A stretch of 64,000 nt of DNA from an uncultured Flavobacteriales bacterium (GCA_938085105.1 CALKGK010000047.1:1-64000); one strand, 5' to 3'; positions 1-64,000 are shown, counted from the stretch's first letter. The notes: generated by a model not told the origin, from the sequence alone. Program-made: numbers and translations.

Positions 1-595
1 ATTTCTGTCCAATCAACTTGATAAATTCTTCCCGTGTTTTGTGATTGTTCATAAACTCACCTGTAAAAGCCGATGAGGTCGTCACACTGTTCTGCTTTTC
101 AACTCCACGCATTTGCATGCAAAGATGTCGGGCTTCAATCACAACAGCTACCCCCAATGGATTTAGCGTTTCTTGAATGCAATCTCGAATGTCGGTAGTG
201 AGTCGCTCTTGCACCTGCAATCTTCGCGCAAAGGCATCCACCACTCGAGGGATTTTGCTCAAACCAACGATGTGTCCGTTAGGAATATATGCAATGTGGG
301 CTTTCCCAAAAAAGGGCAATAAGTGATGCTCGCACAATGAATACAACTCGATGTCTTTTACAATAACCATTTGATGATACTCCTCTGCGAACATGGCACT
401 GCGTAAAATAGCCGCTGGGTCTTGGTCGTAACCGTTGGTTAGAAACATCATGGCCTTGGCAGCGCGCATGGGGGTTTTTTCCAATCCTTCTCGCTCCACA
501 TCTTCTCCCGTTCCGCTAAGAATGGATTTGTAGCTCTCCGCCAATTTCTCGGCAAGGTCCATGTCGTATTCGTCAATCTTCTTATATCCAGCCAT
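1..595 (-). CDS. folE: GTP cyclohydrolase I, 3' end at or just beyond window edge
   Basis: Converts GTP to 7,8-dihydroneopterin triphosphate, the first step of folate and other pterin pathways, in the cytoplasm. The frame opens at the ATG at 595-593 ([11 protein letters not shown]) and stays open to base 1, giving 198 residues, close to the full family length of about 200, so at most a few codons are missing. Visible motifs are [13 protein letters not shown], carrying the zinc Cys and His, and [11 protein letters not shown], carrying the second zinc Cys, followed by the conserved SAFTGEF segment and the TREEF C-terminal motif. It starts 8 bp after the QueD-like gene, so the two pterin genes look co-transcribed. 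Confidence 0.95.
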
Positions 596-603
596 GGTCT
601 TAC

Positions 604-1026
604 TTATTCTTCACCGAAATAATCGGCGTAATTATTTTCGGTTTCATACAAACGGATGCCGTGCAAGGTGCAACCCACCTTTTTGATTGGTTCAAAAATT
701 TGATTCCAAATCTCAATAATGAGAATTTCTGTACTGGCCATCTTCCCTTTCATCCACGGCACATCCAAGTTGAGGTTCTTGTGGTCCAAAGGCTCAACAA
801 CGTGTTCCTTCAAGATCTTACTCAAGACTTTTAAATCCATGCAATAACCGGTGTCAGGAGCTGGCTCGCCCTTGATGGTAACGTGGATTTCGTAATTGTG
901 TCCATGCCAGTTAGGATTAGCACACTTTCCAAAAACCTCGTGGTTCTTCTCATCGCTCCAATCGTGGTTCCACAGCTTGTGTGCGGCGTTGAAACGTTCT
1001 CTTCTTGTGACGTAGACGGTCTTCAT
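604..1026 (-). CDS. queD: 6-pyruvoyl-tetrahydropterin synthase / 6-carboxytetrahydropterin synthase (QueD-like)
   Basis: A 140-residue enzyme of the PTPS/QueD fold that acts on dihydroneopterin triphosphate, the product of the adjacent FolE. The zinc ligands are visible as His16 (FNAAHKL) and His41/His43 (WHGHNYE), and the catalytic Cys35 lies in FGKCANPN. The C-terminal HGIRLYET segment carries the substrate-binding Glu. The family covers both queuosine synthesis (QueD) and tetrahydrobiopterin synthesis (PtpS), and sequence alone does not separate them. No other queuosine gene is in view. It is transcribed ahead of folE, and its start is divergent from hldD. Confidence 0.88.
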
Positions 1027-1075
1027 TTCTGAAAATTTGGGTAAATATACAGCTTACTACTCTTTCAAATTACAA

Positions 1076-1083
1076 TACCTTTG
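1076..1083 (+). promoter_or_regulatory. TAnnTTTG -7 box of hldD
   Basis: TACCTTTG is an exact match to the Bacteroidota -7 element and lies 34 bp before the hldD start codon. No TTG stands at the usual 17-23 bp upstream, so the -33 element is poor. Confidence 0.45.
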
Positions 1084-1117
1084 CATCTGTTTTTGTTCGT
1101 TCATTAAAGAAAGATTT

Positions 1118-2083
1118 ATGATTGTTGTTACAGGTGCAGCCGGTTTTATCGCAAGTGGTTTGGTTCAAAAGCTGAATGAAGAGGGTTTTGTCGACCTTAT
1201 TTTGGTAGATGATTTTACACGCGAAGACCGTAAGACCAACTTCATCGATAAACAATATACGGCACTGGTCGATCGAGCCAACTTTATCGAGTGGCTCCAT
1301 GCAAATGAAAATCAAGTGCAATTCATTTTTCACCTCGGTGCGCGAACGGATACTACCGAATTCGATCAGTCCATTTTCGATGAACTGAACCTCAATTATT
1401 CAAAAGCGGTATGGAACGCCTGCGTAGAGCACGGTTTGCCTTTGGTTTATGCCTCTAGTGCTGCTACTTATGGCGATGGTGCCTTGGGCTATGATGATCG
1501 TCACGACATCGTGGATCAGTTGAAGCCACTTAATCCCTACGGAGATTCCAAAAACGATTTTGATAAGTGGGCGCTTCAACAGGAAAAACAACCCTACTTC
1601 TGGGCGGGCTTGAAGTTTTTTAATGTCTACGGACCCAATGAATTTCACAAAGGAAGAATGGCTTCGGTGGTTTTTCATTCCTTCAACCAGATTCAAGCAA
1701 AGGGAGAGGTGAAACTCTTCCGTTCACATCGAGAAGATTACAGCGATGGCGGACAAATGCGCGATTTCGTTTATGTAAAGGATGTGGCCAAGGTGTGCTA
1801 TTTCCTTATGCATCACCGAAAAGATTCTGGTTTGTACAACTTGGGTTCAGGAAAAGCACGAACATTCAAAGATTTGGCCACGGCAACTTTCCATGCCTTG
1901 GGCAAAGAGGCGAAAATTGACTTCATCGACACACCCATCGATATTCGAGATAAGTACCAGTATTTCACAGAGGCGAACATGAAAAAGTTACTCGATATTG
2001 GCTATGATCAAGGATTTCATTCGTTAGAAGAGGGGGTGGACGATTACGTTAAAAATCACCTTCTTCCGGGCCGCTATTGGTAA
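1118..2083 (+). CDS. hldD: ADP-L-glycero-D-manno-heptose 6-epimerase
   Basis: An extended short-chain dehydrogenase that epimerises ADP-D,D-heptose to the L,D form used in the LPS inner core. The ATG at 1118 gives 321 residues (family about 310) and starts directly with the NAD(P) fold, MIVVTGAAGFIAS. An in-frame ATG at 1037 adds 27 unconserved residues and lies upstream of the predicted -7 box, so I reject it. The Ser of VYASSAATYGDG and the Tyr and Lys of NPYGDSKNDFDKW form the catalytic triad, and KFFNVYGPNE is the conserved second lysine segment. The last glycine-rich positions read GAAGFIAS instead of the usual GGAGFIGS. No other LPS gene is adjacent. Confidence 0.9.
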   Translation: MIVVTGAAGFIASGLVQKLNEEGFVDLILVDDFTREDRKTNFIDKQYTALVDRANFIEWLHANENQVQFIFHLGARTDTTEFDQSIFDELNLNYSKAVWNACVEHGLPLVYASSAATYGDGALGYDDRHDIVDQLKPLNPYGDSKNDFDKWALQQEKQPYFWAGLKFFNVYGPNEFHKGRMASVVFHSFNQIQAKGEVKLFRSHREDYSDGGQMRDFVYVKDVAKVCYFLMHHRKDSGLYNLGSGKARTFKDLATATFHALGKEAKIDFIDTPIDIRDKYQYFTEANMKKLLDIGYDQGFHSLEEGVDDYVKNHLLPGRYW

Positions 2084-2336
2084 GCACATCCTGATCCAAG
2101 AGCTTTTCCTTTTCGACTTCGTTTTTTTTATGGCTGAAGGATTGCAAGCTGGCCCATAGCAAGTAGGCAAAACTCAGCACAAAAGGGCTTACCCCGATGA
2201 GGAGTCCACTAACGTTTCTGAAGGATTCCACGCCACGGTAGCTGAGATAAAATTTCAAGTAGAGTTGTTGTCCGAAAATGAACAATACCAGCAGATTGCT
2301 GATCAACAAGAAGAGCATCACTGTGCTTCTATTCAC
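2049..2336 (-). CDS. Small membrane protein of unknown function
   Basis: 95 residues with two hydrophobic segments (about residues 6-23 and 42-63) and a charged, acidic C-terminus, consistent with an inner-membrane protein. I do not recognise a family. The start is a GTG at 2336-2334 that overlaps the TGA stop of the MerR gene as GTGA, an arrangement typical of translational coupling and the main reason to believe the gene is real. Its 3' end overlaps the end of hldD by 35 bp in convergent orientation. A later ATG at 2318 is an alternative start. Confidence 0.55.
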   Translation of the reverse strand: MNRSTVMLFLLISNLLVLFIFGQQLYLKFYLSYRGVESFRNVSGLLIGVSPFVLSFAYLLWASLQSFSHKKNEVEKEKLLDQDVLTNSGPEEGDF

Positions 2337-2668
2337 AGTTGTTCTTTCAAATCAAGAAGAAAAGCTTTGATTTTTCCGAGCTTAGCAACGACTTCAGCTT
2401 CGTTGGCTACTTGTTCCCCGTTACTTTTCATGTGATTTCGTGCACCATCGAGGGTAAATCCTCTTTCTTTCACCAAATGGTAAATCACCCTCAAGTTCTC
2501 CATGTCTTTAATGGTGAACATGCGATTGCCTTTGCGGTTTTTCTTAGGCTTGATGACGTCAAATTCCTTCTCCCAAAAACGAATTGTAGAGGCGTTCACC
2601 CCAAAGGTTTTGGCAACCTCTGAGATGCTGTAATACTGCTTCTCTATTTCTTTTTCTTTGTAGGGCAT
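2333..2668 (-). CDS. MerR-family transcriptional regulator
   Basis: 111 residues with an N-terminal winged helix-turn-helix of MerR type at about residues 12-72 (YYSISEVAKTFGV, then ASTIRFWEKEFD and NRMFTIKDMENL) and a short C-terminal helix rather than a metal- or drug-binding domain. The short effector region lacks the conserved cysteines of metal sensors. It follows the M23 peptidase gene by 34 bp and is coupled to the small membrane protein downstream. The ligand is unknown. Confidence 0.85.
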   Translation of the reverse strand: MPYKEKEIEKQYYSISEVAKTFGVNASTIRFWEKEFDVIKPKKNRKGNRMFTIKDMENLRVIYHLVKERGFTLDGARNHMKSNGEQVANEAEVVAKLGKIKAFLLDLKEQL

Positions 2669-2702
2669 TTCTTCTTGAGGAAAGGTAAGTTTTTAAACCC
2701 AC

Positions 2703-3674
2703 TTAATCAAAGCTCTGGTTGGCGGCATTCGATTGCTCCAACATGGCTTCGTATTGCTCTGGCGATAAATCGTTGAAGTAGAAGTAGGCTGGGTTTACCT
2801 TTTGGCCGTCTTTGATTACTTCATAGTGGAGGTGTGGGCCAACGGATTTCCCAGTGTTTCCAATCAAGCCAATCACTTCTCCCCGTTTTACTTTCTGACC
2901 GTTTTTCACCTTAATTTGGCTCATATGTCCGTAAAGGGTTTCATAGCCAAATCCGTGTTTAATGATGACATTCTTTCCGTATCCACTCTGTTTCCGTTCA
3001 ACCCGAACAACAACTCCATCTCCAGTGGCAAAGATTTCGGTACCAGTAGGGGCGGTGAAATCCATTCCCCAGTGCATTTTTCTCACCTTGTAAATGGGGT
3101 CAATTCGCCATCCATATCCTGAAGCAACGCGTTTGAGGTCTTCGTTCCTCACGGGTTGAATGGCGGGAATAGAAGCGAGCATTTCTGCTTTCGACTTGGC
3201 AATTTCAAAAAGCTCTTCAAAGGATTTACTTTGAGAAACGAGTTGTCTTTCCAATTCAGAGACCCTTTTCTGAGCTTCGATGATGAGCTCTGAATTCTCG
3301 TAGCCTTCGTATTCTTGGTAACGATCTGCACCACCAATCCCGGGCTTTCTGAGGTGTTCTGGGTAAGGTTCTGCTCCAAAAATGTTGCGGTAAATCTCAT
3401 CGTCTCGCTCGGCAATGTTGTCCAATACAACAGCCATTTGATTCAGCTCCTGATTTAAATCATTCACTTGTTCTCTTAAAAAGCGGTTTTCCCTTTGGGC
3501 GTCAAGAAGTTTCGGGCTCTCAAAAAAATGGTCGAAGGTGAAAATGCTCACCAATGCCACAACAGCCACGAAAGCCACTACTTTTAAGGCCCATCCAGCG
3601 TAATCCTTGAAGGTGTAAGGTACTTTCTCATAAACGAGACGACTGGGGTTGTATCTGTAGCGGTATCTAGCCAT
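2703..3674 (-). CDS. Membrane-anchored M23-family metallopeptidase (cell-wall hydrolase)
   Basis: 323 residues. A basic N-terminus is followed by one transmembrane helix (about 27-47), two coiled-coil stretches (about 58-95 and 130-165) and a C-terminal LytM/M23 domain. The zinc-site motifs are MHWGMDF (first His and Asp), TLYGHMSQI and GPHLHYEV (HxH). All expected ligands are present, so it should be an active endopeptidase rather than an EnvC-type degenerate activator. It probably cuts peptidoglycan cross-links from the periplasmic face. It heads an operon with MerR and the small membrane protein and is divergent from alaS. Confidence 0.88.
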   Translation of the reverse strand: MARYRYRYNPSRLVYEKVPYTFKDYAGWALKVVAFVAVVALVSIFTFDHFFESPKLLDAQRENRFLREQVNDLNQELNQMAVVLDNIAERDDEIYRNIFGAEPYPEHLRKPGIGGADRYQEYEGYENSELIIEAQKRVSELERQLVSQSKSFEELFEIAKSKAEMLASIPAIQPVRNEDLKRVASGYGWRIDPIYKVRKMHWGMDFTAPTGTEIFATGDGVVVRVERKQSGYGKNVIIKHGFGYETLYGHMSQIKVKNGQKVKRGEVIGLIGNTGKSVGPHLHYEVIKDGQKVNPAYFYFNDLSPEQYEAMLEQSNAANQSFD

Positions 3675-3690
3675 GAACTATTGCATTAGG

Positions 3691-3723
3691 TTGCGCGAAA
3701 GTACCCAAAATCACGTACTTTTG
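3691..3723 (+). promoter_or_regulatory. alaS promoter (TTG, 22 bp, TACTTTTG)
   Basis: TTG at 3691-3693 and TACTTTTG at 3716-3723 are separated by 22 bp, within the range for Bacteroidota -33/-7 promoters. The predicted leader before the alaS ATG is about 60 nt. Confidence 0.55.
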
Positions 3724-3787
3724 CAATCACTAAAACGCAGGGTACGGGGCTTTAACAGGTCTTAACGCGTATCCAAAAGGCATTATT

Positions 3788-6394
3788 ATGACATCGAAAG
3801 AAATTAGACGCGTATTTCTCGACTTTTTCAAGTCCAAAGAGCATGAACTGGTAACTTCAGCCCCCATGGTGATCAAAGACGATCCCACGCTTATGTTCAC
3901 CAATGCGGGAATGAATCAGTTCAAAGATCTTTTCCTCGGGAACTCGGAAATCACATACACCCGTGCTGCTAATTCTCAAAAATGCCTTCGCGTTTCAGGA
4001 AAACACAATGATTTGGAAGAGGTGGGAGTAGATACTTACCACCATACGATGTTCGAGATGTTGGGCAACTGGTCTTTTGGCGACTATTTCAAAGAAGAGG
4101 CCATCGAGTGGGCGTGGGAATTGCTTACTGAACGCTACAATATCAAAAAAGACGATCTCTACATCACCATTTTTGAAGGAGATGAGGAAGATGGTTTGAA
4201 GGAAGATGAAGAAGCAAAGGAGATCTGGAAAGAATTAGTGGCTGAAGACCATATCCTCGCTTGCGACAAGAAAGATAATTTCTGGGAGATGGGGGAGACT
4301 GGACCATGCGGACCGTGTTCTGAAATTCACATCGACCTCAGAGACGAAGCAGAGAAAGCCAAAACTCCTGGTAGAGACTTGGTGAACAAAGATCACCCTC
4401 AAGTGATTGAGATTTGGAATTTGGTGTTCATGCAGTACATGCGAATGTCTGACCGTTCTCTCAAAACGCTTCCCGCTCAACACATCGATACCGGGATGGG
4501 CTTTGAGCGTTTGGCAGTGGTGCTTCAAAATAAACAATCCAACTACGACACGGATGTCTTCACTCCGCTCATCGAGGCCATTGTGAAGCGAAGTGGTGTG
4601 GCTTATCAACGGGGAGACTCAAAACAAGATGTAGCCATTCGAGTGATTTCCGATCACGTGAGAGCAGTGGCCTTTTCGATTGCTGACGGACAATTACCGT
4701 CCAACACCGGTGCTGGCTATGTTATCCGAAGAATTCTGAGAAGAGCCATTCGTTATGCATTCAGCTTTTTGGACATGAAGGAATCATTCATTTACGAGTT
4801 GGTGGATATTCTTGAATCTCAATTGGGAGAAGCTTTCCCAGAAATGAGCAAACAGAAAGACTTGATCAAAAAAGTGATCAAAGAGGAAGAAGAAAATTTC
4901 TTGCGCACCTTGGATAAAGGTATTCAACGAATCAACGAGCACATCCAAGGAATGAAGAACGATGTTGTCGATGGAGCCGTTGTTTTCGAATTGTACGATA
5001 CTTATGGCTTTTCTGACGACCTGACTTCACTCATAGCAGGTGAGGCGAACAAAAAAGTAGATTTGGAGGGCTTTAAGAAGCACCTTCAAGAACAAAAAGA
5101 ACGCTCAAGAGCGGCAGGTAAGGTAGAGACGGATGATTGGGTAGAGGTTGCCGAAGACGATGAAACTGAATTTGTCGGTTATGACCGTCTAGAAGCAGAA
5201 GTACGCATCACCAAATATAGAAAGGTGAAGGCGAAGGGGAAATCGGGCTACCAATTGGTTTTGAACCTCACTCCGTTCTATCCTGAAGGTGGTGGTCAAG
5301 TTGGAGATGCGGGTACGCTCGTTTCCGCGAATGAGAGCATTGCGATTTCAACTACAAAAAAGGAAAACAATCTAATAGTTCATTACACCGAACAATGTCC
5401 GGAAAATCCTAATGCGGTGTTCAAGGCTCAGGTGGATGCTTCAAAAAGACGTTCTTCAGCGCGTAATCACTCAGCAACACATCTCTTGCACGAGGCGCTG
5501 CGTTCTGTCCTTGGAGAGCACGTTGAACAAAAAGGTTCCCTCGTTTCTCCCGATTATTTGCGCTTCGATTTCTCTCACTTCTCAAAAATGAAACCAGAAG
5601 AATTGAAAGCGGTTGAAGATCGAGTAAATGCTGGCATCTTGAACAATCTTCCTTTGCAAGAAAAAAGAAATACACCGATTGCAGAAGCTCAAGACATGGG
5701 CGCTATGATGCTTTTTGGTGAAAAATATGGAGATGCCGTTCGCGTGATTCAATTTGGATCTTCCATCGAACTTTGTGGAGGTACTCACGTGAGTGGAACT
5801 GGAGAGATCGGGCCTTTCCGCATTTTGAGTGAAGGAGCTGTAGCTGCAGGTGTTCGTCGAATTGAGGCGATTTCTGGAGAACGTTCGATGGAGCTTATCC
5901 AAGACGATCGTAAGCTTATTCAAGAACTAACGGCCAAAACGAAGCAACAAGATGTCCTGAAAGCAGTGAGTGATCTTCAAGACAAGAATGCACTCCTCGA
6001 AAAAGAGTTGGCTGCATTTAAAAAGGCGGCTGCAAAAGACATCAAGTCGAGCATCAAACAAGAGATTAAGGAGGTGAATGGGGTTGCTTTCTTAGCAAAA
6101 CGCGTTGATCTTGATGCTGCGGAAATCAAAGACATGGCCTTTGAACTCAAGGGGGAGTGTGAATCGCTCTTTGCTGTATTTGGAACGGAGAAGGACGGAA
6201 AAGCACTTATCGCATGTTTGGTAACTGAAGACCTCGTGAACTCAAAATCCTTACACGCGGGGAACGTGGTGAAGGAATTGGCCAAGCACATTCAAGGTGG
6301 GGGTGGCGGACAAGCTTTCTTTGCTACTGCAGGAGGTAAGAATCCCGCGGGGCTGGATGAGGCCATAGAAAATGCGCTTAACTTCATCAGCTAA
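3788..6394 (+). CDS. alaS: Alanine--tRNA ligase
   Basis: 868 residues, full length for the family. It charges tRNA-Ala and edits mischarged Ser/Gly. Order of domains: class II catalytic core (motif 1 around FFKSKEHELVTSAPMVI, motif 2 region with KCLRVSGKHNDLE), the tRNA-recognition region, the editing domain with zinc ligands in RNHSATHLLHEALR and CGGTHVSGTGEIG, then a short coiled coil and the glycine-rich C-Ala domain (HIQGGGGGQAFFATAGG). The N-terminus MTSKEIRRVFLDFF matches the normal family start. Its stop codon lies next to the right arm of a perfect hairpin (see the terminator entry). Confidence 0.97.
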   Translation: MTSKEIRRVFLDFFKSKEHELVTSAPMVIKDDPTLMFTNAGMNQFKDLFLGNSEITYTRAANSQKCLRVSGKHNDLEEVGVDTYHHTMFEMLGNWSFGDYFKEEAIEWAWELLTERYNIKKDDLYITIFEGDEEDGLKEDEEAKEIWKELVAEDHILACDKKDNFWEMGETGPCGPCSEIHIDLRDEAEKAKTPGRDLVNKDHPQVIEIWNLVFMQYMRMSDRSLKTLPAQHIDTGMGFERLAVVLQNKQSNYDTDVFTPLIEAIVKRSGVAYQRGDSKQDVAIRVISDHVRAVAFSIADGQLPSNTGAGYVIRRILRRAIRYAFSFLDMKESFIYELVDILESQLGEAFPEMSKQKDLIKKVIKEEEENFLRTLDKGIQRINEHIQGMKNDVVDGAVVFELYDTYGFSDDLTSLIAGEANKKVDLEGFKKHLQEQKERSRAAGKVETDDWVEVAEDDETEFVGYDRLEAEVRITKYRKVKAKGKSGYQLVLNLTPFYPEGGGQVGDAGTLVSANESIAISTTKKENNLIVHYTEQCPENPNAVFKAQVDASKRRSSARNHSATHLLHEALRSVLGEHVEQKGSLVSPDYLRFDFSHFSKMKPEELKAVEDRVNAGILNNLPLQEKRNTPIAEAQDMGAMMLFGEKYGDAVRVIQFGSSIELCGGTHVSGTGEIGPFRILSEGAVAAGVRRIEAISGERSMELIQDDRKLIQELTAKTKQQDVLKAVSDLQDKNALLEKELAAFKKAAAKDIKSSIKQEIKEVNGVAFLAKRVDLDAAEIKDMAFELKGECESLFAVFGTEKDGKALIACLVTEDLVNSKSLHAGNVVKELAKHIQGGGGGQAFFATAGGKNPAGLDEAIENALNFIS

Positions 6395-6405
6395 GCGCAT
6401 TTTCT
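6367..6405 (+). terminator. Hairpin spanning the alaS stop codon
   Basis: A perfect 14-bp inverted repeat, AGAAAATGCGCTTA (6367-6380) and TAAGCGCATTTTCT (6392-6405), with an 11-nt loop. The left arm lies inside the last codons of alaS, and the stop codon TAA (6392-6394) opens the right arm. No U-tract follows directly, so intrinsic termination is likely but not certain. It could also serve the convergent DUF5684 gene. Confidence 0.6.
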
Positions 6406-6471
6406 AAAAGTGTGTAATTAGAAGCAGGTTAAGGATCTGCCGTTCACTACAAGGAAAGTATAGTTTTGGTT

Positions 6472-6891
6472 TTAGTGAGCAAACTGTGAGGCTCTTGCTT
6501 TGATTTGATCAATGCTCTGACCGTAAACCGGTCCGTGATAGATCTCATTGTAAGCTAGTGCCATGTTGAATACATATAGAACGTTGAGAAGTACCACGAG
6601 GATGTAATCCACCATGCTTGTTTTCCCAAAACTCTGCGCGAGTTCAATCAGGACCTTAAATCCGAAGAAGATGTTGAATAATGGGATGAAGAAGAAAAAG
6701 GCATGCCATTTCGGTCTTCCAACAATATTCATAGTGATCACCAAATCCCAAACAGGAACAATGGATGCAATTCCGGGTTGGTTACACTTCACAAACAAAC
6801 GCCATTTGGCAACGGCGCCAATGAGAAGAAAGAGAAAGATCAGGAAGTAGATTCCGATTCCTCCGTCTGAATTGTTCAATAGATTTTCCAT
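6472..6891 (-). CDS. DUF5684-type membrane protein
   Basis: 139 residues with about four hydrophobic segments (near residues 12-27, 40-58, 62-80 and 92-112). The motifs KCNQPGIASIVPVWDLV and FFFFIPLFNIFFGFKV match the repeated 'G-hydrophobic-P-hydrophobic-N' pattern I associate with DUF5684, a family of small integral membrane proteins without known function, sometimes found as the N-terminal part of signal-peptidase-like proteins. No catalytic Ser/Lys dyad is present. It is convergent with alaS. Confidence 0.65.
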   Translation of the reverse strand: MENLLNNSDGGIGIYFLIFLFLLIGAVAKWRLFVKCNQPGIASIVPVWDLVITMNIVGRPKWHAFFFFIPLFNIFFGFKVLIELAQSFGKTSMVDYILVVLLNVLYVFNMALAYNEIYHGPVYGQSIDQIKARASQFAH

Positions 6892-7013
6892 AATCGTTAT
6901 GTTTTTAAGCCGTTCTTAAAAGTTGCGTCTCACTATAAAGACGAATGCTTTTGCCCACGGTTGCCTCTTTTCAAAAAAGGTTTCAAAAAAACATAGAAAA
7001 ATGATGTAGGAAT

Positions 7014-8204
7014 CTACGCGATGTTCAAATGAGCATATTTTTTCACTTCTGCAGCGGTGATTTTATCCGGACAAAGAATGATGAGTCGTTCAATCACATT
7101 GCGCAATTCACGGATGTTTCCGGTCCATTGTCCTTTCTGAAGTTCTTTGATTGCAGCGCTTTCAATTTCCTTTACAGGTGCTCCGTATTCCTCACAAATC
7201 AAAGCAATAAAGTGTTCTGCAAGAAGTTCGATGTCGTCAATGCGCTCCTTCAGTGCGGGCACATGAATTGGAATAACGCTCAGTCGGTGGTAAAGATCTT
7301 CCCTGAAGTTCCCTTCTTCAATCTCTTTACGGAGGTCTTTGTTTGTAGCGGCAAAGATGCGCACATTCACTTTAATGTCTTTGTCTCCTCCAACTCGTGT
7401 AATGCGGTTTTCTTGAAGGGCGCGGAGTACTTTTGCTTGGGCAGACGGACTCATGTCTCCAATCTCATCCAAAAACAAAGTCCCTCCATCGGCCTGTTCA
7501 AACTTTCCCTTGCGCTGCTTGATGGCGCTTGTAAATGCACCTTTTTCATGACCAAAGAGTTCGCTTTCAATCAGCTCAGATGGGATGGCGGCGCAGTTGA
7601 CTTCAATGAAAGGCATCTTAGCACGTTCACTTTTTTCGTGGAGCTGACGAGCAACCAATTCTTTACCAGAACCATTTCCCCCAGTAATCAAGACCCGCGC
7701 ATCAGTGGGCGCAACGGTATCAATCAGTTTCTTGATTTCTAGAATGGCAGGAGATTCTCCAATAATGTTCGATCCCAAAGCCTTGTTGATCTTGCGCTTC
7801 AATACTTTGGTTTCTTCCACCAAGGTTTTTTGATCGCTCGCATTTCGAAGAGTTACCAAAATTCGATTGAGATCGAGGGGCTTTTCAATGAAATCGTATG
7901 CACCCTTTTTTAATGCTTCAACGGCAGTTTCAACGGTGCCATGACCAGAGATCATGATCACGGGAGAATCGACTTCAGCAAGTTTCAACTTCTCGAGTAC
8001 TTCCAAGCCGTCCATCTTTGGCATCTTGATGTCGCAAAAAATGATGTCATAAGGGGTGTCCATGGCCTTCTTCAAACCAACACTTCCGTCTTCAGCTTCA
8101 TCTACTTGATAGTCTTCGTATTCTAAGATTTCTTTGAGTGTACTGCGGATAGCAGCCTCATCGTCTATGATCAATATCTGTGGCATGGATTTCTTTTTCG
8201 ACAT
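7014..8204 (-). CDS. Sigma-54-type response regulator (receiver plus AAA+) lacking a DNA-binding domain
   Basis: 396 residues. The receiver domain (about 8-125) has the phospho-acceptor Asp58 in FCDIKMPKMDG and Lys108 in FIEKPL. The AAA+ domain (about 143-370) has Walker A TGGNGSGKE, Walker B GGTLFLDEIGDM, and the sigma-54-contact loop reading GAFTSA (222-227) instead of GAFTGA. The arginine and sensor region NIRELRNVIERL is present. The protein stops soon after, at VKKYAHLNIA, with no Fis-type helix-turn-helix, and the following DNA encodes none in any frame. Sigma-54 activators without a DNA-binding domain are known and may act from solution. It ends an operon with ppx (11-bp gap). No histidine kinase is adjacent. 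Confidence 0.88.
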   Translation of the reverse strand: MSKKKSMPQILIIDDEAAIRSTLKEILEYEDYQVDEAEDGSVGLKKAMDTPYDIIFCDIKMPKMDGLEVLEKLKLAEVDSPVIMISGHGTVETAVEALKKGAYDFIEKPLDLNRILVTLRNASDQKTLVEETKVLKRKINKALGSNIIGESPAILEIKKLIDTVAPTDARVLITGGNGSGKELVARQLHEKSERAKMPFIEVNCAAIPSELIESELFGHEKGAFTSAIKQRKGKFEQADGGTLFLDEIGDMSPSAQAKVLRALQENRITRVGGDKDIKVNVRIFAATNKDLRKEIEEGNFREDLYHRLSVIPIHVPALKERIDDIELLAEHFIALICEEYGAPVKEIESAAIKELQKGQWTGNIRELRNVIERLIILCPDKITAAEVKKYAHLNIA

Positions 8205-8215
8205 GGTATCAAGTA

Positions 8216-9151
8216 TTATTCCGTTTCCGTCATTTTTTTTGCAAGCTCAAATAGAACTCCTTCTTTTAAGGCATAATTCGATTGATGAATGCGGGTGAGT
8301 TGGTATCTCTTGAGGGTAAATTTAATCATGATCATGGCAATAACCATGAAGTCTGCTCGAAGTGGTTGAAGCCCTGGAACTAAAAGTCGTTCGTTTTTCG
8401 TGCTTCCAATCAAAGCGTCAAATAGCCCGTCAAAGTGGGTGGTTGCAATGGGGTTGGCGAGGGCTTTACGATCAGTCTCATATTTAAAGTGGGCCATGTC
8501 CACGATGGAGTCAAAAGACCCCGAACTTCCTAATAGTAGTGTCGGTGGATGTTCTTTTACGGCATCGTCCAAGGAACCGAGCACTTTGGTCAAATGTTCT
8601 TCCAAGGTGTTTTGCTCTTCTGGGGTGATGGGATCTTGTGCTTGAAGTTGCTCATACAGTCGGCTCACCCCAAGAGGAAAACTCTCCTTCCAAAAAAGGG
8701 TTTCATTGTTGGCTAGAATGTATTCCGTGCTTCCACCACCGATGTCCATAATCAGGGCCACTTCTCCTTCCAAATCCAAACTTTGGCGCACACCTTTCAT
8801 GATGAGTGCTGCTTCTCGATCGCCGTCAATCAGCTGGATTTCAATCCCAAAACGCTCTTTCGCTTCACTTACAAACTGTCTTCCATTTCCCGCTTCACGA
8901 AGAGCAGAGGTGGCAAAGGCGTAGGTTTCGTCTACTTGGTAATTGAGGATGCTTTCGTGGTGAATATTCAAAGCGTCCATTCCCACGAGGTAACGCTCTT
9001 TTCGAATGCCTTCTTTCGAAAATCCACCCTGACCGAGTTTTACGGCTTGTTTGGTGTTGAACACCGCTTTCCAAGTTCCGTCTTCGATGTCGGCAATGAG
9101 CAGGTTGAAGGTGTTGGTTCCGCAATCAATAACGGCGACTCGTTTTTTCAT
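8216..9151 (-). CDS. ppx: Ppx/GppA-family phosphatase (exopolyphosphatase or pppGpp phosphohydrolase)
   Basis: 311 residues from the ATG at 9151, which overlaps the permease stop as ATGA. An in-frame start at 9244 would add 31 residues before the actin-like fold and is rejected. The N-terminal VAVIDCGTNTFNLLIADI is the first phosphate-binding motif of the ASKHA fold, and LIMDIGGGSTEYIL is the second. Only the core two-lobed domain is present, the short form of the family, without the C-terminal HD-like domain of E. coli Ppx. Choosing between polyphosphate and pppGpp as substrate is not possible here. It sits in an operon with an ABC exporter upstream and a response regulator downstream. Confidence 0.88.
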   Translation of the reverse strand: MKKRVAVIDCGTNTFNLLIADIEDGTWKAVFNTKQAVKLGQGGFSKEGIRKERYLVGMDALNIHHESILNYQVDETYAFATSALREAGNGRQFVSEAKERFGIEIQLIDGDREAALIMKGVRQSLDLEGEVALIMDIGGGSTEYILANNETLFWKESFPLGVSRLYEQLQAQDPITPEEQNTLEEHLTKVLGSLDDAVKEHPPTLLLGSSGSFDSIVDMAHFKYETDRKALANPIATTHFDGLFDALIGSTKNERLLVPGLQPLRADFMVIAMIMIKFTLKRYQLTRIHQSNYALKEGVLFELAKKMTETE

Positions 9152-10494
9152 GAATTGAATTTGATCCATTTCCAAATTTCTCGGTACGATGGCTTCTTGC
9201 CGTACATCAATATTCCAGTGCGGTAGATTCTTCCTGCAAGCCAAACGAAGAACACGGCCGTTGCAAATAATAGGGCCACGGACAAGAGCAGTTCCCAGAT
9301 GGTCGTGCTGTTCATTGGCGTGCGGATCATCATGATGATCGGCGAAGAAAGCGGGATAAAGCTAAAGACCTTAGCTGCGAAGCCCTCAGGATTGTTTACG
9401 CTCATGATGGCAACGAAATAGGAGAAAAATAAGGGAAGCATTACGGGCATCAAGAATTGCTGAGTGTCAGTTTCACTGTCCACTGCAGCACCAACGCTCG
9501 CAAATAATGATCCGTATAGGAGGTAACCGCCAATGAAATAGATGAAAAACATGAAAAGGATCAAGGGCCAATTGATGGATACCAAGAGGCTAAACCCATC
9601 TTGCTGCTGAAGGAAGGTTTCGAAGTCAATGGGGGTTTGTCCGCCAGAGCGCAATCCGTTTACAGCTGCAACACTATCAAATCCTCCACTTTCAAAGATC
9701 ATCCCTGCCACAGAAAAGATGACAATGGAGAGCACAATCCAAATGAGGAACTGGGTTAAGCCAACCAAACCAATCCCGATGATTTTCCCCATCATCAGCT
9801 GAAATGGTTTGATGGAACTCACGATGACTTCAACAATTCGGTTCGATTTTTCTTCGATTACTCCTCGCATCACTTGCGAGCCATAGAGAAAAATGAAAAA
9901 GAAGATGATGATAGCGAGCATCATCCCCACAATGCCTTTCTCTTGATCGAGTGAGGCGTCTTCTTTGTGCATGATGTCAAACTTCGCAAGGGAGATGCTG
10001 GTTTTTAGTCGTTTATATGTGTGGTAGTCAATTTGGTCGTTTTCCCTCACTTTTACCCGTTCAATTCCGTTCTCCAAGGCTCCGGTAATTCTCATACTCA
10101 CTTGGGTTGAAGGCAGGTCCTTGTAGTACAGGTGTGCTTTTTTGGCGGCAAGGATGGAGTCGTCAAACTCAAGCATGAGCGTGTACGGACTGTTCATAAA
10201 GCTGCTGTCGCTGGGAAGTTGATCCGTAAAATGGAATTGCAACTTTTCGTCACCTTTAAAGATTTCGGGATAACTGGCTTCCATTCGCCCATTATCAGGG
10301 TTGACGTAACTCAGCATTCCAGCATAATCCACCACCAGTACTTCGTGTTCTGTGTTGTCTGCTACCGATACCCAAATGGCCGCGGCAATAATTCCAGCAA
10401 AGAGGAGGGGGCCGAGAATGGTCATCAGGATGAACGATTTCTTGCGTACTCTACTGCTGTATTCTCTTCCGATAACGAGTCCAATTTTACTCAT
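9148..10494 (-). CDS. ABC transporter permease (NatB-like, ABC-2 type)
   Basis: 448 residues. A first transmembrane helix (about 21-43) is followed by a large extracytoplasmic domain (about 45-175) and five more hydrophobic segments (near 187-207, 237-262, 310-330, 350-370 and 390-430). EEKSNRIVEVIVSSIKPFQLMMGKIIG is the segment typical of NatB/YhaP exporters (positions about 215-240). It overlaps the ATPase gene by 8 bp and the ppx start by 4 bp, so the three are translated together. The substrate is unknown; relatives export sodium or peptides. Confidence 0.85.
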   Translation of the reverse strand: MSKIGLVIGREYSSRVRKKSFILMTILGPLLFAGIIAAAIWVSVADNTEHEVLVVDYAGMLSYVNPDNGRMEASYPEIFKGDEKLQFHFTDQLPSDSSFMNSPYTLMLEFDDSILAAKKAHLYYKDLPSTQVSMRITGALENGIERVKVRENDQIDYHTYKRLKTSISLAKFDIMHKEDASLDQEKGIVGMMLAIIIFFFIFLYGSQVMRGVIEEKSNRIVEVIVSSIKPFQLMMGKIIGIGLVGLTQFLIWIVLSIVIFSVAGMIFESGGFDSVAAVNGLRSGGQTPIDFETFLQQQDGFSLLVSINWPLILFMFFIYFIGGYLLYGSLFASVGAAVDSETDTQQFLMPVMLPLFFSYFVAIMSVNNPEGFAAKVFSFIPLSSPIIMMIRTPMNSTTIWELLLSVALLFATAVFFVWLAGRIYRTGILMYGKKPSYREIWKWIKFNS

Positions 10495-11416
10495 GTTCTT
10501 CTGCGTTTTGGGTCACTGTTTGGATGAAAATGTCATTCATGGAGGGAAGGTTGCGGTTCACGTCAATAAGTTCAACATGGTCAACCACTGCCCGAAGAAG
10601 GTCGTTGAGTTTCATGCCTTCTCCTAACCGAACACGGGCTCGTTGAAGATCTTGATCTCCTTCTTGCGAGAGCAATTCAAAATTGGTCCACAAGGCATTT
10701 GCGAAGGCAATGGCGGTCCCTTTAAAACGGAGCTCGTACTCTTGATGTGCGTGGGCTTCGCGGATGTCATCCACCCTTCCTTCAAGTACTTTTTTCGACT
10801 TGTTGATGAGCGCAATGTTGTCGCATATTTCTTCCACGCTTCCCATGTTGTGAGTAGATAGGATGATGCTCGCTCCTTCGTCTTTAAGACGCATCAATTC
10901 ATTCCGAATGAGTTCCACATTGATGGGGTCAAAACCACTGAAGGGTTCGTCCAAGATGAGCAGCTTTGGTTCGTGCAAAACGGTGGTCACAAACTGAATC
11001 TTTTGTGCCATTCCCTTCGAAAGCTCTTCCACTTTTTTGTTCCACCAAGCCATGATTTCAAAGCGTTCAAACCAGGCTTCAAGCTTTTGCTTGGCTTCTT
11101 GCTTGCGCATTCCCTTTAGCTGGGCAAGGTACATGGCCTGCTCTCCAACTTTCATCTTCTTGTACAAGCCGCGTTCTTCTGGCAAATAACCGATGTTGCT
11201 CACGTGTTTGGCTTGAAGAGATTCCCCAAAGAGGACGATTTCTCCTTCGTCGGGCCCCGTAATTTGATTGATGATTCGAATAAGTGAGGTTTTCCCAGCT
11301 CCGTTCGGCCCCAAAAGGCCAAATACAGCCCCTTCAGGTACTTGTATGCTGACATCATCAAGAGCAACATGCTCGGCGTATTTCTTGGTGATGTGTTTTG
11401 CTTCTAGTGCATTCAT
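10487..11416 (-). CDS. ABC transporter ATP-binding protein (NatA-like)
   Basis: 309 residues. The ATPase domain (about 1-215) has Walker A GLLGPNGAGKTS, the signature LSKGMAQKIQ and Walker B KLLILDEPFSGFDP, with the switch His in LSTHNMGSVEE. The C-terminal part (about 220-309) resembles the DUF4162 accessory domain of NatA-like ATPases. It partners with the overlapping permease gene and heads the operon that continues into ppx and the response regulator. Confidence 0.92.
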   Translation of the reverse strand: MNALEAKHITKKYAEHVALDDVSIQVPEGAVFGLLGPNGAGKTSLIRIINQITGPDEGEIVLFGESLQAKHVSNIGYLPEERGLYKKMKVGEQAMYLAQLKGMRKQEAKQKLEAWFERFEIMAWWNKKVEELSKGMAQKIQFVTTVLHEPKLLILDEPFSGFDPINVELIRNELMRLKDEGASIILSTHNMGSVEEICDNIALINKSKKVLEGRVDDIREAHAHQEYELRFKGTAIAFANALWTNFELLSQEGDQDLQRARVRLGEGMKLNDLLRAVVDHVELIDVNRNLPSMNDIFIQTVTQNAEEHE

Positions 11417-11441
11417 GTGACTTCAGTTCAGTGTAAAACTA

Positions 11442-11476
11442 AACAATCCTTCCCCAATAGACGGAAAAGGATTGTT
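11442..11476 (-). terminator. Rho-independent-like terminator of grpE-dnaJ
   Basis: The 10-bp arms AACAATCCTT (11442-11451) and AAGGATTGTT (11467-11476) enclose a 15-nt loop. On the minus strand the hairpin lies 24 nt after the dnaJ stop and is followed by TAGTTTTA. Confidence 0.6.
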
Positions 11477-11499
11477 CAAATTGTATGCTCAAACAGTCA

Positions 11500-12618
11500 T
11501 TACGAGAACATTTCTTTCACACGTTGAAAGAATCCTTTGTCTCGATGGGTAGGCTGTGGTTTGAAATTTTCTGAGGACTTCAGTTTTTCGAGTAGGGCTT
11601 TTTCTTCGCTGCTCAAATTTTGCGGCGTCCAAACGTTAATGTTCACAAGAAGATCTCCATGTCCGTAGGACTGTACCGCCGGTAAGCCCTTTCCTCTCAA
11701 ACGAACAATTTTGCCGCTTTGAGTACCAGCGTCCACCTTGATTTTTGCTTTTCCGTTTACCAATGGGATTTCCGTAGAACAGCCCAAAGCCACATCAGCA
11801 AAATTGAGGTAAAGTTCGTAGTGCAAGTTTTTACCATTTCGCTTGAGTTCTTCGTGTTCAATTTCTTCAATCACCACAAGAAGGTCTCCAGGTACTCCTC
11901 CAAACGGACCGGCATTTCCTTTTCCGCTCATGTTCAACTGCATGCCTTCCTCAACACCTGCGGGGATGTCAATGGAAATCACTTCTTCTTCTCTTCTCAA
12001 CCCATTTTCATCAGCATCTTTTGGCTTGCTTTTGATGGATTTTCCTGCTCCATGACACGCTGGACAAGTGGAGGCCGTTTGCATTTGTCCGAGAATGGTG
12101 TTGGTTACTCGTCGAACTTGTCCTGCTCCACCACACGTTCCACAAGTGGAGAATTCAACCCCATCGGCCTGAACCAATTTGAAGACTTTTACCTTCTTCA
12201 CTGCACCGTTGGCTATTTCTTCGAGGTTGAGTTTTACTTTGATTCGGAGGTTGCTACCTTTTACTCGACCACCTCTTCGGCCACCGCCACCGCCGCCGCC
12301 AAATCCTCCGCCGAAGGCACCACCAAAGATGTCACCAAACTGGGAGAAGATGTCGTCCATGTTCATGCCACCGCCGCCAAATCCTTGACCACCGCGCATC
12401 CCATCATGTCCAAACTGATCGTAGCGTTGCCTTTTCTCAGCATTGCTCAAAACTTCATAAGCTTCAGCAGCTTCTTTGAACTTTTCTTCTGCCGATTTAT
12501 CGTCGGGATTCTTGTCGGGGTGATACTTCAACGCTAGCTTTCGATAGGCCTTTTTGATTTCGGCTTCACTTGCGTTTTTACTCAATCCCAATATTTCGTA
12601 ATAATCTCTTTTCGCCAT
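11500..12618 (-). CDS. dnaJ: Chaperone DnaJ with a reduced zinc-binding domain
   Basis: Type I J-protein co-chaperone of DnaK, 372 residues. The J domain (1-70) has HPD at 33-35. A Gly/Phe-rich region spans about 74-118. The central domain carries only two CxxCxGxG motifs, CGTCGGAG (159-166) and CPACHGAG (185-192), instead of the usual four. By alignment these are repeats 2 and 3, which form zinc centre II; repeats 1 and 4 (centre I) are absent. The C-terminal substrate-binding beta domains (about 215-340) look intact. It follows grpE by 7 bp. Confidence 0.95.
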
Positions 12619-12625
12619 CTTGCGC

Positions 12626-13198
12626 TTATTGTCCTACAACTACTTTGGCGTAGCGAAGAATGTTATCGTTCAGGAAATAGCCTTTTTCAACCACGTCCAC
12701 CACTTTACCCACTTGCTTTTTACTGGGAGCTGGAATGTTGGTAATGGCTTCGTGATATTCAACATCGAAGGATTTTCCCATGCTATCCATGGGCTTCAGT
12801 CCTTTGGCTTCAAGCGTTCGAAGAAGTTTAGCTTGGATTAGCCCGTAACCTTCTTTCACTGCTTTGATGTCATTGGAGTCTGCATTGGCTTTTTCAGCTC
12901 GTTCGAAGTCGTCAATGAGGGGCAACATGTCTTGAATGATGTCTTTCCCCGCACTTTTCATGAGATCCAAACGCTCCTTGGCATTTCGCTTTCTGAAGTT
13001 GTCAAATTCAGCGTAAAGGCGGGTGTACTTGTCCTTCCAATCAGCGAGCTCTTTCTCTAGAGCACGGATCGGATCTTCCTCCTCTGCCACAGTATTCTCT
13101 GCAGTCGTTTCTTCAGTTTCTTTTTCAGCTCCTTCTTGGTGCTGCTGGGCATCGTTCAATGCTTCCTCTTCTTGTGGAGTATGCTCGTCTTTGTTCAT
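12626..13198 (-). CDS. grpE: Nucleotide exchange factor GrpE
   Basis: 190 residues from the ATG at 13198 ([12 protein letters not shown]). An upstream in-frame start at 13339 would add 47 residues that run through the predicted promoter and is rejected. A disordered Glu-rich N-terminus (about 1-50) leads into a long dimerising coiled coil ([12 protein letters not shown]) and the C-terminal beta domain ([16 protein letters not shown]). It releases ADP from DnaK and is co-transcribed with dnaJ. dnaK is not in the window. Confidence 0.93.
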
Positions 13199-13218
13199 GA
13201 TCTTATCTTCTTGCGGCG

Positions 13219-13250
13219 CAAAGGTCAAAAGTTTTGCCAAACTGAGCCAA
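13219..13250 (-). promoter_or_regulatory. Probable grpE-dnaJ promoter
   Basis: On the minus strand, TTG (13250-13248) is followed after 21 bp by GACCTTTG (13226-13219), one mismatch from TAnnTTTG. The predicted leader is about 20 nt. I see no CIRCE-type inverted repeat. Confidence 0.4.
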
Positions 13251-13337
13251 GGTGTCAGGGTGGCAGTATTCAGAAGTTTTGAACGAAAATGTGTCTGTTC
13301 GAGGAAAGTGCGCCGCGTTTTGCTGACATCTAGGCAC

Positions 13338-13370
13338 AAAAAAGGTCGGTTTTGAGCCGACCTTTTTTTT
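13338..13370 (-). terminator. Terminator of the TlpA-like gene (bidirectional shape)
   Basis: A 12-bp stem, AAAAAAGGTCGG (13338-13349) and CCGACCTTTTTT (13357-13368), with a 7-nt loop. It is A-rich on one side and T-rich on the other, so it can stop transcription in either direction. It lies about 24 nt after the thioredoxin stop codon. Confidence 0.8.
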
Positions 13371-13393
13371 ATGCTGTAAGTTTTCGAAGCGAA

Positions 13394-13963
13394 TTATCGC
13401 AACTTAGAAACGTGTTGGTCAATTTGAACATGAAGTTCCATGCCTCTCAAATTCTTCGCAACGATGATTCCGTTTTCATCCACCAAGAAACTCATGGGGA
13501 TAGAACTAACGCCATAAATAGCGGCAGCTTCATTTTTCCATCCTTTGAGGTCGCAAACGTGGTTGGACCAGCTCAACTTGTCTTGCGAGATCGCTTTTTT
13601 CCAACTTTCCTTATTGCTGTCTAGCGATACGGATAAGATATCAAACCCATCAGCTGTTTTGAATTTTGCCTTTTGATATTTGTTGTAGGCTCTCACCACA
13701 TTTGGGTTTTCTCTACGACACGGTCCGCACCATGACGCCCAGAAATCAATAAGAACAAGGCTTCCGCGCATGCTTGAAAGTTGGAGTTTCTTTCCGTCCA
13801 CTCCGTTCATGGAGATTTCAGGTGCTTGGTCTCCGATGTTGGTGCCCACCTTTACTGGTGATGTGTACAAGCTTTTAGCTACTGTAGCTTCGTTCGATTG
13901 CATGAACCCAAAACCAAAAGCAGCGATGCCAACGCCAAGAAGGATTATTTTAAAGTTTTTCAT
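13394..13963 (-). CDS. TlpA/ResA-like thioredoxin-fold protein, exported
   Basis: 189 residues. An N-terminal hydrophobic signal or anchor (about 4-22) is followed by an AhpC/TSA-thioredoxin fold. The redox motif WCGPC is in FWASWCGPCRRENP, and the cis-proline loop is in GVSSIPMSFLVDENG. The probable role is reduction of periplasmic disulfides or cytochrome-c maturation, but no partner gene is adjacent. It is a single-gene unit with its own promoter and terminator. Confidence 0.88.
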   Translation of the reverse strand: MKNFKIILLGVGIAAFGFGFMQSNEATVAKSLYTSPVKVGTNIGDQAPEISMNGVDGKKLQLSSMRGSLVLIDFWASWCGPCRRENPNVVRAYNKYQKAKFKTADGFDILSVSLDSNKESWKKAISQDKLSWSNHVCDLKGWKNEAAAIYGVSSIPMSFLVDENGIIVAKNLRGMELHVQIDQHVSKLR

Positions 13964-13982
13964 TTCGACTGATTATTGAATC

Positions 13983-14013
13983 TAAAGGTAAATATTTGCC
14001 TTGAGTGTACCAA
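13983..14013 (-). promoter_or_regulatory. Probable promoter of the TlpA-like gene
   Basis: On the minus strand, TTG (14013-14011) stands 20 bp before TACCTTTA (13990-13983), one mismatch from the -7 consensus. The leader to the ATG at 13963 is about 15 nt. The -33 box overlaps the foot of the murA hairpin. Confidence 0.4.
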
Positions 14014-14053
14014 AGACCGTTCCACGTTCTCTTGGAATGCAGTTTGGTCTTTG
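14011..14053 (-). terminator. Imperfect hairpin after murA
   Basis: CAAAGACC (14011-14018) pairs with GGTCTTTG (14046-14053), and an inner TTCCA/TGGAA pair extends the stem with unpaired bases between. It begins 7 nt after the murA stop. There is no clear U-tract. Confidence 0.4.
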
Positions 14054-14059
14054 CCAAGA

Positions 14060-15367
14060 TTAATCGATGCGCTGAATGTCGGCTCCAAGTGCTTTCAAAC
14101 GGGCTTCAATGTTTTGGTATCCTCGGTCGATTTGACTGATGTTGTGGATGGTGCTCTTCCCCTCAGCAGAAAGCGCTGCAATCAAAAGCGAAACTCCTGC
14201 GCGAATGTCTGGAGAGGTCATCGTAACTCCTTTCAAAGGTGTTTTTCGATCAAGTCCGATAACAGTAGCGCGGTGCGGATCACAAAGAATGATTTGCGCC
14301 CCCATATCAATCAACTTATCTACGAAAAATAGGCGGCTTTCAAACATCTTTTGGTGAATCAATACACTTCCGCGGGCTTGGGTTGCAGTTACCAAAACAA
14401 TCGAAAGGAGATCAGGAGTGAAGCCTGGCCATGGTGCGTCAGATACGGTTAGAATAGATCCGTCGATGAAACTCTCGATTTCATAAGAATCCTGAGCGGG
14501 AATGAATAAATCATCTCCTTTGAGTTCAATTTTGATCCCGAGTCGGCGAAAGATTTCAGGGATAATTCCCAATTCTTTATGCTGAACATCTTTGATGGTG
14601 ATTTCACTTTTGGTCATGGCGGCCATTCCGATGAAACTGCCAATTTCAATCATGTCAGGCAAGCAGCGGTGCTCGCATCCACCCAAGGAGTCTACCCCTT
14701 CGATGGTCAAAAGGTTAGAGCCAACGCCACTCACTTTTCCACCCATGCGGTTGATCATTTTACTCAACTGCTGGAGGTAAGGCTCGCAAGCAGCATTGTA
14801 AATTGTGGTGGTTCCCTTGGCAAGTGCAGCAGCCATGAGGATGTTGGCAGTCCCGGTTACAGAAGCTTCATCCAAGAGCATGTCTGCACCTTGAAGTTTG
14901 GGAGAATGAACTTTATAAAATGCATTTTTTGCGTCGTACTCGAAGGTGGCCCCCAGTTTTTGCAAGCCCGTAAAGTGGGTGTCAAGTCGTCTTCGACCAA
15001 TTTTATCTCCCCCCGGTTGAGGGATGTAACCCCGACCAAAACGAGCGAGTAATGGACCAACAATCATGATTGAGCCTCTCAAAGAAGCTCCTTTTTTCTT
15101 GAATTCTGGCGAGTCCAAGTAGTCCAGGTTTACCTCGTCTGCTTGAAATGTATAGCTTGATTCATCGTGCTTTTCAACTTTTACTCCTAGATCCTTGAGT
15201 AGGGAAATAAGTTTGTTGACGTCAACAATGTTGGGGATGTTGTCAATGCGTACTTTCTCGGGAGTGAGAAGTACAGCACAAATGATTTGAAGTGCTTCGT
15301 TTTTTGCCCCTTGCGGGATAATTTCTCCTTTGAGGGGTTTTCCTCCTTGTATAATAAATGTTCCCAT
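14060..15367 (-). CDS. murA: UDP-N-acetylglucosamine 1-carboxyvinyltransferase with Asp at the catalytic Cys position
   Basis: First committed step of peptidoglycan synthesis: transfer of enolpyruvate from PEP to UDP-GlcNAc. 435 residues from the ATG at 15367 (MGTFIIQGGKPLKG); an upstream in-frame start at 15421 is rejected because the conserved fold begins at residue 3. The GAKNEAL motif at 20-26 carries the conserved Lys-Asn. The active-site loop reads PQPGGDKIGRRRLDTH, so the residue matching E. coli Cys115 is Asp121 (codon 15007-15005). Enzymes with Asp here remain active but are not alkylated by fosfomycin. It is transcribed after the DUF4290 gene with a 160-bp gap that holds nothing recognisable. 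Confidence 0.95.
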   Translation of the reverse strand: MGTFIIQGGKPLKGEIIPQGAKNEALQIICAVLLTPEKVRIDNIPNIVDVNKLISLLKDLGVKVEKHDESSYTFQADEVNLDYLDSPEFKKKGASLRGSIMIVGPLLARFGRGYIPQPGGDKIGRRRLDTHFTGLQKLGATFEYDAKNAFYKVHSPKLQGADMLLDEASVTGTANILMAAALAKGTTTIYNAACEPYLQQLSKMINRMGGKVSGVGSNLLTIEGVDSLGGCEHRCLPDMIEIGSFIGMAAMTKSEITIKDVQHKELGIIPEIFRRLGIKIELKGDDLFIPAQDSYEIESFIDGSILTVSDAPWPGFTPDLLSIVLVTATQARGSVLIHQKMFESRLFFVDKLIDMGAQIILCDPHRATVIGLDRKTPLKGVTMTSPDIRAGVSLLIAALSAEGKSTIHNISQIDRGYQNIEARLKALGADIQRID

Positions 15368-15527
15368 TCCGTCTTTTTTTCGTGCCCTAAAGTTTTTAAA
15401 AAGCAGGGCCTTTTCAATCAAGAACGAAAAAACTTATCGACATCTCAACGGGGAAAGGATTTTGAAGAGAAATTTGTGTTAAGCGAAGATGAATTCAAAT
15501 TATCTGAGTTCACCTGAAGACGACGGT

Positions 15528-16169
15528 CTAGTACTTTTTCTTCTTGCGCTTTTGTTGTCCTTTTTTGTTTGAGCGAATGTTAACGGGCTTGGTGTTTTTC
15601 AATACTTCCGCGGTGCTCACAAGCTCAGTGTCTTCTGCCAATTTCAGCTTCCCGTTTGACAATTCCTGCAATTGATCTTTGATCAAAGCGTCATTCACCG
15701 ATGAACGGTTATAAGTGAGGTAATGGCGTTTCATCAAGTTGCCAATCATCAAGGTCAAAGTGTTTTTCTCATCTCCTTCTTCGTACTCACAAGCCTTGCC
15801 AATGAGCTCTTCCAAGATGCTACCGTAGTGACCATACTTCATCTTTCTTTGTGGGTAAGGAACCCTTTCTGGCTTCTGTGCAAGTGTTTCGGCTTCGGGC
15901 TTCGGGTAAGGGGAGTCCACGTCCAATTCGAAGTTCGCAATAATGTGCAAGTGATCCCACAACTTGTGTTTGTAATCATCAATGTCTCGCAAGTGGGGGA
16001 AAAGCTGTCCCATTACGCTAATGATGGCTTGTGCGATTTTGTTTCGCTCTTCACGATCGGCTACAGATTTAGCGTAATCAATCATGTTGTGAATGTTTCG
16101 TCCGTATTCTGGAATGGCCAAATCCGGGCGTGCACTGTTGTAAGTAAGTCCTTCGAAATTTTCTGACAT
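15528..16169 (-). CDS. DUF4290-family protein
   Basis: 213 residues from the ATG at 16169 (MSENFEGLTYNSARPDL); the in-frame start at 16199 lies upstream of the predicted promoter box and is not used here. The central part (PEYGRNIHNMIDYAKS, FPHLRDIDDYKHKLWDHLHI) matches my recollection of DUF4290, a Bacteroidota family usually found just upstream of murA, as here. The C-terminus is a lysine-rich tail (KKGQQKRKKKKY), which suggests RNA or ribosome contact. Function unknown. A TACCTTTG box ends 5 bp before the start codon. Confidence 0.8.
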   Translation of the reverse strand: MSENFEGLTYNSARPDLAIPEYGRNIHNMIDYAKSVADREERNKIAQAIISVMGQLFPHLRDIDDYKHKLWDHLHIIANFELDVDSPYPKPEAETLAQKPERVPYPQRKMKYGHYGSILEELIGKACEYEEGDEKNTLTLMIGNLMKRHYLTYNRSSVNDALIKDQLQELSNGKLKLAEDTELVSTAEVLKNTKPVNIRSNKKGQQKRKKKKY

Positions 16170-16174
16170 AGCTG

Positions 16175-16182
16175 CAAAGGTA
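16175..16182 (-). promoter_or_regulatory. TAnnTTTG box directly before the DUF4290 gene
   Basis: TACCTTTG on the minus strand, 5 bp before the ATG at 16169. A TTG lies 25 bp further upstream, slightly outside the normal spacing. Initiation about 5 nt after the box would begin the mRNA at or next to the start codon. Confidence 0.5.
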
Positions 16183-16228
16183 ATGATTCTCTTGCGCATG
16201 AAATCATCAAGAGAAAAAATGCTTTCGA

Positions 16229-18382
16229 TTATATTTCTTCTGCTTTGAAAAATAGGAGTCCCAACCCGGTGCTTGGAAGCTCAGGATGGCGTAAACTTAA
16301 ATTGCCGTTCAACCCCGTGTTTTGGATGGTGGTGGAGAGCACTTGTCCTGTCGAGATGTCGATCCAGGAAATCTTATAGCGCTTCAAAGCCCCCATGTTT
16401 TTGATTTCCATTTTGGCAGATCTTCCTTTGGAGTCCATGCTCACGGCTTCCTTGTACCTCGGGCTAAAGAACTGAGGGTTGTTTTCGAAAAACTCTTTGC
16501 AAGAGCCTTCGTCTGAAATTCTTTTGCTGTACCAGTTGACGCTGCGATTATGCACCACACCCAAAGCCATTTTGTTTTGTCCACCCCTTCTGAGGGCAAC
16601 ACAATCTCCCATCTTGTCTCTTCTAACAGCATTCACACCCTCCCAATTTTCTTCGTCGAGCCGAACATCTTGCATGATGCTGTCGATTCGAGCCAAGTGT
16701 GACCACAACTCTGGGTTGTATTGATTGCTCCAATTCATTGCGCCTGCGCTCATTCCCGAAAAGGCAGAACACCAAACACTTTTAATGAAACGTAAATCAG
16801 AATCGCAGTTTTCAACGCTCATACCTGGCCCCACTTCTGAAAAGAGCAGGGGTTTGTCGATGGCTGGTGGGTCGAGGTTGGTGATGGCCTCTCGTCTTGA
16901 ATTGTCGGTTTGAAAGTTGTCCATGATCTCTGTAAACCCAGAATACTTTTCAATGGAGGCATTGTAATAATTGAAGGTGGCAATGTCGACAGCCGGCTCG
17001 TAGTAAATGCTGTCGCCAAGAAGAAATTCTGCCGGACCAGAAATACTCACCGCCAAAAGATGGTTTTCGTGATTGAGATCGTATTTGATGTAATTCAGCA
17101 TTTCACGCTGCCAAGAATAAATCAAACGGGTCATGCTTGCGTCTTCACGGTAGGGCATAGCGAGATGACCACCATCGGTTTGGCAGTTTTCATCAACAGA
17201 AGGAGCAGAGGCAATTCCATTCACTTCACTCACCAATTCAAAATTAGCGATGTTGGTGCTATGTCCATAGCGGGCAATGAAGTAACGAAGGCGGTTTTTG
17301 TAGTGCTTCTTGGCTTCTTCACTTTCCATAAAGCTTCGCACAGTAGGTAAGCCCAATTCGTCGAGATAACAATACGGGTCGTCGTACGGGAAGCAGTCAA
17401 TATCTCCATAGTCCCAGTGCCACATGCTGTAGCCCGAGACTTCTTCCAGTGGGTAGTGCACCTGAAGGTTGAGGTGAATGAGGAGATCATTTTCTTCAGC
17501 AACACGAAGAATTTCATCCATTTCCCAAGCGCAATTCAAACGGTCACTGTAGTTGTTGAGCTTCTCAAATTCGATTTCCAAATTCCAAGGCGCGATGAGC
17601 ATTCTGAAGTAATTCCCCCCGTTTTCAGCAAAGGATTTCATCTGTTTGTGGTAGGCGAGATAGCCCAATGGATTCATGGTGGAGGCGCACCAAGGTTCAG
17701 CGTTGAAACAATCGATTTGTGCACATTTTGGGTCGATGGCAGGGTCGCAAGCAGGCCAAGGGAGGTTTTGACCTACGGGGAAATAAGAGTTGCTGTCTCG
17801 AACAAAGTAGCGTTTATTATCGCCCACGGCCAGAAATCCGGGATGACCTTTTTCTTCCACTTGAAATGATAGCGTATTGGAGATGCGTATTTCTTGACCT
17901 CTCACTTTAAGCGAAAACCAGCAGGTGTAATTTCCAGTTTCTTTTGGAGTGAAGCGTGCCCGAAAGGGGTGAACTGTTTCGAGTGCCTCATGCTTCCATT
18001 TGTTGGGGTCGGTCGATCGCGTGTTGCGCTGATAAGGACGATAGTAAAAAGCATATCGTTTTTCCCAAAGCGACATGTCTTTCTGATCTGCTTTCTTAAA
18101 ATACGCCAAGACCTCAATGTCTTCTGGGTCGAAAGGGTTAAGCGCTTTTGAACTGGGAATGTCTGATAGAAATGCCGCAATGCCCGCTTCCACATTGGGC
18201 GGAAGCATCATTCCAATTTCAATGTGCTTGTTTTTACTTACCTGTTCTGGGTCCTGAGCACTGAACCACTTCAAAACCATTGGAGATCCGTCCCGATCAT
18301 TGATGGGGGTGGTTTGGGCAAAACTGAGTTGAGTTATGCCGAAAAGAGAGATCAAGAATACCAGCTTAGTAATAGTGCTCAT
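16229..18382 (-). CDS. Secreted glycoside-hydrolase-like protein (TIM barrel with DUF5060-like N-domain)
   Basis: 717 residues from the ATG at 18382, with a clear signal peptide (1-23, ending SFAQ). A TTG three codons earlier is a weaker start. An N-terminal beta-sandwich (about 30-180) resembles DUF5060. A TIM-barrel-like region (about 190-540) has candidate catalytic acids Glu386 (FELVSEVNG) and Glu516 (LLFSEVGPG), about 130 residues apart as in clan GH-A retaining enzymes. The acid/base Glu is preceded by Ser, not the usual Asn. A C-terminal beta domain follows, without a T9SS sorting signal. Many Cys (DPKCAQIDCFNAEPWC) fit an extracytoplasmic location. Substrate unknown. It starts 5 bp after pcrA. 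Confidence 0.65.
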   Translation of the reverse strand: MSTITKLVFLISLFGITQLSFAQTTPINDRDGSPMVLKWFSAQDPEQVSKNKHIEIGMMLPPNVEAGIAAFLSDIPSSKALNPFDPEDIEVLAYFKKADQKDMSLWEKRYAFYYRPYQRNTRSTDPNKWKHEALETVHPFRARFTPKETGNYTCWFSLKVRGQEIRISNTLSFQVEEKGHPGFLAVGDNKRYFVRDSNSYFPVGQNLPWPACDPAIDPKCAQIDCFNAEPWCASTMNPLGYLAYHKQMKSFAENGGNYFRMLIAPWNLEIEFEKLNNYSDRLNCAWEMDEILRVAEENDLLIHLNLQVHYPLEEVSGYSMWHWDYGDIDCFPYDDPYCYLDELGLPTVRSFMESEEAKKHYKNRLRYFIARYGHSTNIANFELVSEVNGIASAPSVDENCQTDGGHLAMPYREDASMTRLIYSWQREMLNYIKYDLNHENHLLAVSISGPAEFLLGDSIYYEPAVDIATFNYYNASIEKYSGFTEIMDNFQTDNSRREAITNLDPPAIDKPLLFSEVGPGMSVENCDSDLRFIKSVWCSAFSGMSAGAMNWSNQYNPELWSHLARIDSIMQDVRLDEENWEGVNAVRRDKMGDCVALRRGGQNKMALGVVHNRSVNWYSKRISDEGSCKEFFENNPQFFSPRYKEAVSMDSKGRSAKMEIKNMGALKRYKISWIDISTGQVLSTTIQNTGLNGNLSLRHPELPSTGLGLLFFKAEEI

Positions 18383-18387
18383 GAAGC

Positions 18388-20679
18388 TCAAGATAGGATT
18401 TTAAGTTTTGCGAACTTCAGTAGGAGTTGTTTCTGACCTGCAGCAGGAAAATAAACCGTTGCTTTATGGTTGGGAACAGCTCCTTCAATCTTCAGAACTT
18501 TTCCTTTACCAAAACGTGCGTGTTCAACTTCTGTCCCAACTTGTATTCCATTCAAATCAGCACTGCTCGCTTGTCCTTGAAGATCCCCCACTTTTTTCAT
18601 GTTTGGTTTGGGAGGAGTATTGCCTTGCGGTGCACCACCCATGGGGTTGTGAAACCGTTGTCGTGCAGCATCAAATCCGCCTTTACCAGCAAAAGGGTTG
18701 GCTTGCTTCGGACTCACCTTGGGCAGGCTTAGAAAGCGTTCATCGATATCTTCAAGGAAACGAGAAGGCTCGCATTGGGAAAGCTGACCCCAACGATAGC
18801 GAGTGAGTGCATAACTTAGCGTTGCTCGTTTTTCTGCTCGGGTGATGGCGACATAAAAGAGGCGTCGTTCTTCTTCCAATTCGCTTCTGGAACTCAACGC
18901 AAGTTGCGAAGGAAAAAGGTTTTCTTCCATTCCAACGATGTAGACATAAGGAAACTCCAAGCCCTTCGCGGCGTGGATGGTCATCATACTTACTTTATTG
19001 TCATCGTCGTCTTCGTTGTCTGCATCGGTAAGGAGAGCAACGTCTACCAGGAAGTCGGGTAACGTATTGATTTTATCTGGATCATCAGGGTCAACACGAT
19101 CTGAAAACTCCTTAATCCCGTTGATCAACTCTTGAATGTTGTCATAACGAGAAATCCCTTCAGGAGTTTTGTCTGAATTCAATTCGCGAACGAGCCCGGA
19201 TTCCTGAGCGATGTGATCGGCAACGTCGAAAGCGTTCTTTTTGTTGATGACCGACTGAAAGCTCTGAATCATCAAAGAGAAGGCGCCAATCTTGCTCACA
19301 GTACCTTTGTTGAGTCCCGTGTTATAAGTGTGCGGGTGTGAAATGATTTCCCAAATGGGTTGATCGTATTTGTTGCTCGCGATGAGCAGCTTCTCCATGG
19401 TGGTTTTGCCAATACCTCGCGCTGGGTAATTGATGATACGTTTTAGTGCTTCTTCGTCGTTCGGGTTGGCTGTGAGTCGGAAATAGGCCAAGAGGTCTTT
19501 AATTTCTTTTCGCTGGTAGAAGGAGAGTCCGCCATAAATCCGATACGGTACATTCAGTTTTCTCAGTGCTTCCTCAAAAGAACGGGATTGAGCATTGGTT
19601 CGATAGAGAATCGCAAAATCTTTGTTGGGCAACTGATTTTGGTTCTGAATTTCGAAAATGTCATGAGCCACAAAACTGCCCTCATCATTGTCCGAATAAG
19701 AACGGTGAACACGAATCAAGTCTCCTTGAGCGTTTTCTGTCCATACCGATTTTTTGATCTGCTCGGTGTTCTTGTCAATAACGCTATTTGCCGCTTCAAC
19801 AATGACTTTGGTTGAACGGTAGTTTTGCTCCAACTTATAAAGCACATAATCCGGATAATCGTTCCGGAAATTCAGGATGTTCTGAATGTTTGCTCCACGG
19901 AAGGCATAGATGGATTGGGCATCATCTCCAACCACACAGATGTTTTGACGGGCAGCTGCGAGTTGCTTTACAATAAGGTATTGGGCGAAGTTGGTATCCT
20001 GGTACTCGTCCACCAAGATGTAATGGAATTTGTTCTGATATTTATAAAGGAGGTCGGCATGGTCCCTTAATAGGACGTTGGTCTTGTATAACAAGTCGTC
20101 AAAATCCATTGCTCCAGAACGGAAGCAACGTTTGGCATATTCTGTATAGATGTCAACCAAGCGAGGACGACCGGCTTGACTGTCTTCCGACATGATTTCG
20201 GTATTTCTTCGATAGGCTTCAGGGGAGATCAGGTTGTTTTTAGCGGCGGAAATGCGACCGAAAACCACTCCCGGTTTGTAGACCTTGTCGGAAAGGGACA
20301 TCTCTTTTATAATGTCTCGGAGCAAGTTTTTACTGTCTTGCGTGTCGTAAATGGTGAAATTTCGTGGATAGTTGATCCGGTCAGCCTCCATGCGAAGAAT
20401 CTTGGCGAAAATGGAGTGGAAGGTTCCCATCCAAATGTTTCGTGCCTCTTGATCTCCCACTACTTTGCCAATACGTGCTTTCATTTCCCGAGCAGCCTTG
20501 TTGGTAAAGGTGAGTGCCAGGATGTTGAAAGGATCGACACCGTGATGCACCAAGTGTGCGATGCGATAAGTAAGCACTCTTGTTTTTCCAGAACCTGCCC
20601 CGGCGATCACCATCATCGGGCCTTCTGCATGAACTACGGCCTCGCGTTGTTCTTTGTTTAATTCATTCAAATACTCCAC
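18388..20679 (-). CDS. pcrA: ATP-dependent DNA helicase PcrA/UvrD
   Basis: 763-residue superfamily 1A helicase for nucleotide excision repair and clearing of replication conflicts. Motifs: Q motif LNKEQREAV, Walker A AGAGSGKT (about 27-34), motif II ILVDEYQDTN, motif III GDDAQSIYAFRGA, and motif V/VI MTIHAAKGLEF and FYVAITRAEKR. The C-terminus (GTEVEHARFGKGKVLKIEG) is the Tudor-like RNA-polymerase-binding domain of PcrA. The start is a GTG at 20679; the Q motif begins eight residues later, so no downstream start is possible. A TACCTTTG box lies 4 bp before the GTG. The glycosidase-like gene follows immediately. Confidence 0.95.
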   Translation of the reverse strand: MEYLNELNKEQREAVVHAEGPMMVIAGAGSGKTRVLTYRIAHLVHHGVDPFNILALTFTNKAAREMKARIGKVVGDQEARNIWMGTFHSIFAKILRMEADRINYPRNFTIYDTQDSKNLLRDIIKEMSLSDKVYKPGVVFGRISAAKNNLISPEAYRRNTEIMSEDSQAGRPRLVDIYTEYAKRCFRSGAMDFDDLLYKTNVLLRDHADLLYKYQNKFHYILVDEYQDTNFAQYLIVKQLAAARQNICVVGDDAQSIYAFRGANIQNILNFRNDYPDYVLYKLEQNYRSTKVIVEAANSVIDKNTEQIKKSVWTENAQGDLIRVHRSYSDNDEGSFVAHDIFEIQNQNQLPNKDFAILYRTNAQSRSFEEALRKLNVPYRIYGGLSFYQRKEIKDLLAYFRLTANPNDEEALKRIINYPARGIGKTTMEKLLIASNKYDQPIWEIISHPHTYNTGLNKGTVSKIGAFSLMIQSFQSVINKKNAFDVADHIAQESGLVRELNSDKTPEGISRYDNIQELINGIKEFSDRVDPDDPDKINTLPDFLVDVALLTDADNEDDDDNKVSMMTIHAAKGLEFPYVYIVGMEENLFPSQLALSSRSELEEERRLFYVAITRAEKRATLSYALTRYRWGQLSQCEPSRFLEDIDERFLSLPKVSPKQANPFAGKGGFDAARQRFHNPMGGAPQGNTPPKPNMKKVGDLQGQASSADLNGIQVGTEVEHARFGKGKVLKIEGAVPNHKATVYFPAAGQKQLLLKFAKLKILS

Positions 20680-20683
20680 GATC

Positions 20684-20691
20684 CAAAGGTA
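20684..20691 (-). promoter_or_regulatory. TAnnTTTG box directly before pcrA
   Basis: TACCTTTG on the minus strand, separated from the GTG start codon at 20679 by only GATC. No TTG lies at standard -33 spacing. Confidence 0.5.
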
Positions 20692-20780
20692 TAAAAGCCC
20701 GAAAAGGAAAGTTGCTTTTGTTCATAAAAAGGGTGCGTGATTTTGTGGATGGATATAAAAGTGCTTTTTAACAGCGAATT

Positions 20781-20798
20781 GGGGGGTAAAAAGGGGGG
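20781..20798 (+). repeat. Direct G6 repeat upstream of the ribosomal operon promoter
   Basis: GGGGGGTAAAAAGGGGGG: two runs of six G, 12 bp apart start to start, in an otherwise AT-rich 260-bp gap between pcrA and rpsL. It lies 47 bp before the -33 box. It could be a protein-binding site or a structure-forming element; no function is established. Confidence 0.6.
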
Positions 20799-20845
20799 AA
20801 TATTAAATTGACGATGAAAATGTGAAATTAAAGTATTGAAAGCTA

Positions 20846-20875
20846 TTGGATTTCAATTAAAATAATGTACATTTG
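20846..20875 (+). promoter_or_regulatory. Promoter of the rpsL-rplQ superoperon
   Basis: TTG at 20846-20848 and TACATTTG at 20868-20875 with a 19-bp spacer, an excellent match to the Bacteroidota -33/-7 consensus. The predicted leader is about 60 nt. It is the only strong promoter I see for the 33 ribosomal-operon genes. Confidence 0.8.
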
Positions 20876-20894
20876 CACCCCTAAAAAAACTGGG

Positions 20895-20912
20895 AGAGCT
20901 CATTTGGGCTCT
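20895..20912 (+). promoter_or_regulatory. Hairpin in the rpsL leader
   Basis: AGAGCTC (20895-20901) pairs with GGGCTCT (20906-20912) through a 4-nt loop, seven pairs including one U-G. It lies in the 5' untranslated region, 27 nt before rpsL. A role in regulation or mRNA stability is inference. Confidence 0.45.
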
Positions 20913-20939
20913 ACGAAATTGATAAAGAGATAACGCAAT

Positions 20940-21320
20940 ATGCCTACTATTTCACAACTGGTTCGTAAAGGTAGAACCACCAAGATTAAGCCCAGCAAAT
21001 CTGCGGCTTTGGACTCTTGTCCGCAGCGTAGAGGGGTGTGTGTACGTGTTTACACAACGACTCCTAAGAAGCCAAACTCAGCGATGCGTAAAGTTGCCCG
21101 TGTTCGTTTAACAAACGGAAACGAGGTGAATGCATACATCGGTGGTGAAGGTCATAATCTTCAAGAACACAGTATCGTTTTGGTACGTGGCGGAAGAGTG
21201 AAGGATTTGCCAGGTGTGCGTTATCACATCGTGCGTGGTGCTCTCGATACTGCTGGTGTTGAAGGGCGTATGCAGAGAAGAAGTAAGTACGGAACAAAAA
21301 GGCCTAAGGCTAAGAAATAA
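20940..21320 (+). CDS. rpsL: 30S ribosomal protein S12
   Basis: 126 residues, first gene of the superoperon, part of the decoding centre. The conserved [13 protein letters not shown] loop holds Lys43 and the [13 protein letters not shown] loop holds Lys88. Both are the wild-type residues whose substitution gives streptomycin resistance, so no such mutation is present. rpsG follows after 24 bp. Confidence 0.97.
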
Positions 21321-21344
21321 ACCTCCTAGTCCAATTCTACTACC

Positions 21345-21812
21345 ATGAGAAGGAAAAGAGCAAGAAAATTACCCCTGTTACCAGATCCACGCTTTAAAAG
21401 CGAGTTGGTGACCCAGTTCGTAAACAACTTAATGTTGGATGGGAAGAAAAACTTGGCTTACAAGATTTTTTACGAAGCAGTTGATCAAGTTTCCGAAAAG
21501 TCTGGAGAAGACGGATTGGAGATATGGAAAAAAGCATTGTCAAACATTACGCCTGCTGTTGAAGTACGTAGCCGCCGTGTTGGTGGTGCGACTTTTCAGA
21601 TTCCACAACAAATCCGTGATAGCCGAAAGCTTTCAATGGGGATGAAATGGTTGATCGGTTATTCGCGCAAGCGTAACGAGAAAACCATGGCTGAGCGCTT
21701 GGCCAATGAAATCATGGCGGCTTCGAGAGAAGAGGGTGCGACTTTCAAAAAGAAAGAAGATACTCACCGTATGGCCGAAGCGAACAAGGCATTTGCTCAC
21801 TTTAGAATCTAA
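21345..21812 (+). CDS. rpsG: 30S ribosomal protein S7
   Basis: 155 residues, close to the family norm. It nucleates assembly of the 30S head and lines the E site. The conserved N-terminal RRKRARKLPLLPDPRF and the central VEVRSRRVGGATFQIP segment are clear. The C-terminus has MAEANKAFAHFRI. fusA starts 23 bp downstream. Confidence 0.97.
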   Translation: MRRKRARKLPLLPDPRFKSELVTQFVNNLMLDGKKNLAYKIFYEAVDQVSEKSGEDGLEIWKKALSNITPAVEVRSRRVGGATFQIPQQIRDSRKLSMGMKWLIGYSRKRNEKTMAERLANEIMAASREEGATFKKKEDTHRMAEANKAFAHFRI

Positions 21813-21835
21813 TTAACCGCTAAGACGACAATAAA

Positions 21836-23944
21836 ATGGCGAAAAGAGATTTAAGATACACAAGAAACATTGGTATCGCTGCCCACATCGATGCGGGTAA
21901 GACAACGACTACAGAGCGTATCCTTTACTACGCAGGGGTAAGTCACAAGATTGGTGAAGTTCACGATGGTGCTGCTACCATGGACTGGATGGAGCAAGAG
22001 CAAGAGCGTGGTATTACCATTACTTCTGCTGCGACAACCGTATTTTGGAACTATCGAGGAGATCAGTTTCACGTGAATATCATTGATACTCCAGGACACG
22101 TTGATTTTACCGTTGAGGTGAACCGTTCTTTGCGTGTTCTTGATGGTTTGGTTTTCTTGTTCAGTGCTGTTGATGGTGTAGAGCCTCAGTCAGAAACGAA
22201 CTGGAGACTTGCAAACAATTACAACGTTCCACGTATTGGATTCGTGAACAAGATGGACCGTCAAGGTGCGGATTTCTTGAATGTTTGTCGTCAAGTAAAA
22301 GAAATGTTGGGTAGTCATGCACTCCCATTGCAAATTCCAATCGGTGCTGAGGATGATTTCAAAGGAGCTGTTGATTTGATCAACTTCCGTGGAGTCGTTT
22401 GGAACGAAGCCGATCAAGGGATGACTTTCCAAGAAGTTCCAATTCCAGATGATATCCTTGAAGAAGCAACAATGTACCGTGAGCAATTGCTCGAGGCTGT
22501 TGCTGAGTTCGATGATACTTTAATGGAGAAATACTTCGAGGATCCAGAATCATTGACAGAGCGTGAAATCTTGGATGCACTTCGTGAAGCGACGATCGCC
22601 GGTAAAGTTGTGCCAATGATGTGTGGTTCTGCCTTTAAAAACAAGGGTGTTCAGGCGATGCTTGATATGGTGATGGAGATCTTGCCTTCACCAGCAGATA
22701 CTGAAGCGATCCAAGGGACGTTGCCAGGTACAGAAGATGAAGCTTCTCGTAAGCCTTCTGTTGATGAACCGTTTTCGGCATTGGCATTTAAAATTGCAAC
22801 AGATCCTTTCGTAGGACGGTTGTGTTTTGCTAGAGCTTATTCAGGGAAACTCCCTGCAGGTTCTTACGTTTTGAACGCAAGAACAGGAAAGAAAGAGCGT
22901 ATTTCTCGTATCTACCAGATGCACGCTGCGAAACAAAATCCAATTGACGAATTGCACTGTGGAGACATTGCTGCATTGGTAGGATTTAAAGATATCAAGA
23001 CGGGAGATACCCTTTGTGATGAGAAGAACCCAATTGTTCTTGAATCCATGGATTTCCCAGAACCAGTAATCGGTGTTGCAGTTGAGCCTAAGACGCAAGC
23101 AGACGTTGACAAGTTGGGGATGGCTTTGGCAAAATTGGCTGAAGAGGATCCAACCTTCAAAGTTGCTACAGACGAGGATTCAGGACAAACAGTGATCTCA
23201 GGAATGGGAGAGTTGCACTTGGATATTATCCTTGATCGTTTGAAGCGTGAATTTAAGGTTGAGTGTAACCAAGGAGCTCCTCAAGTTTCTTACAAAGAGG
23301 CAATCACAGGCAGTGTTGATCACCGTGAAACTTACAAGAAGCAGTCAGGTGGTCGTGGTAAGTTCGCCGATATCGTTGTGAAGATTTCTCCGAATGACGA
23401 CAAAGAGAACCCAGGATTGGTATTCATCAACAGCATCAAGGGTGGTAACGTTCCACGTGAATATGTGCCTTCTGTCGAAAAAGGATTCAAAGATTCTATG
23501 GTGAATGGTGTTTTGGCCGGTTACCCAATGGATTCAATGACTGTTGAGTTGGTAGATGGATCTTTCCACGCGGTCGATTCAGATTCACTCTCTTTTGAGT
23601 TGGCAGCGAAGATGGCTTACCGTAACGCCGTTCCTCATGCAGGAGCAGTATTGATGGAGCCAATCATGAAGTTGGAAGTGTTGACTCCAGAGGAAAACAT
23701 GGGTGACATCGTAGGTGACTTGAACCGTCGTCGTGGTGTGATCAATGGAATGGATGATCGTGCAGGTTCAAAAGTAGTTAAGGCATTTGTTCCTCTTTCT
23801 GAGATGTTCGGATATGTGACTGCTTTGAGAACAATGTCTTCTGGACGTGCGACTTCAACCATGGAATTCGATCACTTCGAAGCAACACCAAAGAACATTG
23901 CTGACGAAGTAATTGCAAAAGCAAAAGGAACTGTAGGCGCATAA
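21836..23944 (+). CDS. fusA: Elongation factor G
   Basis: 702-residue GTPase that drives tRNA-mRNA translocation. G motifs: [14 protein letters not shown] (P loop), RGITITSA (switch I), DTPGHVDFT and [10 protein letters not shown]. Domain IV (about residues 480-600) with GGRGKFADI and the domain V end are complete. It is full length, so it is the functional EF-G rather than an RF3 or TetM-like paralog. Its place between rpsG and rpsJ without tuf is the usual Bacteroidota arrangement. Confidence 0.97.
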
Positions 23945-23955
23945 TTATAATTGAG

Positions 23956-24261
23956 ATGGCTCAAAAGATTAGAATCAAATTGAAATCATACGATCACAAC
24001 CTAGTGGATAAGTCTGCAGAGAAGATCGTGAAGACTGTAAAGTCAACAGGTGCAGTAATCAGTGGACCGATTCCATTGCCGACACACCGTAGAATTTATA
24101 CCGTATTGCGTTCACCTCACGTGAACAAGAAATCACGTGAACAGTTCGAGTTGAGCTCGTACAAGCGTTTGCTTGATATTTACAGCTCGTCTTCGAAAAC
24201 AGTAGACGCATTGATGCGCTTGGAGCTTCCAAGTGGAGTAGAAGTAGAAATTAAAGTTTAA
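23956..24261 (+). CDS. rpsJ: 30S ribosomal protein S10
   Basis: 101 residues. The family motifs [17 protein letters not shown] and [19 protein letters not shown] are present, with the extended loop that reaches the 30S head. S10 also serves as NusE in transcription antitermination. Here the S10 cluster continues directly from fusA after 11 bp, fusing the str and S10 operons. Confidence 0.97.
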
Positions 24262-24278
24262 TAATTAATCATACAGCA

Positions 24279-24899
24279 ATGCCTGGACTCATAGGGAGAA
24301 AAGTAGGTATGACCAGTATTTATAGTGCCGCTGGAAAAAATATTCCATGCACAATCATCGAGGCTGGTCCTTGTGTAGTTACACAAGTTAAAACCCTAGA
24401 GAAGGATGGTTACGAAGCAGTTCAATTGGGCTACGGAGATCGCAAAGAAAAGCGCACTTCACAAGCCATGAAAGGACACTTCAAAAAAGCCGGAACATCT
24501 CCAAAAAGAAAGTTGGCTGAGTTTAAAGGTTTCGACCAAGAGCTCGCCCTCGGTGATGAAGTAAAAATTGAAGACCTCTTCAAAGAAGGAGAATATGTCT
24601 TTGTGGTAGGGAAAAGCAAAGGAAAAGGTTTCCAAGGTGTGGTAAAACGCCACGGTTTTGGAGGTGTTGGACAAGCTACCCACGGACAGCACAACCGATT
24701 AAGAGCCCCAGGTTCTATTGGTGCGGCCTCATATCCTGCGCGTGTATTCAAAGGAATGAGAATGGCTGGTCAAATGGGTAACGCCCGTGTAACCGTTGAA
24801 AACTTGGAGGTGTTGAAAGTGATGCCAGAAGAGGGATTGATCGTTATCAAAGGAGCTGTTCCAGGTCATAAAGGTTCAACCGTTCTAATCAGAAAGTAA
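24279..24899 (+). CDS. rplC: 50S ribosomal protein L3
   Basis: 206 residues. It starts [15 protein letters not shown] and contains the tip loop [14 protein letters not shown] and [14 protein letters not shown]-like region ([15 protein letters not shown]) that reaches the peptidyl-transferase centre. An early 50S assembly protein. The stop is 1 bp before rplD. Confidence 0.97.
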
Positions 24900-24900
24900 G

Positions 24901-25530
24901 ATGGAATTAGCTGTATATACTACCGACGGGAAAAAGACCTCAAAGAAGGTTACCCTAGACGATACCGTTTTCGGTATCGAGCCTAATGATCATGCGATCT
25001 ATCTTGATGTTAAGCGTTACAATGCTGCACAACGTCAAGGAACTCATAAGTCAAAAGAACGCGCAGAAATTGCAGGGTCAACCCGTAAGATTAAGCGTCA
25101 AAAGGGAACTGGTACCGCACGTGCTGGTAGCATTAAGTCTCCTGTGATGAGAGGTGGAGGTACCGTTTTCGGACCACGTCCTCACAAATATGAGTTGAAG
25201 GTAAATAAGAAAGTGAAGCGTTTGGCTCGTATGTCTGCGCTCTCATATAAGGCAAAAGCTGAAGGCATCATGGTTCTTGAGGACCTTAAGATGGCTGCAG
25301 TGAAGACACAAGACTTCGTGAAAGTTCTTGGGAATTTGAACCTCACAAGTCAAAAGACGTTGGTTGTTCTTCCAAGTGCTGACAACAATGTTTACTTGTC
25401 TTCTCGCAATGTACCTAAGTGCAAAGTGACAAGCGCCGCTATGTTGAACACGTATGAAATCATGGACAGCACAAACATCGTGTTTGTAAGCAATGCTCAT
25501 GAAGTAATACAAGAAACCTTGAAGAAGTGA
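24901..25530 (+). CDS. rplD: 50S ribosomal protein L4
   Basis: 209 residues. The long loop GSTRKIKRQKGTGTARAGS lines the exit tunnel, and the globular part carries GGGTVFGPRPHKYE. In E. coli L4 represses its own operon through the S10 leader; no such leader is visible near rpsJ here. The TGA stop overlaps the rplW ATG by one base. Confidence 0.96.
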   Translation: MELAVYTTDGKKTSKKVTLDDTVFGIEPNDHAIYLDVKRYNAAQRQGTHKSKERAEIAGSTRKIKRQKGTGTARAGSIKSPVMRGGGTVFGPRPHKYELKVNKKVKRLARMSALSYKAKAEGIMVLEDLKMAAVKTQDFVKVLGNLNLTSQKTLVVLPSADNNVYLSSRNVPKCKVTSAAMLNTYEIMDSTNIVFVSNAHEVIQETLKK

Positions 25531-25823
25531 TGAGCAATATTTTAATCAAGCCGCTGATTACTGAAAAGATGAGTTCAGACAGCGAAGCAAACAACAGATT
25601 TGGTTTCATTGTAGCTCGTGAAGCAAACAAAATTGAAATCCGTAAGGCTGTTGAAAGCAAGTACAATGTACAGGTAACTTCAGTTCGCACCATCAACGTT
25701 GATGGAAAGAAGAAGAGTCGTTTTACCAAAACCGGAATGGTTACGGGAAGAACCAATGCGTTCAAGAAAGCGATTGTAAGTGTTGCCGACGGACAAACCA
25801 TTGATTTTTACGATAACATTTAA
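25530..25823 (+). CDS. rplW: 50S ribosomal protein L23
   Basis: 97 residues from the ATG at 25530, which shares one base with the rplD stop (TGATG). A GTG one codon earlier is unlikely. The start [15 protein letters not shown] is typical. It lies at the tunnel exit and docks trigger factor and SRP. rplB follows after 5 bp. Confidence 0.96.
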
Positions 25824-25828
25824 GAGAC

Positions 25829-26656
25829 ATGGCATTACGTAAACTAAAACCGATGACTCCAGGACAGCGTCACAAGATCATCTCGACTTTCGAAGAGGTG
25901 ACTACCGACCGTCCGCACAAAGCACTCCTTGAGCCTATCAAGAAGTCTGGAGGTAGAAACAACACCGGTAAGATGACCATGCGTTATCGTGGAGGTGGCC
26001 ATAAGCGTCGCTACCGTGTGATTGATTTCAAAAGAGATAAGTACAATGTTAAAGCGGAAGTTTTAACTGTAGAATACGATCCAAACAGATCAGCTCGTAT
26101 TTGCTTGGTTGAGTACACTGATGGAGAGAAACGTTATATCGTTGCTCCAGCAGGAATTCAAGTGGGACAAATCATCGAGTCAGGAAAAGGTGTAGCTCCA
26201 GAAGTTGGAAATACATTGACTTTGGCAGAGATTCCATTGGGTACTGTAATTCACAACATCGAATTGAACCCTGGTCAAGGTGGTACAATTGCGAGAAGTG
26301 CAGGAAGCTACGCTCAACTGAATGCTCGTGAAGGTAGGTACTGTACGATCAAAATGCCTTCGGGAGAAACAAGAATGATTTTGACCACTTGTTTGGCCAC
26401 AATCGGATCTGTTTCTAATTCAGAGCACAACCTTCAACGTTCCGGTAAAGCTGGTCGTTCAAGATGGCTCGGTAGAAGACCACGAGTTCGTGGTGTGGTA
26501 ATGAACCCGGTAGATCACCCAATGGGTGGTGGTGAAGGCCGTTCTTCTGGTGGACATCCACGCTCAAGAACAGGTGTTCCAGCTAAAGGTTACAAAACCA
26601 GAAAGCCGAAGAAAGCATCTAGTAAATATATTGTAGAACGTCGTAAGAAGAAATAA
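25829..26656 (+). CDS. rplB: 50S ribosomal protein L2
   Basis: 275 residues, full length. The motifs [17 protein letters not shown] and, near the C-terminus, the peptidyl-transferase-proximal [16 protein letters not shown] are present, including the conserved histidine of DHPMGGG. Needed for subunit association and peptidyl transfer. Confidence 0.97.
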
Positions 26657-26663
26657 CTAAGAC

Positions 26664-26945
26664 ATGGCTCGTTCACTTAAAAAACCACCATTCGTGCATT
26701 ACAAGTTAATGCAAAGAGTAGAGGAATCTCAGGCTTCAGGAAAGAAGTCGGTGCTCAAGACTTGGTCTCGTTCTTCTACGATTACTCCTGATTTTGTTGG
26801 CCTCACTATCGGTGTGCACAACGGGAAGCAATTCATTCCTGTTTATGTAACTGAAAACATGGTAGGACACAAACTCGGAGAGTTCTCACCAACTAGAAAC
26901 TTCCGTGGACACGGGGGAAATAAAAAGGACAAAGGGAGACGCTAG
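26664..26945 (+). CDS. rpsS: 30S ribosomal protein S19
   Basis: 93 residues. The core [21 protein letters not shown] and [18 protein letters not shown] are unmistakable. It binds 16S rRNA with S13 in the 30S head. rplV starts 25 bp after its stop. Confidence 0.97.
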
Positions 26946-26970
26946 TCTTCTGAATTAAAATTTGGAAACC

Positions 26971-27366
26971 ATGGGTGCCAGAAAAAGAATACAAGCGGAG
27001 AAGCGCAAAGAGGAACTGAAGTCAGTTGCTATTGCTAAGCTGAACAATTGTCCTACTTCTCCTCGTAAAATGAGAATTGTAGCAGATACAATTCGCGGAA
27101 AGAAGGTGACAGATGCTTTGAACATTTTGAAGTTTAGCCGTAAGGAAGCTTCATTGAGATTGGAAAAGCTCTTGTTGTCTGCAATCGACAATTGGACAAA
27201 CAAAAATGAAGGTGAGCGTCTTGAAGATGCCAACCTCGTAGTAAGTGAGATTAAAGTAGACGGAGGTCGTATGTTGAAGAGAATTCAACCAGCACCTCAA
27301 GGACGCGCTCACAGAATTAGAAAAAGATCGAATCACGTAACGATTATCGTAGATAGCGCTAAATAA
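26971..27366 (+). CDS. rplV: 50S ribosomal protein L22
   Basis: 131 residues from the ATG at 26971 ([12 protein letters not shown]). A TTG three codons upstream is less likely. The tunnel-lining hairpin is near residues 82-100 ([20 protein letters not shown]), the site where macrolide-resistance changes arise in other species. Sequence looks normal. Confidence 0.95.
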
Positions 27367-27374
27367 TTACAATA

Positions 27375-28094
27375 ATGGGACAAAAAACCAATCCAATAGG
27401 GAATCGTTTAGGATTCATCAAAGGCTGGGAATCTAACTGGTACGGTGGGAAGAATTACACCGAGAAGCTAGTTGAAGACGATAAAATTCGTCAGTACCTG
27501 ACAGCCCGTTTGCGTAAAGCGAGTGTTGCGAAAATCATTATTGAACGAACGTTGAAGCTGGTTACTGTAACCATCCAAACAGCTCGTCCAGGAGTGATCA
27601 TCGGAAAAGGCGGAAGCGAAGTAGACAAGTTGAAAGAAGAGTTGAAATCATTGACTGGAAAGGAAGTGCAAATCAACATCTTTGAGATCAAAAGACCTGA
27701 GTTGGATGCACGTTTGGTTGCAGACAGTGTAGCTCGTCAGATCGAAGCTCGTATCTCTTTCCGTCGTGCAGCAAAGATGGCAGTAGCCGGAACCATGAGA
27801 ATGGGAGCTGAAGGAATCAAGATCATGGTATCTGGCCGTTTGAACGGAGCAGAGATGGCACGTTCTGAGATGTACAAAGATGGACGTATTCCATTGCACA
27901 CATTCAGAGCTGACATTGACTATGCCTTGAGTGAAGCGCACACAACATACGGGCGTATTGGAATTAAAGTGTGGATCTGCCGTGGAGAGATTTATGGTAA
28001 GCCAGACTTGACTCCAGACACAGAGAATAAAGATAAGCGTGGTGGTGGTAATAATGCCGGAGGTCAATCTCCAAGACGTCGCCGTCGTAAATAA
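27375..28094 (+). CDS. rpsC: 30S ribosomal protein S3
   Basis: 239 residues. The N-terminal KH domain has [17 protein letters not shown], and the C-terminal domain ends in [14 protein letters not shown] disordered basic tail ([13 protein letters not shown]) follows. It forms the mRNA entry channel with S4 and S5. Start [13 protein letters not shown] is typical. Confidence 0.97.
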
Positions 28095-28114
28095 TCAAGA
28101 AAAAGCAGTAAAAG

Positions 28115-28534
28115 ATGTTACAGCCAAAAAGAACCAAGTTCCGTAAAATGCAGAAGGGCCGTGTACGCGGTCTCGCTCAAAGAGGGTCTAGAATTGCCTT
28201 CGGTTCATTTGCGATTAAGACGACTGACATGGGTTTCATTACATCACGTCAAATCGAATCTGCTCGTGTTGCCATTACACGTTATATGAAACGTGAAGGT
28301 AAAGTATGGATTAGAATATTCCCGGACAAGCCAATCACTTCTAAGCCTGCCGAGGTAAGGATGGGTAAAGGTAAGGGTGCGCCAAGTCATTGGGTTGCTC
28401 CGATTAAACCGGGTAGAATTATGTTTGAAATTGACGGTGTACCGTTGGATGTTGCTCAAGAGGCACTCCGATTGGGAGCGCAAAAGTTGCCAGTTCGTAC
28501 GCGTTTTGTTGTACGTCCGGACTACGTCGAATAA
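28115..28534 (+). CDS. rplP: 50S ribosomal protein L16
   Basis: 139 residues. [16 protein letters not shown], and [19 protein letters not shown] with [17 protein letters not shown], identify L16, which helps position A-site tRNA. rpmC starts 9 bp after the stop. Confidence 0.97.
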
Positions 28535-28543
28535 TAGAGTATT

Positions 28544-28735
28544 ATGAAAGCGCAGGAAATAAAGCAATTATCCGACTCTGATCTACAGGAAAAAGTAGCA
28601 GAGCATCGTCAGGCATTGGCGGAGATGAAGTTCAATAACTCACTTGCTGGGTTAGAGAACCCAATGCAATTAAGAGATCATAAAACAGTGATCGCAAGGT
28701 TATTGACAGAGCTTAATGCTCGTAAAAACGCCTAA
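28544..28735 (+). CDS. rpmC: 50S ribosomal protein L29
   Basis: 63 residues forming a two-helix hairpin ([18 protein letters not shown]). [20 protein letters not shown] is the conserved second half. It sits beside L23 at the tunnel exit. Confidence 0.95.
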
Positions 28736-28749
28736 AAAGGAATAAGGCA

Positions 28750-29010
28750 ATGGAAAATAAACGCAACCTTAGAAAAGAACGAATTGGTGTTGTGACTTCC
28801 AATAAAATGGACAAGTCAATCGTCGTTAGTGTAGAACGTAAAGTAAAGCACGAGAAATACGGGAAATTCGTAAAAACGACCAACAAATTTGTAGCACACG
28901 ATGAAAAAGACGAGTGCAACATTGGTGATACCGTTCGCATAAGCGAAACTCGTCCGCTCTCAAAGAGAAAATGCTGGAGATTGGTCGAGATCATCGAAAG
29001 AGCTAAGTAA
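28750..29010 (+). CDS. rpsQ: 30S ribosomal protein S17
   Basis: 86 residues with the OB fold motifs [16 protein letters not shown] and [19 protein letters not shown], then [18 protein letters not shown] primary 16S rRNA-binding protein. A 29-bp gap separates it from rplN. Confidence 0.96.
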
Positions 29011-29039
29011 TCTTGTCCAACGAATAAAGGTTAAAAGAA

Positions 29040-29408
29040 ATGTTACAGCAAGAAAGCCGTATGAGAGTAGCAGATAACAGTGGAGCGAAAGAAGCTCTCT
29101 GTATCCGCGTCTTGGGAGGAACCAAGCGCCGCTACGCAAGTATTGGTGACAAGATTATTGTTACCGTAAAAGAAGCAACCCCTAACGGAAACGTTAAGAA
29201 AGGGACAGTATCAACTGCAGTTGTAGTTAGAACAAAGAAAGAAGTGCGTAGAGCCGATGGATCTTATATCCGTTTCGATGATAACGCCGTGGTTCTTTTG
29301 AATGCAGCCGGTGAAATGCGTGGTACTCGTATCTTTGGCCCAGTGGCAAGAGAGTTGCGTGAAAAAGACTTTATGAAAATTGTTTCACTTGCACCTGAGG
29401 TGCTTTAA
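29040..29408 (+). CDS. rplN: 50S ribosomal protein L14
   Basis: 122 residues starting [38 protein letters not shown] and [19 protein letters not shown] are standard. It bridges the subunits with L19 and is the target of the silencing factor RsfS. Confidence 0.97.
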
Positions 29409-29420
29409 TTTATAAAGGCA

Positions 29421-29741
29421 ATGCACAAACGAGTAAAAGTACAAACAGGCGACCAAGTGAAAGTTCTTTCTGGAGAAGATAAAGGAAAGGACGGAAAGGT
29501 CTTGCGTGTAGATCGTAAAAACGATCGCGTTCTTGTGGAGGGAATCAATATGGTGACCAAACACATGAAACCAAGCGCAAACAACCCACAAGGTGGAGTT
29601 GAAAAAAGAGAAGCGGCTATCCACATTTCAAATGTGATGGTTATTGATAATCAAGGAAACCCAACACGTGTTGGGAAGAGAAGAGCAGACAATGGTAAAT
29701 TGGTGCGTTTCTCTAAAAAATCAAATGAGGAGCTTAAGTAA
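29421..29741 (+). CDS. rplX: 50S ribosomal protein L24
   Basis: 106 residues with the KOW motif [18 protein letters not shown] and the conserved [13 protein letters not shown]. It starts 50S assembly. Its TAA stop shares one base with the rplE start (TAATG). Confidence 0.95.
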
Positions 29742-30292
29742 TGACTTACACACCAAGACTTCGCAAGCAGTACGACGATGAAATCGTTGGAGCTCTCAAA
29801 TCAAAGTTCGAGTACAAATCTGTTATGCAGGTTCCTCGAATTACCAAAATTTGCCTCAACCAAGGTTTGGGTAAAGCGGTAGCAGATAAGAAAATGGTTG
29901 ACAACGCAGTTGAGGAAATGACTTCAATCGCTGGTCAAAAAGCCATTGCTACATTCTCTACAAAAGATGTTTCGAACTTCAAATTGCGTAAAGGCATGCC
30001 TATCGGTTGTCGCGTGACTTTGAGAGACGAAAAGATGTATGAGTTTTTAGATCGATTAATCTCCGTATCTTTGCCGCGCGTTCGTGACTTCAGAGGAGTT
30101 AAAGCTTCTGGTTTTGACGGAAGAGGTAACTTTACTTTTGGAGTAAAAGAACAAATCATCTTCCCTGAGATTGACCTCGATAAAGTAAAGCACTTTAACG
30201 GGATGGATATCACTATCGTTACTACGGCAACGACTGATGAAGAAGCGAAAGCATTGTTGAACGAGTTCGGTTTTCCGTTCACTAAAAAATAA
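29741..30292 (+). CDS. rplE: 50S ribosomal protein L5
   Basis: 183 residues. The motifs [16 protein letters not shown] and [20 protein letters not shown] are conserved. It binds 5S rRNA and contacts P-site tRNA. It overlaps rplX by one base; rpsN follows after 8 bp. Confidence 0.97.
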
Positions 30293-30300
30293 ACGCTACC

Positions 30301-30570
30301 ATGGCAAAAGAATCAATGAAAGCACGCGAGCGCAAGCGCCAACAAATGGTAGCACGTTACGCTGAAAAAAGAAAAAGACTGAAGGAAGAAGAAGACTGGG
30401 AAGGTTTGCAAAAACTGCCTAAAAACTCTTCTGCAGTGCGCTTGCACAACAGATGTCAACTTACAGGTCGTCCTCGTGGATACATGCGTCAATTCGGTAT
30501 CTCTCGTGTGACTTTTAGAAAGATGGCATTGGCAGGTAAAATTCCAGGAGTTAAAAAAGCGAGCTGGTAA
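30301..30570 (+). CDS. rpsN: 30S ribosomal protein S14, zinc-independent form
   Basis: 89 residues, the long C-minus type. The region that carries two CxxC pairs in the short zinc form reads [17 protein letters not shown] with only one Cys, so no zinc is bound. It fills the usual S14 slot between rplE and rpsH. Confidence 0.95.
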
Positions 30571-30591
30571 TCAGCCTTAAAAAACACAGCT

Positions 30592-30990
30592 ATGTATAGT
30601 GATCCAATAGCAGATTATTTAACGCGTATCAGAAACGCGCAGGCCGCTCGTCATAAGGTAGTGGAAATTCCAGCTTCTAACTTGAAGAAGGAAATCACCA
30701 AAATCCTTCACGAGAAAGGGTATATCTTGAACTACAAGTTCGTAGATAGTGAAGTACAAGGAGTGATTAAAATCGCTCTCAAGTACCATCCAAAGACGAA
30801 AAAACCAGCGATCTCTGAGCTACAGCGCGTGAGCAAGCCAGGTTTGAGAAAGTACTCAGGTGGAGATTCAATTCCACGAGTATTGAACGGTCTTGGAGTC
30901 TCAGTTATTTCAACTTCTAAAGGGTTGATGACAGATAAAGAAGCAAGAAAAGACAATGTAGGTGGTGAAATCATCTGCTACGTATATTAA
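30592..30990 (+). CDS. rpsH: 30S ribosomal protein S8
   Basis: 132 residues. It starts with DPIADYLTRIRNAQ and ends with the STSKGLMTDKEARKDNVGGE motif. A key platform protein, and in E. coli the spc-operon repressor. I see no S8-like mRNA target at the rplE start, though this was judged only by eye. Confidence 0.97.
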   Translation: MYSDPIADYLTRIRNAQAARHKVVEIPASNLKKEITKILHEKGYILNYKFVDSEVQGVIKIALKYHPKTKKPAISELQRVSKPGLRKYSGGDSIPRVLNGLGVSVISTSKGLMTDKEARKDNVGGEIICYVY

Positions 30991-31002
30991 ACAATACATC
31001 GA

Positions 31003-31554
31003 ATGTCACGAATAGGAAAAGCGCCGATACCTTTGGCAAAAGGAGCAGAAATTACAGTTTCTGGATCTCTTGTAAAGGTGAAAGGCCCAAAAGGCGAGCT
31101 GGAACAAGTACTTGATCCAGCGATTTCAGTCGAAGTCAAGGAAAACGAAATTATTCTTGATCGTGCTAACGAATCGAAAGACGTTAGAGCGAAACATGGT
31201 TTATATCGTTCTTTGATTAACAACATGGTTGTTGGTGTGACTGAAGGATACAAGAAGGAACTCGAATTGGTAGGTGTTGGTTACCGTGCGAAAGCTGCAG
31301 GGCAACGCCTTGAGTTGGCATTGGGATATAGCCACCCAATCATCATCGAGCTACCAAAAGAAATTAAAGTAGATGCGGTTTCTGAGAAAGGGAAAAATCC
31401 AGCAGTGATTTTGGAATCTCACGACAAGCAATTGATTGGTATGATTGCCTCGAAATTGCGTTCGCTTCGTAAGCCTGAGCCATACAAAGGAAAAGGTGTA
31501 CGCTACAAAAATGAATACATCCGTCGTAAAGCGGGTAAAGCAGCTGCTAAATAA
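31003..31554 (+). CDS. rplF: 50S ribosomal protein L6
   Basis: 183 residues with two duplicated alpha/beta domains. It starts MSRIGKAPIPLAKG; the C-terminal signature is PEPYKGKGVRYKNEYIRRK. It lies near the sarcin-ricin loop. Confidence 0.97.
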   Translation: MSRIGKAPIPLAKGAEITVSGSLVKVKGPKGELEQVLDPAISVEVKENEIILDRANESKDVRAKHGLYRSLINNMVVGVTEGYKKELELVGVGYRAKAAGQRLELALGYSHPIIIELPKEIKVDAVSEKGKNPAVILESHDKQLIGMIASKLRSLRKPEPYKGKGVRYKNEYIRRKAGKAAAK

Positions 31555-31563
31555 TATTGAATT

Positions 31564-31917
31564 ATGGCAATGTCTAAAAAAGAGCGTCGCGCAAAGATCA
31601 AGAGACGCGTTAGAAAAAATGTTCTTGGAACTACTGAGATCCCAAGATTGTCGGTGTTTAGAAGCAATAAGCAGATTTATGCTCAAATCATTGATGATTC
31701 CACTGGAACAACATTGGCATATTCGTCTTCTTTGAAGATGGATGGTGCTGATAAAGTAGCGAAGTTGGAACAAGCAGCAATGGTCGGTAAAGCGATCGGA
31801 GAAAAGGCGAAAGCGGCAGGTTTGGAAACAGTCGTTTTCGATCGCAATGGATACCTTTACCACGGACGTATTAAACAACTTGCAGATTCAGCTCGCGAAG
31901 CTGGATTGAAATTCTAA
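31564..31917 (+). CDS. rplR: 50S ribosomal protein L18
   Basis: 117 residues. [18 protein letters not shown] and [26 protein letters not shown] are typical. It carries 5S rRNA with L5. A second in-frame ATG lies two codons after the first; either could be used. Confidence 0.96.
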
Positions 31918-31923
31918 ATCAAC

Positions 31924-32442
31924 ATGGCAAAAGAGCAACGTTCAATTCGGTCAACAGAGACCTCAGAACTAAAAGATAGACTGGTTGGAATCAACCGTGT
32001 AACCAAGGTGACCAAAGGTGGTCGTACCTTCAGCTTCAGTGCTATTGTTGTTGTAGGTGATGAAAACGGTGTCGTAGGACACGGTCTTGGTAAATCAAAA
32101 GAGGTAACCACAGCGATTTCTAAAAGCATCGATGATGCAAAGAAAAACTTGGTGAAAGTTCCTGTAATTAACGGAACGATTCCTCACAAACAAGAAGCAC
32201 GCTTCGGTGGTGCTCACGTAATGATCAAGCCTGCTTCTTCAGGTACCGGTGTAATCGCTGGTGGTGCAATGCGTGCAGTACTCGAGAGTGTTGGTATTAC
32301 TGATGTACTGGCGAAGTCTTTGGGGTCTTCAAATCCACACAATGTGGTAAAAGCAACCATGAAAGCGCTTGGCGAATTGCGAGATGCAAAACAGATTGCT
32401 AACTTGCGCGGCATTTCAGTACAAAAGGTTTTTAACGGATAA
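31924..32442 (+). CDS. rpsE: 30S ribosomal protein S5
   Basis: 172 residues. The N-terminal double-stranded-RNA-binding domain ([18 protein letters not shown]) and the [14 protein letters not shown] motif are present, with the C-terminal [16 protein letters not shown]. Residues associated with spectinomycin sensitivity lie in the VTKGGR loop and look normal. Confidence 0.97.
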
Positions 32443-32454
32443 TACAGAACCACG

Positions 32455-32634
32455 ATGGGAAAAGTAGTTATTACTCAGGTTCGTAGCGCTATCAATCGCA
32501 CTAAGCGTCAGAAAGCTACGATCCAGGCACTTGGGCTTAAGAAACTCAATGTGCCTGTAGAAAAGGAGGCAACCCCACAGATTATGGGAATGATCCGTAA
32601 GGTAAACCACCTTGTTAAAGTTGAAGAAAAATAA
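32455..32634 (+). CDS. rpmD: 50S ribosomal protein L30
   Basis: 59 residues, start ATG at 32455, stop TAA at 32632-32634. It begins [13 protein letters not shown], continues [13 protein letters not shown], and ends [14 protein letters not shown], all typical of L30. It fills the expected slot between rpsE (12-bp gap) and rplO (15-bp gap). Confidence 0.95.
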
Positions 32635-32649
32635 TTTTAAACCATTATC

Positions 32650-33096
32650 ATGGAATTAAACAACCTAAAGCCAGCGGCTGGTTCAACCAAGCAGCGCAAG
32701 CGAGTTGGTCGAGGTGAGGGATCTGGACACGGTGGAACTTCTACACGTGGACACAAAGGTGCCAAATCGAGATCAGGTTATTCAAGTAAAATAGGTTTTG
32801 AAGGTGGGCAAATGCCACTTCAACGTCGTGTACCTAAATTCGGTTTCACAAACAGAAACCGTGTTGAGTACAAGGGCATCAATGTTGATACACTTCAAGA
32901 ACTTGTCGATAGAAAACAATTAACCGAAATCAATCCTGCTATCTTGGTAGAGAATGGTTTGGCCAACAAAAAAGATTTGATCAAAATCTTGGGGCGTGGT
33001 GAATTGTCAGCGAAATTGTCTGTTACTGCTCATAAGTTCTCTGCCTCTGCGCAGAAGGCGATTGAAGAGAAGGGTGGCGAAATCAAATCACTCTAA
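32650..33096 (+). CDS. rplO: 50S ribosomal protein L15
   Basis: 148 residues. The glycine-rich start [20 protein letters not shown] and the [17 protein letters not shown] motif identify L15, a late-assembly protein. secY follows after 13 bp. Confidence 0.97.
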
Positions 33097-33109
33097 AACT
33101 TAAATCACC

Positions 33110-34456
33110 ATGAAGAACTTTATCCAGAAAATCAAAGACATCTTAAAACACGAGGAGTTGAGAAGAAAAATTCTCATCACTTTGGGCTTTATCTTGATCT
33201 ATCGTATCGGGTCGCACATCGTGCTTCCTGGGGTGGATGATAAAATCTTGGCAGAAAGCATGGCCTCTGATGGAGGTGGTGGTTTGGCCGGATTGCTCGA
33301 GCTCTTCACCGGTGGCGCTTTTACAAGAGCTTCCATTTTTGCACTTGGGATTATGCCTTACATTTCTGCATCTATTATTATGCAGTTAATGGGTATCGCT
33401 GTTCCTTCAGTTCAAAAAATGCAAGCAGAGGGAGAAAGTGGTAGAAAAAAGCTAAACCAATGGACGCGTTTCCTAACCATCGCCATTACCTTGGTACAGG
33501 CACCTGGTTATCTCGCGTCAACTGTTGTTGCACAAACCGGAGCCGTTGCTAACGACTCAATGCTTTGGTGGACGACCTCTGTAGTCATCCTTACTGCATC
33601 AACTTTGTTCATTATGTGGATGGGTGAGAAGATCACAGACAAAGGAATCGGAAACGGTATCTCTTTGTTGATCATGATCGGTATCATCGCTTCTTTCCCA
33701 CAAGCACTTATCCAAGAAGGTACCTTGAGTTCAATCTATTTCTTCTTGATTGAAATCGCTGCCTTGTTGATCGTGATAGGAGCTAGTGTTGCTTTAGTAC
33801 AAGGAGTTCGTCGTGTTCCTGTTCAAACAGCGAAAGCTGCTCAACAAGGTGCGTCTCACCTTCCATCTGGAGCAGGAAAGAGAGACTTCATTCCATTGAA
33901 AGTGAACTCGGCAGGTGTAATGCCAATCATCTTTGCTCAGGCAATTATGTTTGTGCCATTGTACTTGCAACAAACAGACACCTTTAAAAACAGTGAAGTA
34001 TTGAAGAGTTTGGCTGATTTCAATGGCCTTGCTTACAACTTGGTGTTCTTCCTGATGATTGTAGTGTTTACTTACTTCTACACCGCAATTACCGTGAACC
34101 CAAATCGTATGGCAGATGATTTGAAAAAAGGAGGCAACTTCGTTCCTGGAGTAAAACCTGGACGAGCTACTGCTGAGTTCCTAGATGCAATTCTCTCTCG
34201 AATTACACTTCCAGGTTCGATTTTCCTCGGTCTTATTGCCATCCTACCAGCCATTGTAATGGCCGTAGGTTTGACAAAGGCTCAAGGATTCGCTATCTTC
34301 TTCGGAGGGACTTCTCTCTTGATTATGGTAGGAGTAATCTTGGATACACTGCAACAAATTGATAGTTACTTGTTGTCTCGCCATTATGATGGATTGATGA
34401 AATCTGGAAAGATGCGCGGAAGAACATCAAGTCCTGTAGATGGTATATCTGCGTAG
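33110..34456 (+). CDS. secY: Preprotein translocase subunit SecY
   Basis: 448 residues with about ten transmembrane helices, forming the Sec channel with SecE and SecG. Conserved features are the plug region after TM1 (GGLAGLLELFTGGAF), MPYISASIIMQL in TM2, GNGISLLIMIGI in TM4 and the cytoplasmic loop QQGASHLPSGAGKRDFIP-like segment. The C-terminus MKSGKMRGR is usual. Its location in the spc operon is conserved across bacteria. Confidence 0.97.
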   Translation: MKNFIQKIKDILKHEELRRKILITLGFILIYRIGSHIVLPGVDDKILAESMASDGGGGLAGLLELFTGGAFTRASIFALGIMPYISASIIMQLMGIAVPSVQKMQAEGESGRKKLNQWTRFLTIAITLVQAPGYLASTVVAQTGAVANDSMLWWTTSVVILTASTLFIMWMGEKITDKGIGNGISLLIMIGIIASFPQALIQEGTLSSIYFFLIEIAALLIVIGASVALVQGVRRVPVQTAKAAQQGASHLPSGAGKRDFIPLKVNSAGVMPIIFAQAIMFVPLYLQQTDTFKNSEVLKSLADFNGLAYNLVFFLMIVVFTYFYTAITVNPNRMADDLKKGGNFVPGVKPGRATAEFLDAILSRITLPGSIFLGLIAILPAIVMAVGLTKAQGFAIFFGGTSLLIMVGVILDTLQQIDSYLLSRHYDGLMKSGKMRGRTSSPVDGISA

Positions 34457-34461
34457 TCCCC

Positions 34462-35250
34462 ATGGGAAAAGGTAAGGTATACTATAAAACAGAAAATGAA
34501 ATCGGATTACTCCGAGAAAGTTCTTTGCTTGTTGGTAAGACTTTGGCTGAGGTAGCCAAGTTGATCAAGCCGGGTGTAACAACTTTGGATCTTGACGCAG
34601 TTGCGGAAGAGTTCATTAGAGATAATGACGCAGTGCCTGGTTTTAAAGGGTACGGTGGTTTCCCCAACAGTTTGTGTACCTCAGTGAATGCAGAAGTAGT
34701 TCACGGAATACCGAACAATCGCCCTTTGGAAGAAGGTGACGTAGTTTCAGTAGACTGTGGTGTTTTGAAGAATGGTTTTTATGGTGACTCTGCGTACACC
34801 TTTGCTGTTGGTGAGATTACTCCTGAGGTTGAAGCTTTGCTTCGTGTAACCAAAGAGAGTTTAAATCTAGCCATCGAACAAGCAATTGCAGGGATGAGAA
34901 TAGGTGACATTGGTTACGCAGTTCAAAATCACGCAGAAAGCCATGGATACGGTGTAGTTAGAGAATTGGTTGGACACGGACTCGGTAAGAGTTTGCATGA
35001 AAGCCCAGAAGTACCTAATTACGGTCGCAGAGGGAACGGAATGAAATTGCGCGAAGGATTGGTGTTGGCTATTGAGCCAATGATTAACCTTGGTGTGAAA
35101 GAAGTTCGCCAAGCGGAAGATGGTTGGACCATTGTTACCGCAGATGGATTGCCTAGTGCACACTTTGAACACGATGTAGTTATCCGTAAGGGTAAAGCAG
35201 AAGTCTTGTCGACATTTAAATGGATTGAAGAAGTTTTAAAAGAGAAATAA
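34462..35250 (+). CDS. map: Type I methionine aminopeptidase
   Basis: 262 residues. It removes the initiator Met. The five metal ligands are visible in [15 protein letters not shown] (two Asp), [12 protein letters not shown] (His), IEPMINLG (Glu) and FEHDVVI (Glu). [17 protein letters not shown] carries the catalytic His. It lies 5 bp after secY and 5 bp before infA. Confidence 0.96.
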
Positions 35251-35255
35251 TAAAT

Positions 35256-35477
35256 ATGGCGAAACAGGCCTCGATTTCCCAAGATGGGACCATTATAGAA
35301 GCATTATCGAATGCGATGTTTAGAGTAGAGTTGGAGAACGGTCACGTGATCACAGCTCACATCTCTGGAAAGATGCGTATGCATTACATCAAAATTCTAC
35401 CGGGAGATCGAATTAAAGTTGAAATGTCGCCCTATGATTTGACTAAAGGAAGGATAACCTTCAGATATAAAAAGTAA
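35256..35477 (+). CDS. infA: Translation initiation factor IF-1
   Basis: 73 residues forming an OB fold. It starts [17 protein letters not shown] and contains [23 protein letters not shown] as consecutive conserved strands (positions about 29-51). It blocks the A site during initiation. rpmJ starts 2 bp after its stop. Confidence 0.95.
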
Positions 35478-35479
35478 AG

Positions 35480-35596
35480 ATGAAAGTACGTGCATCACTT
35501 AAGAAGCGTTCAGCTGACTGTAAGATTGTCCGAAGAAAGGGCCGTCTTTATGTAATCAACAAAAAGAATCCAAAATTTAAACAACGTCAGGGTTGA
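35480..35596 (+). CDS. rpmJ: 50S ribosomal protein L36, zinc-independent form
   Basis: 38 residues, start ATG at 35480, stop TGA at 35594-35596. It begins [17 protein letters not shown] and ends PKFKQRQG. Only one Cys (residue 14) remains of the usual CxxC...C/H zinc ribbon, so it is the C-minus form. Conserved position between infA and rpsM. Confidence 0.95.
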
Positions 35597-35625
35597 TCTC
35601 AATCCTTCGTTTAAACGATTGAAAT

Positions 35626-36003
35626 ATGGCTAGGATAGCAGGTATTGATTTACCAAGAAACAAGCGAGGCGAAATCGGTCTGACGTACATTTACGGAATC
35701 GGACGAAGCCGAGCAAAAGAAATTTTGATGGCAGCGGGAGTTGACCTCAGTAAAAAAGTTCAAGATTGGGACGATGATGATTTGTCAAAAATCCGTGGTT
35801 TCATTCAAGAGAGCTTTAAGGTTGAGGGAGAGTTGCGTTCTGAAACTCAAACACACATCAAGCGTTTGATGGACATCGGTTGTTACCGAGGGATCCGTCA
35901 CCGTGTTGGTTTGCCTTTGAGAGGTCAGCGTACCAAAAACAACTCGCGTACCAGAAAAGGTAGAAGAAAAACAGTTGCTAACAAGAAGAAAGCAGCTAAG
36001 TAA
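35626..36003 (+). CDS. rpsM: 30S ribosomal protein S13
   Basis: 125 residues. [36 protein letters not shown]-like segment ([17 protein letters not shown]) and the basic tail identify S13, which bridges to the 50S subunit. A 60-bp gap with two small hairpins separates it from rpsK. Confidence 0.97.
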
Positions 36004-36063
36004 TAATTCGGGGATGAACCCCATCGAGTTCATTATGAACTGAGCACCTGAACAATAAATGTC

Positions 36064-36447
36064 ATGGCTAAGAACGTCAAGAAAAAGAAAAAGGTTAAAG
36101 TAGATGCAGTTGGACAATTGCACGTACAAGCATCCTTTAACAACATCATTATCTCGTTAACCAACAACCAGGGCCAAGTGATCTCTTGGTCAAGCGCTGG
36201 TAAAATGGGATTCCGTGGGTCAAAGAAAAACACTCCTTACGCTGCACAAGTTGCTGCTGAAGATTGTGGAAAAGAGGCTTACGAACTCGGATTACGCAAA
36301 GTGAAAGTCTTTGTGAAAGGCCCAGGGGGTGGTAGAGAGTCTGCTATCCGTGCGATCCACAATATGGGGATCGAAGTAACTGAAATCATGGATGTGACCC
36401 CAATGCCGCACAACGGATGTCGTCCACCGAAAAGAAGAAGAGTATAA
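36064..36447 (+). CDS. rpsK: 30S ribosomal protein S11
   Basis: 127 residues. The core [19 protein letters not shown], and [19 protein letters not shown] with the end [13 protein letters not shown], are standard. Forms the platform that holds E-site mRNA. Lys-rich N-terminus ([11 protein letters not shown]). Confidence 0.97.
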
Positions 36448-36473
36448 TCGCTGTTAGTTAAAGAAGAAAAGAC

Positions 36474-37079
36474 ATGGCAAGATATAGAGGACCCAAATCG
36501 AAGATTGCACGTAGATTCCGTGAACCAATCTTTGGCCCTGACAAGGCCCTTGAAAAAAGAGCATACGGCCCAGGTCAACATGGACCTAACAAGCGTAGAC
36601 CGAAACAATCGGAATACTCTGTTCAGTTGGCTGAAAAGCAAAAAGCAAAGTATACCTATGGTATTCTTGAGCGTCAGTTTTCAAACATGTTCAAGAAAGC
36701 ATCATCTAAACAAGGAATCACCGGTGAGATCCTTCTCCAATTGTGCGAGAGCCGTTTGGACAACACCGTTTTCCGTTTAGGAATTGCACCAACCCGTCGT
36801 GGAGCACGTCAGTTGGTATCTCACCGTCACATTACTGTAAATGGTCAACTCGTGAACATTCCTTCATACCAACTTCGCCCAGGTGATGTTGTAGGTGTTA
36901 GAGAGCGTTCGAAATCACTCGAAACCATTACCAATTCATTGTCTTCTGGAAGCAGCAAGCACGATTGGTTGGATTGGAACACTCAGGCAATGACAGGTTC
37001 ATTCCTCGCAGTTCCATCACGTGATCAAATTCCTGAGAATATCAAGGAACAATTGATCGTCGAGTTGTACTCTAAATAA
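36474..37079 (+). CDS. rpsD: 30S ribosomal protein S4
   Basis: 201 residues. It starts [15 protein letters not shown]; the S4 RNA-binding domain is at about 92-155 ([19 protein letters not shown]). Primary 16S binder, and alpha-operon autoregulator in E. coli. The zinc-binding cysteines seen in some S4 N-termini are absent here. Confidence 0.97.
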
Positions 37080-37100
37080 TCACTAATCCTCGCATTGAAT

Positions 37101-38093
37101 ATGGCTATTCTAGATTTTCAGAAACCAGATAAAGTAATAATGATTGAATCGAACGACTTCAAAGGTCAGTTCGAATTCAGACCACTGGAACCAGGTTTCG
37201 GTATCACCATCGGGAATGCCTTGCGCAGGATTCTTCTCTCTTCACTTGAAGGATATGCTATCACTTCATTGAAAATGGAAGGTGTGGACCACGAGTTCGC
37301 AACTGTGAAAGGTATTGTTGAAGACGTCACTGAAATGATCCTCAACCTGAAGCAGGTTCGTTTCAAACAACAAATTGCAGATACAGACACAGAGCGTGTT
37401 TTGGTGAACATTACAGGACAAGATGCTTTGACCGCGGGCGACCTCGGGAAATTTACAAGCGCTTTCCAAGTATTGAACCCTGACCACGTAATCTGTAGAA
37501 TGGATCCTAGCGTTAAGATCAACATGGAAGTGAACATCACGAAAGGTCGTGGTTATGTTCCTTCTGAAGAAAATAAAGTTGAAGGAGCTTCCATCGGAAC
37601 CATCTTCATTGATTCGATCTTTACTCCTATCAGAAACGTAAAGTACTCTATCGAGAACTTCCGTGTGGAGCAAAAAACGGATTATGAGAAGTTGATTATG
37701 GACATCGATTGCGACGGTTCAATCTCTCCAAAAGATGCCCTTCAAGAAGCAGCGAAAATCCTTATCCACCACTTCATGCTCTTCAGTGATGAGAAAATCA
37801 CACTCGAAAGCGAAGAAAAGGCGGAAACAGAAGAATTCGATGAGACTTCATTGCACATGAGACAATTGTTGAAAACCAAGCTGGTTGATATGGACTTGTC
37901 TGTTAGAGCATTGAACTGCTTGAAAGCTGCAGATATCGAAACCTTGGGAGACCTCGTTTCTTACAATAAAAATGACTTGTTGAAGTTCAGAAACTTCGGT
38001 AAGAAGTCATTGACAGAGTTGGAAGACTTGGTTGACAACAAAGGGCTGTCGTTCGGAATGAACGTAGCAAAATATAAATTAGATAAAGAATAA
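37101..38093 (+). CDS. rpoA: DNA-directed RNA polymerase subunit alpha
   Basis: 330 residues from the ATG at 37101 ([11 protein letters not shown]); a TTG two codons earlier is unlikely. The N-terminal dimerisation domain ([20 protein letters not shown]) and the C-terminal domain ([20 protein letters not shown]), which binds UP elements and activators, are both complete and joined by an acidic linker around residues 235-250. Confidence 0.97.
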
Positions 38094-38129
38094 GCGGATA
38101 AGTCATTGACTTATTGAACACCTATATCC

Positions 38130-38726
38130 ATGAGACACGGTAAAAAATTTAACCACCTTGGTAGAAAAACTGCTCACCGTCAGGCGATGCTAGCTAACAT
38201 GGCTTCTTCGCTTATTGAACACAAAAGAATCAATACAACGGTAGCCAAAGCAAAAGCACTTCGTCAATACGTAGAGCCTTTGATTACAAAGTCGAAAGAC
38301 GATTCAACGCACTCTCGTCGTGTTTGTTTCTCTTACTTGAAAAACAAATATGCTGTAACTGAACTCTTCAGAGAAATTGCTCCTAAAGTGGCAACTCGCG
38401 AAGGTGGTTACACGAGAATCATCAAAACGGGTTACCGTCTAGGTGATAGCGCTGAGATGTGTATGATTGAATTGGTTGACTTCAACGACATCTACGGAGG
38501 AAGTGAGAAGAAAACTAAGACAAGAAGAAGCAGAAGAGGCGGTGCTAAGAAAGTAGCTGACGCAGCAACTGAAATTGCAGCAGACGTGAAAGACGCAGCA
38601 AGCGATGCAGCTGAAGCTGTAGCAGACGCAGCATCAGATGCCGCTGAAGAAGTAAAGAACGTAGCAGAGGACATCAAGAATAAGGTTGATGGCGACGATG
38701 CTGCTGACGATAAAAAAGAGGCTTAA
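38130..38726 (+). CDS. rplQ: 50S ribosomal protein L17 with a long Ala/Asp-rich C-terminal extension
   Basis: 198 residues against 115-130 for most L17 proteins. The core (1-122) starts [17 protein letters not shown] and includes [18 protein letters not shown]. From residue 125 comes a basic patch ([15 protein letters not shown]), then about 45 residues rich in Ala, Asp, Glu and Val with a repeated DAASDAAE unit that should form an amphipathic helix, then an acidic end. L17 sits near the tunnel exit, so the tail may project there (inference). Last gene of the superoperon; a terminator follows. Confidence 0.95.
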
Positions 38727-38751
38727 TCACAAGCCAAATGAAATACCAGTT

Positions 38752-38783
38752 AAAAGGATAGCCCAACAGCTATCCTTTTTTTG
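38752..38783 (+). terminator. Terminator of the ribosomal superoperon
   Basis: AAAAGGATAGC (38752-38762) and GCTATCCTTTT (38769-38779) form an 11-bp stem with a 6-nt loop, followed by more T residues. It lies 25 nt after the rplQ stop. Confidence 0.88.
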
Positions 38784-38842
38784 TTCAATAGGTGTTGAAA
38801 TCTTCAAGAGGGAAGCATGCCCCTTTCTTCACCGCCAAAATG

Positions 38843-38850
38843 TATCTTTG
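38843..38850 (+). promoter_or_regulatory. TAnnTTTG box directly before carA
   Basis: TATCTTTG is an exact -7 consensus, separated from the carA ATG at 38855 by only TCTC. No well-spaced TTG is seen upstream. It is the first promoter-like signal after the superoperon terminator. Confidence 0.5.
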
Positions 38851-38854
38851 TCTC

Positions 38855-39964
38855 ATGCAAAAAGAGAATAAGCAGACTGCAGTCCTTGTACTGGAAGATG
38901 GAAAGGTCTTTCACGGAAAGGCAGCCGGAATCCTCGGGAAAACCAGCGGTGAAATCGCCTTCAACACAGGGATGTACGGTTATCAGGAAATTTTTACCGA
39001 CCCAAGTTACCTCGGGCAAATTTTGATCATGACCACCGCTCATATCGGGAACTACGGTGTACATCCTGAGGAAGTAGAGTCCAATGGCCTCAAAATCGCA
39101 GGCGTAGTTTCTAAGAAATTCTCTGAAATCTACAGTCGTGTTGCTGGAAACGCATCCCTTCAAGATTATTTAGAAAAAGATGAAGTAGTAGCTATCTGCG
39201 ACGTAGATACCCGAGCTTTGGTAAGATACATTCGAGAAAAGGGCGCTATGAATGCAATCATCTGCAGCGATGGAACTCCCGTCGAAGAGCTTCAAGAAGC
39301 AGTAAAACAAGTGCCGTCCATGGAAGGTCTTGAATTAAGTTCTCGTGTTTCTACTAAAGAGGTCTACTCTCTGGGTGATGAAAACTCTGAAGTGAAGGTT
39401 GCTTTGCTGGATTTGGGAGTGAAAACAAACATCATTCGTTGCCTTACAGAACGAGGCTGCCACGTGACCGTTTATCCAATGGGTACCAGTCCTCAAGATA
39501 TTTTGGCCATGAATCCAAGTGGAATCATGCTCTCGAACGGACCCGGAGATCCACAGGCTATGAAGGAAACAATCGAGAATGTTAAAACTCTGATTGATTC
39601 GAAAACTCCGGTGTTCGGAATTTGTCTAGGTCACCAAATCATTGCCTTGAGCCAAGGTTTGAAAACAGAGAAGATGTTCAATGGTCATCGAGGAGTGAAT
39701 CATCCGATTAAAAACCTACTCACGGGGAAATGTGAAGTAACTTCTCAGAATCATGGTTTTGTTGTAAATCGAGAAGACGCGGAAAGCCGCAAAGACATTA
39801 TCGTAAGCCACATCCACCTCAATGATGGTTCCTTGGCCGGTATTCGATTGAAGAATGCACCTGTATTCTCTGTTCAGTATCACCCAGAAGCCTCCGCAGG
39901 TCCGCACGATAGTAGATACCTCTTCGACGAGTTCGTAGAGAATATGAAAGCAATACATCAATAA
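38855..39964 (+). CDS. carA: Carbamoyl-phosphate synthase small (glutaminase) subunit
   Basis: 369 residues from the ATG at 38855 (MQKENKQTAVLVLEDGKV). In-frame starts at 38792 and 38840 lie upstream of, or overlap, the predicted promoter box and add unconserved residues. The class I amidotransferase domain has the nucleophile Cys in FGICLGHQIIAL and the His/Glu pair in VQYHPEASAGPHDS. It feeds ammonia to CarB for arginine and pyrimidine synthesis, but carB is not in the window. eno follows after 12 bp. Confidence 0.95.
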   Translation: MQKENKQTAVLVLEDGKVFHGKAAGILGKTSGEIAFNTGMYGYQEIFTDPSYLGQILIMTTAHIGNYGVHPEEVESNGLKIAGVVSKKFSEIYSRVAGNASLQDYLEKDEVVAICDVDTRALVRYIREKGAMNAIICSDGTPVEELQEAVKQVPSMEGLELSSRVSTKEVYSLGDENSEVKVALLDLGVKTNIIRCLTERGCHVTVYPMGTSPQDILAMNPSGIMLSNGPGDPQAMKETIENVKTLIDSKTPVFGICLGHQIIALSQGLKTEKMFNGHRGVNHPIKNLLTGKCEVTSQNHGFVVNREDAESRKDIIVSHIHLNDGSLAGIRLKNAPVFSVQYHPEASAGPHDSRYLFDEFVENMKAIHQ

Positions 39965-39973
39965 AGAAATTAG

Positions 39974-41254
<1,281 letters not shown>

Positions 41255-41279
41255 GAAGATCCTATCAAATGAATAATGT

Positions 41280-41311
41280 AGCCCTGAAGAATCTCGCTTC
41301 GGGGCTTTTTT
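41280..41311 (+). terminator. Terminator of carA-eno
   Basis: AGCCCTGAAG (41280-41289) and CTTCGGGGCT (41297-41306) form a 10-bp stem with one wobble and a 7-nt loop, followed by TTTTT. It sits between eno and the convergent M1 peptidase gene. Confidence 0.85.
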
Positions 41312-43694
41312 ATTTTTTGATGAAGGGAAAAGTGCTCTTACCCAGTTGAATAAAATAGGCACCAGGATTTAAGTGTTGAACCGATATCCGGCCTTCCGTG
41401 TGTCCAGAAAATACAAGTTCCCCCAAGGCGTTTAAAACGCGGTATTCTTGAGCCTTGTTGAGCTGAAAAGAGATGTAGTCTTGGGTTGGGTTTGGGTAGG
41501 GCAATAATTCTGGTTCGGAGAGAGGCTCCATTCCAACATAGTCTGAGTTAATTCCCCAAGCGTAGTCTCCTGGCGCACTGAGCGGAAACTCAATTTGGCC
41601 TTGATAATTGGTGTTGTTCCCCTGAATTCCAAGTTCAAAAGGATGTACCTCCCATGTGTTTCCGTTGAGAGGACGAAAGAACAATTTAAGGCTGTCTTCA
41701 GGAATATTCAGATCATCCATTGCAGCAAAGAATTTTGGGTCGAAATAATTGCCTGCGGTGGGGTTTCCATAGTATCGAATGCGCGCAGTAGCTTCAAAAT
41801 CACCACCAAAGTCGCCCAGTACCCTCCAAAAACGGTCATTGGATAGGAATAGAGAAGGATCATCTTCCACTTCTGCAGTACTCCAGTGGTTTTCAACCCG
41901 CATCCATAGGGCTTCACTTCCTATGGTTTCCACATCCAAGCGAAGTTCTGCTCGGTCGAAATTGGTTATTCCATCATCGTTCACAAGAATTTCTTCAGAG
42001 AGTGATGCTTGTAAAATCCGCTCATCGTTTAAATAAACCCACTTTGCTTCAAAGGGCAGCTGAACCTCAATATTCGAATTTGGGTTATAAACAACCTGCT
42101 CGGAATAGCTCTCTCCATTCACTCCAATAATTTCTACAAATAAAGGAGTGCTCTCTGCGGAGTTAGGGTTGTAATGACTTTGTTGTGCAATGTTTATCGT
42201 AAGAAGGAGGTCGTTGCTATTTTCTACTTCTGAAGAACTCCAGTTACTCACGAAGAAGTCAGGGAATCCTTCCTGAAAGATAAATGCATCAAAGAAAGAT
42301 TGTACATTCTGTGGCGTGTAATTCTGGAAGTAATTCAGGATATCAATGCTACTTACATCGCTGAATTGATGGTCGTTCAGAAAATCTTTTGATGCAGAGA
42401 AATAGGCTTCATCTCCCATCAAGTTTCTCAAATTGTGCGCAATGGTCGCTCCTTTGTTGTAAACGTGGTCTCCATAGGTGAACGCATGCCCAATTCCAGA
42501 TACGGGCAAACGTTCTCCATCATTTCGATGAGCATAAAGTAGGACGTCCTTATGATTGTCAAGCACGCTTTCCCAGTATTCACTTTCACCATAGACCTCT
42601 TCCAAGAACAAACTTTCAGCGTAGGAAGCCATCCCTTCATTGATCCACATGTCTTCTTGGCTACTGCAGGTCACCAAATCTCCCCACCAATGATGCGCCA
42701 GCTCATGCGCCATCAAGGTTTCATAAGTCAAAGAACCATCGGCAAATGCAGCAGGGTAGGCAATGTTGGTGGCATGCTCCATCGCGCCAGAAGAAAAAGG
42801 TACCATCACGTATCCAACCCGGTTCCATAGATATGGACCGTAGTCTTCTTCAAAAGCTTCCAAGCAAGGAATGAGGTTGACGAAACTCGCTTGCACAGAA
42901 GAAGTATCTTGGGGCAATGCTGCCAGCCAAATGGGAACTTCTTCGCCGGAAATGCTCTGAAAAGCGTCTTCAGTATGGGTGTAATTCCCTACTGCTATTC
43001 CTACGAGATAGCTCGGGATTGGTGTTGAAATGGACCATCGATCAATTGTGCTGTCTCCACCCAAGAGGGTGCGCTCCATCAATTCACCACTGCAATAAGA
43101 ACGGTTCCCATTGTTGCTCAATACTTGAATATCGTAAGTGCTTCTTTCCAAAAAGTTATCAAAGCAAGGATACCAAGCCCGTCCAAAATTGTGAGGGTCT
43201 GCATCAAAACCAACCCCAAGATTAAAGGCTTGATTGTTCTGAAAATAAAACCCACCCCAACCGGAGGCATCCGTTTGTGCTTGTCCGGAATAATGCACGC
43301 TCAAAGTTCCTGTGTCACCGGGAGAAAGTGTTTGCGGAAGTTGGATCACCAATAAAGGAGAAGAATAATCAAAATCCAAAGGTTCTTCGTCCATAAAGAC
43401 CTCTGAAATTTCCATCCCAAGAAGGTCCAGAGAAAGGTGATTGACCTCTTCCAAAAGTGCGGTAAAACTCACTTCGCACACTCCGCTAATTTGAAATGCA
43501 TTCATTTGAGTGAAGTCCAAATCGAGCGAAAAATGTTGGATGTCGATCGAGTCACTCCTTGACTGATCTGCTTTCGAGAGCCCCATCCATTGGGCCTTTT
43601 TTAGAAGGTGAGAACATCTTTGATTTTGCGAGAAAACCGAAGATGTAGCGGCAAGGATGAATGCAATGGATAAAAGAAAAACCGTTCTGAGCAT
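41310..43694 (-). CDS. Secreted M1-family metallopeptidase with T9SS type A sorting domain
   Basis: 794 residues. Signal peptide 1-22 (ending SVFSQ). An N-terminal beta domain leads into the gluzincin domain with HELAH at 330-334 and the third zinc ligand Glu353 in NEGMASYAE. The substrate-binding GxMEN motif reads GAMEH (303-307). The last 75 residues start with PYPNPTQDYISFQL and end with GAYFIQLGKSTFPFIKK, a type A C-terminal domain that directs export through the T9SS. It is therefore an extracellular or cell-surface aminopeptidase, probably for feeding on peptides. Confidence 0.88.
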   Translation of the reverse strand: MLRTVFLLSIAFILAATSSVFSQNQRCSHLLKKAQWMGLSKADQSRSDSIDIQHFSLDLDFTQMNAFQISGVCEVSFTALLEEVNHLSLDLLGMEISEVFMDEEPLDFDYSSPLLVIQLPQTLSPGDTGTLSVHYSGQAQTDASGWGGFYFQNNQAFNLGVGFDADPHNFGRAWYPCFDNFLERSTYDIQVLSNNGNRSYCSGELMERTLLGGDSTIDRWSISTPIPSYLVGIAVGNYTHTEDAFQSISGEEVPIWLAALPQDTSSVQASFVNLIPCLEAFEEDYGPYLWNRVGYVMVPFSSGAMEHATNIAYPAAFADGSLTYETLMAHELAHHWWGDLVTCSSQEDMWINEGMASYAESLFLEEVYGESEYWESVLDNHKDVLLYAHRNDGERLPVSGIGHAFTYGDHVYNKGATIAHNLRNLMGDEAYFSASKDFLNDHQFSDVSSIDILNYFQNYTPQNVQSFFDAFIFQEGFPDFFVSNWSSSEVENSNDLLLTINIAQQSHYNPNSAESTPLFVEIIGVNGESYSEQVVYNPNSNIEVQLPFEAKWVYLNDERILQASLSEEILVNDDGITNFDRAELRLDVETIGSEALWMRVENHWSTAEVEDDPSLFLSNDRFWRVLGDFGGDFEATARIRYYGNPTAGNYFDPKFFAAMDDLNIPEDSLKLFFRPLNGNTWEVHPFELGIQGNNTNYQGQIEFPLSAPGDYAWGINSDYVGMEPLSEPELLPYPNPTQDYISFQLNKAQEYRVLNALGELVFSGHTEGRISVQHLNPGAYFIQLGKSTFPFIKK

Positions 43695-43947
43695 GAGTCT
43701 AAATTGTATTGCTGAAGGTACTGATTGTTGATAGCTCTAGAAAAGAAGCAGCTTGAAAATCTTGATTTCCCATGAGGTGATTTCATAAGTGGTAGAACAA
43801 ATTGACTTCTTTGATGATTGATAGGTAGGGTGATGGGCTTTTGGTTTGTAAAAGTGATGTTGGAAGCCTAAGCATTTTGTTTTGCTTTCAATAGATGCAA
43901 GTTGAAACCACTTGTTCCTGAAGAACTCCGAATTTAATTGAATTCCT

Positions 43948-45474
43948 ATGAAGCCATCAAACGAATTGTTTGAATTGATCAAATCGCTGAGTAAAAGTGA
44001 AAAGCGCTTTTTTAAGTTGGCCTCTTCTCTCCAAACTGGCGATAAGAACTACCTTAAAATCTTTGACGCCATCGATAAGCAAAACGAATACGATGAAAAC
44101 GCGATCAAACACCAGTTTCGTAAGGAAACCTTTATCAAGCATTTCCCGTCGGAAAAGAACCACCTCTATAAGTTGATATTAAAGAGTTTGCGCTCCTATC
44201 ACAGTGATAATTCGGTGAGTTCCATCTTGAAGCAAGAGATCAAGAACATCGAAATTCTCTTCCATAAGGCCCTCTTCAAAGAATGCAATAAATTTCTCAT
44301 GAGGGCGAAGAAGATGGCCATTGAGCACGAGAAGTTCTATTACCTTTTTGAACTCATTTCTTGGGAGAAGATGCTGCTAGAGGAAGCTTTGGAAGATGGT
44401 CAATTCACAAAGGATTTGGACTTGCTTATCGTTGAGGAACAAGAGGTGATTGAAAAGTTGCGGAACTTGGCGGCATACCATGTACTTTACAGTAAGATCA
44501 ATTACGTTTTCAGAAGTGGTGGCTTTGTACGAAATGAAGAAGATCGTCGCTTGGTTGAAGAGATTGCCAATCATCCTTTGATTAAAGGAAAGAATACGGC
44601 ACTGAGTAGTCGAGCAGCTACAATCTGTTACTACACTCAGGGATTCTGTCAGCTTGCGCATGGAAACTATGAGTTGGCTCAAACAAAGTTTACTCGGGTG
44701 AAAGAAATCCTCGATCAAAACGCTCACATCAGGAAGGATTTAGGAAAACGATATGTGCGTACCTTGAACAATCTGGTCATGTGCATGCTGGACAAAAAAG
44801 ATTACCCTGCAGTAAAAGACTTGATCAGTGAATCTAGATCAATGGTGGGTAGTCCTGGTTTCAAATCGGTGGATATACGAGTAAGTATTTTCAGAAACAC
44901 CCATTTGGCAGAACTTCAGATGTACCACCAAACAGGAGATTTTGATCGTGGAATTCAAGCGGTTGAAGAGATCCTTAAAGGGATGGAAGCTTATGAAGGA
45001 AAGATGCACAAAGAGCAGGAGCTAACCTTTTTCTACCAGATAGCCTATGCCTACTTTGGTGCTGGCTTGTACAATAAGGCCTTGTTTTGGATCAATAAGG
45101 TGTTGAATGATAACGAAAACACCTTACGTCAGGATATCTACTCCTATGCCCGATTGTTCAATTTGGTGATCCACTATGAACTTGGTAACATGGACCTATT
45201 GGAGTACATCACAAAATCTACTCATCGTTATTTGAGCAAACGTCAGCGCGACTATACCATGGAGAAGTTGATTATCGACAGTGTCCGAAAACTAATCCGT
45301 GCCACCAATGTGATCGATCGCAAAGACTTGTTTTTCAACTTCAGAAGCGACCTAGAATTGATGAAGGCAAATCCAGAACACAGGGTGGTATTCAAGTATT
45401 TCGATTTTATCAAGTGGGTGGACAGCAAAATTGAAAATGCCACATTTGCGGAAACCATCAAGAATGCGGTTTGA
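43948..45474 (+). CDS. Uncharacterised all-helical protein
   Basis: 508 residues, no signal peptide and no transmembrane segment. Nearly the whole chain is predicted helical by composition, with TPR-like pairs of helices (for example FCQLAHGNYELAQTKF and IAYAYFGAGLYNKALFW). The N-terminus (ELIKSLSKSEKRFFKLAS) resembles a group of conserved Bacteroidota hypothetical proteins as I remember them; I cannot verify this. Cytoplasmic, perhaps a scaffold. It is a single-gene unit divergent from the M1 peptidase across a 253-bp gap in which I find no consensus promoter. Confidence 0.75.
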   Translation: MKPSNELFELIKSLSKSEKRFFKLASSLQTGDKNYLKIFDAIDKQNEYDENAIKHQFRKETFIKHFPSEKNHLYKLILKSLRSYHSDNSVSSILKQEIKNIEILFHKALFKECNKFLMRAKKMAIEHEKFYYLFELISWEKMLLEEALEDGQFTKDLDLLIVEEQEVIEKLRNLAAYHVLYSKINYVFRSGGFVRNEEDRRLVEEIANHPLIKGKNTALSSRAATICYYTQGFCQLAHGNYELAQTKFTRVKEILDQNAHIRKDLGKRYVRTLNNLVMCMLDKKDYPAVKDLISESRSMVGSPGFKSVDIRVSIFRNTHLAELQMYHQTGDFDRGIQAVEEILKGMEAYEGKMHKEQELTFFYQIAYAYFGAGLYNKALFWINKVLNDNENTLRQDIYSYARLFNLVIHYELGNMDLLEYITKSTHRYLSKRQRDYTMEKLIIDSVRKLIRATNVIDRKDLFFNFRSDLELMKANPEHRVVFKYFDFIKWVDSKIENATFAETIKNAV

Positions 45475-45497
45475 TTGTAGCCATTAGGAATTAAAAA

Positions 45498-45528
45498 AAG
45501 GGCTGATCTCGTTAAGAAATCAGCCCTT
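45498..45528. terminator. Bidirectional terminator between convergent genes
   Basis: AAGGGCTGAT (45498-45507) and ATCAGCCCTT (45519-45528) form a perfect 10-bp stem with an 11-nt loop, with A-rich sequence on the left. It ends both the helical-protein gene and the PorE-like operon. Confidence 0.8.
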
Positions 45529-45550
45529 ATTGTTATCGTTAAAAAGTGAC

Positions 45551-47590
45551 CTATTGTACCACTTGGAACTCTGTTCTTCTATTGGCTGCGTGCTCAGCTT
45601 CTGAACATTCTACACCTGTTTTGCATCTGTTGAGCAATCTTCGCTTCCCATAGCCCTTGCTGACGAGCATGCTTCGTTTTACTCCTTTCGCAACCAGGTA
45701 CTTCACTACTTCATTTGCTCTTTTCTCTGAAAGTACATCATTAAATGCGTTAGAACCACGAGAATCACAGTGAGAGCTGATCTCAATGCGCAACTCTGGG
45801 TTGTCTTTCAAGAGTTTAACAACGTAGTTCAAATAAGGCTCAGCATCTGAACGGATGTCCCAACGGTTGTAGTCCCAATTGATGTTCGGAATTTCATAAG
45901 GTTTGTTTACATTGATGCCATCGGCATTTCCATTTCCATCATTGCTACCATTATTGTTGTTCCCATTGTTATTATCTGAACCATCTTGGTTTCCAGAACC
46001 GTCTCCATTGCCGTTTTGGTTACCATCGTTGTTGCCGTTTCCACTTCCATTGTCGGTTACGTCATAGTCATCATTGGAAAGGGGAAGCAGCGCAAAGTTC
46101 TGCTCCATGGTCTTATTCGACTGAATGTTTTTTGTGTTGAAATCTTCAATGGTGGAGAAATAACCTTCTTTTTCAACCTTAACCTCATAGTCTTTTCCCG
46201 TGAGCAAAGGCATTTCGAACATTCCTACTTCATCGCTTTTAATGATTTCTTCTGTCCCATCTGTTTTGTTAATGATGGTGATGGTAGCGTCAGATAAAGG
46301 ATTGGCACTTCCCTTTTTCGTAACCACCCCGTTCATAACCACAGTGGGTTCGAAGATGATGAAGGAGTACAATTGATCTTTACCAGAACGGTCGCTCGAT
46401 AAATATCCACTTTGTCCGTCTTTGAAAATCATTCCAAAATCGTCGCGTGCAGTATTTAATGGGTAGGCGAGGTGTTCTGGCGTAGACCAAGATCCATTGC
46501 GCTGAGCACTGAATAGAAGATCTAATCCACCCAATGTCTGTTGAGCATCGGAAGAGAAGTAGAGGCTATCGGCCGACTTCAAATTTGGAAATACTTCGTC
46601 TCCTTTGCTGTTGATCATTGCTCCGAGGTTCATCGGTGTACCCCATTCTCCGCTTTCGATTTTTTCCACCTTCCAAAGGTCCATTCCACCAAAACCACCG
46701 GCTTTATTGGAAGAGAAGTAAAGCGTGTTTCCGTCTGGACTGATGTTCGGGTGCGCAAACATGTAATTCGGATCGTTGATGCTCATGGATTCGGGCACAG
46801 ACCATGTTCCATCTTCCATTTTTTCGCTCACGTACAACTGAGTCGTACTTTCTTCGGCAGAATTGGCGTCGAGAACGTTCTTACGTTTATAGTTGCTGCG
46901 AGTTAGAATCATGGTGTTACCATCAGCGCTAACAGTTGCTATCCCATCATGGAATTTCTGGTTGATGCCCTCAATCTGTTCTGCTGAAGCAAAATCACTA
47001 CCACTTCCAGGTGCATAGAACAAGTCGGTATAATTAAGCCCTGTATAAGCGTCTTTCGGACCAGCATTGGATCGTTCACCAGTAAACAATAGACCTTCTT
47101 TGAAGATCACAGGTGCATATGCAATTTCAGTTCCTCCAATATTTAATGGGGCAACTTCATAGAGGCTAGAATCCTGCTTGTATTCTTGGATTTTATTGCA
47201 AGAAGACTTGAGCATTTGTGCCATTTCATTGGATGGGTCTCGAGACAAGATGCCAGAGAAGATGTTCTCTGCATCATCATAACGCTCGCTAGCCATCAAT
47301 GCTTTTCCATGCGCGATTCGATCGTCGTCAGTAAGCACAACACTTAAAGCAAGAAGCTCATACTGCTCTGCTGCCAAATCAAATTGGTTTGTTTGAGCAT
47401 AGGCATCGGCCAAGCTTCTTCTTCCTTCTGGACTATCTTTTTTATCCAGTCCCTTTTCTAGTAGAGAAATGGCATCATCCATTTCATAGTTCTGGTAAGA
47501 CGAAATCCCTTCCTTGATGTTCAATGAGGCACAAGAAGCCAAAACCAGTGCGGATAAACCTAGGGCAATGTGTTTGAATTGAGTGGTCAT
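45551..47590 (-). CDS. PorE-like OmpA-family lipoprotein (TPR, PD40 propeller, regulatory-like domain, OmpA)
   Basis: 679 residues. The lipoprotein signal ends LVLASC, with Cys20 as the lipidation site. Domains in order: TPR-like helices (about 25-130), PD40/WD40-like propeller (about 140-400, for example NISPDGNTLYFSSNKAGGFGG), a carboxypeptidase-regulatory-like beta domain (about 420-500), a Asn/Gly/Asp-rich linker (about 514-558) and an OmpA peptidoglycan-binding domain (559-679) with SSHCDSRGSNAFND and ANRRTEF. This is the architecture of PorE, which links the T9SS outer-membrane complex to peptidoglycan. It is 3 bp after the PorP/SprF gene and in one operon with the adhesin, so it probably anchors that complex. 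Confidence 0.88.
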   Translation of the reverse strand: MTTQFKHIALGLSALVLASCASLNIKEGISSYQNYEMDDAISLLEKGLDKKDSPEGRRSLADAYAQTNQFDLAAEQYELLALSVVLTDDDRIAHGKALMASERYDDAENIFSGILSRDPSNEMAQMLKSSCNKIQEYKQDSSLYEVAPLNIGGTEIAYAPVIFKEGLLFTGERSNAGPKDAYTGLNYTDLFYAPGSGSDFASAEQIEGINQKFHDGIATVSADGNTMILTRSNYKRKNVLDANSAEESTTQLYVSEKMEDGTWSVPESMSINDPNYMFAHPNISPDGNTLYFSSNKAGGFGGMDLWKVEKIESGEWGTPMNLGAMINSKGDEVFPNLKSADSLYFSSDAQQTLGGLDLLFSAQRNGSWSTPEHLAYPLNTARDDFGMIFKDGQSGYLSSDRSGKDQLYSFIIFEPTVVMNGVVTKKGSANPLSDATITIINKTDGTEEIIKSDEVGMFEMPLLTGKDYEVKVEKEGYFSTIEDFNTKNIQSNKTMEQNFALLPLSNDDYDVTDNGSGNGNNDGNQNGNGDGSGNQDGSDNNNGNNNNGSNDGNGNADGINVNKPYEIPNINWDYNRWDIRSDAEPYLNYVVKLLKDNPELRIEISSHCDSRGSNAFNDVLSEKRANEVVKYLVAKGVKRSMLVSKGYGKRRLLNRCKTGVECSEAEHAANRRTEFQVVQ
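45917..46051 (-). repeat. Low-complexity Asn/Gly/Asp linker-coding repeat
   Basis: Degenerate repeats of AAY, GGW and GAY codons encode a run of about 45 residues with alternating GNGN, DGNQ and NNNN units between the beta domain and the OmpA domain of the PorE-like protein. Such tracts can change length by slippage. Confidence 0.8.
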
Positions 47591-47593
47591 AGT

Positions 47594-48517
47594 TTAGAAG
47601 TATCGTGGTGATCTGGTTTTAATAGATATGTCTTTGCCAAAGTCAAAGCCAAGCATGATTTCGTGACTCCCTGCTGAATAGTCTTGAATGTCAGTAAGCG
47701 TGTAGTCGTAAGCGTATCCAATTCGCAACTGGGGAGAAATGTTGTACTCAATCATTCCAATCATGGCGTCTTGAGTTCGGTAACCCAAGCCTAACCACAG
47801 TCTTTCATATAGAAGAAAGTTAGCGTTCAAATCCAACTCGATTGGAGCTCCGGGTAAAAATTTCACCAAGGTAGACGGTTTAAAAGCGAGCGCAGGACCA
47901 AGGTCAATCACACCACCCACATTCAAGTAATAGTGCTGGGTGAAATAGTTGTCTTGGTTGCTTATCTCTGGGAGGATGTTGTCGTCCAAAGAATAAATCA
48001 CCGGAATCGAAATCCCCGCGTAAAATTTATCCGTGTGGTAATAAGTACCGAAACCAAATTTCGTCACCATCTCGTTCTGAATGTTGTTGGGGCTGTAGAC
48101 CGCATCTTGATTGTCCCAAATGGTCACATCACCCAAGTCGGCACTATACATTGCGAGGCCAGCTTTAACACCGAAAGAGAGATCTCCACGACCCAAAGGC
48201 AGGTGGTAGGCAAAGTTCGCGGCAACATCCAATTGTGAACTGATACCGATTTGGTCGTTCGTTACTACCAATCCAACACCCATTCGCTTGTTGGCAATCG
48301 GACCGTCAATGGCAAAAACTTGTGTGCTTGGCGCGCCATCAAGATTCACCCATTGAGATCGGTGCAAAAGAGATGCACTGAAATAATCATGTGTTCCGGC
48401 ATAGGCAGGATTCAATAACATGCCGTTGAACATGTATTGGCTCACCTGCAACTCTTGCTGGGCGATACTCACCCCTCCGGTACACAAGAGAACAAAAAGG
48501 AATATATATTTTTTCAT
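47594..48517 (-). CDS. PorP/SprF-family T9SS outer-membrane protein
   Basis: 307 residues, signal peptide 1-19 (ending GVSIAQ). The start of the mature protein, QELQVSQYMFNGMLLNPAYAGT, is the family signature, and RMGVGLVVTNDQIG and the C-terminal HEIMLGFDFGK strand fit an outer-membrane barrel. In Flavobacterium johnsoniae SprF is needed for secretion or attachment of SprB, whose gene precedes it. Here too it lies directly after a SprB-like adhesin (21-bp gap), so it is probably that adhesin's dedicated partner. Confidence 0.92.
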   Translation of the reverse strand: MKKYIFLFVLLCTGGVSIAQQELQVSQYMFNGMLLNPAYAGTHDYFSASLLHRSQWVNLDGAPSTQVFAIDGPIANKRMGVGLVVTNDQIGISSQLDVAANFAYHLPLGRGDLSFGVKAGLAMYSADLGDVTIWDNQDAVYSPNNIQNEMVTKFGFGTYYHTDKFYAGISIPVIYSLDDNILPEISNQDNYFTQHYYLNVGGVIDLGPALAFKPSTLVKFLPGAPIELDLNANFLLYERLWLGLGYRTQDAMIGMIEYNISPQLRIGYAYDYTLTDIQDYSAGSHEIMLGFDFGKDISIKTRSPRYF

Positions 48518-48538
48518 GATCGTATATTCAAATGTGAA

Positions 48539-51500
48539 TTATCTTCTTAAGTCAACATAAGTAGCAAACTCTCTATCACCTGCCGTAAAGACAACGAAAT
48601 AGGTTCCATCTGGCAAGTCCTCGCCGTCCGTGTTTGTACCTGTCCACTCATTATTGTAATTGTTCTTTTCGTAAACGATGTTCCCCCAACGGTTGAACAC
48701 TACGAAAGTGTTGCTTGGGTACTCAGAGATACCAAGTATCACGTAAGCGTCGTTCGCTCCATCGTTGTTTGGAGAAAGCCCTGTAGGCAAGGCCAAGTCA
48801 TCCGGCTGTGTCAGCACAATCGTGCTGTCTTTCATACATCCATTGGCATCCGTGATGCTGATCACATAAGAACCAGCAGCTAAACCGCCCGGTTGTTCTT
48901 CTCCATCTTCAATCAAGGTAGGACCCGTCCAAAAAATGTCATACTCTGGAGTTCCACCGCTGATGTTGGTTTCAATCGATCCATTGTTTCCTTCAAAGCT
49001 CGAAACGTTAAATCCATTGGAGTACAGCGGACTATTTCCGAAGATGCTAATGCTGTCTGGCTCAATGATGCTGTAGCTTTCCGTAATCTCACATCCAAGC
49101 TCATCAATTATCGTTACCGAGAAATTTCCTTCACATATTCCATCAAGATCTTCTTCAGTACTTACTTCTTCACCGTCTGAGTTCGTCCAAACAAAGCTCA
49201 CGTCCCCGTTTGCATTGCTGATGCTCAAGTCGATGCTTCCGTTACAATCTCCGTAGCATAAGGGCTGAACAAGCTCAGCATCTGCTGTTAAAGCCTGGGT
49301 TCCTTCAACGGTTTCTTCCAAGATCAATTCACATCCATTGGCGTCTGTGATGCTCGCGGTATAGAGTCCTTCGCAAAGTTCGTCTGCGCTAGTAGCATCG
49401 TCGTCAATGCTTGTTGGACCTGTCCATACCACTGAGAATGGGGCATCAATAGCCGTGATGTCCAGGTCAATTGTACCATCACATAAACCGCAGCTTGCAG
49501 GAGTAGAATCGATGTCTGCTTCAATGGTCGTAGGTTCAGCAATCGTGAAGCACTCATCAATAATACATCCGTTGGAATCTTCAATGTTCACACAATACTC
49601 TCCCGCAGTGAGGTCTGAAATGCTTGATACATTACCGAAGTCAGGTGTCCAAGTATAAGTGTAATCTCCGGTTCCTCCGCTAGTGTTGAGGGTGATGCTG
49701 CCTAAAGTAGCACCATCACAAGAAATGTTGTTCACTTCAGCATTTGGGGTGATCGGGTCTGGACCACTGATCACGAATACTTCTTCAACAACGCAATCCA
49801 CGTCATCGGTGATTTCGAGGTTAACGATGTCACCAGCACAAAGACCGATGAGTGTTTCACCACCTCCAACAGGGTTGCCATTTACCGTCCATGCAATGGT
49901 GTAATCAGCCACTCCTCCAGAAGGGGCAATGGTGATGCTTCCGTCACATGCTTCAGGACAAGAGGTGTTGAATCCGTTGAAGTCAGATAACACTGCGTTG
50001 GACATGATTTGAGTTGGCTGTTGAATGTCAAATTGAAGCAAGGTGTCGCAACCATTCGCATCACTCACAAGAACTTCATAGAATCCTTGGCAGAGTTCAA
50101 TTTGATCTTCTAATGTGCTCAAAGTATCTCCGAGGTTATCCAATTCCCAAAGGAAGGTGTAAGGACCAACTCCACCTGAAACTGAAAGGTCAATACTTCC
50201 ATCACAAGCACCAAAACAAGAGATTTCTTCTCCACTCGGATACAGGGAAACGATAGCACTTACTTCCAGTGCTTCATCAGGTTCGGTAATTTCTCCTTGA
50301 GCACTTGCCTCACATCCATCTTGGTCAGTAACGGTGATGGTATAGATGCCTGCGCTGAGTTGGCTTTGATTCAATTCGCTTGGGTTTTCGATTCCTGCAC
50401 CCGTCCAAAGAATGTCATAATCAGGCACACCTCCTTGTATTTCTGCAAATATGGCACCGGTCGAATCACCAGCACATGGGATCACAAAATCGCTGTTATT
50501 GAGAATAGGAATGGTCAGGTTTACAGCAAAGGTGTCCGGCTCAAAGACGATCACACTTTCTTCCAGCGTGCAATTGTTTGAGTCCGTCAATACAAGATCA
50601 TATAAACCTCCTGGGATACCAGCAAGCACATTTCCTGCATACTCTCCTTCGTTCCAATCAAAGGTGTAGCTCCCAGTTCCACCAGTAGCAGTAACCGCAA
50701 TGGCTCCATCGCTTTCGTCGTAACAGCTCACCGGGGTGATGCTATCAACAGTAAGGTCAAGTTCTTCTGGTTCTTCAAGCTCGAATAAGATGATGTTTTC
50801 ACAGTCTTGTTGATCAACAACGCGGAGCTCATAGCTTCCAGGGCAAAGGTTGAAGAGGGTATCGGCAGTAGCTTCATTGTCTCCAATATCTCCAGAGATC
50901 CACTGGTAAAGCACGTAGTTTCCATTTCCACCCGTGATGTTAGGAGAGATCCACCCATCACAAGCTCCAGTACAGCTAATTTCAAATCCATTGTAGTCGC
51001 TCACAGCGCCAGAGCTTTCAATGGGCTCCGGTTCTTCGAGGTCAATCTCGGTGGTAGCAACACATCCATTGATATCGGTAACCACAACACAGTAACTTCC
51101 CGCAGGCAAGTCGTTCTGTTGTGAAACTCCCGGGATGTTTACAGGATCGCAACTGGTCCAGTCGTAGTCATAGCATTCTGGAGCAAAGGTGGTACAATCA
51201 GGTGTTCCTCCTTCAATACTCACAGAAATGGCACCGTCATTGGCTCCGTTACAAGAAACGTTGAAATCGCCACCAAAATCAGAGATGGAAACAAAAATGT
51301 CCATGACTTGAGGTGCGTCCAAAAAGAGGCTGTCGGTCACTGAACATCCGTCTTCATCCGTTACCTCAACGACATAAGTACATTCAAAGAGGTTTGAAAT
51401 GCTGGTTCCAACAGTTTCAGGGAAGAAGCACTCTGGCTGAGCCTCCCACACTGCTGTAAGGACTCCATTTCCACCACTCAGTCCAATTTCAATGGATCCA

Positions 51501-54430
51501 TTGTTTTGTCCGAAACAAACTGGTGGAACTACCACGTCAAAATCAATGTCAATCGGTGTAGGCTCTCCCACAACATAAACGAATTGCTCTTCGCAGCTTC
51601 CTGAAACAACGGTCAAGATGTAGCTTCCAGCGCAAAGGTCTTCGATGTTTTGATCACTTGAAGTAAATCCATCAGGCCCCGTCCAAGCAAAACTATCTGC
51701 CGGTGTTCCTGCAACAATTACTTCGATGCTACCGTCACATGTTCCTCCACAAGAGGCGTCGGTTATGGTTTCATTTACGATGAATTGATCGTTTTCACCA
51801 ATATTGATGGTCAGGTCAGTTGTACATCCTCTAGAATCTGTAATAGTGAGCTCATAATCTCCAGAATTCAAGCCGGTAAGATTAGGTCCACTGCAAGGGC
51901 AGCTTGGCCCCGAGGCCCAACTGAAGATATAGGGGCCACCATGCGCTCCTCCTGGAGTAACAGAAATTTCACCCAAGCCAGCATTCGGGTCTCCACAAGG
52001 ATTTGGGACGGTGCTCACTTGAATGTCCCAAGCAGGAACGCAGCTAATTTCTACTTCGCCGCTAACAGAACAACCATTGTCGTCGTTCACGGTGTATTCG
52101 TAAGTCCCACAAGGAAGTCCTGACAAATCTTCAAGTCCAATGTAAGTGGTTCCGCTTTGATCATGAATCCAAGTTGCCAAATAAGGAGGGGTTCCGCCAG
52201 TAATGCTGATGTCGATAGTTCCATCTTCAGCATCCGGACAACTTACACCAAATCCTCCAGGGTAAGAAGAGACATTGTCAACACTCACAGCTAAAGGTGC
52301 CGCAGGTTCGTTGATGGTGATGGTTACCGATTGGGCAGAACTACATCCGTTCACGTCAGTCACTGTAACGGTGAAATCTCCAGCCGGCAAAGATGTTGCA
52401 AGCGGAGAGGTAAGGTTGGGATCGTGACTCCAGCTGTAGGTGTAAAAAGGACATCCTCCAGTAGTAGTTACGGTGATTACTCCCGTTTCTTCTCCAGTAC
52501 AAAGAACATCAGTTGTGCCGTCCACTTGAATCTCCAATACTTCTGGTTCTTCTAAGGTATAGCTCGCAGTAATTTCGCATCCGATGTCATCCACAACAGT
52601 AACGTCATAAACTCCTGCACATAGGTCTTCAAAAATTGGATTATCTCCAATAAGGGCAACTCCATTCACGGTCGTGGTGTAAGGCGCAATTCCACCAACA
52701 AGATTTAATTCAATGCTTCCGTCACAAGCACCGTTACAAGAGATTGGAAAACAAGTGTAGTCACTAAAGTTGACGTCACTAATGCTGAGCAGGTTGACTT
52801 CAACTACGTCGATACATTCGGTTGACGAACAGCCAAGCGCGTCTGTTATCGTTACACAGTATTCTCCCGTTGGAACATCGGTCAAATCTTCATCGTTACT
52901 GAAAAAGACACCATCCAATGTCCATTCAAAAGTGAAGGGAGCTGTAGCGTCGGTGATGGTAATATCAATTGCCCCATTGTTTCCTTCTTGGCAAGTCACT
53001 CCATCAACATCAAAGGCGATGCTTGGATTGGTAACAGTGATGGTGCTTGTGGCACTTACTGTACACGAGGCCAAGGTACTGGTCAAAGTGTAAGTTGTGG
53101 TGGTGGTTGGACAAGCTTCAGGCGTGAGGCTGTTCGGGTCGCTCAAACCATCTGTCGGACTCCAAGAGAAGGCGGCATCTCCTTCGCTTTCTGCTTCACC
53201 CAAAAGTTGAACACAGTTTCCCGTGCAAACGGTTGCTGTTGCAGGGGTTAGAGCGACAAATAATTCTTCTTCGATTTCGAAGTCAACAGAGCTTTGGAAA
53301 TCGAGTCCGTCACAAAGCTGATCCACCAACTGTACTGAGACAAATTCAGTTCCTTCACCTAAACCGTCTCCAACAGTATTGATATCAAAACTAAAGCTGG
53401 TTTCTCCTGGAGGGATGGTGATGGTATAAATATCGTTCAGAGCATCGTAAAATGGCGTGAGGTCAGGGCTTGTAGTGTAATCAACACCAAGCTCCGCGTC
53501 TCCAGATAGGGTAAAGCTAACATTCAGGCCAGCGGCTTGCACAACACCACTTTCGAAGGTTACTGTACCGTCGTTACAGCCTTCAATCATATAATCCGTT
53601 CCACCAGCAGTGCTTGTGAGAACAGCAATTGGGTTGGATTCAATTTTAGAAACAAACACGGCACTATCATACAAACGGTCGGAACCATCAGCAATGATCA
53701 GTTCAAGAGTATAGGTTTCACAAGGGATGACATTTCCTACTTTCGCTTGCAAATCAACGGTGAAGCCATCGTATTGGATTCCTTGTCCGAGGGGGTTCTG
53801 GTTGTCGTAAAAGTAAGTGGCGTTATCAATGTTGTTTACGTTGTTGATCGCTACGGGCTGGGATGTTCCTGGGATCAAAGCGATGTTTACCTGTGATCCA
53901 ATTCCAGGGCCGGTAATAAAAAATCCAAAAACATCGTTGAAAGGAGAACCTACCCATTCCAAGTATTCTTCACTGGCAAAAACGAAGTCAAACTTCAAAC
54001 TATCGCCTTGAGGAACAATGTCGAATTGCAATTTACAAGCATCCCAGGTGGTTAAGCCTCCATTGGCAGTGGTTAACGTTGGGCTTCCCGGAAAGAAGTT
54101 GTCATAAAGGTTGCAGTTCAAACAGTCGGAACCGTTCAAATCGGGTAAACCTGTTTCGTCGTTAGGACCAACAGCGTTCCAGGCTCTACCTGTAGTAAGA
54201 AGTACCCCTTCACTCGTCCCAATTTCGGTATTGTTCGAAGTGTAATAGGCGTAGCTTGAATCTGCTGCGGTGAGCTGAGCATTGAAGATCTCAACCCCAT
54301 CACCCACCAAATTCTGAGCGATTTCATCTGGGGTGAGGGTGTAGTCCAATGTCAATTGAGCTTTTGAAATTCCAGCTGATAGGATCAAGCATAGAACCAA
54401 AAGAATGCGATATGATGTCAGTGACCTCAT
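48539..54430 (-). CDS. Giant SprB-like surface adhesin with T9SS type B (CHU_C) sorting domain
   Basis: 1963 residues from the ATG at 54430; an upstream in-frame start at 54496 would precede the signal peptide and overlap the previous gene. Signal peptide 1-25 (ending GISKAQ). Next come a choice-of-anchor-L-type domain (about 30-265; VFASEEYLEWVGSPFNDVFG), a Calx-beta-like domain (about 290-390), a PKD-like segment, then about 17 SprB-like repeats of 75-95 residues, each with an early Cys before a CDGSI-type motif and a late Cys in DxNGC. The C-terminus LSPNNDGANDAYVI to GTYFVVFTAGDREF is a type B sorting domain. It is probably a motility or attachment adhesin moved along the cell surface. 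Confidence 0.92.
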   Translation of the reverse strand: MRSLTSYRILLVLCLILSAGISKAQLTLDYTLTPDEIAQNLVGDGVEIFNAQLTAADSSYAYYTSNNTEIGTSEGVLLTTGRAWNAVGPNDETGLPDLNGSDCLNCNLYDNFFPGSPTLTTANGGLTTWDACKLQFDIVPQGDSLKFDFVFASEEYLEWVGSPFNDVFGFFITGPGIGSQVNIALIPGTSQPVAINNVNNIDNATYFYDNQNPLGQGIQYDGFTVDLQAKVGNVIPCETYTLELIIADGSDRLYDSAVFVSKIESNPIAVLTSTAGGTDYMIEGCNDGTVTFESGVVQAAGLNVSFTLSGDAELGVDYTTSPDLTPFYDALNDIYTITIPPGETSFSFDINTVGDGLGEGTEFVSVQLVDQLCDGLDFQSSVDFEIEEELFVALTPATATVCTGNCVQLLGEAESEGDAAFSWSPTDGLSDPNSLTPEACPTTTTTYTLTSTLASCTVSATSTITVTNPSIAFDVDGVTCQEGNNGAIDITITDATAPFTFEWTLDGVFFSNDEDLTDVPTGEYCVTITDALGCSSTECIDVVEVNLLSISDVNFSDYTCFPISCNGACDGSIELNLVGGIAPYTTTVNGVALIGDNPIFEDLCAGVYDVTVVDDIGCEITASYTLEEPEVLEIQVDGTTDVLCTGEETGVITVTTTGGCPFYTYSWSHDPNLTSPLATSLPAGDFTVTVTDVNGCSSAQSVTITINEPAAPLAVSVDNVSSYPGGFGVSCPDAEDGTIDISITGGTPPYLATWIHDQSGTTYIGLEDLSGLPCGTYEYTVNDDNGCSVSGEVEISCVPAWDIQVSTVPNPCGDPNAGLGEISVTPGGAHGGPYIFSWASGPSCPCSGPNLTGLNSGDYELTITDSRGCTTDLTINIGENDQFIVNETITDASCGGTCDGSIEVIVAGTPADSFAWTGPDGFTSSDQNIEDLCAGSYILTVVSGSCEEQFVYVVGEPTPIDIDFDVVVPPVCFGQNNGSIEIGLSGGNGVLTAVWEAQPECFFPETVGTSISNLFECTYVVEVTDEDGCSVTDSLFLDAPQVMDIFVSISDFGGDFNVSCNGANDGAISVSIEGGTPDCTTFAPECYDYDWTSCDPVNIPGVSQQNDLPAGSYCVVVTDINGCVATTEIDLEEPEPIESSGAVSDYNGFEISCTGACDGWISPNITGGNGNYVLYQWISGDIGDNEATADTLFNLCPGSYELRVVDQQDCENIILFELEEPEELDLTVDSITPVSCYDESDGAIAVTATGGTGSYTFDWNEGEYAGNVLAGIPGGLYDLVLTDSNNCTLEESVIVFEPDTFAVNLTIPILNNSDFVIPCAGDSTGAIFAEIQGGVPDYDILWTGAGIENPSELNQSQLSAGIYTITVTDQDGCEASAQGEITEPDEALEVSAIVSLYPSGEEISCFGACDGSIDLSVSGGVGPYTFLWELDNLGDTLSTLEDQIELCQGFYEVLVSDANGCDTLLQFDIQQPTQIMSNAVLSDFNGFNTSCPEACDGSITIAPSGGVADYTIAWTVNGNPVGGGETLIGLCAGDIVNLEITDDVDCVVEEVFVISGPDPITPNAEVNNISCDGATLGSITLNTSGGTGDYTYTWTPDFGNVSSISDLTAGEYCVNIEDSNGCIIDECFTIAEPTTIEADIDSTPASCGLCDGTIDLDITAIDAPFSVVWTGPTSIDDDATSADELCEGLYTASITDANGCELILEETVEGTQALTADAELVQPLCYGDCNGSIDLSISNANGDVSFVWTNSDGEEVSTEEDLDGICEGNFSVTIIDELGCEITESYSIIEPDSISIFGNSPLYSNGFNVSSFEGNNGSIETNISGGTPEYDIFWTGPTLIEDGEEQPGGLAAGSYVISITDANGCMKDSTIVLTQPDDLALPTGLSPNNDGANDAYVILGISEYPSNTFVVFNRWGNIVYEKNNYNNEWTGTNTDGEDLPDGTYFVVFTAGDREFATYVDLRR

Positions 54431-54461
54431 AAGTGTTATTTTGAAAAAGTTTGGGTGCGAA

Positions 54462-54857
54462 TTAGTTTGATCCGTTTCTAAATGCTTTGCAAGCATCTAA
54501 AAAGGCGTCGGCATTATAATTAGGAAGATAATTGCTATTGCTCTTTCCTGTTTTTTCTACAATCAAAACTTTGATGTTTTCGAGCGAGGTATCAAAACTC
54601 TGATCGATTCCATCAGCCAAGGTGAACTCCATCAGTCCAACAGGAACACACGCCTGAGTTAGGTCGAAACTGCTTTCTAGTCTGCATGCTTTAACAAGTG
54701 CAGCGTAGTCATCGGTGCTCAGACCGTCCAAGTTCATGTAAACTTTACTTGGGGAGTTGGCTTCTTGGGCTTGACCGCTCAATTGTAAGCCCGTAAGGGC
54801 GAAGAAAAGCATGAAAAAACCGAACCAAGAGAGGGAGCGTTTAGTTGATGTTTGCAT
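54462..54857 (-). CDS. Small secreted protein of unknown function
   Basis: 131 residues from the ATG at 54857 (an ATG three codons earlier also exists). Signal peptide about 1-30 (SWFGFFMLFFALTG, ending GQAQ). The mature part has three Cys (ALVKACRLE, LTQACVPVG, FLDACKAF) and no recognisable domain. It is 31 bp before the adhesin start and on the same strand, so it probably leads the operon. A CATCTTTG box, one mismatch from -7 consensus, lies 35 bp upstream of its start (54893-54900). Confidence 0.7.
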   Translation of the reverse strand: MQTSTKRSLSWFGFFMLFFALTGLQLSGQAQEANSPSKVYMNLDGLSTDDYAALVKACRLESSFDLTQACVPVGLMEFTLADGIDQSFDTSLENIKVLIVEKTGKSNSNYLPNYNADAFLDACKAFRNGSN

Positions 54858-54949
54858 ATCTAGCAATTTGGAAGAAGGGTAAATATATTTAACAAAGATG
54901 CTAAAAAGTATGATAGTTTTTGAGCTATTCCAAGTATTAAGTGATGTTA

Positions 54950-55690
54950 TTATCCACGGATTAAGCCCTGCCGTTCAACTTCGTACATGGCAATTGCTCC
55001 ACTCGCTGCAACGTTGAGGCTCTGAACACTTCCAGACATAGGGATTCGGACCAACTCGTCAGCCTTCGTTAGACTTGCTCTTGATAAGCCCGTTTCTTCG
55101 TTTCCAAGTACCACGCAAACTGCTCCGTTGAGAGAGGTTTCATGGATGAGTTGTTGCGCTTTCTCCGTGCAAGCAACTACTTTTATTCCATAACTCTGAA
55201 GGTATTCGATGCTTTGCCCAACGTGATCTGTTCTGCAAACAGGTAAACGCAAGAGGGCGCCTGAGCTACTTTTTATGGCATCTGCGTTAATGGGAGCCAT
55301 TCCTTTGGTAGGAATCACTACGGTGTGAAATCCCAGGCACTCCGCACTTCTCACAACAGCTCCAAAATTCCGCACGTCAGTAATTCCGTCAAGCAAGAGT
55401 ATTTTTGGGGAGATGGCAGACTCGTACAACTTCCCCACAAATACATCAAGTACTTCAAAAGTGATGGGCGAGAGGAAGGCGATGACTCCTTGGTGGTTTT
55501 TCTTTGTGATCCGCGACAGCTTTTGCTCTGGAACGGCAGCACAGGGTATGCCAAGTTCCTTCGCTTCCCGAATGGCAGCAACGATTTCTGGGTTTTTTAA
55601 TCCTTTCAAGTAAAGGATGCGTTGGATTTCACGCTCCTTGTCGAGGGCTTCTCGCAAAGGGTGGTGACCAATGATGTAATCTTTTTCCAT
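54950..55690 (-). CDS. rlmB: 23S rRNA 2'-O-methyltransferase RlmB (TrmH/SpoU family)
   Basis: 246 residues. An N-terminal substrate-binding domain (IIGHHPLREAL, about 1-75) precedes the SPOUT knot. Motif 1 is DGITDVRNFGAVVRSA, motif 2 VLGNEETGLS and motif 3 IPMSGSVQSLNVAASGAI. It methylates G2251 (E. coli numbering) in the peptidyl-transferase region. It follows the GWxTD gene by 6 bp. Confidence 0.92.
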   Translation of the reverse strand: MEKDYIIGHHPLREALDKEREIQRILYLKGLKNPEIVAAIREAKELGIPCAAVPEQKLSRITKKNHQGVIAFLSPITFEVLDVFVGKLYESAISPKILLLDGITDVRNFGAVVRSAECLGFHTVVIPTKGMAPINADAIKSSSGALLRLPVCRTDHVGQSIEYLQSYGIKVVACTEKAQQLIHETSLNGAVCVVLGNEETGLSRASLTKADELVRIPMSGSVQSLNVAASGAIAMYEVERQGLIRG

Positions 55691-55696
55691 GCTTTT

Positions 55697-56977
55697 TTAT
55701 TCCGAGAACACCCTTCCCCTGCGCCAATTGGCAACAGCTTGGTCCCAGCCTGGCTTGTACAAGGAGCTACGGTCCAAAACATACACGTTGTTGCTGTAAG
55801 GGTGTCTGGTTTTTTTGAAGGTGAAGGTGAGTGCACTGATGTTGCTGTCCTCTCCATAAACCCAAACTTCTTTTCCAGGCTCTAAGAGGATTTTATTGGG
55901 GTTGCCAAAGACAATATGAACCAAGCCTCTATCGCTCTTCCAGCCTTCGCTGATGCTTGAGAAATATAGGTTGGCTTCCCGCACCCTGCGATAATAGGTC
56001 TTAATGAGTTCGCGCGCTTTTTCTTTCGATCCCGCAGTCTCAATCCAGAATTCGTCCAAAGCTTTTTTAGGGTAAGAACTGGTGGTGATCTTTTTAAACT
56101 CACTTCGCGATGTGATGTAGCGCATGCTCTCAATCAACTGGTCCAAATCCCGAACTTCAGGATAGTCGCCAGGCCTACCAAATAACGCAAACGAACTTGC
56201 TCCACTTTCATTCCGAATCACATTCAAGGCTGTGTCCAGCTCCAAACTGTAAAATGCGCCAGTCGCTGTTAGTGGAGAACTCTCTCCCAATTCAACATCA
56301 AGCTTGGGTTCGCTGTAAGAATAGGGTGGTGGGGGGAGGGGGAGGCTTCCCAAAGCTTTTGAATGGTATAGCGTTTCAGGTGCTAGTCGGTCAGAACTCA
56401 TGAGTAAAGGCTCACCAATGTTGGCGTCGTTTCCAAAGACCGGGGCGAGGCTTTCTTCGTTGATGATGAGCATGTTCTCTCGAATCAAACCGCTTGTTTT
56501 GCGCACCTCAAGTTTGAGGTTGGCATTGGAGCGTCTGCTTAGGTCACGCACGTTCACACGAACAATATAATCACCTTCGTCTGCTAAAGGAAATCGATGC
56601 TTACCAATGATCTGCCGTACTTCTTTATCCGGATTGATGTCTTCGTAAGTGAAGAACAGACTATCAATCTCGCCTGTGCTTATTTGTTTGATTTCTAAAA
56701 AGAACTTAAGCTTTGCAGAGAACTCTTCATCTGGCTGAGATCGAGTATAGAGCAATTCATCACTGAAAAGCTTGAAGTAAAAGGTACTGCTATCTGCGCT
56801 TTGGTGATACACCATTGCCGACGGATGCAAGATCTTCGCTTCCCAATCGTAAAGGTTTCTTTCTTGGTCTGCTCGCAATGCTGTTGTGCCTCCACAGGAT
56901 ATGAAAAGAGCTGAGAACAACACTCCTGAAATGAGCAAGGTAAGGTAGCTTACTGAGTATGTGCGAACAGAATTCAT
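55697..56977 (-). CDS. GWxTD-domain lipoprotein
   Basis: 426 residues. A lipoprotein-type signal ends LFISC (Cys28). The middle is beta-rich, and the C-terminal part has the family block EGWKSDRGLVHIVFGNP followed by VWVYGE, where the eponymous GWxTD reads GWKSD. The family is common in Bacteroidota and has no settled function. It is 16 bp after the BamA-like gene and 6 bp before rlmB. Confidence 0.8.
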   Translation of the reverse strand: MNSVRTYSVSYLTLLISGVLFSALFISCGGTTALRADQERNLYDWEAKILHPSAMVYHQSADSSTFYFKLFSDELLYTRSQPDEEFSAKLKFFLEIKQISTGEIDSLFFTYEDINPDKEVRQIIGKHRFPLADEGDYIVRVNVRDLSRRSNANLKLEVRKTSGLIRENMLIINEESLAPVFGNDANIGEPLLMSSDRLAPETLYHSKALGSLPLPPPPYSYSEPKLDVELGESSPLTATGAFYSLELDTALNVIRNESGASSFALFGRPGDYPEVRDLDQLIESMRYITSRSEFKKITTSSYPKKALDEFWIETAGSKEKARELIKTYYRRVREANLYFSSISEGWKSDRGLVHIVFGNPNKILLEPGKEVWVYGEDSNISALTFTFKKTRHPYSNNVYVLDRSSLYKPGWDQAVANWRRGRVFSE

Positions 56978-56993
56978 TGCGGCTAAATTACGA

Positions 56994-58649
56994 CTAAAAT
57001 AGGTTCACAAAGCCAAAGTGGATTTTTGCTTCGCGAAGCAAGATGGCTTGATTGAACTGACTGCCCAGTGCATAGACAAGACTGAACACTCCGTTTTTAG
57101 TTCCAAAATTGACTCCCGCCCCAAAACCAAAAGGCCGGTCGTCCGGAGTGAATTCATCTCCATCAGTCCACCCTTGGTCAAAAAACACAAAGGCCCCTGA
57201 GTTGGTGTCGAGCCGGTATTTCAAATGAAGGCTAGCAATTGCATAAGCCGGGGTGAATATGCCTTCTTCATTAAAACCGCGTAGAGAATTAAGACCTCCA
57301 ATCCGAAAGAATTCATTGGTCAATAAGCTTTCATCCCACTTCTTTTCTCCAATAATCCTTCCGCCAACTCCTAGGTTGCCAAGGATTCCTTTGTGCCACT
57401 TCAATTCGATTTTTGAGGCAATTTGCGTGCTTTCAATGCTTTGTGCTTCTTGAAATTCATCAAAGGTTTTTCTCGTTTTGAGACCGGCGCTTGCTTCAAT
57501 TTCGAGTTCAATTCCATTCAGAGGATTGAGCCGATGGTCAAGTTCAATGAATTTGCTTCTCAAACCATAGCGTGTTATGCTGATGTCTTCAATCCCTAGA
57601 GTGCTGCCTAGTTGGTTGGAGTTCCAGCGTTCAACAAATCCTCCGATTTCTTTTTCGAACCCCCCAAGAAGAACCACCTCACCGCGCAAACGGGTGGTAC
57701 TGAAGGTCGAATCTCTTCGGTAAATTTCAATCTCTCCTCCCAAACCAAGCGAGGTCTGAAGCAGGTAAGGGAATTGGATGCCAATGTCGAGTTCCTGGAC
57801 TTCCGACTGCAATCGTCTCCATTGAAACTGAAGCCGCTCTCCTTGCTGCAGTGTGTTTTGGAGGTCAAGATTGATGTCGCCAGTAATGATGGTTCCGTCG
57901 GTATTCGGGTTGGGTTGAAAACCAATCATACCATCGAAGCGATTGGCCGCATTCTTCTCTACAAAGAGATATACTTTCGCGCCCTTTTCACTAAAGGTAA
58001 TCTGCGGAGCTTGTGTACTTTTGAGGTAAGGTATTTTGTTGATGCGCTCGGGTATGCGGAGGAGTTGCTGCTCATTGTATGGGTCGCCTTTCTTTATTAA
58101 AAGAAGCTTCTCAACGAGCGCCGATCGGATGCCCGTTTTTGATTTGAGGATGAGACTGTCAATGCTTACTTGCGGACCCCGATTGATTTTGAGTCGAAGA
58201 GAAATGCCTCCTGAGCTCATTTCGGGCTCAAATGCGCATCGAGCAAAAGGGTACCCCCGGTTTTCTTGAGTTTGAAGAAAGCGCTCGGCAATTTCCGCTA
58301 CTACTTCGTAAGGCAAGGAATTGTCTTTTAAGATTTTGCTTTCTCGCCGGTCAAATCCTCCCAGAATCAATAGGCTGTCAAGATTTGTAATGGAAGTGAA
58401 TTCTTGTTTTTCACTCAAGTAACTTTTCCAATGAGCACTGTCCACTTCCTCAATGAAGGAAGCCAAGTGTCCGCTCAATAAGGCTTGCTGGTGCCATGCT
58501 CTTGCGCAGGAATCGCGCTGAGTCCGCGCTTGAAAAACGAGGCAAGAGTCGTTCTTGTCGTCCAAACAAAACTCCCATTGAGCAAAGCTACTGGAGTTAT
58601 GAGATAGCGAAATAAGTGTACAGAAAAATGGTATTAAGTATCTTCCCAT
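56994..58649 (-). CDS. BamA/TamA-like outer-membrane protein (POTRA plus barrel)
   Basis: 551 residues from the ATG at 58649, which places a signal peptide (1-24, ending SFAQ) at the N-terminus. Earlier in-frame starts (58748, 58697) are less likely. A Cys-rich N-terminal segment, POTRA-like modules (about 110-235; VEKLLLIKKGDPYNEQQL) and a C-terminal Omp85-type barrel (about 245-551) follow. Typical barrel features include FRIGGLNSLRGFNEEGIF and the RGF motif, and the chain ends FGFVNLF with an aromatic terminal residue. It is shorter than BamA, so a TamA-like or lipid-export role is possible. Confidence 0.82.
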   Translation of the reverse strand: MGRYLIPFFCTLISLSHNSSSFAQWEFCLDDKNDSCLVFQARTQRDSCARAWHQQALLSGHLASFIEEVDSAHWKSYLSEKQEFTSITNLDSLLILGGFDRRESKILKDNSLPYEVVAEIAERFLQTQENRGYPFARCAFEPEMSSGGISLRLKINRGPQVSIDSLILKSKTGIRSALVEKLLLIKKGDPYNEQQLLRIPERINKIPYLKSTQAPQITFSEKGAKVYLFVEKNAANRFDGMIGFQPNPNTDGTIITGDINLDLQNTLQQGERLQFQWRRLQSEVQELDIGIQFPYLLQTSLGLGGEIEIYRRDSTFSTTRLRGEVVLLGGFEKEIGGFVERWNSNQLGSTLGIEDISITRYGLRSKFIELDHRLNPLNGIELEIEASAGLKTRKTFDEFQEAQSIESTQIASKIELKWHKGILGNLGVGGRIIGEKKWDESLLTNEFFRIGGLNSLRGFNEEGIFTPAYAIASLHLKYRLDTNSGAFVFFDQGWTDGDEFTPDDRPFGFGAGVNFGTKNGVFSLVYALGSQFNQAILLREAKIHFGFVNLF

Positions 58650-58798
58650 CCCTGCAAAGGAACGCAATACTTCATGTTTTTCGTGCGTTGCTAACATGAG
58701 CGTAGGCTCCTTGTGGATAAGTCCGTGAAACTTTCGAGACGCACTCACGTTAAATAAGGAGTAAAGCTTCTCATCTTTGAGACGAAATATTCAACATT

Positions 58799-58924
58799 AT
58801 GAAAAAGTCATTCGCCACATTTTTAATTGTATTAGCTGGTATCGCTCTTTTGTCTTCATGTTTGCCAACCAAGCAGTCGTGCGCGGCTTACAATGAGGTT
58901 GAGCTAGAAGAAAAGGCTCAGTAG
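58799..58924 (+). CDS. 41-residue predicted lipoprotein
   Basis: ATG at 58799, TAG at 58922-58924. A short signal (KKSFATFLIVLAGIALLSSC) ends in a lipobox with Cys21. The mature part is 21 residues with one further Cys (KQSCAAYNEVE) and an acidic end. Small Cys-containing lipoproteins of this kind are frequent in Bacteroidota. It overlaps the end of osmC by 7 bp in convergent orientation. CATCTTTG at 58772-58779 is a possible -7 box. Confidence 0.6.
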   Translation: MKKSFATFLIVLAGIALLSSCLPTKQSCAAYNEVELEEKAQ

Positions 58925-59334
58925 TTCTTGAACGTTATCTTCAGTTCTTGAATGATGTCTGGATGCAAACTCAGTGCAACCGGACACTCCTTCGCCGCTC
59001 GAATCAGTGATTTTTGATTTTTGTCAGTATTGATTTTACTGCGCAAGGTCACCTGCAATTCAATTGAAATTCGTTCAATACGTCGAGGACTTCCCTGCAT
59101 TATTTTCTCAGCAGTGCCATTAATATCCAAGTCTTCCCATCCCATTTTATTCGCGTGAATGCCCATCACGGTAATCATGCATGAAGCCAAGCTTACAGCG
59201 CACAAGTCTGTAGGAGAAAAAGCCTCCCCCTTTCCGTGATTATCTCGCGGCGCATCACTCTGAATTGCCGCCCCCGACCCTTCGTGAATCATTTCCGTTC
59301 GTAATGAACCTGTGTAACTTAATTTGTATTTCAT
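58918..59334 (-). CDS. OsmC/Ohr-family peroxiredoxin-like protein
   Basis: 138 residues. The two redox cysteines are Cys52 (VSLASCMITVMG) and Cys117 (KECPVALSLHP), in the OsmC arrangement. The basic and acidic residues that assist the peroxidatic Cys are in DNHGKGEAFSPTDL. It probably reduces organic hydroperoxides. A single-gene unit. Confidence 0.88.
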   Translation of the reverse strand: MKYKLSYTGSLRTEMIHEGSGAAIQSDAPRDNHGKGEAFSPTDLCAVSLASCMITVMGIHANKMGWEDLDINGTAEKIMQGSPRRIERISIELQVTLRSKINTDKNQKSLIRAAKECPVALSLHPDIIQELKITFKNY

Positions 59335-59344
59335 AGGAGAACTT

Positions 59345-59380
59345 TTGTTAGGGTCTCAGCGTTATTAATTTGTAACTTTG
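59345..59380 (+). promoter_or_regulatory. Probable promoter of the unknown gene-lipA operon
   Basis: TAACTTTG at 59373-59380 matches TAnnTTTG exactly, with TTG at 59345-59347, 25 bp upstream (slightly long). The leader to the ATG at 59409 is about 28 nt. Confidence 0.5.
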
Positions 59381-59408
59381 ATAGTAATTCTACCGAAAGT
59401 ACGCATTC

Positions 59409-60185
59409 ATGAACAGAGTTTCCAAGCACATAATGTCCCTCTTTTTGGCGTCGATGCTTTTGTGTTTGACCACCAAGGTCTTGCAGGCACAAAACCTTGA
59501 GGTGGGTGACGATATCAAGGTGCTTTTCTCTCATCAAGTAAGTGGAGGACTCAATCTTCATACATCAGGCGGTGGAATCTTTGGGCAATATGCGAAATAC
59601 AAAGATGCGAGCACCTTGCACTTGGTGAGCTTTGACATCCTCTTTATCAAGCACGAAAAAGAAATCAGAAGTTTCAATCCAGTATATGATGACAGCAGAA
59701 GCTATGTCATAGGCAAGCAAAATAGTTTCTTCGTTTTGCGACCATCCATCGGGAAACAAAAGATCATCACAGGCAAGCAACGGAGAAGCGGTGTTCAAGT
59801 TGGTTACTCTTGGCATTTTGGTCCGTCTTTGGGAATTGCCAAGCCTGTGTACCTCGAGATTGGTTATCCCAGCATCCCTTATGAGTACCTCGCAGTAGAA
59901 AAATACGACCCGAATAAGCACTTCTCAAATAACATTTATGGCAGGGCTTCGGGCTTGAATGGTTTGGATGAATTGAAACTTCATCCGGGTGCATTTGTTA
60001 AGTTTGCACTCAATTTTGAATATTCCTCGGAGAACGATCGCTTGAAAGGACTTGAAGTAGGAGCCGTACTCGATGCTTACGCGAGAAAAGTACCCATCCT
60101 TGCGGAACGTTATGGCGCTAATAAACAGTTCTTCCTCAATGCTTACGTTAACTTCTTTTTTGGAAGAAAGTACATTATAAGATGA
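59409..60185 (+). CDS. Exported protein of unknown function, probably an outer-membrane barrel
   Basis: 258 residues. Signal peptide about 1-28 (ending VLQAQ). The mature part alternates short amphipathic strands ([39 protein letters not shown]) and ends in an aromatic and basic strand, consistent with an 8-10-strand outer-membrane barrel. I recognise no family. Its TGA overlaps the lipA ATG (ATGA), so the two are translated together; why a barrel protein is coupled to lipoate synthesis is unclear. Confidence 0.75.
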
Positions 60186-61048
60186 CAGATCAAATCGCTT
60201 CAACAAAACGAGCTCCAAAGCCAAAATGGCTCAGAGTGAAATTGCCTACCGGTGAAAAGTACAAGAAGGTGCGTGAGTTGGTTTCAGAACACAAGCTCCA
60301 CACCATTTGTGAAAGCGGTAATTGCCCCAATATGGGCGAATGCTGGGGAGAAGGAACTGCAACCTTCATGATCTTGGGGAATATTTGCACCCGATCTTGT
60401 GGCTTTTGTGCGGTAGTGACGGGCAGACCCGATGCGGTTGATCCTTTCGAGCCGGCCCGTGTAGCGCGCTCAGTGGAGTTGATGAAGGTGAAGCATGCGG
60501 TAATCACTTCCGTGGATCGCGACGACCTTGCCGATGGAGGCTCAGAGATTTGGGTGAAAACGGTAAAAGCCATTCGAAGAAAAAGTCCGGGCACTACTTT
60601 GGAAACACTTATTCCCGATTTTGCCGGGAAATGGGACAACCTTCAAAACATCATCAATGTTGGTCCAGAAATCGTGAGCCACAATTTGGAAACCGTTCGT
60701 CGATTGACGAAGCAGGTGAGGATTCAGGCCAAGTATGATCGAAGCCTGGAGGTTTTGAAGCGCTTGAAAGATGGTGGGATGAAAACAAAGTCTGGCGTGA
60801 TGCTCGGCTTAGGAGAAACCGTGGAGGAAGTGTATGAAACCATGGAAGACCTTCGAAGCGTTGGTTGCGATGTGCTAACACTTGGTCAATACCTTCAGCC
60901 TACACCAAAGCACTTGCCCGTTGCCGAGTTTGTTCACCCCGAACAATTTGAAGAATATCGGGTTAAAGGATTAGAAATGGGATTCAGATTTGTGGAAAGC
61001 GGCCCGCTTGTCAGAAGCTCATACCACGCGGAGAAACACGTGTTCTAG
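60182..61048 (+). CDS. lipA: Lipoyl synthase
   Basis: 288-residue radical SAM enzyme that inserts sulfur into octanoyl groups on lipoyl domains. The auxiliary cluster ligands are Cys43, Cys48 and Cys54 ([12 protein letters not shown]), the SAM cluster Cys69, Cys73 and Cys76 (CTRSCGFC), and the C-terminal [11 protein letters not shown] carries the serine ligand. lipB is not nearby. Confidence 0.96.
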
Positions 61049-61159
61049 AAATCCACTGACTTGTATATTTATTGCAAGTACTTGAAGACTTTCCTTTTTT
61101 AATAGAAGGAGAATGTTGTAAATTGCCGCACGTTTGTTTTGGGCTATTAATAAAGAATT

Positions 61160-64000
61160 ATGAGAATCAGAGCTTTACTCTTTTCTACAGGAGCGGTTGC
61201 AATCGCAGCCACCCTCACTTTCCTCTCAATGCAAGAGGATTCCTCTTCGTACATCCCGAGAGATGATCAAGAAATCGCAGCGTCCCCAGATGGAGCAGCT
61301 GAGGTTTGGAGACGACTTCGTGCTGACAATCAGACCGGTGTTGTGAATGAATCAGATTATGCACGTCTGCGTAAGGCGGCAATCAAGCGTCAGGGCGCTT
61401 CTGAGAAAGCTGCGCCAAGCATGCAGTGGGCAGAAATGGGTCCTGATAATATCGGTGGACGAGGAAGAGCTTTGTACATCGTTAACGATAATGAAATTTG
61501 GACCGGTGGTGTTTCTGGTGGACTTTGGGTTTCCTATAATGGGGCAGACTCATGGCAGCAGATCACTTCTTTCCCAAACTGCATGGTAACTAGCATTACA
61601 CGTAACAACAACGGTCGTTGGTATGTGGGTACAGGTTCGCAGTTTGATGGAGCAGGCGGTTCTGGTGGTTCTGGTTTCCTTGGTAGAGGAGTTTATACTT
61701 CTACTGATGGAATGAACTGGGAAATTATCGAAGATACCGACCCAGGTCTTTTGGGCGGAGGTGATTGGACCGCAGTTGAGGCCCTTGAGCCAGATCCATT
61801 CAATGGAGAGCGTGTTTGGTTTGCTGGAAACGCTGGTTACGGTTACATCGATGGAACTCAAGTGTTCGAAGGTGTAGCAAGTGGAGTTCCTAATAGCAAT
61901 GCACAAGACATTGAAATCGCAGAAGATGGTTCTTACATGCTTCTAGTGATGGATGGTGGTCGCGTTTGGAGATCTACAGACAATACTTATTTGGACTTCG
62001 TTCAATTGTTTGCGCCAAACGATCCGGGATACCTTCCTCAAAGTGGAATCGGAAGAGCTCGTGTTGCTATTTCTCCTGACGACGTTAATCATGCGTATGT
62101 ACTTTACTCAACAGGCAGTGGTTTCTTCGGTGGTGTTTACCATTCTGAAAATGCTGGTGGAGAAGGTTCATGGTCGAACATTTGGCCTGCAAACGTAAAC
62201 GGACAAACACCACTTCCACGTGGACAAGGTATTTATGACCTTGCACTTGATATCAAAAAAGGTGATCCAAGCATTTGCTATGTTGGAGGTATCGAACTTT
62301 GGAGAAGCGGACCGAACTACCAAGCGGAATTGGCGGCATTTGCAATCGATTTCCCAGGTTCTACAAACGCTGTGCACGCCGATGTTCACGAAATCCGCTT
62401 TGCAGACAACGGAGATATGTACCTAATGACTGACGGTGGTGTTTATAAATCGACTGATGGAGGTAATACATACACCGCTGCAAACAGAGGATTGAACATT
62501 ACTCAGTTTTACGGAATTGCTTACGATCCATTCAGTGGAGTTGTTGGTGGTACTCAAGATAATGGATCACTCTACATTCCAGCCGATGGATCATTAACTA
62601 CTGATCAAGAAGCATTCGAAATTTTCGGTGGTGATGGATTTGATTGTGCTGTTTCTCAAAACACAGAGGCGCCTCTTGGTGCTGCATTCGTAATGTCTCA
62701 GTATGGTGTCCTAGGAAGATTCACTTCTGATGGTTCTGGTGGAGCGTTCTATGATGATGAAATCATAGCTCTTCAAAATGCTGATGGTGAGGTTGGACAG
62801 TTCTATTCTGTTTGCCAATTGCACGAAGATTTTAGTGATGAAAACTCTCAACAATTCGTGATTTTGGTAAATCCTTTCGAAGAGACAGTAACTGATTCTA
62901 CCTTTAACCTGAATACTTTGAACATGAACATGCCGTTCGAGTATACATTGGAGCCAGGACAAGAATTGCGCTATTGGTCTGAGTTGATTCGTCCAGAATT
63001 GACTTTGGAAGAGCCTTTGACAGAAGATCCTAACTACTTCTGGTTAGATCCACAACAACTTACCGAAGAGCAAATTATTTGTAACGTTGATTCGACAGAA
63101 GTAGGGACCGAAATGGTGATTACCAACATCGAGCCAATCGATTCATGTACAACCTTCTTGGAGGAAATCATCTGTGTGACGATCGGTTACGATACCACAT
63201 TCGCAGAAGTACCTGTGTACGAATTCACAGAAACATGCGATACTTCTTTTTACTATGCTGCAGATACCTTGTTCGATGTTCGTGAAAGACTTCTTGTGCA
63301 AGATCCTTACACTTCATTGTTCGCTGTAGGTTTCACCGGAAGCCAAGGGGTATGGATTACTCGTGAAGCTATGAACTTCAATACAACGCCAGACTGGCAC
63401 CGTGTAATGAACGCTCCAGGAAGCGGTGGCACCAAATCGATTGAATTCTCTGCAGACGGAAACTACATGTGGGTTTCAGGATGGGACGGATCACTCACAA
63501 GAGTGGCTAACCTTCAAGAATTCTGGGGTGAAGAAGATCTAGATGTGCTTGAAATTGATGAGGTGATTCAGAATGCTGGTGGAGTTGTTACTGGTGTGGC
63601 TATTGACCCTAATGATGTTGATCACGTTGTGTTCACTGTCGGTGGATATGGAAATACCGGTGGAGGTAAAGTGAGAGAATCATTTAACGCAACAAGCGCA
63701 AGTGTAACTTGGGATAACCGTTGGTTGCCAAATAACGACGAACTTTCATCCATGCCAGTTTATGATTGTGTCATCAATGTGAACAATTCGGATGAACTTA
63801 TCATCGGTACTGAATTTGGTGTGATGACCAGCGATAATGGGAGTGACTGGGAGTTCGTGAACGCAGGAATGGCACCATTGGCTGATGCGCTTGCTTGCCC
63901 AGTGATGTCTGTAGAACAACAATGGAGAGAAGACGATACTTACTCTTTCCCAATGAACAAAGGTGTAGTTTACGCAGGTTCTCATGGACGTGGAATCTTC
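61160..64000 (+). CDS. Large exported sortilin/VPS10-like beta-propeller protein, 3' end beyond window
   Basis: The frame opens at the ATG at 61160 and stays open to the window end (947 codons). The N-terminus (ALLFSTGAVAIAATLTFL) is a signal peptide or anchor. BNR/sortilin-type repeats follow (WTGGVSGGLWVSYNGADSW, VYTSTDGMNWEII, GVYKSTDGGNTYTAANRG, FGVMTSDNGSDWEFVNAG) and fit two propellers with an acidic, Cys-containing insert between them (about 62850-63330). In Bacteroidota such proteins usually end in a T9SS sorting domain; here that part is out of view. Ligand unknown. Confidence 0.8.
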   Translation, partial: MRIRALLFSTGAVAIAATLTFLSMQEDSSSYIPRDDQEIAASPDGAAEVWRRLRADNQTGVVNESDYARLRKAAIKRQGASEKAAPSMQWAEMGPDNIGGRGRALYIVNDNEIWTGGVSGGLWVSYNGADSWQQITSFPNCMVTSITRNNNGRWYVGTGSQFDGAGGSGGSGFLGRGVYTSTDGMNWEIIEDTDPGLLGGGDWTAVEALEPDPFNGERVWFAGNAGYGYIDGTQVFEGVASGVPNSNAQDIEIAEDGSYMLLVMDGGRVWRSTDNTYLDFVQLFAPNDPGYLPQSGIGRARVAISPDDVNHAYVLYSTGSGFFGGVYHSENAGGEGSWSNIWPANVNGQTPLPRGQGIYDLALDIKKGDPSICYVGGIELWRSGPNYQAELAAFAIDFPGSTNAVHADVHEIRFADNGDMYLMTDGGVYKSTDGGNTYTAANRGLNITQFYGIAYDPFSGVVGGTQDNGSLYIPADGSLTTDQEAFEIFGGDGFDCAVSQNTEAPLGAAFVMSQYGVLGRFTSDGSGGAFYDDEIIALQNADGEVGQFYSVCQLHEDFSDENSQQFVILVNPFEETVTDSTFNLNTLNMNMPFEYTLEPGQELRYWSELIRPELTLEEPLTEDPNYFWLDPQQLTEEQIICNVDSTEVGTEMVITNIEPIDSCTTFLEEIICVTIGYDTTFAEVPVYEFTETCDTSFYYAADTLFDVRERLLVQDPYTSLFAVGFTGSQGVWITREAMNFNTTPDWHRVMNAPGSGGTKSIEFSADGNYMWVSGWDGSLTRVANLQEFWGEEDLDVLEIDEVIQNAGGVVTGVAIDPNDVDHVVFTVGGYGNTGGGKVRESFNATSASVTWDNRWLPNNDELSSMPVYDCVINVNNSDELIIGTEFGVMTSDNGSDWEFVNAGMAPLADALACPVMSVEQQWREDDTYSFPMNKGVVYAGSHGRGIF

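Follow-up and report, generated by a model that had tools for sequence, protein, structure and literature searches.

A probable static adhesin unit with its own paralogous PorE-like anchor in an uncultured Flavobacteriales bacterium, and a candidate docking tail on PorP/SprF shuttles

The window analysed here, that is, the whole 64,000-nucleotide stretch of DNA from an uncultured marine Flavobacteriales bacterium, contains four adjacent genes that quite probably constitute a self-contained system for a static, wall-tethered adhesin, provided with its own paralogous anchor; docking of this anchor through the PRYF end of the shuttle is proposed in addition. In the proposed mechanism, all products of the unit would be exported by Sec, and the 1963-residue adhesin would be translocated through its type B C-terminal domain by the T9SS (SprA, GldKLMN), which is encoded elsewhere. 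The PorP/SprF shuttle would receive the adhesin from the translocon and then keep this protein in place at the outer membrane. The PorE-like lipoprotein would bind both the periplasmic face of this shuttle and, by its OmpA domain, the peptidoglycan, the adhesin being thereby fixed to the wall. The anchor, a paralog separate from the core PorE, would have stayed with this particular shuttle. The shuttle tetrapeptide PRYF would dock the PorE-like protein, replacing the cysteine tail that disulfide-bonds SprF to the moving GldK track. We infer the binding, the wall attachment, the immobility of the adhesin and the role of the tail.

The idea of a dedicated wall anchor is already in print (Gorasia et al. 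2022, PMC9143113; Paillat et al. 2025, PMC12618676). Since these authors proposed it, the unit of the window is to be regarded as a further case of a published arrangement, of which it is an ordinary and widely conserved instance. The question addressed is what directs T9SS adhesins of Bacteroidota to a moving track or to the wall. Published work credits the pair formed by the C-terminal domain (CTD) and the shuttle, and does not say which segment of the shuttle selects the wall. Should the tail be this address, the fate of an adhesin could be predicted from four residues. This tail code is the part most worth pursuing.

Organization and conservation of the unit

The features of the unit and of its flanks are as follows, in coordinates of the window.

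54950..55690, minus strand: rlmB (23S rRNA methyltransferase), conserved upstream flank outside the unit (profile and synteny)
54462..54857, minus strand: small exported protein, 131 aa (signal peptide and ferredoxin-like domain)
48539..54430, minus strand: type B T9SS cargo, 1963 aa (domain profiles)
47594..48517, minus strand: PorP/SprF-family outer-membrane shuttle, 307 aa (domain profiles)
47597..47608, minus strand: codons of the C-terminal tetrapeptide PRYF, a putative PorE-docking tail (sequence, tail comparison)
45551..47590, minus strand: PorE-like lipoprotein, 679 aa (domain profiles, AF2 model, lipobox)
45554..45895, minus strand: predicted OmpA-like peptidoglycan-binding domain, residues 566-679 (profile, invariant D609 and R624)
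45498..45528, minus strand: intrinsic terminator 3' of the PorE-like gene (13-pair stem, 5-nt loop, T-tract)

The preliminary description had announced four genes on one strand, separated by 31, 21 and 3 bp, and ORF calling in the window recovers all of them on the minus strand with these very gaps, counted from ATG 54857 for the small gene and ATG 54430 for the cargo; an alternative cargo start at ATG 54496 gives a protein of 1985 aa. A strong terminator hairpin (13-bp stem, T-tract) starts 22 bp beyond the stop codon of the PorE-like gene, and a scan of the window detected no comparable terminator between the four genes. A sigma-70 promoter scan, ill-suited to this phylum, returned fewer matches than chance predicts. 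The four genes may be co-transcribed as one operon.

The same organization is found well outside this genome. Among the 75 PorE-linked units, where the median PorP-PorE gap is 8 bp, 73 have the cargo gene immediately before PorP, and the gene order rlmB-small-cargo-PorP-PorE recurs in many Flavobacteriales. The cargo-PorP-PorE succession is repeated at 80 named loci of GTDB genomes, nearly all of them Flavobacteriales MAGs, the isolate Cryomorpha ignava included, and the small gene is also present at about 18 of these loci, where the flank is long enough. The terminator, the spacing of cargo, PorP and PorE and the conserved synteny together point to an arrangement beyond chance.

Predicted proteins of the unit

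The four products had been presented as a small exported protein, a type B cargo, a PorP/SprF protein and a lipoprotein with the PorE domain order, an assignment borne out by domain profiles, an AF2 model and the lipobox. According to Pfam and NCBIfam, the cargo comprises a choice-of-anchor-L domain, 11 SprB-repeat stretches and a C-terminal CHU_C/TIGR04131 type B sorting domain, scored at 44.6 bits by TIGR04131 (cut-off 35) and at 80.4 bits by CHU_C. The shuttle is recognized by PF11751 (PorP_SprF) with 282 bits (cut-off 22.3) and by TIGR03519 with 291 bits (cut-off 90.6). It ends in ...KTRSPRYF, contains zero cysteines after the signal peptide, and so lacks the CxC that marks the periplasmic C-tail of gliding-type SprF. 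A sequence search found no solved structure related to PorP.

The anchor begins with the lipobox LASC and contains TPR, PD40, CarboxypepD_reg and OmpA domains by Pfam and NCBIfam. Its AF2 model, built from a 39-row alignment (mean pLDDT 85.2), lays out a helical TPR region (residues 2-139), a beta-propeller (144-412), a CRD (417-501) and, before the OmpA domain, a disordered low-complexity linker rich in Asn, Gly and Asp (508-564), which is the TPR-propeller-CRD-OmpA order of PorE. The top PDB match by Foldseek is 6top, the C-terminal domain of P. gingivalis PorE, followed by TolB propellers and Pal domains. In the OmpA domain, D609 and R624 are invariant in 39 sequences and 15 residues apart, a spacing that we take to equal that of the known peptidoglycan-binding Asp/Arg pair. 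The anchor scores 348 bits against NF052230 (PorE, cut-off 600) and 405 bits against NF053607 (CHU_0125, cut-off 620), its best NCBIfam model; because it reaches the curated cut-off of neither PorE-type model, it is regarded as a PorE paralog, not as PorE itself. Outside the lineage of the window, most linked PorE-like proteins have no lipobox, only 11 of 71 fitting a simple pattern, which counts against the wall-anchor reading.

The small protein consists of a signal peptide followed by a domain of about 95 residues with a confident ferredoxin-like model and two invariant cysteines, C70 and C123. A single-sequence search matched it in 9 of 20 relatives, nearly all matches adjoining a cargo start, and rlmB lies upstream of the small gene in several relatives as it does in the window. 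It may have a role in the unit. Pfam gave no credible match for it, and the fold search gave weak ferredoxin/HMA-like matches (best E 0.006). A function as metal chaperone is not claimed, because the cysteines do not form the CxxC arrangement of HMA domains.

PorP and PorE complement of the genome

The assembly to which the window belongs (3.17 Mb, 99 contigs, 99% complete) was searched for the core porE, porP, sprA and gldKLMN genes, as had been suggested, and the core set was found elsewhere in the genome. The core PorP is encoded on contig C44 beside gldK, gldL, gldM and gldN, a position directly upstream of gldK that the PorP of the window does not occupy; gldJ, porU and porV lie on C33 and sprA on C82. 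The core PorE, which is the best PorE match of the genome (C35:1634-3652, 487-492 bits), is likewise below the cut-off of 600 and has no adjoining PorP. One clearly top-scoring PorE is present in nearly all of the 20 relatives, and no PorP or cargo gene was found within 1.5 kb of the core PorE copies in the relatives examined.

Profile searches detected 12 PorP/SprF proteins and 17 OmpA domains in the genome. The PorP-PorE pairs are five in number: that of the window, one at C35:59.9-63.2 kb, two located on C52, and another divided over C55 and C38, the ends of which overlap exactly over 141 bp. The possibility that the window holds the only PorE/PorP pair of the genome, raised in the preliminary description, is thus set aside by these five pairs and by the separate core PorE and PorP. 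Unlinked PorE-like paralogues also occur on C14 and C2, and 7 of the 12 PorPs have no PorE neighbour.

The C-terminal tail of the shuttles

The comparison of shuttle tails with gene context was undertaken because of Liu et al. It covers 173 PorPs, taken from the genome of the window, from its relatives and from further members of the class; two rows were corrected by hand: L065, where PorE lies just beyond a short locus, and L039, the contig-junction pair. The strict end P[RK][YF][FL]-COOH is carried by 59 of 75 PorE-linked PorPs versus 2 of 85 unlinked non-core ones (L091 and L230), with a Fisher p of 3e-26 that ignores relatedness, and in 64 of the 75 linked PorPs a P[RK] falls among the last six residues. 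Cysteines show the reverse distribution, being found in the last 15 residues of 3/75 linked versus 50/85 unlinked shuttles; no shuttle combines the strict tail with a cysteine tail, and none of the 75 linked ones has a CxC tail. The opposition holds inside a single family (f13, five genomes), in which all 17 linked members end in PRFF or PRYF and have no cysteine versus 0 of 14 unlinked members with such an end, CxC tails being present in 0/17 and 9/14, respectively. Another 66 linked loci all keep the tail motif (66/66), as members of one orthologous lineage. The strict tail is absent from 16 of the 75 linked shuttles; one of them, with the end KTFLP, belongs to this genome's fifth pair.

Two further kinds of locus suggest the same relation between tail and wall. 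In one genome (G056), two PorPs that follow type B cargo continue, each within a single ORF (573 and 600 aa), into TSP3 repeats and an OmpA domain; they have no PorE and no PRYF end, as if the wall link were made directly in PorP. In five genomes of the order, shuttles ending in PCAKF or PCPKF are preceded by a TPR-propeller protein of 516-528 residues without OmpA; the order of these loci is cargo, OmpA-less PorE and PorP, and the OmpA-less PorEs form their own clade. Both classes point the same way as the tail idea. The proposal as a whole is that a P-R-aromatic-F/L tail would dock PorE in static shuttles and a cysteine tail would bond the GldK track in mobile ones, the two being mutually exclusive, with OmpA-fused PorPs and a one-cysteine class co-encoded with an OmpA-less PorE in addition; we consider it as apt to be wrong as right. 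The propeller of the anchor may be the docking site, a guess made after TolB. A tail motif with this role was not found in the literature searched, which falls short of the whole literature.

The competing explanation of the tail, which leaves the rest of the unit untouched, is that its association with PorE is a by-product of ancestry: a single PorP subfamily would by chance combine a PorE neighbour with a PRYF end, and this end would help the shuttle insert into the outer membrane or keep it stable instead of binding PorE. In other phyla, outer-membrane proteins are known to use aromatic C-terminal residues as an assembly signal, which lends the explanation some weight. On the PorP tree, gene context and tail are both clustered, with about 12-14 changes and 5-6 independent contrasts on supported branches; a sign test on these 5-6 contrasts is not significant and cannot reach significance, and the motif seldom differs within contrasts. 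Single-linkage clustering at 35% identity collapsed and was uninformative. With too few contrasts that are independent of the tree, much of the association may come from common ancestry. Against this, members of the same barrel family that are not linked to PorE manage without the end. The core PorP, which stands beside gldK in a very different gene context and is the type that binds PorE in P. gingivalis, also has a PR-aromatic end, with the strict motif in 6 of 11 cases and PR-X variants in 4 more. Conservation is moreover confined to the last four residues, the entropy of which is 1.3-2.1 bits versus 2.9-3.6 bits for the nine preceding and variable positions (computed on 54 linked representatives that share less than 60% identity, with a median near 31%). 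The ancestry explanation is accordingly held to be a serious possibility, though a somewhat doubtful one. The docking role of the tail is put forward as a hypothesis with roughly an even chance, both because ancestry may explain the association and because 16/75 linked shuttles do without the strict end.

Inheritance of the anchor with its shuttle

The PorE-like protein could also be a general wall linker shared by several PorPs, the core one included, in which case its place in the operon would reflect only co-expression. Several PorE-like paralogues per genome, some of them unlinked like those on C14 and C2, agree with such sharing, as does the cross-talk between type B CTDs and shuttles known in F. 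johnsoniae (PMC12618676). The tail, being nearly identical in all linked shuttles and in the core PorP, cannot by itself set partner specificity. The trees speak against a shared linker. A tree built from 90 PorE-like proteins sets the 19 core rows, which include copies from the relatives, apart as a clade by a branch with full support; the anchor of the window stands outside this clade, grouped with its syntenic orthologues, confirming that it is a paralog distinct from the core PorE. The preliminary description had further asked whether the PorE-like tree follows that of the neighbouring PorP, and the patristic distances of 69 pairs do correlate (rho 0.70), well above what is obtained when partners are shuffled within genomes only (mean rho 0.29, sd 0.08, maximum 0.54; 0 of 2000 shuffles reach 0.70). 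Among paralogues inside one genome rho rises to 0.86. The distances of PorP and cargo CTD also exceed their shuffles (0.36 versus 0.15), and more weakly than those of PorP and PorE. A general shared linker is consequently judged improbable.

The unit is best read as having a dedicated anchor, because the anchor falls outside the core clade and its tree tracks that of its own PorP. This agreement supports PorP-PorE pairs that are kept together, and the co-inheritance of adjacent genes alone, without binding, would give it too. The initial suggestion that each large adhesin may carry its own tether is supported for this unit by the separate core PorE, the paralog clade and the tree match; it does not extend to each adhesin, since 7/12 PorPs have no PorE neighbour, and would cover about half of the adhesin units.

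A mobile gliding adhesin of the SprB-SprF type, with the PorE-like protein as a track accessory, would accommodate the SprB repeats of the cargo and the gldJ gene of the genome, and is rejected as very improbable on the tail and the gene neighbourhood, given that the movement of SprF requires a CxC tail (PMC12635249) in place of the cysteine-free shuttle seen here, that such a tail is missing from all 75 linked shuttles, and that the PorE-linked Fjoh_3952 is static (PMC12618676).

Comparison with known systems

The closest published counterparts are the PorE operons of F. johnsoniae, where, as is probable for the window, a type B adhesin, a PorP/SprF protein and a PorE homolog are encoded in one operon (PMC12618676, PMC9143113). 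Gorasia et al. noted porE-like genes beside six porP-like genes of this organism but none beside sprB-sprF, and postulated that type B proteins which do not move are anchored to the wall (PMC9143113). Paillat et al. counted five PorE-containing type B operons and concluded in favor of wall anchoring from the observation that Fjoh_3952, whose operon includes the PorE homolog Fjoh_3950, is static, whereas SprB and Fjoh_4750 move (PMC12618676). Fjoh_3952-3951-3950, compared here by its published description, is the true match of the unit, with an adhesin shown to be static and proposed to be wall-anchored. The window unit differs from these operons in the conserved small exported protein that precedes its cargo.

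The SprB-SprF system, on which the preliminary description had relied, resembles the window by an SprB-repeat cargo with a type B CTD and a shuttle directly downstream. It is nevertheless a misleading comparison, because SprB belongs to the mobile type without PorE: SprF has no PorE neighbour, its CxC tail is disulfide-bonded to GldK, and SprB moves (PMC12635249).

The PorE-PorP-PG1035 complex isolated from P. gingivalis (PMC9143113) shares with the window its three kinds of protein, their predicted topology and the domain order of the anchor, the OmpA domain of which best matches 6top. PorE is dispensable for the binding of PorP to PG1035, since their complex forms without it (PMC9143113), a point against the proposed mechanism. 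In P. gingivalis, the two proteins PorP and PorE are components of the core T9SS, with a single copy of PorP, whereas those of the window are paralogs that exist beside a separate core set. Finally, CHU_0125 of Cytophaga hutchinsonii has the TPR-PD40-OmpA composition of the anchor (PMC5891637; NF053607); it was studied as a Pal-like protein of outer-membrane integrity (PMC5891637), and the anchor of the window scores under the cut-off of its model.

Fusion of the shuttle and the wall anchor

In genome G056, a PorP shuttle and a wall-anchoring OmpA domain are joined in one polypeptide. Two genes of this genome, each with a type B cargo gene immediately 5', combine in a single ORF the PorP barrel, TSP3 repeats and the OmpA peptidoglycan-binding domain:

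L227:4532-6253, PorP-TSP3-OmpA fusion ORF, 573 aa
L228:4642-6444, PorP-TSP3-OmpA fusion ORF, 600 aa

Judged from their sequences, these ORFs are natural fusions of shuttle and anchor. Another long PorP ORF also lies downstream of a type B cargo gene, and a Pfam search of the approximately 1200 residues following its PorP domain returned zero matches:

L196:845-5428, 1527-residue ORF, PorP domain at 37-299

Genes in and near the window's adhesin unit

A small exported protein is retained with one adhesin unit, that of the window. Its sequence evolves rapidly around two invariant cysteines (window and L244-L252), and a ferredoxin-like fold is predicted for it. A peptidase gene lies close to the unit.

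54462-54857, small exported protein (also at L244-L252)
41310-43694, peptidase of the M1 family, carrying a type A T9SS sorting domain

PorP loci with cysteine tails

PorE-like TPR-propeller proteins devoid of the OmpA domain form a separate clade in the tree. Their genes are flanked by type B cargo and PorP genes, and the adjoining PorPs end in PCAKF or PCPKF (5 loci):

L087:5287-6855
L096:2488-4038
L104:4946-6514
L125:2540-4099
L150:5710-7296

PorE is absent from a locus with two type B cargo-PorP pairs, one large and a second, small one whose PorP bears the cysteine tail ...CALGESRATHCAAYD:

L030:8961-19208, L030:8053-8964, L031:7301-9225, type B cargo of 3415 residues and its own PorP, with the small cargo-PorP pair ahead of them

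Tail cysteines are likewise found in every PorP encoded directly upstream of gldJ (13/13), most commonly as ...C-x13-CPSF, and porU-porV adjoin these genes wherever the flank was read:

L038:9754-10920, PorP with tail cysteines, gldJ directly 3' (and 12 similar loci)

On the basis of tail sequence and gene order, the gldJ-linked PorP is a candidate for a shuttle bound to the gliding track.
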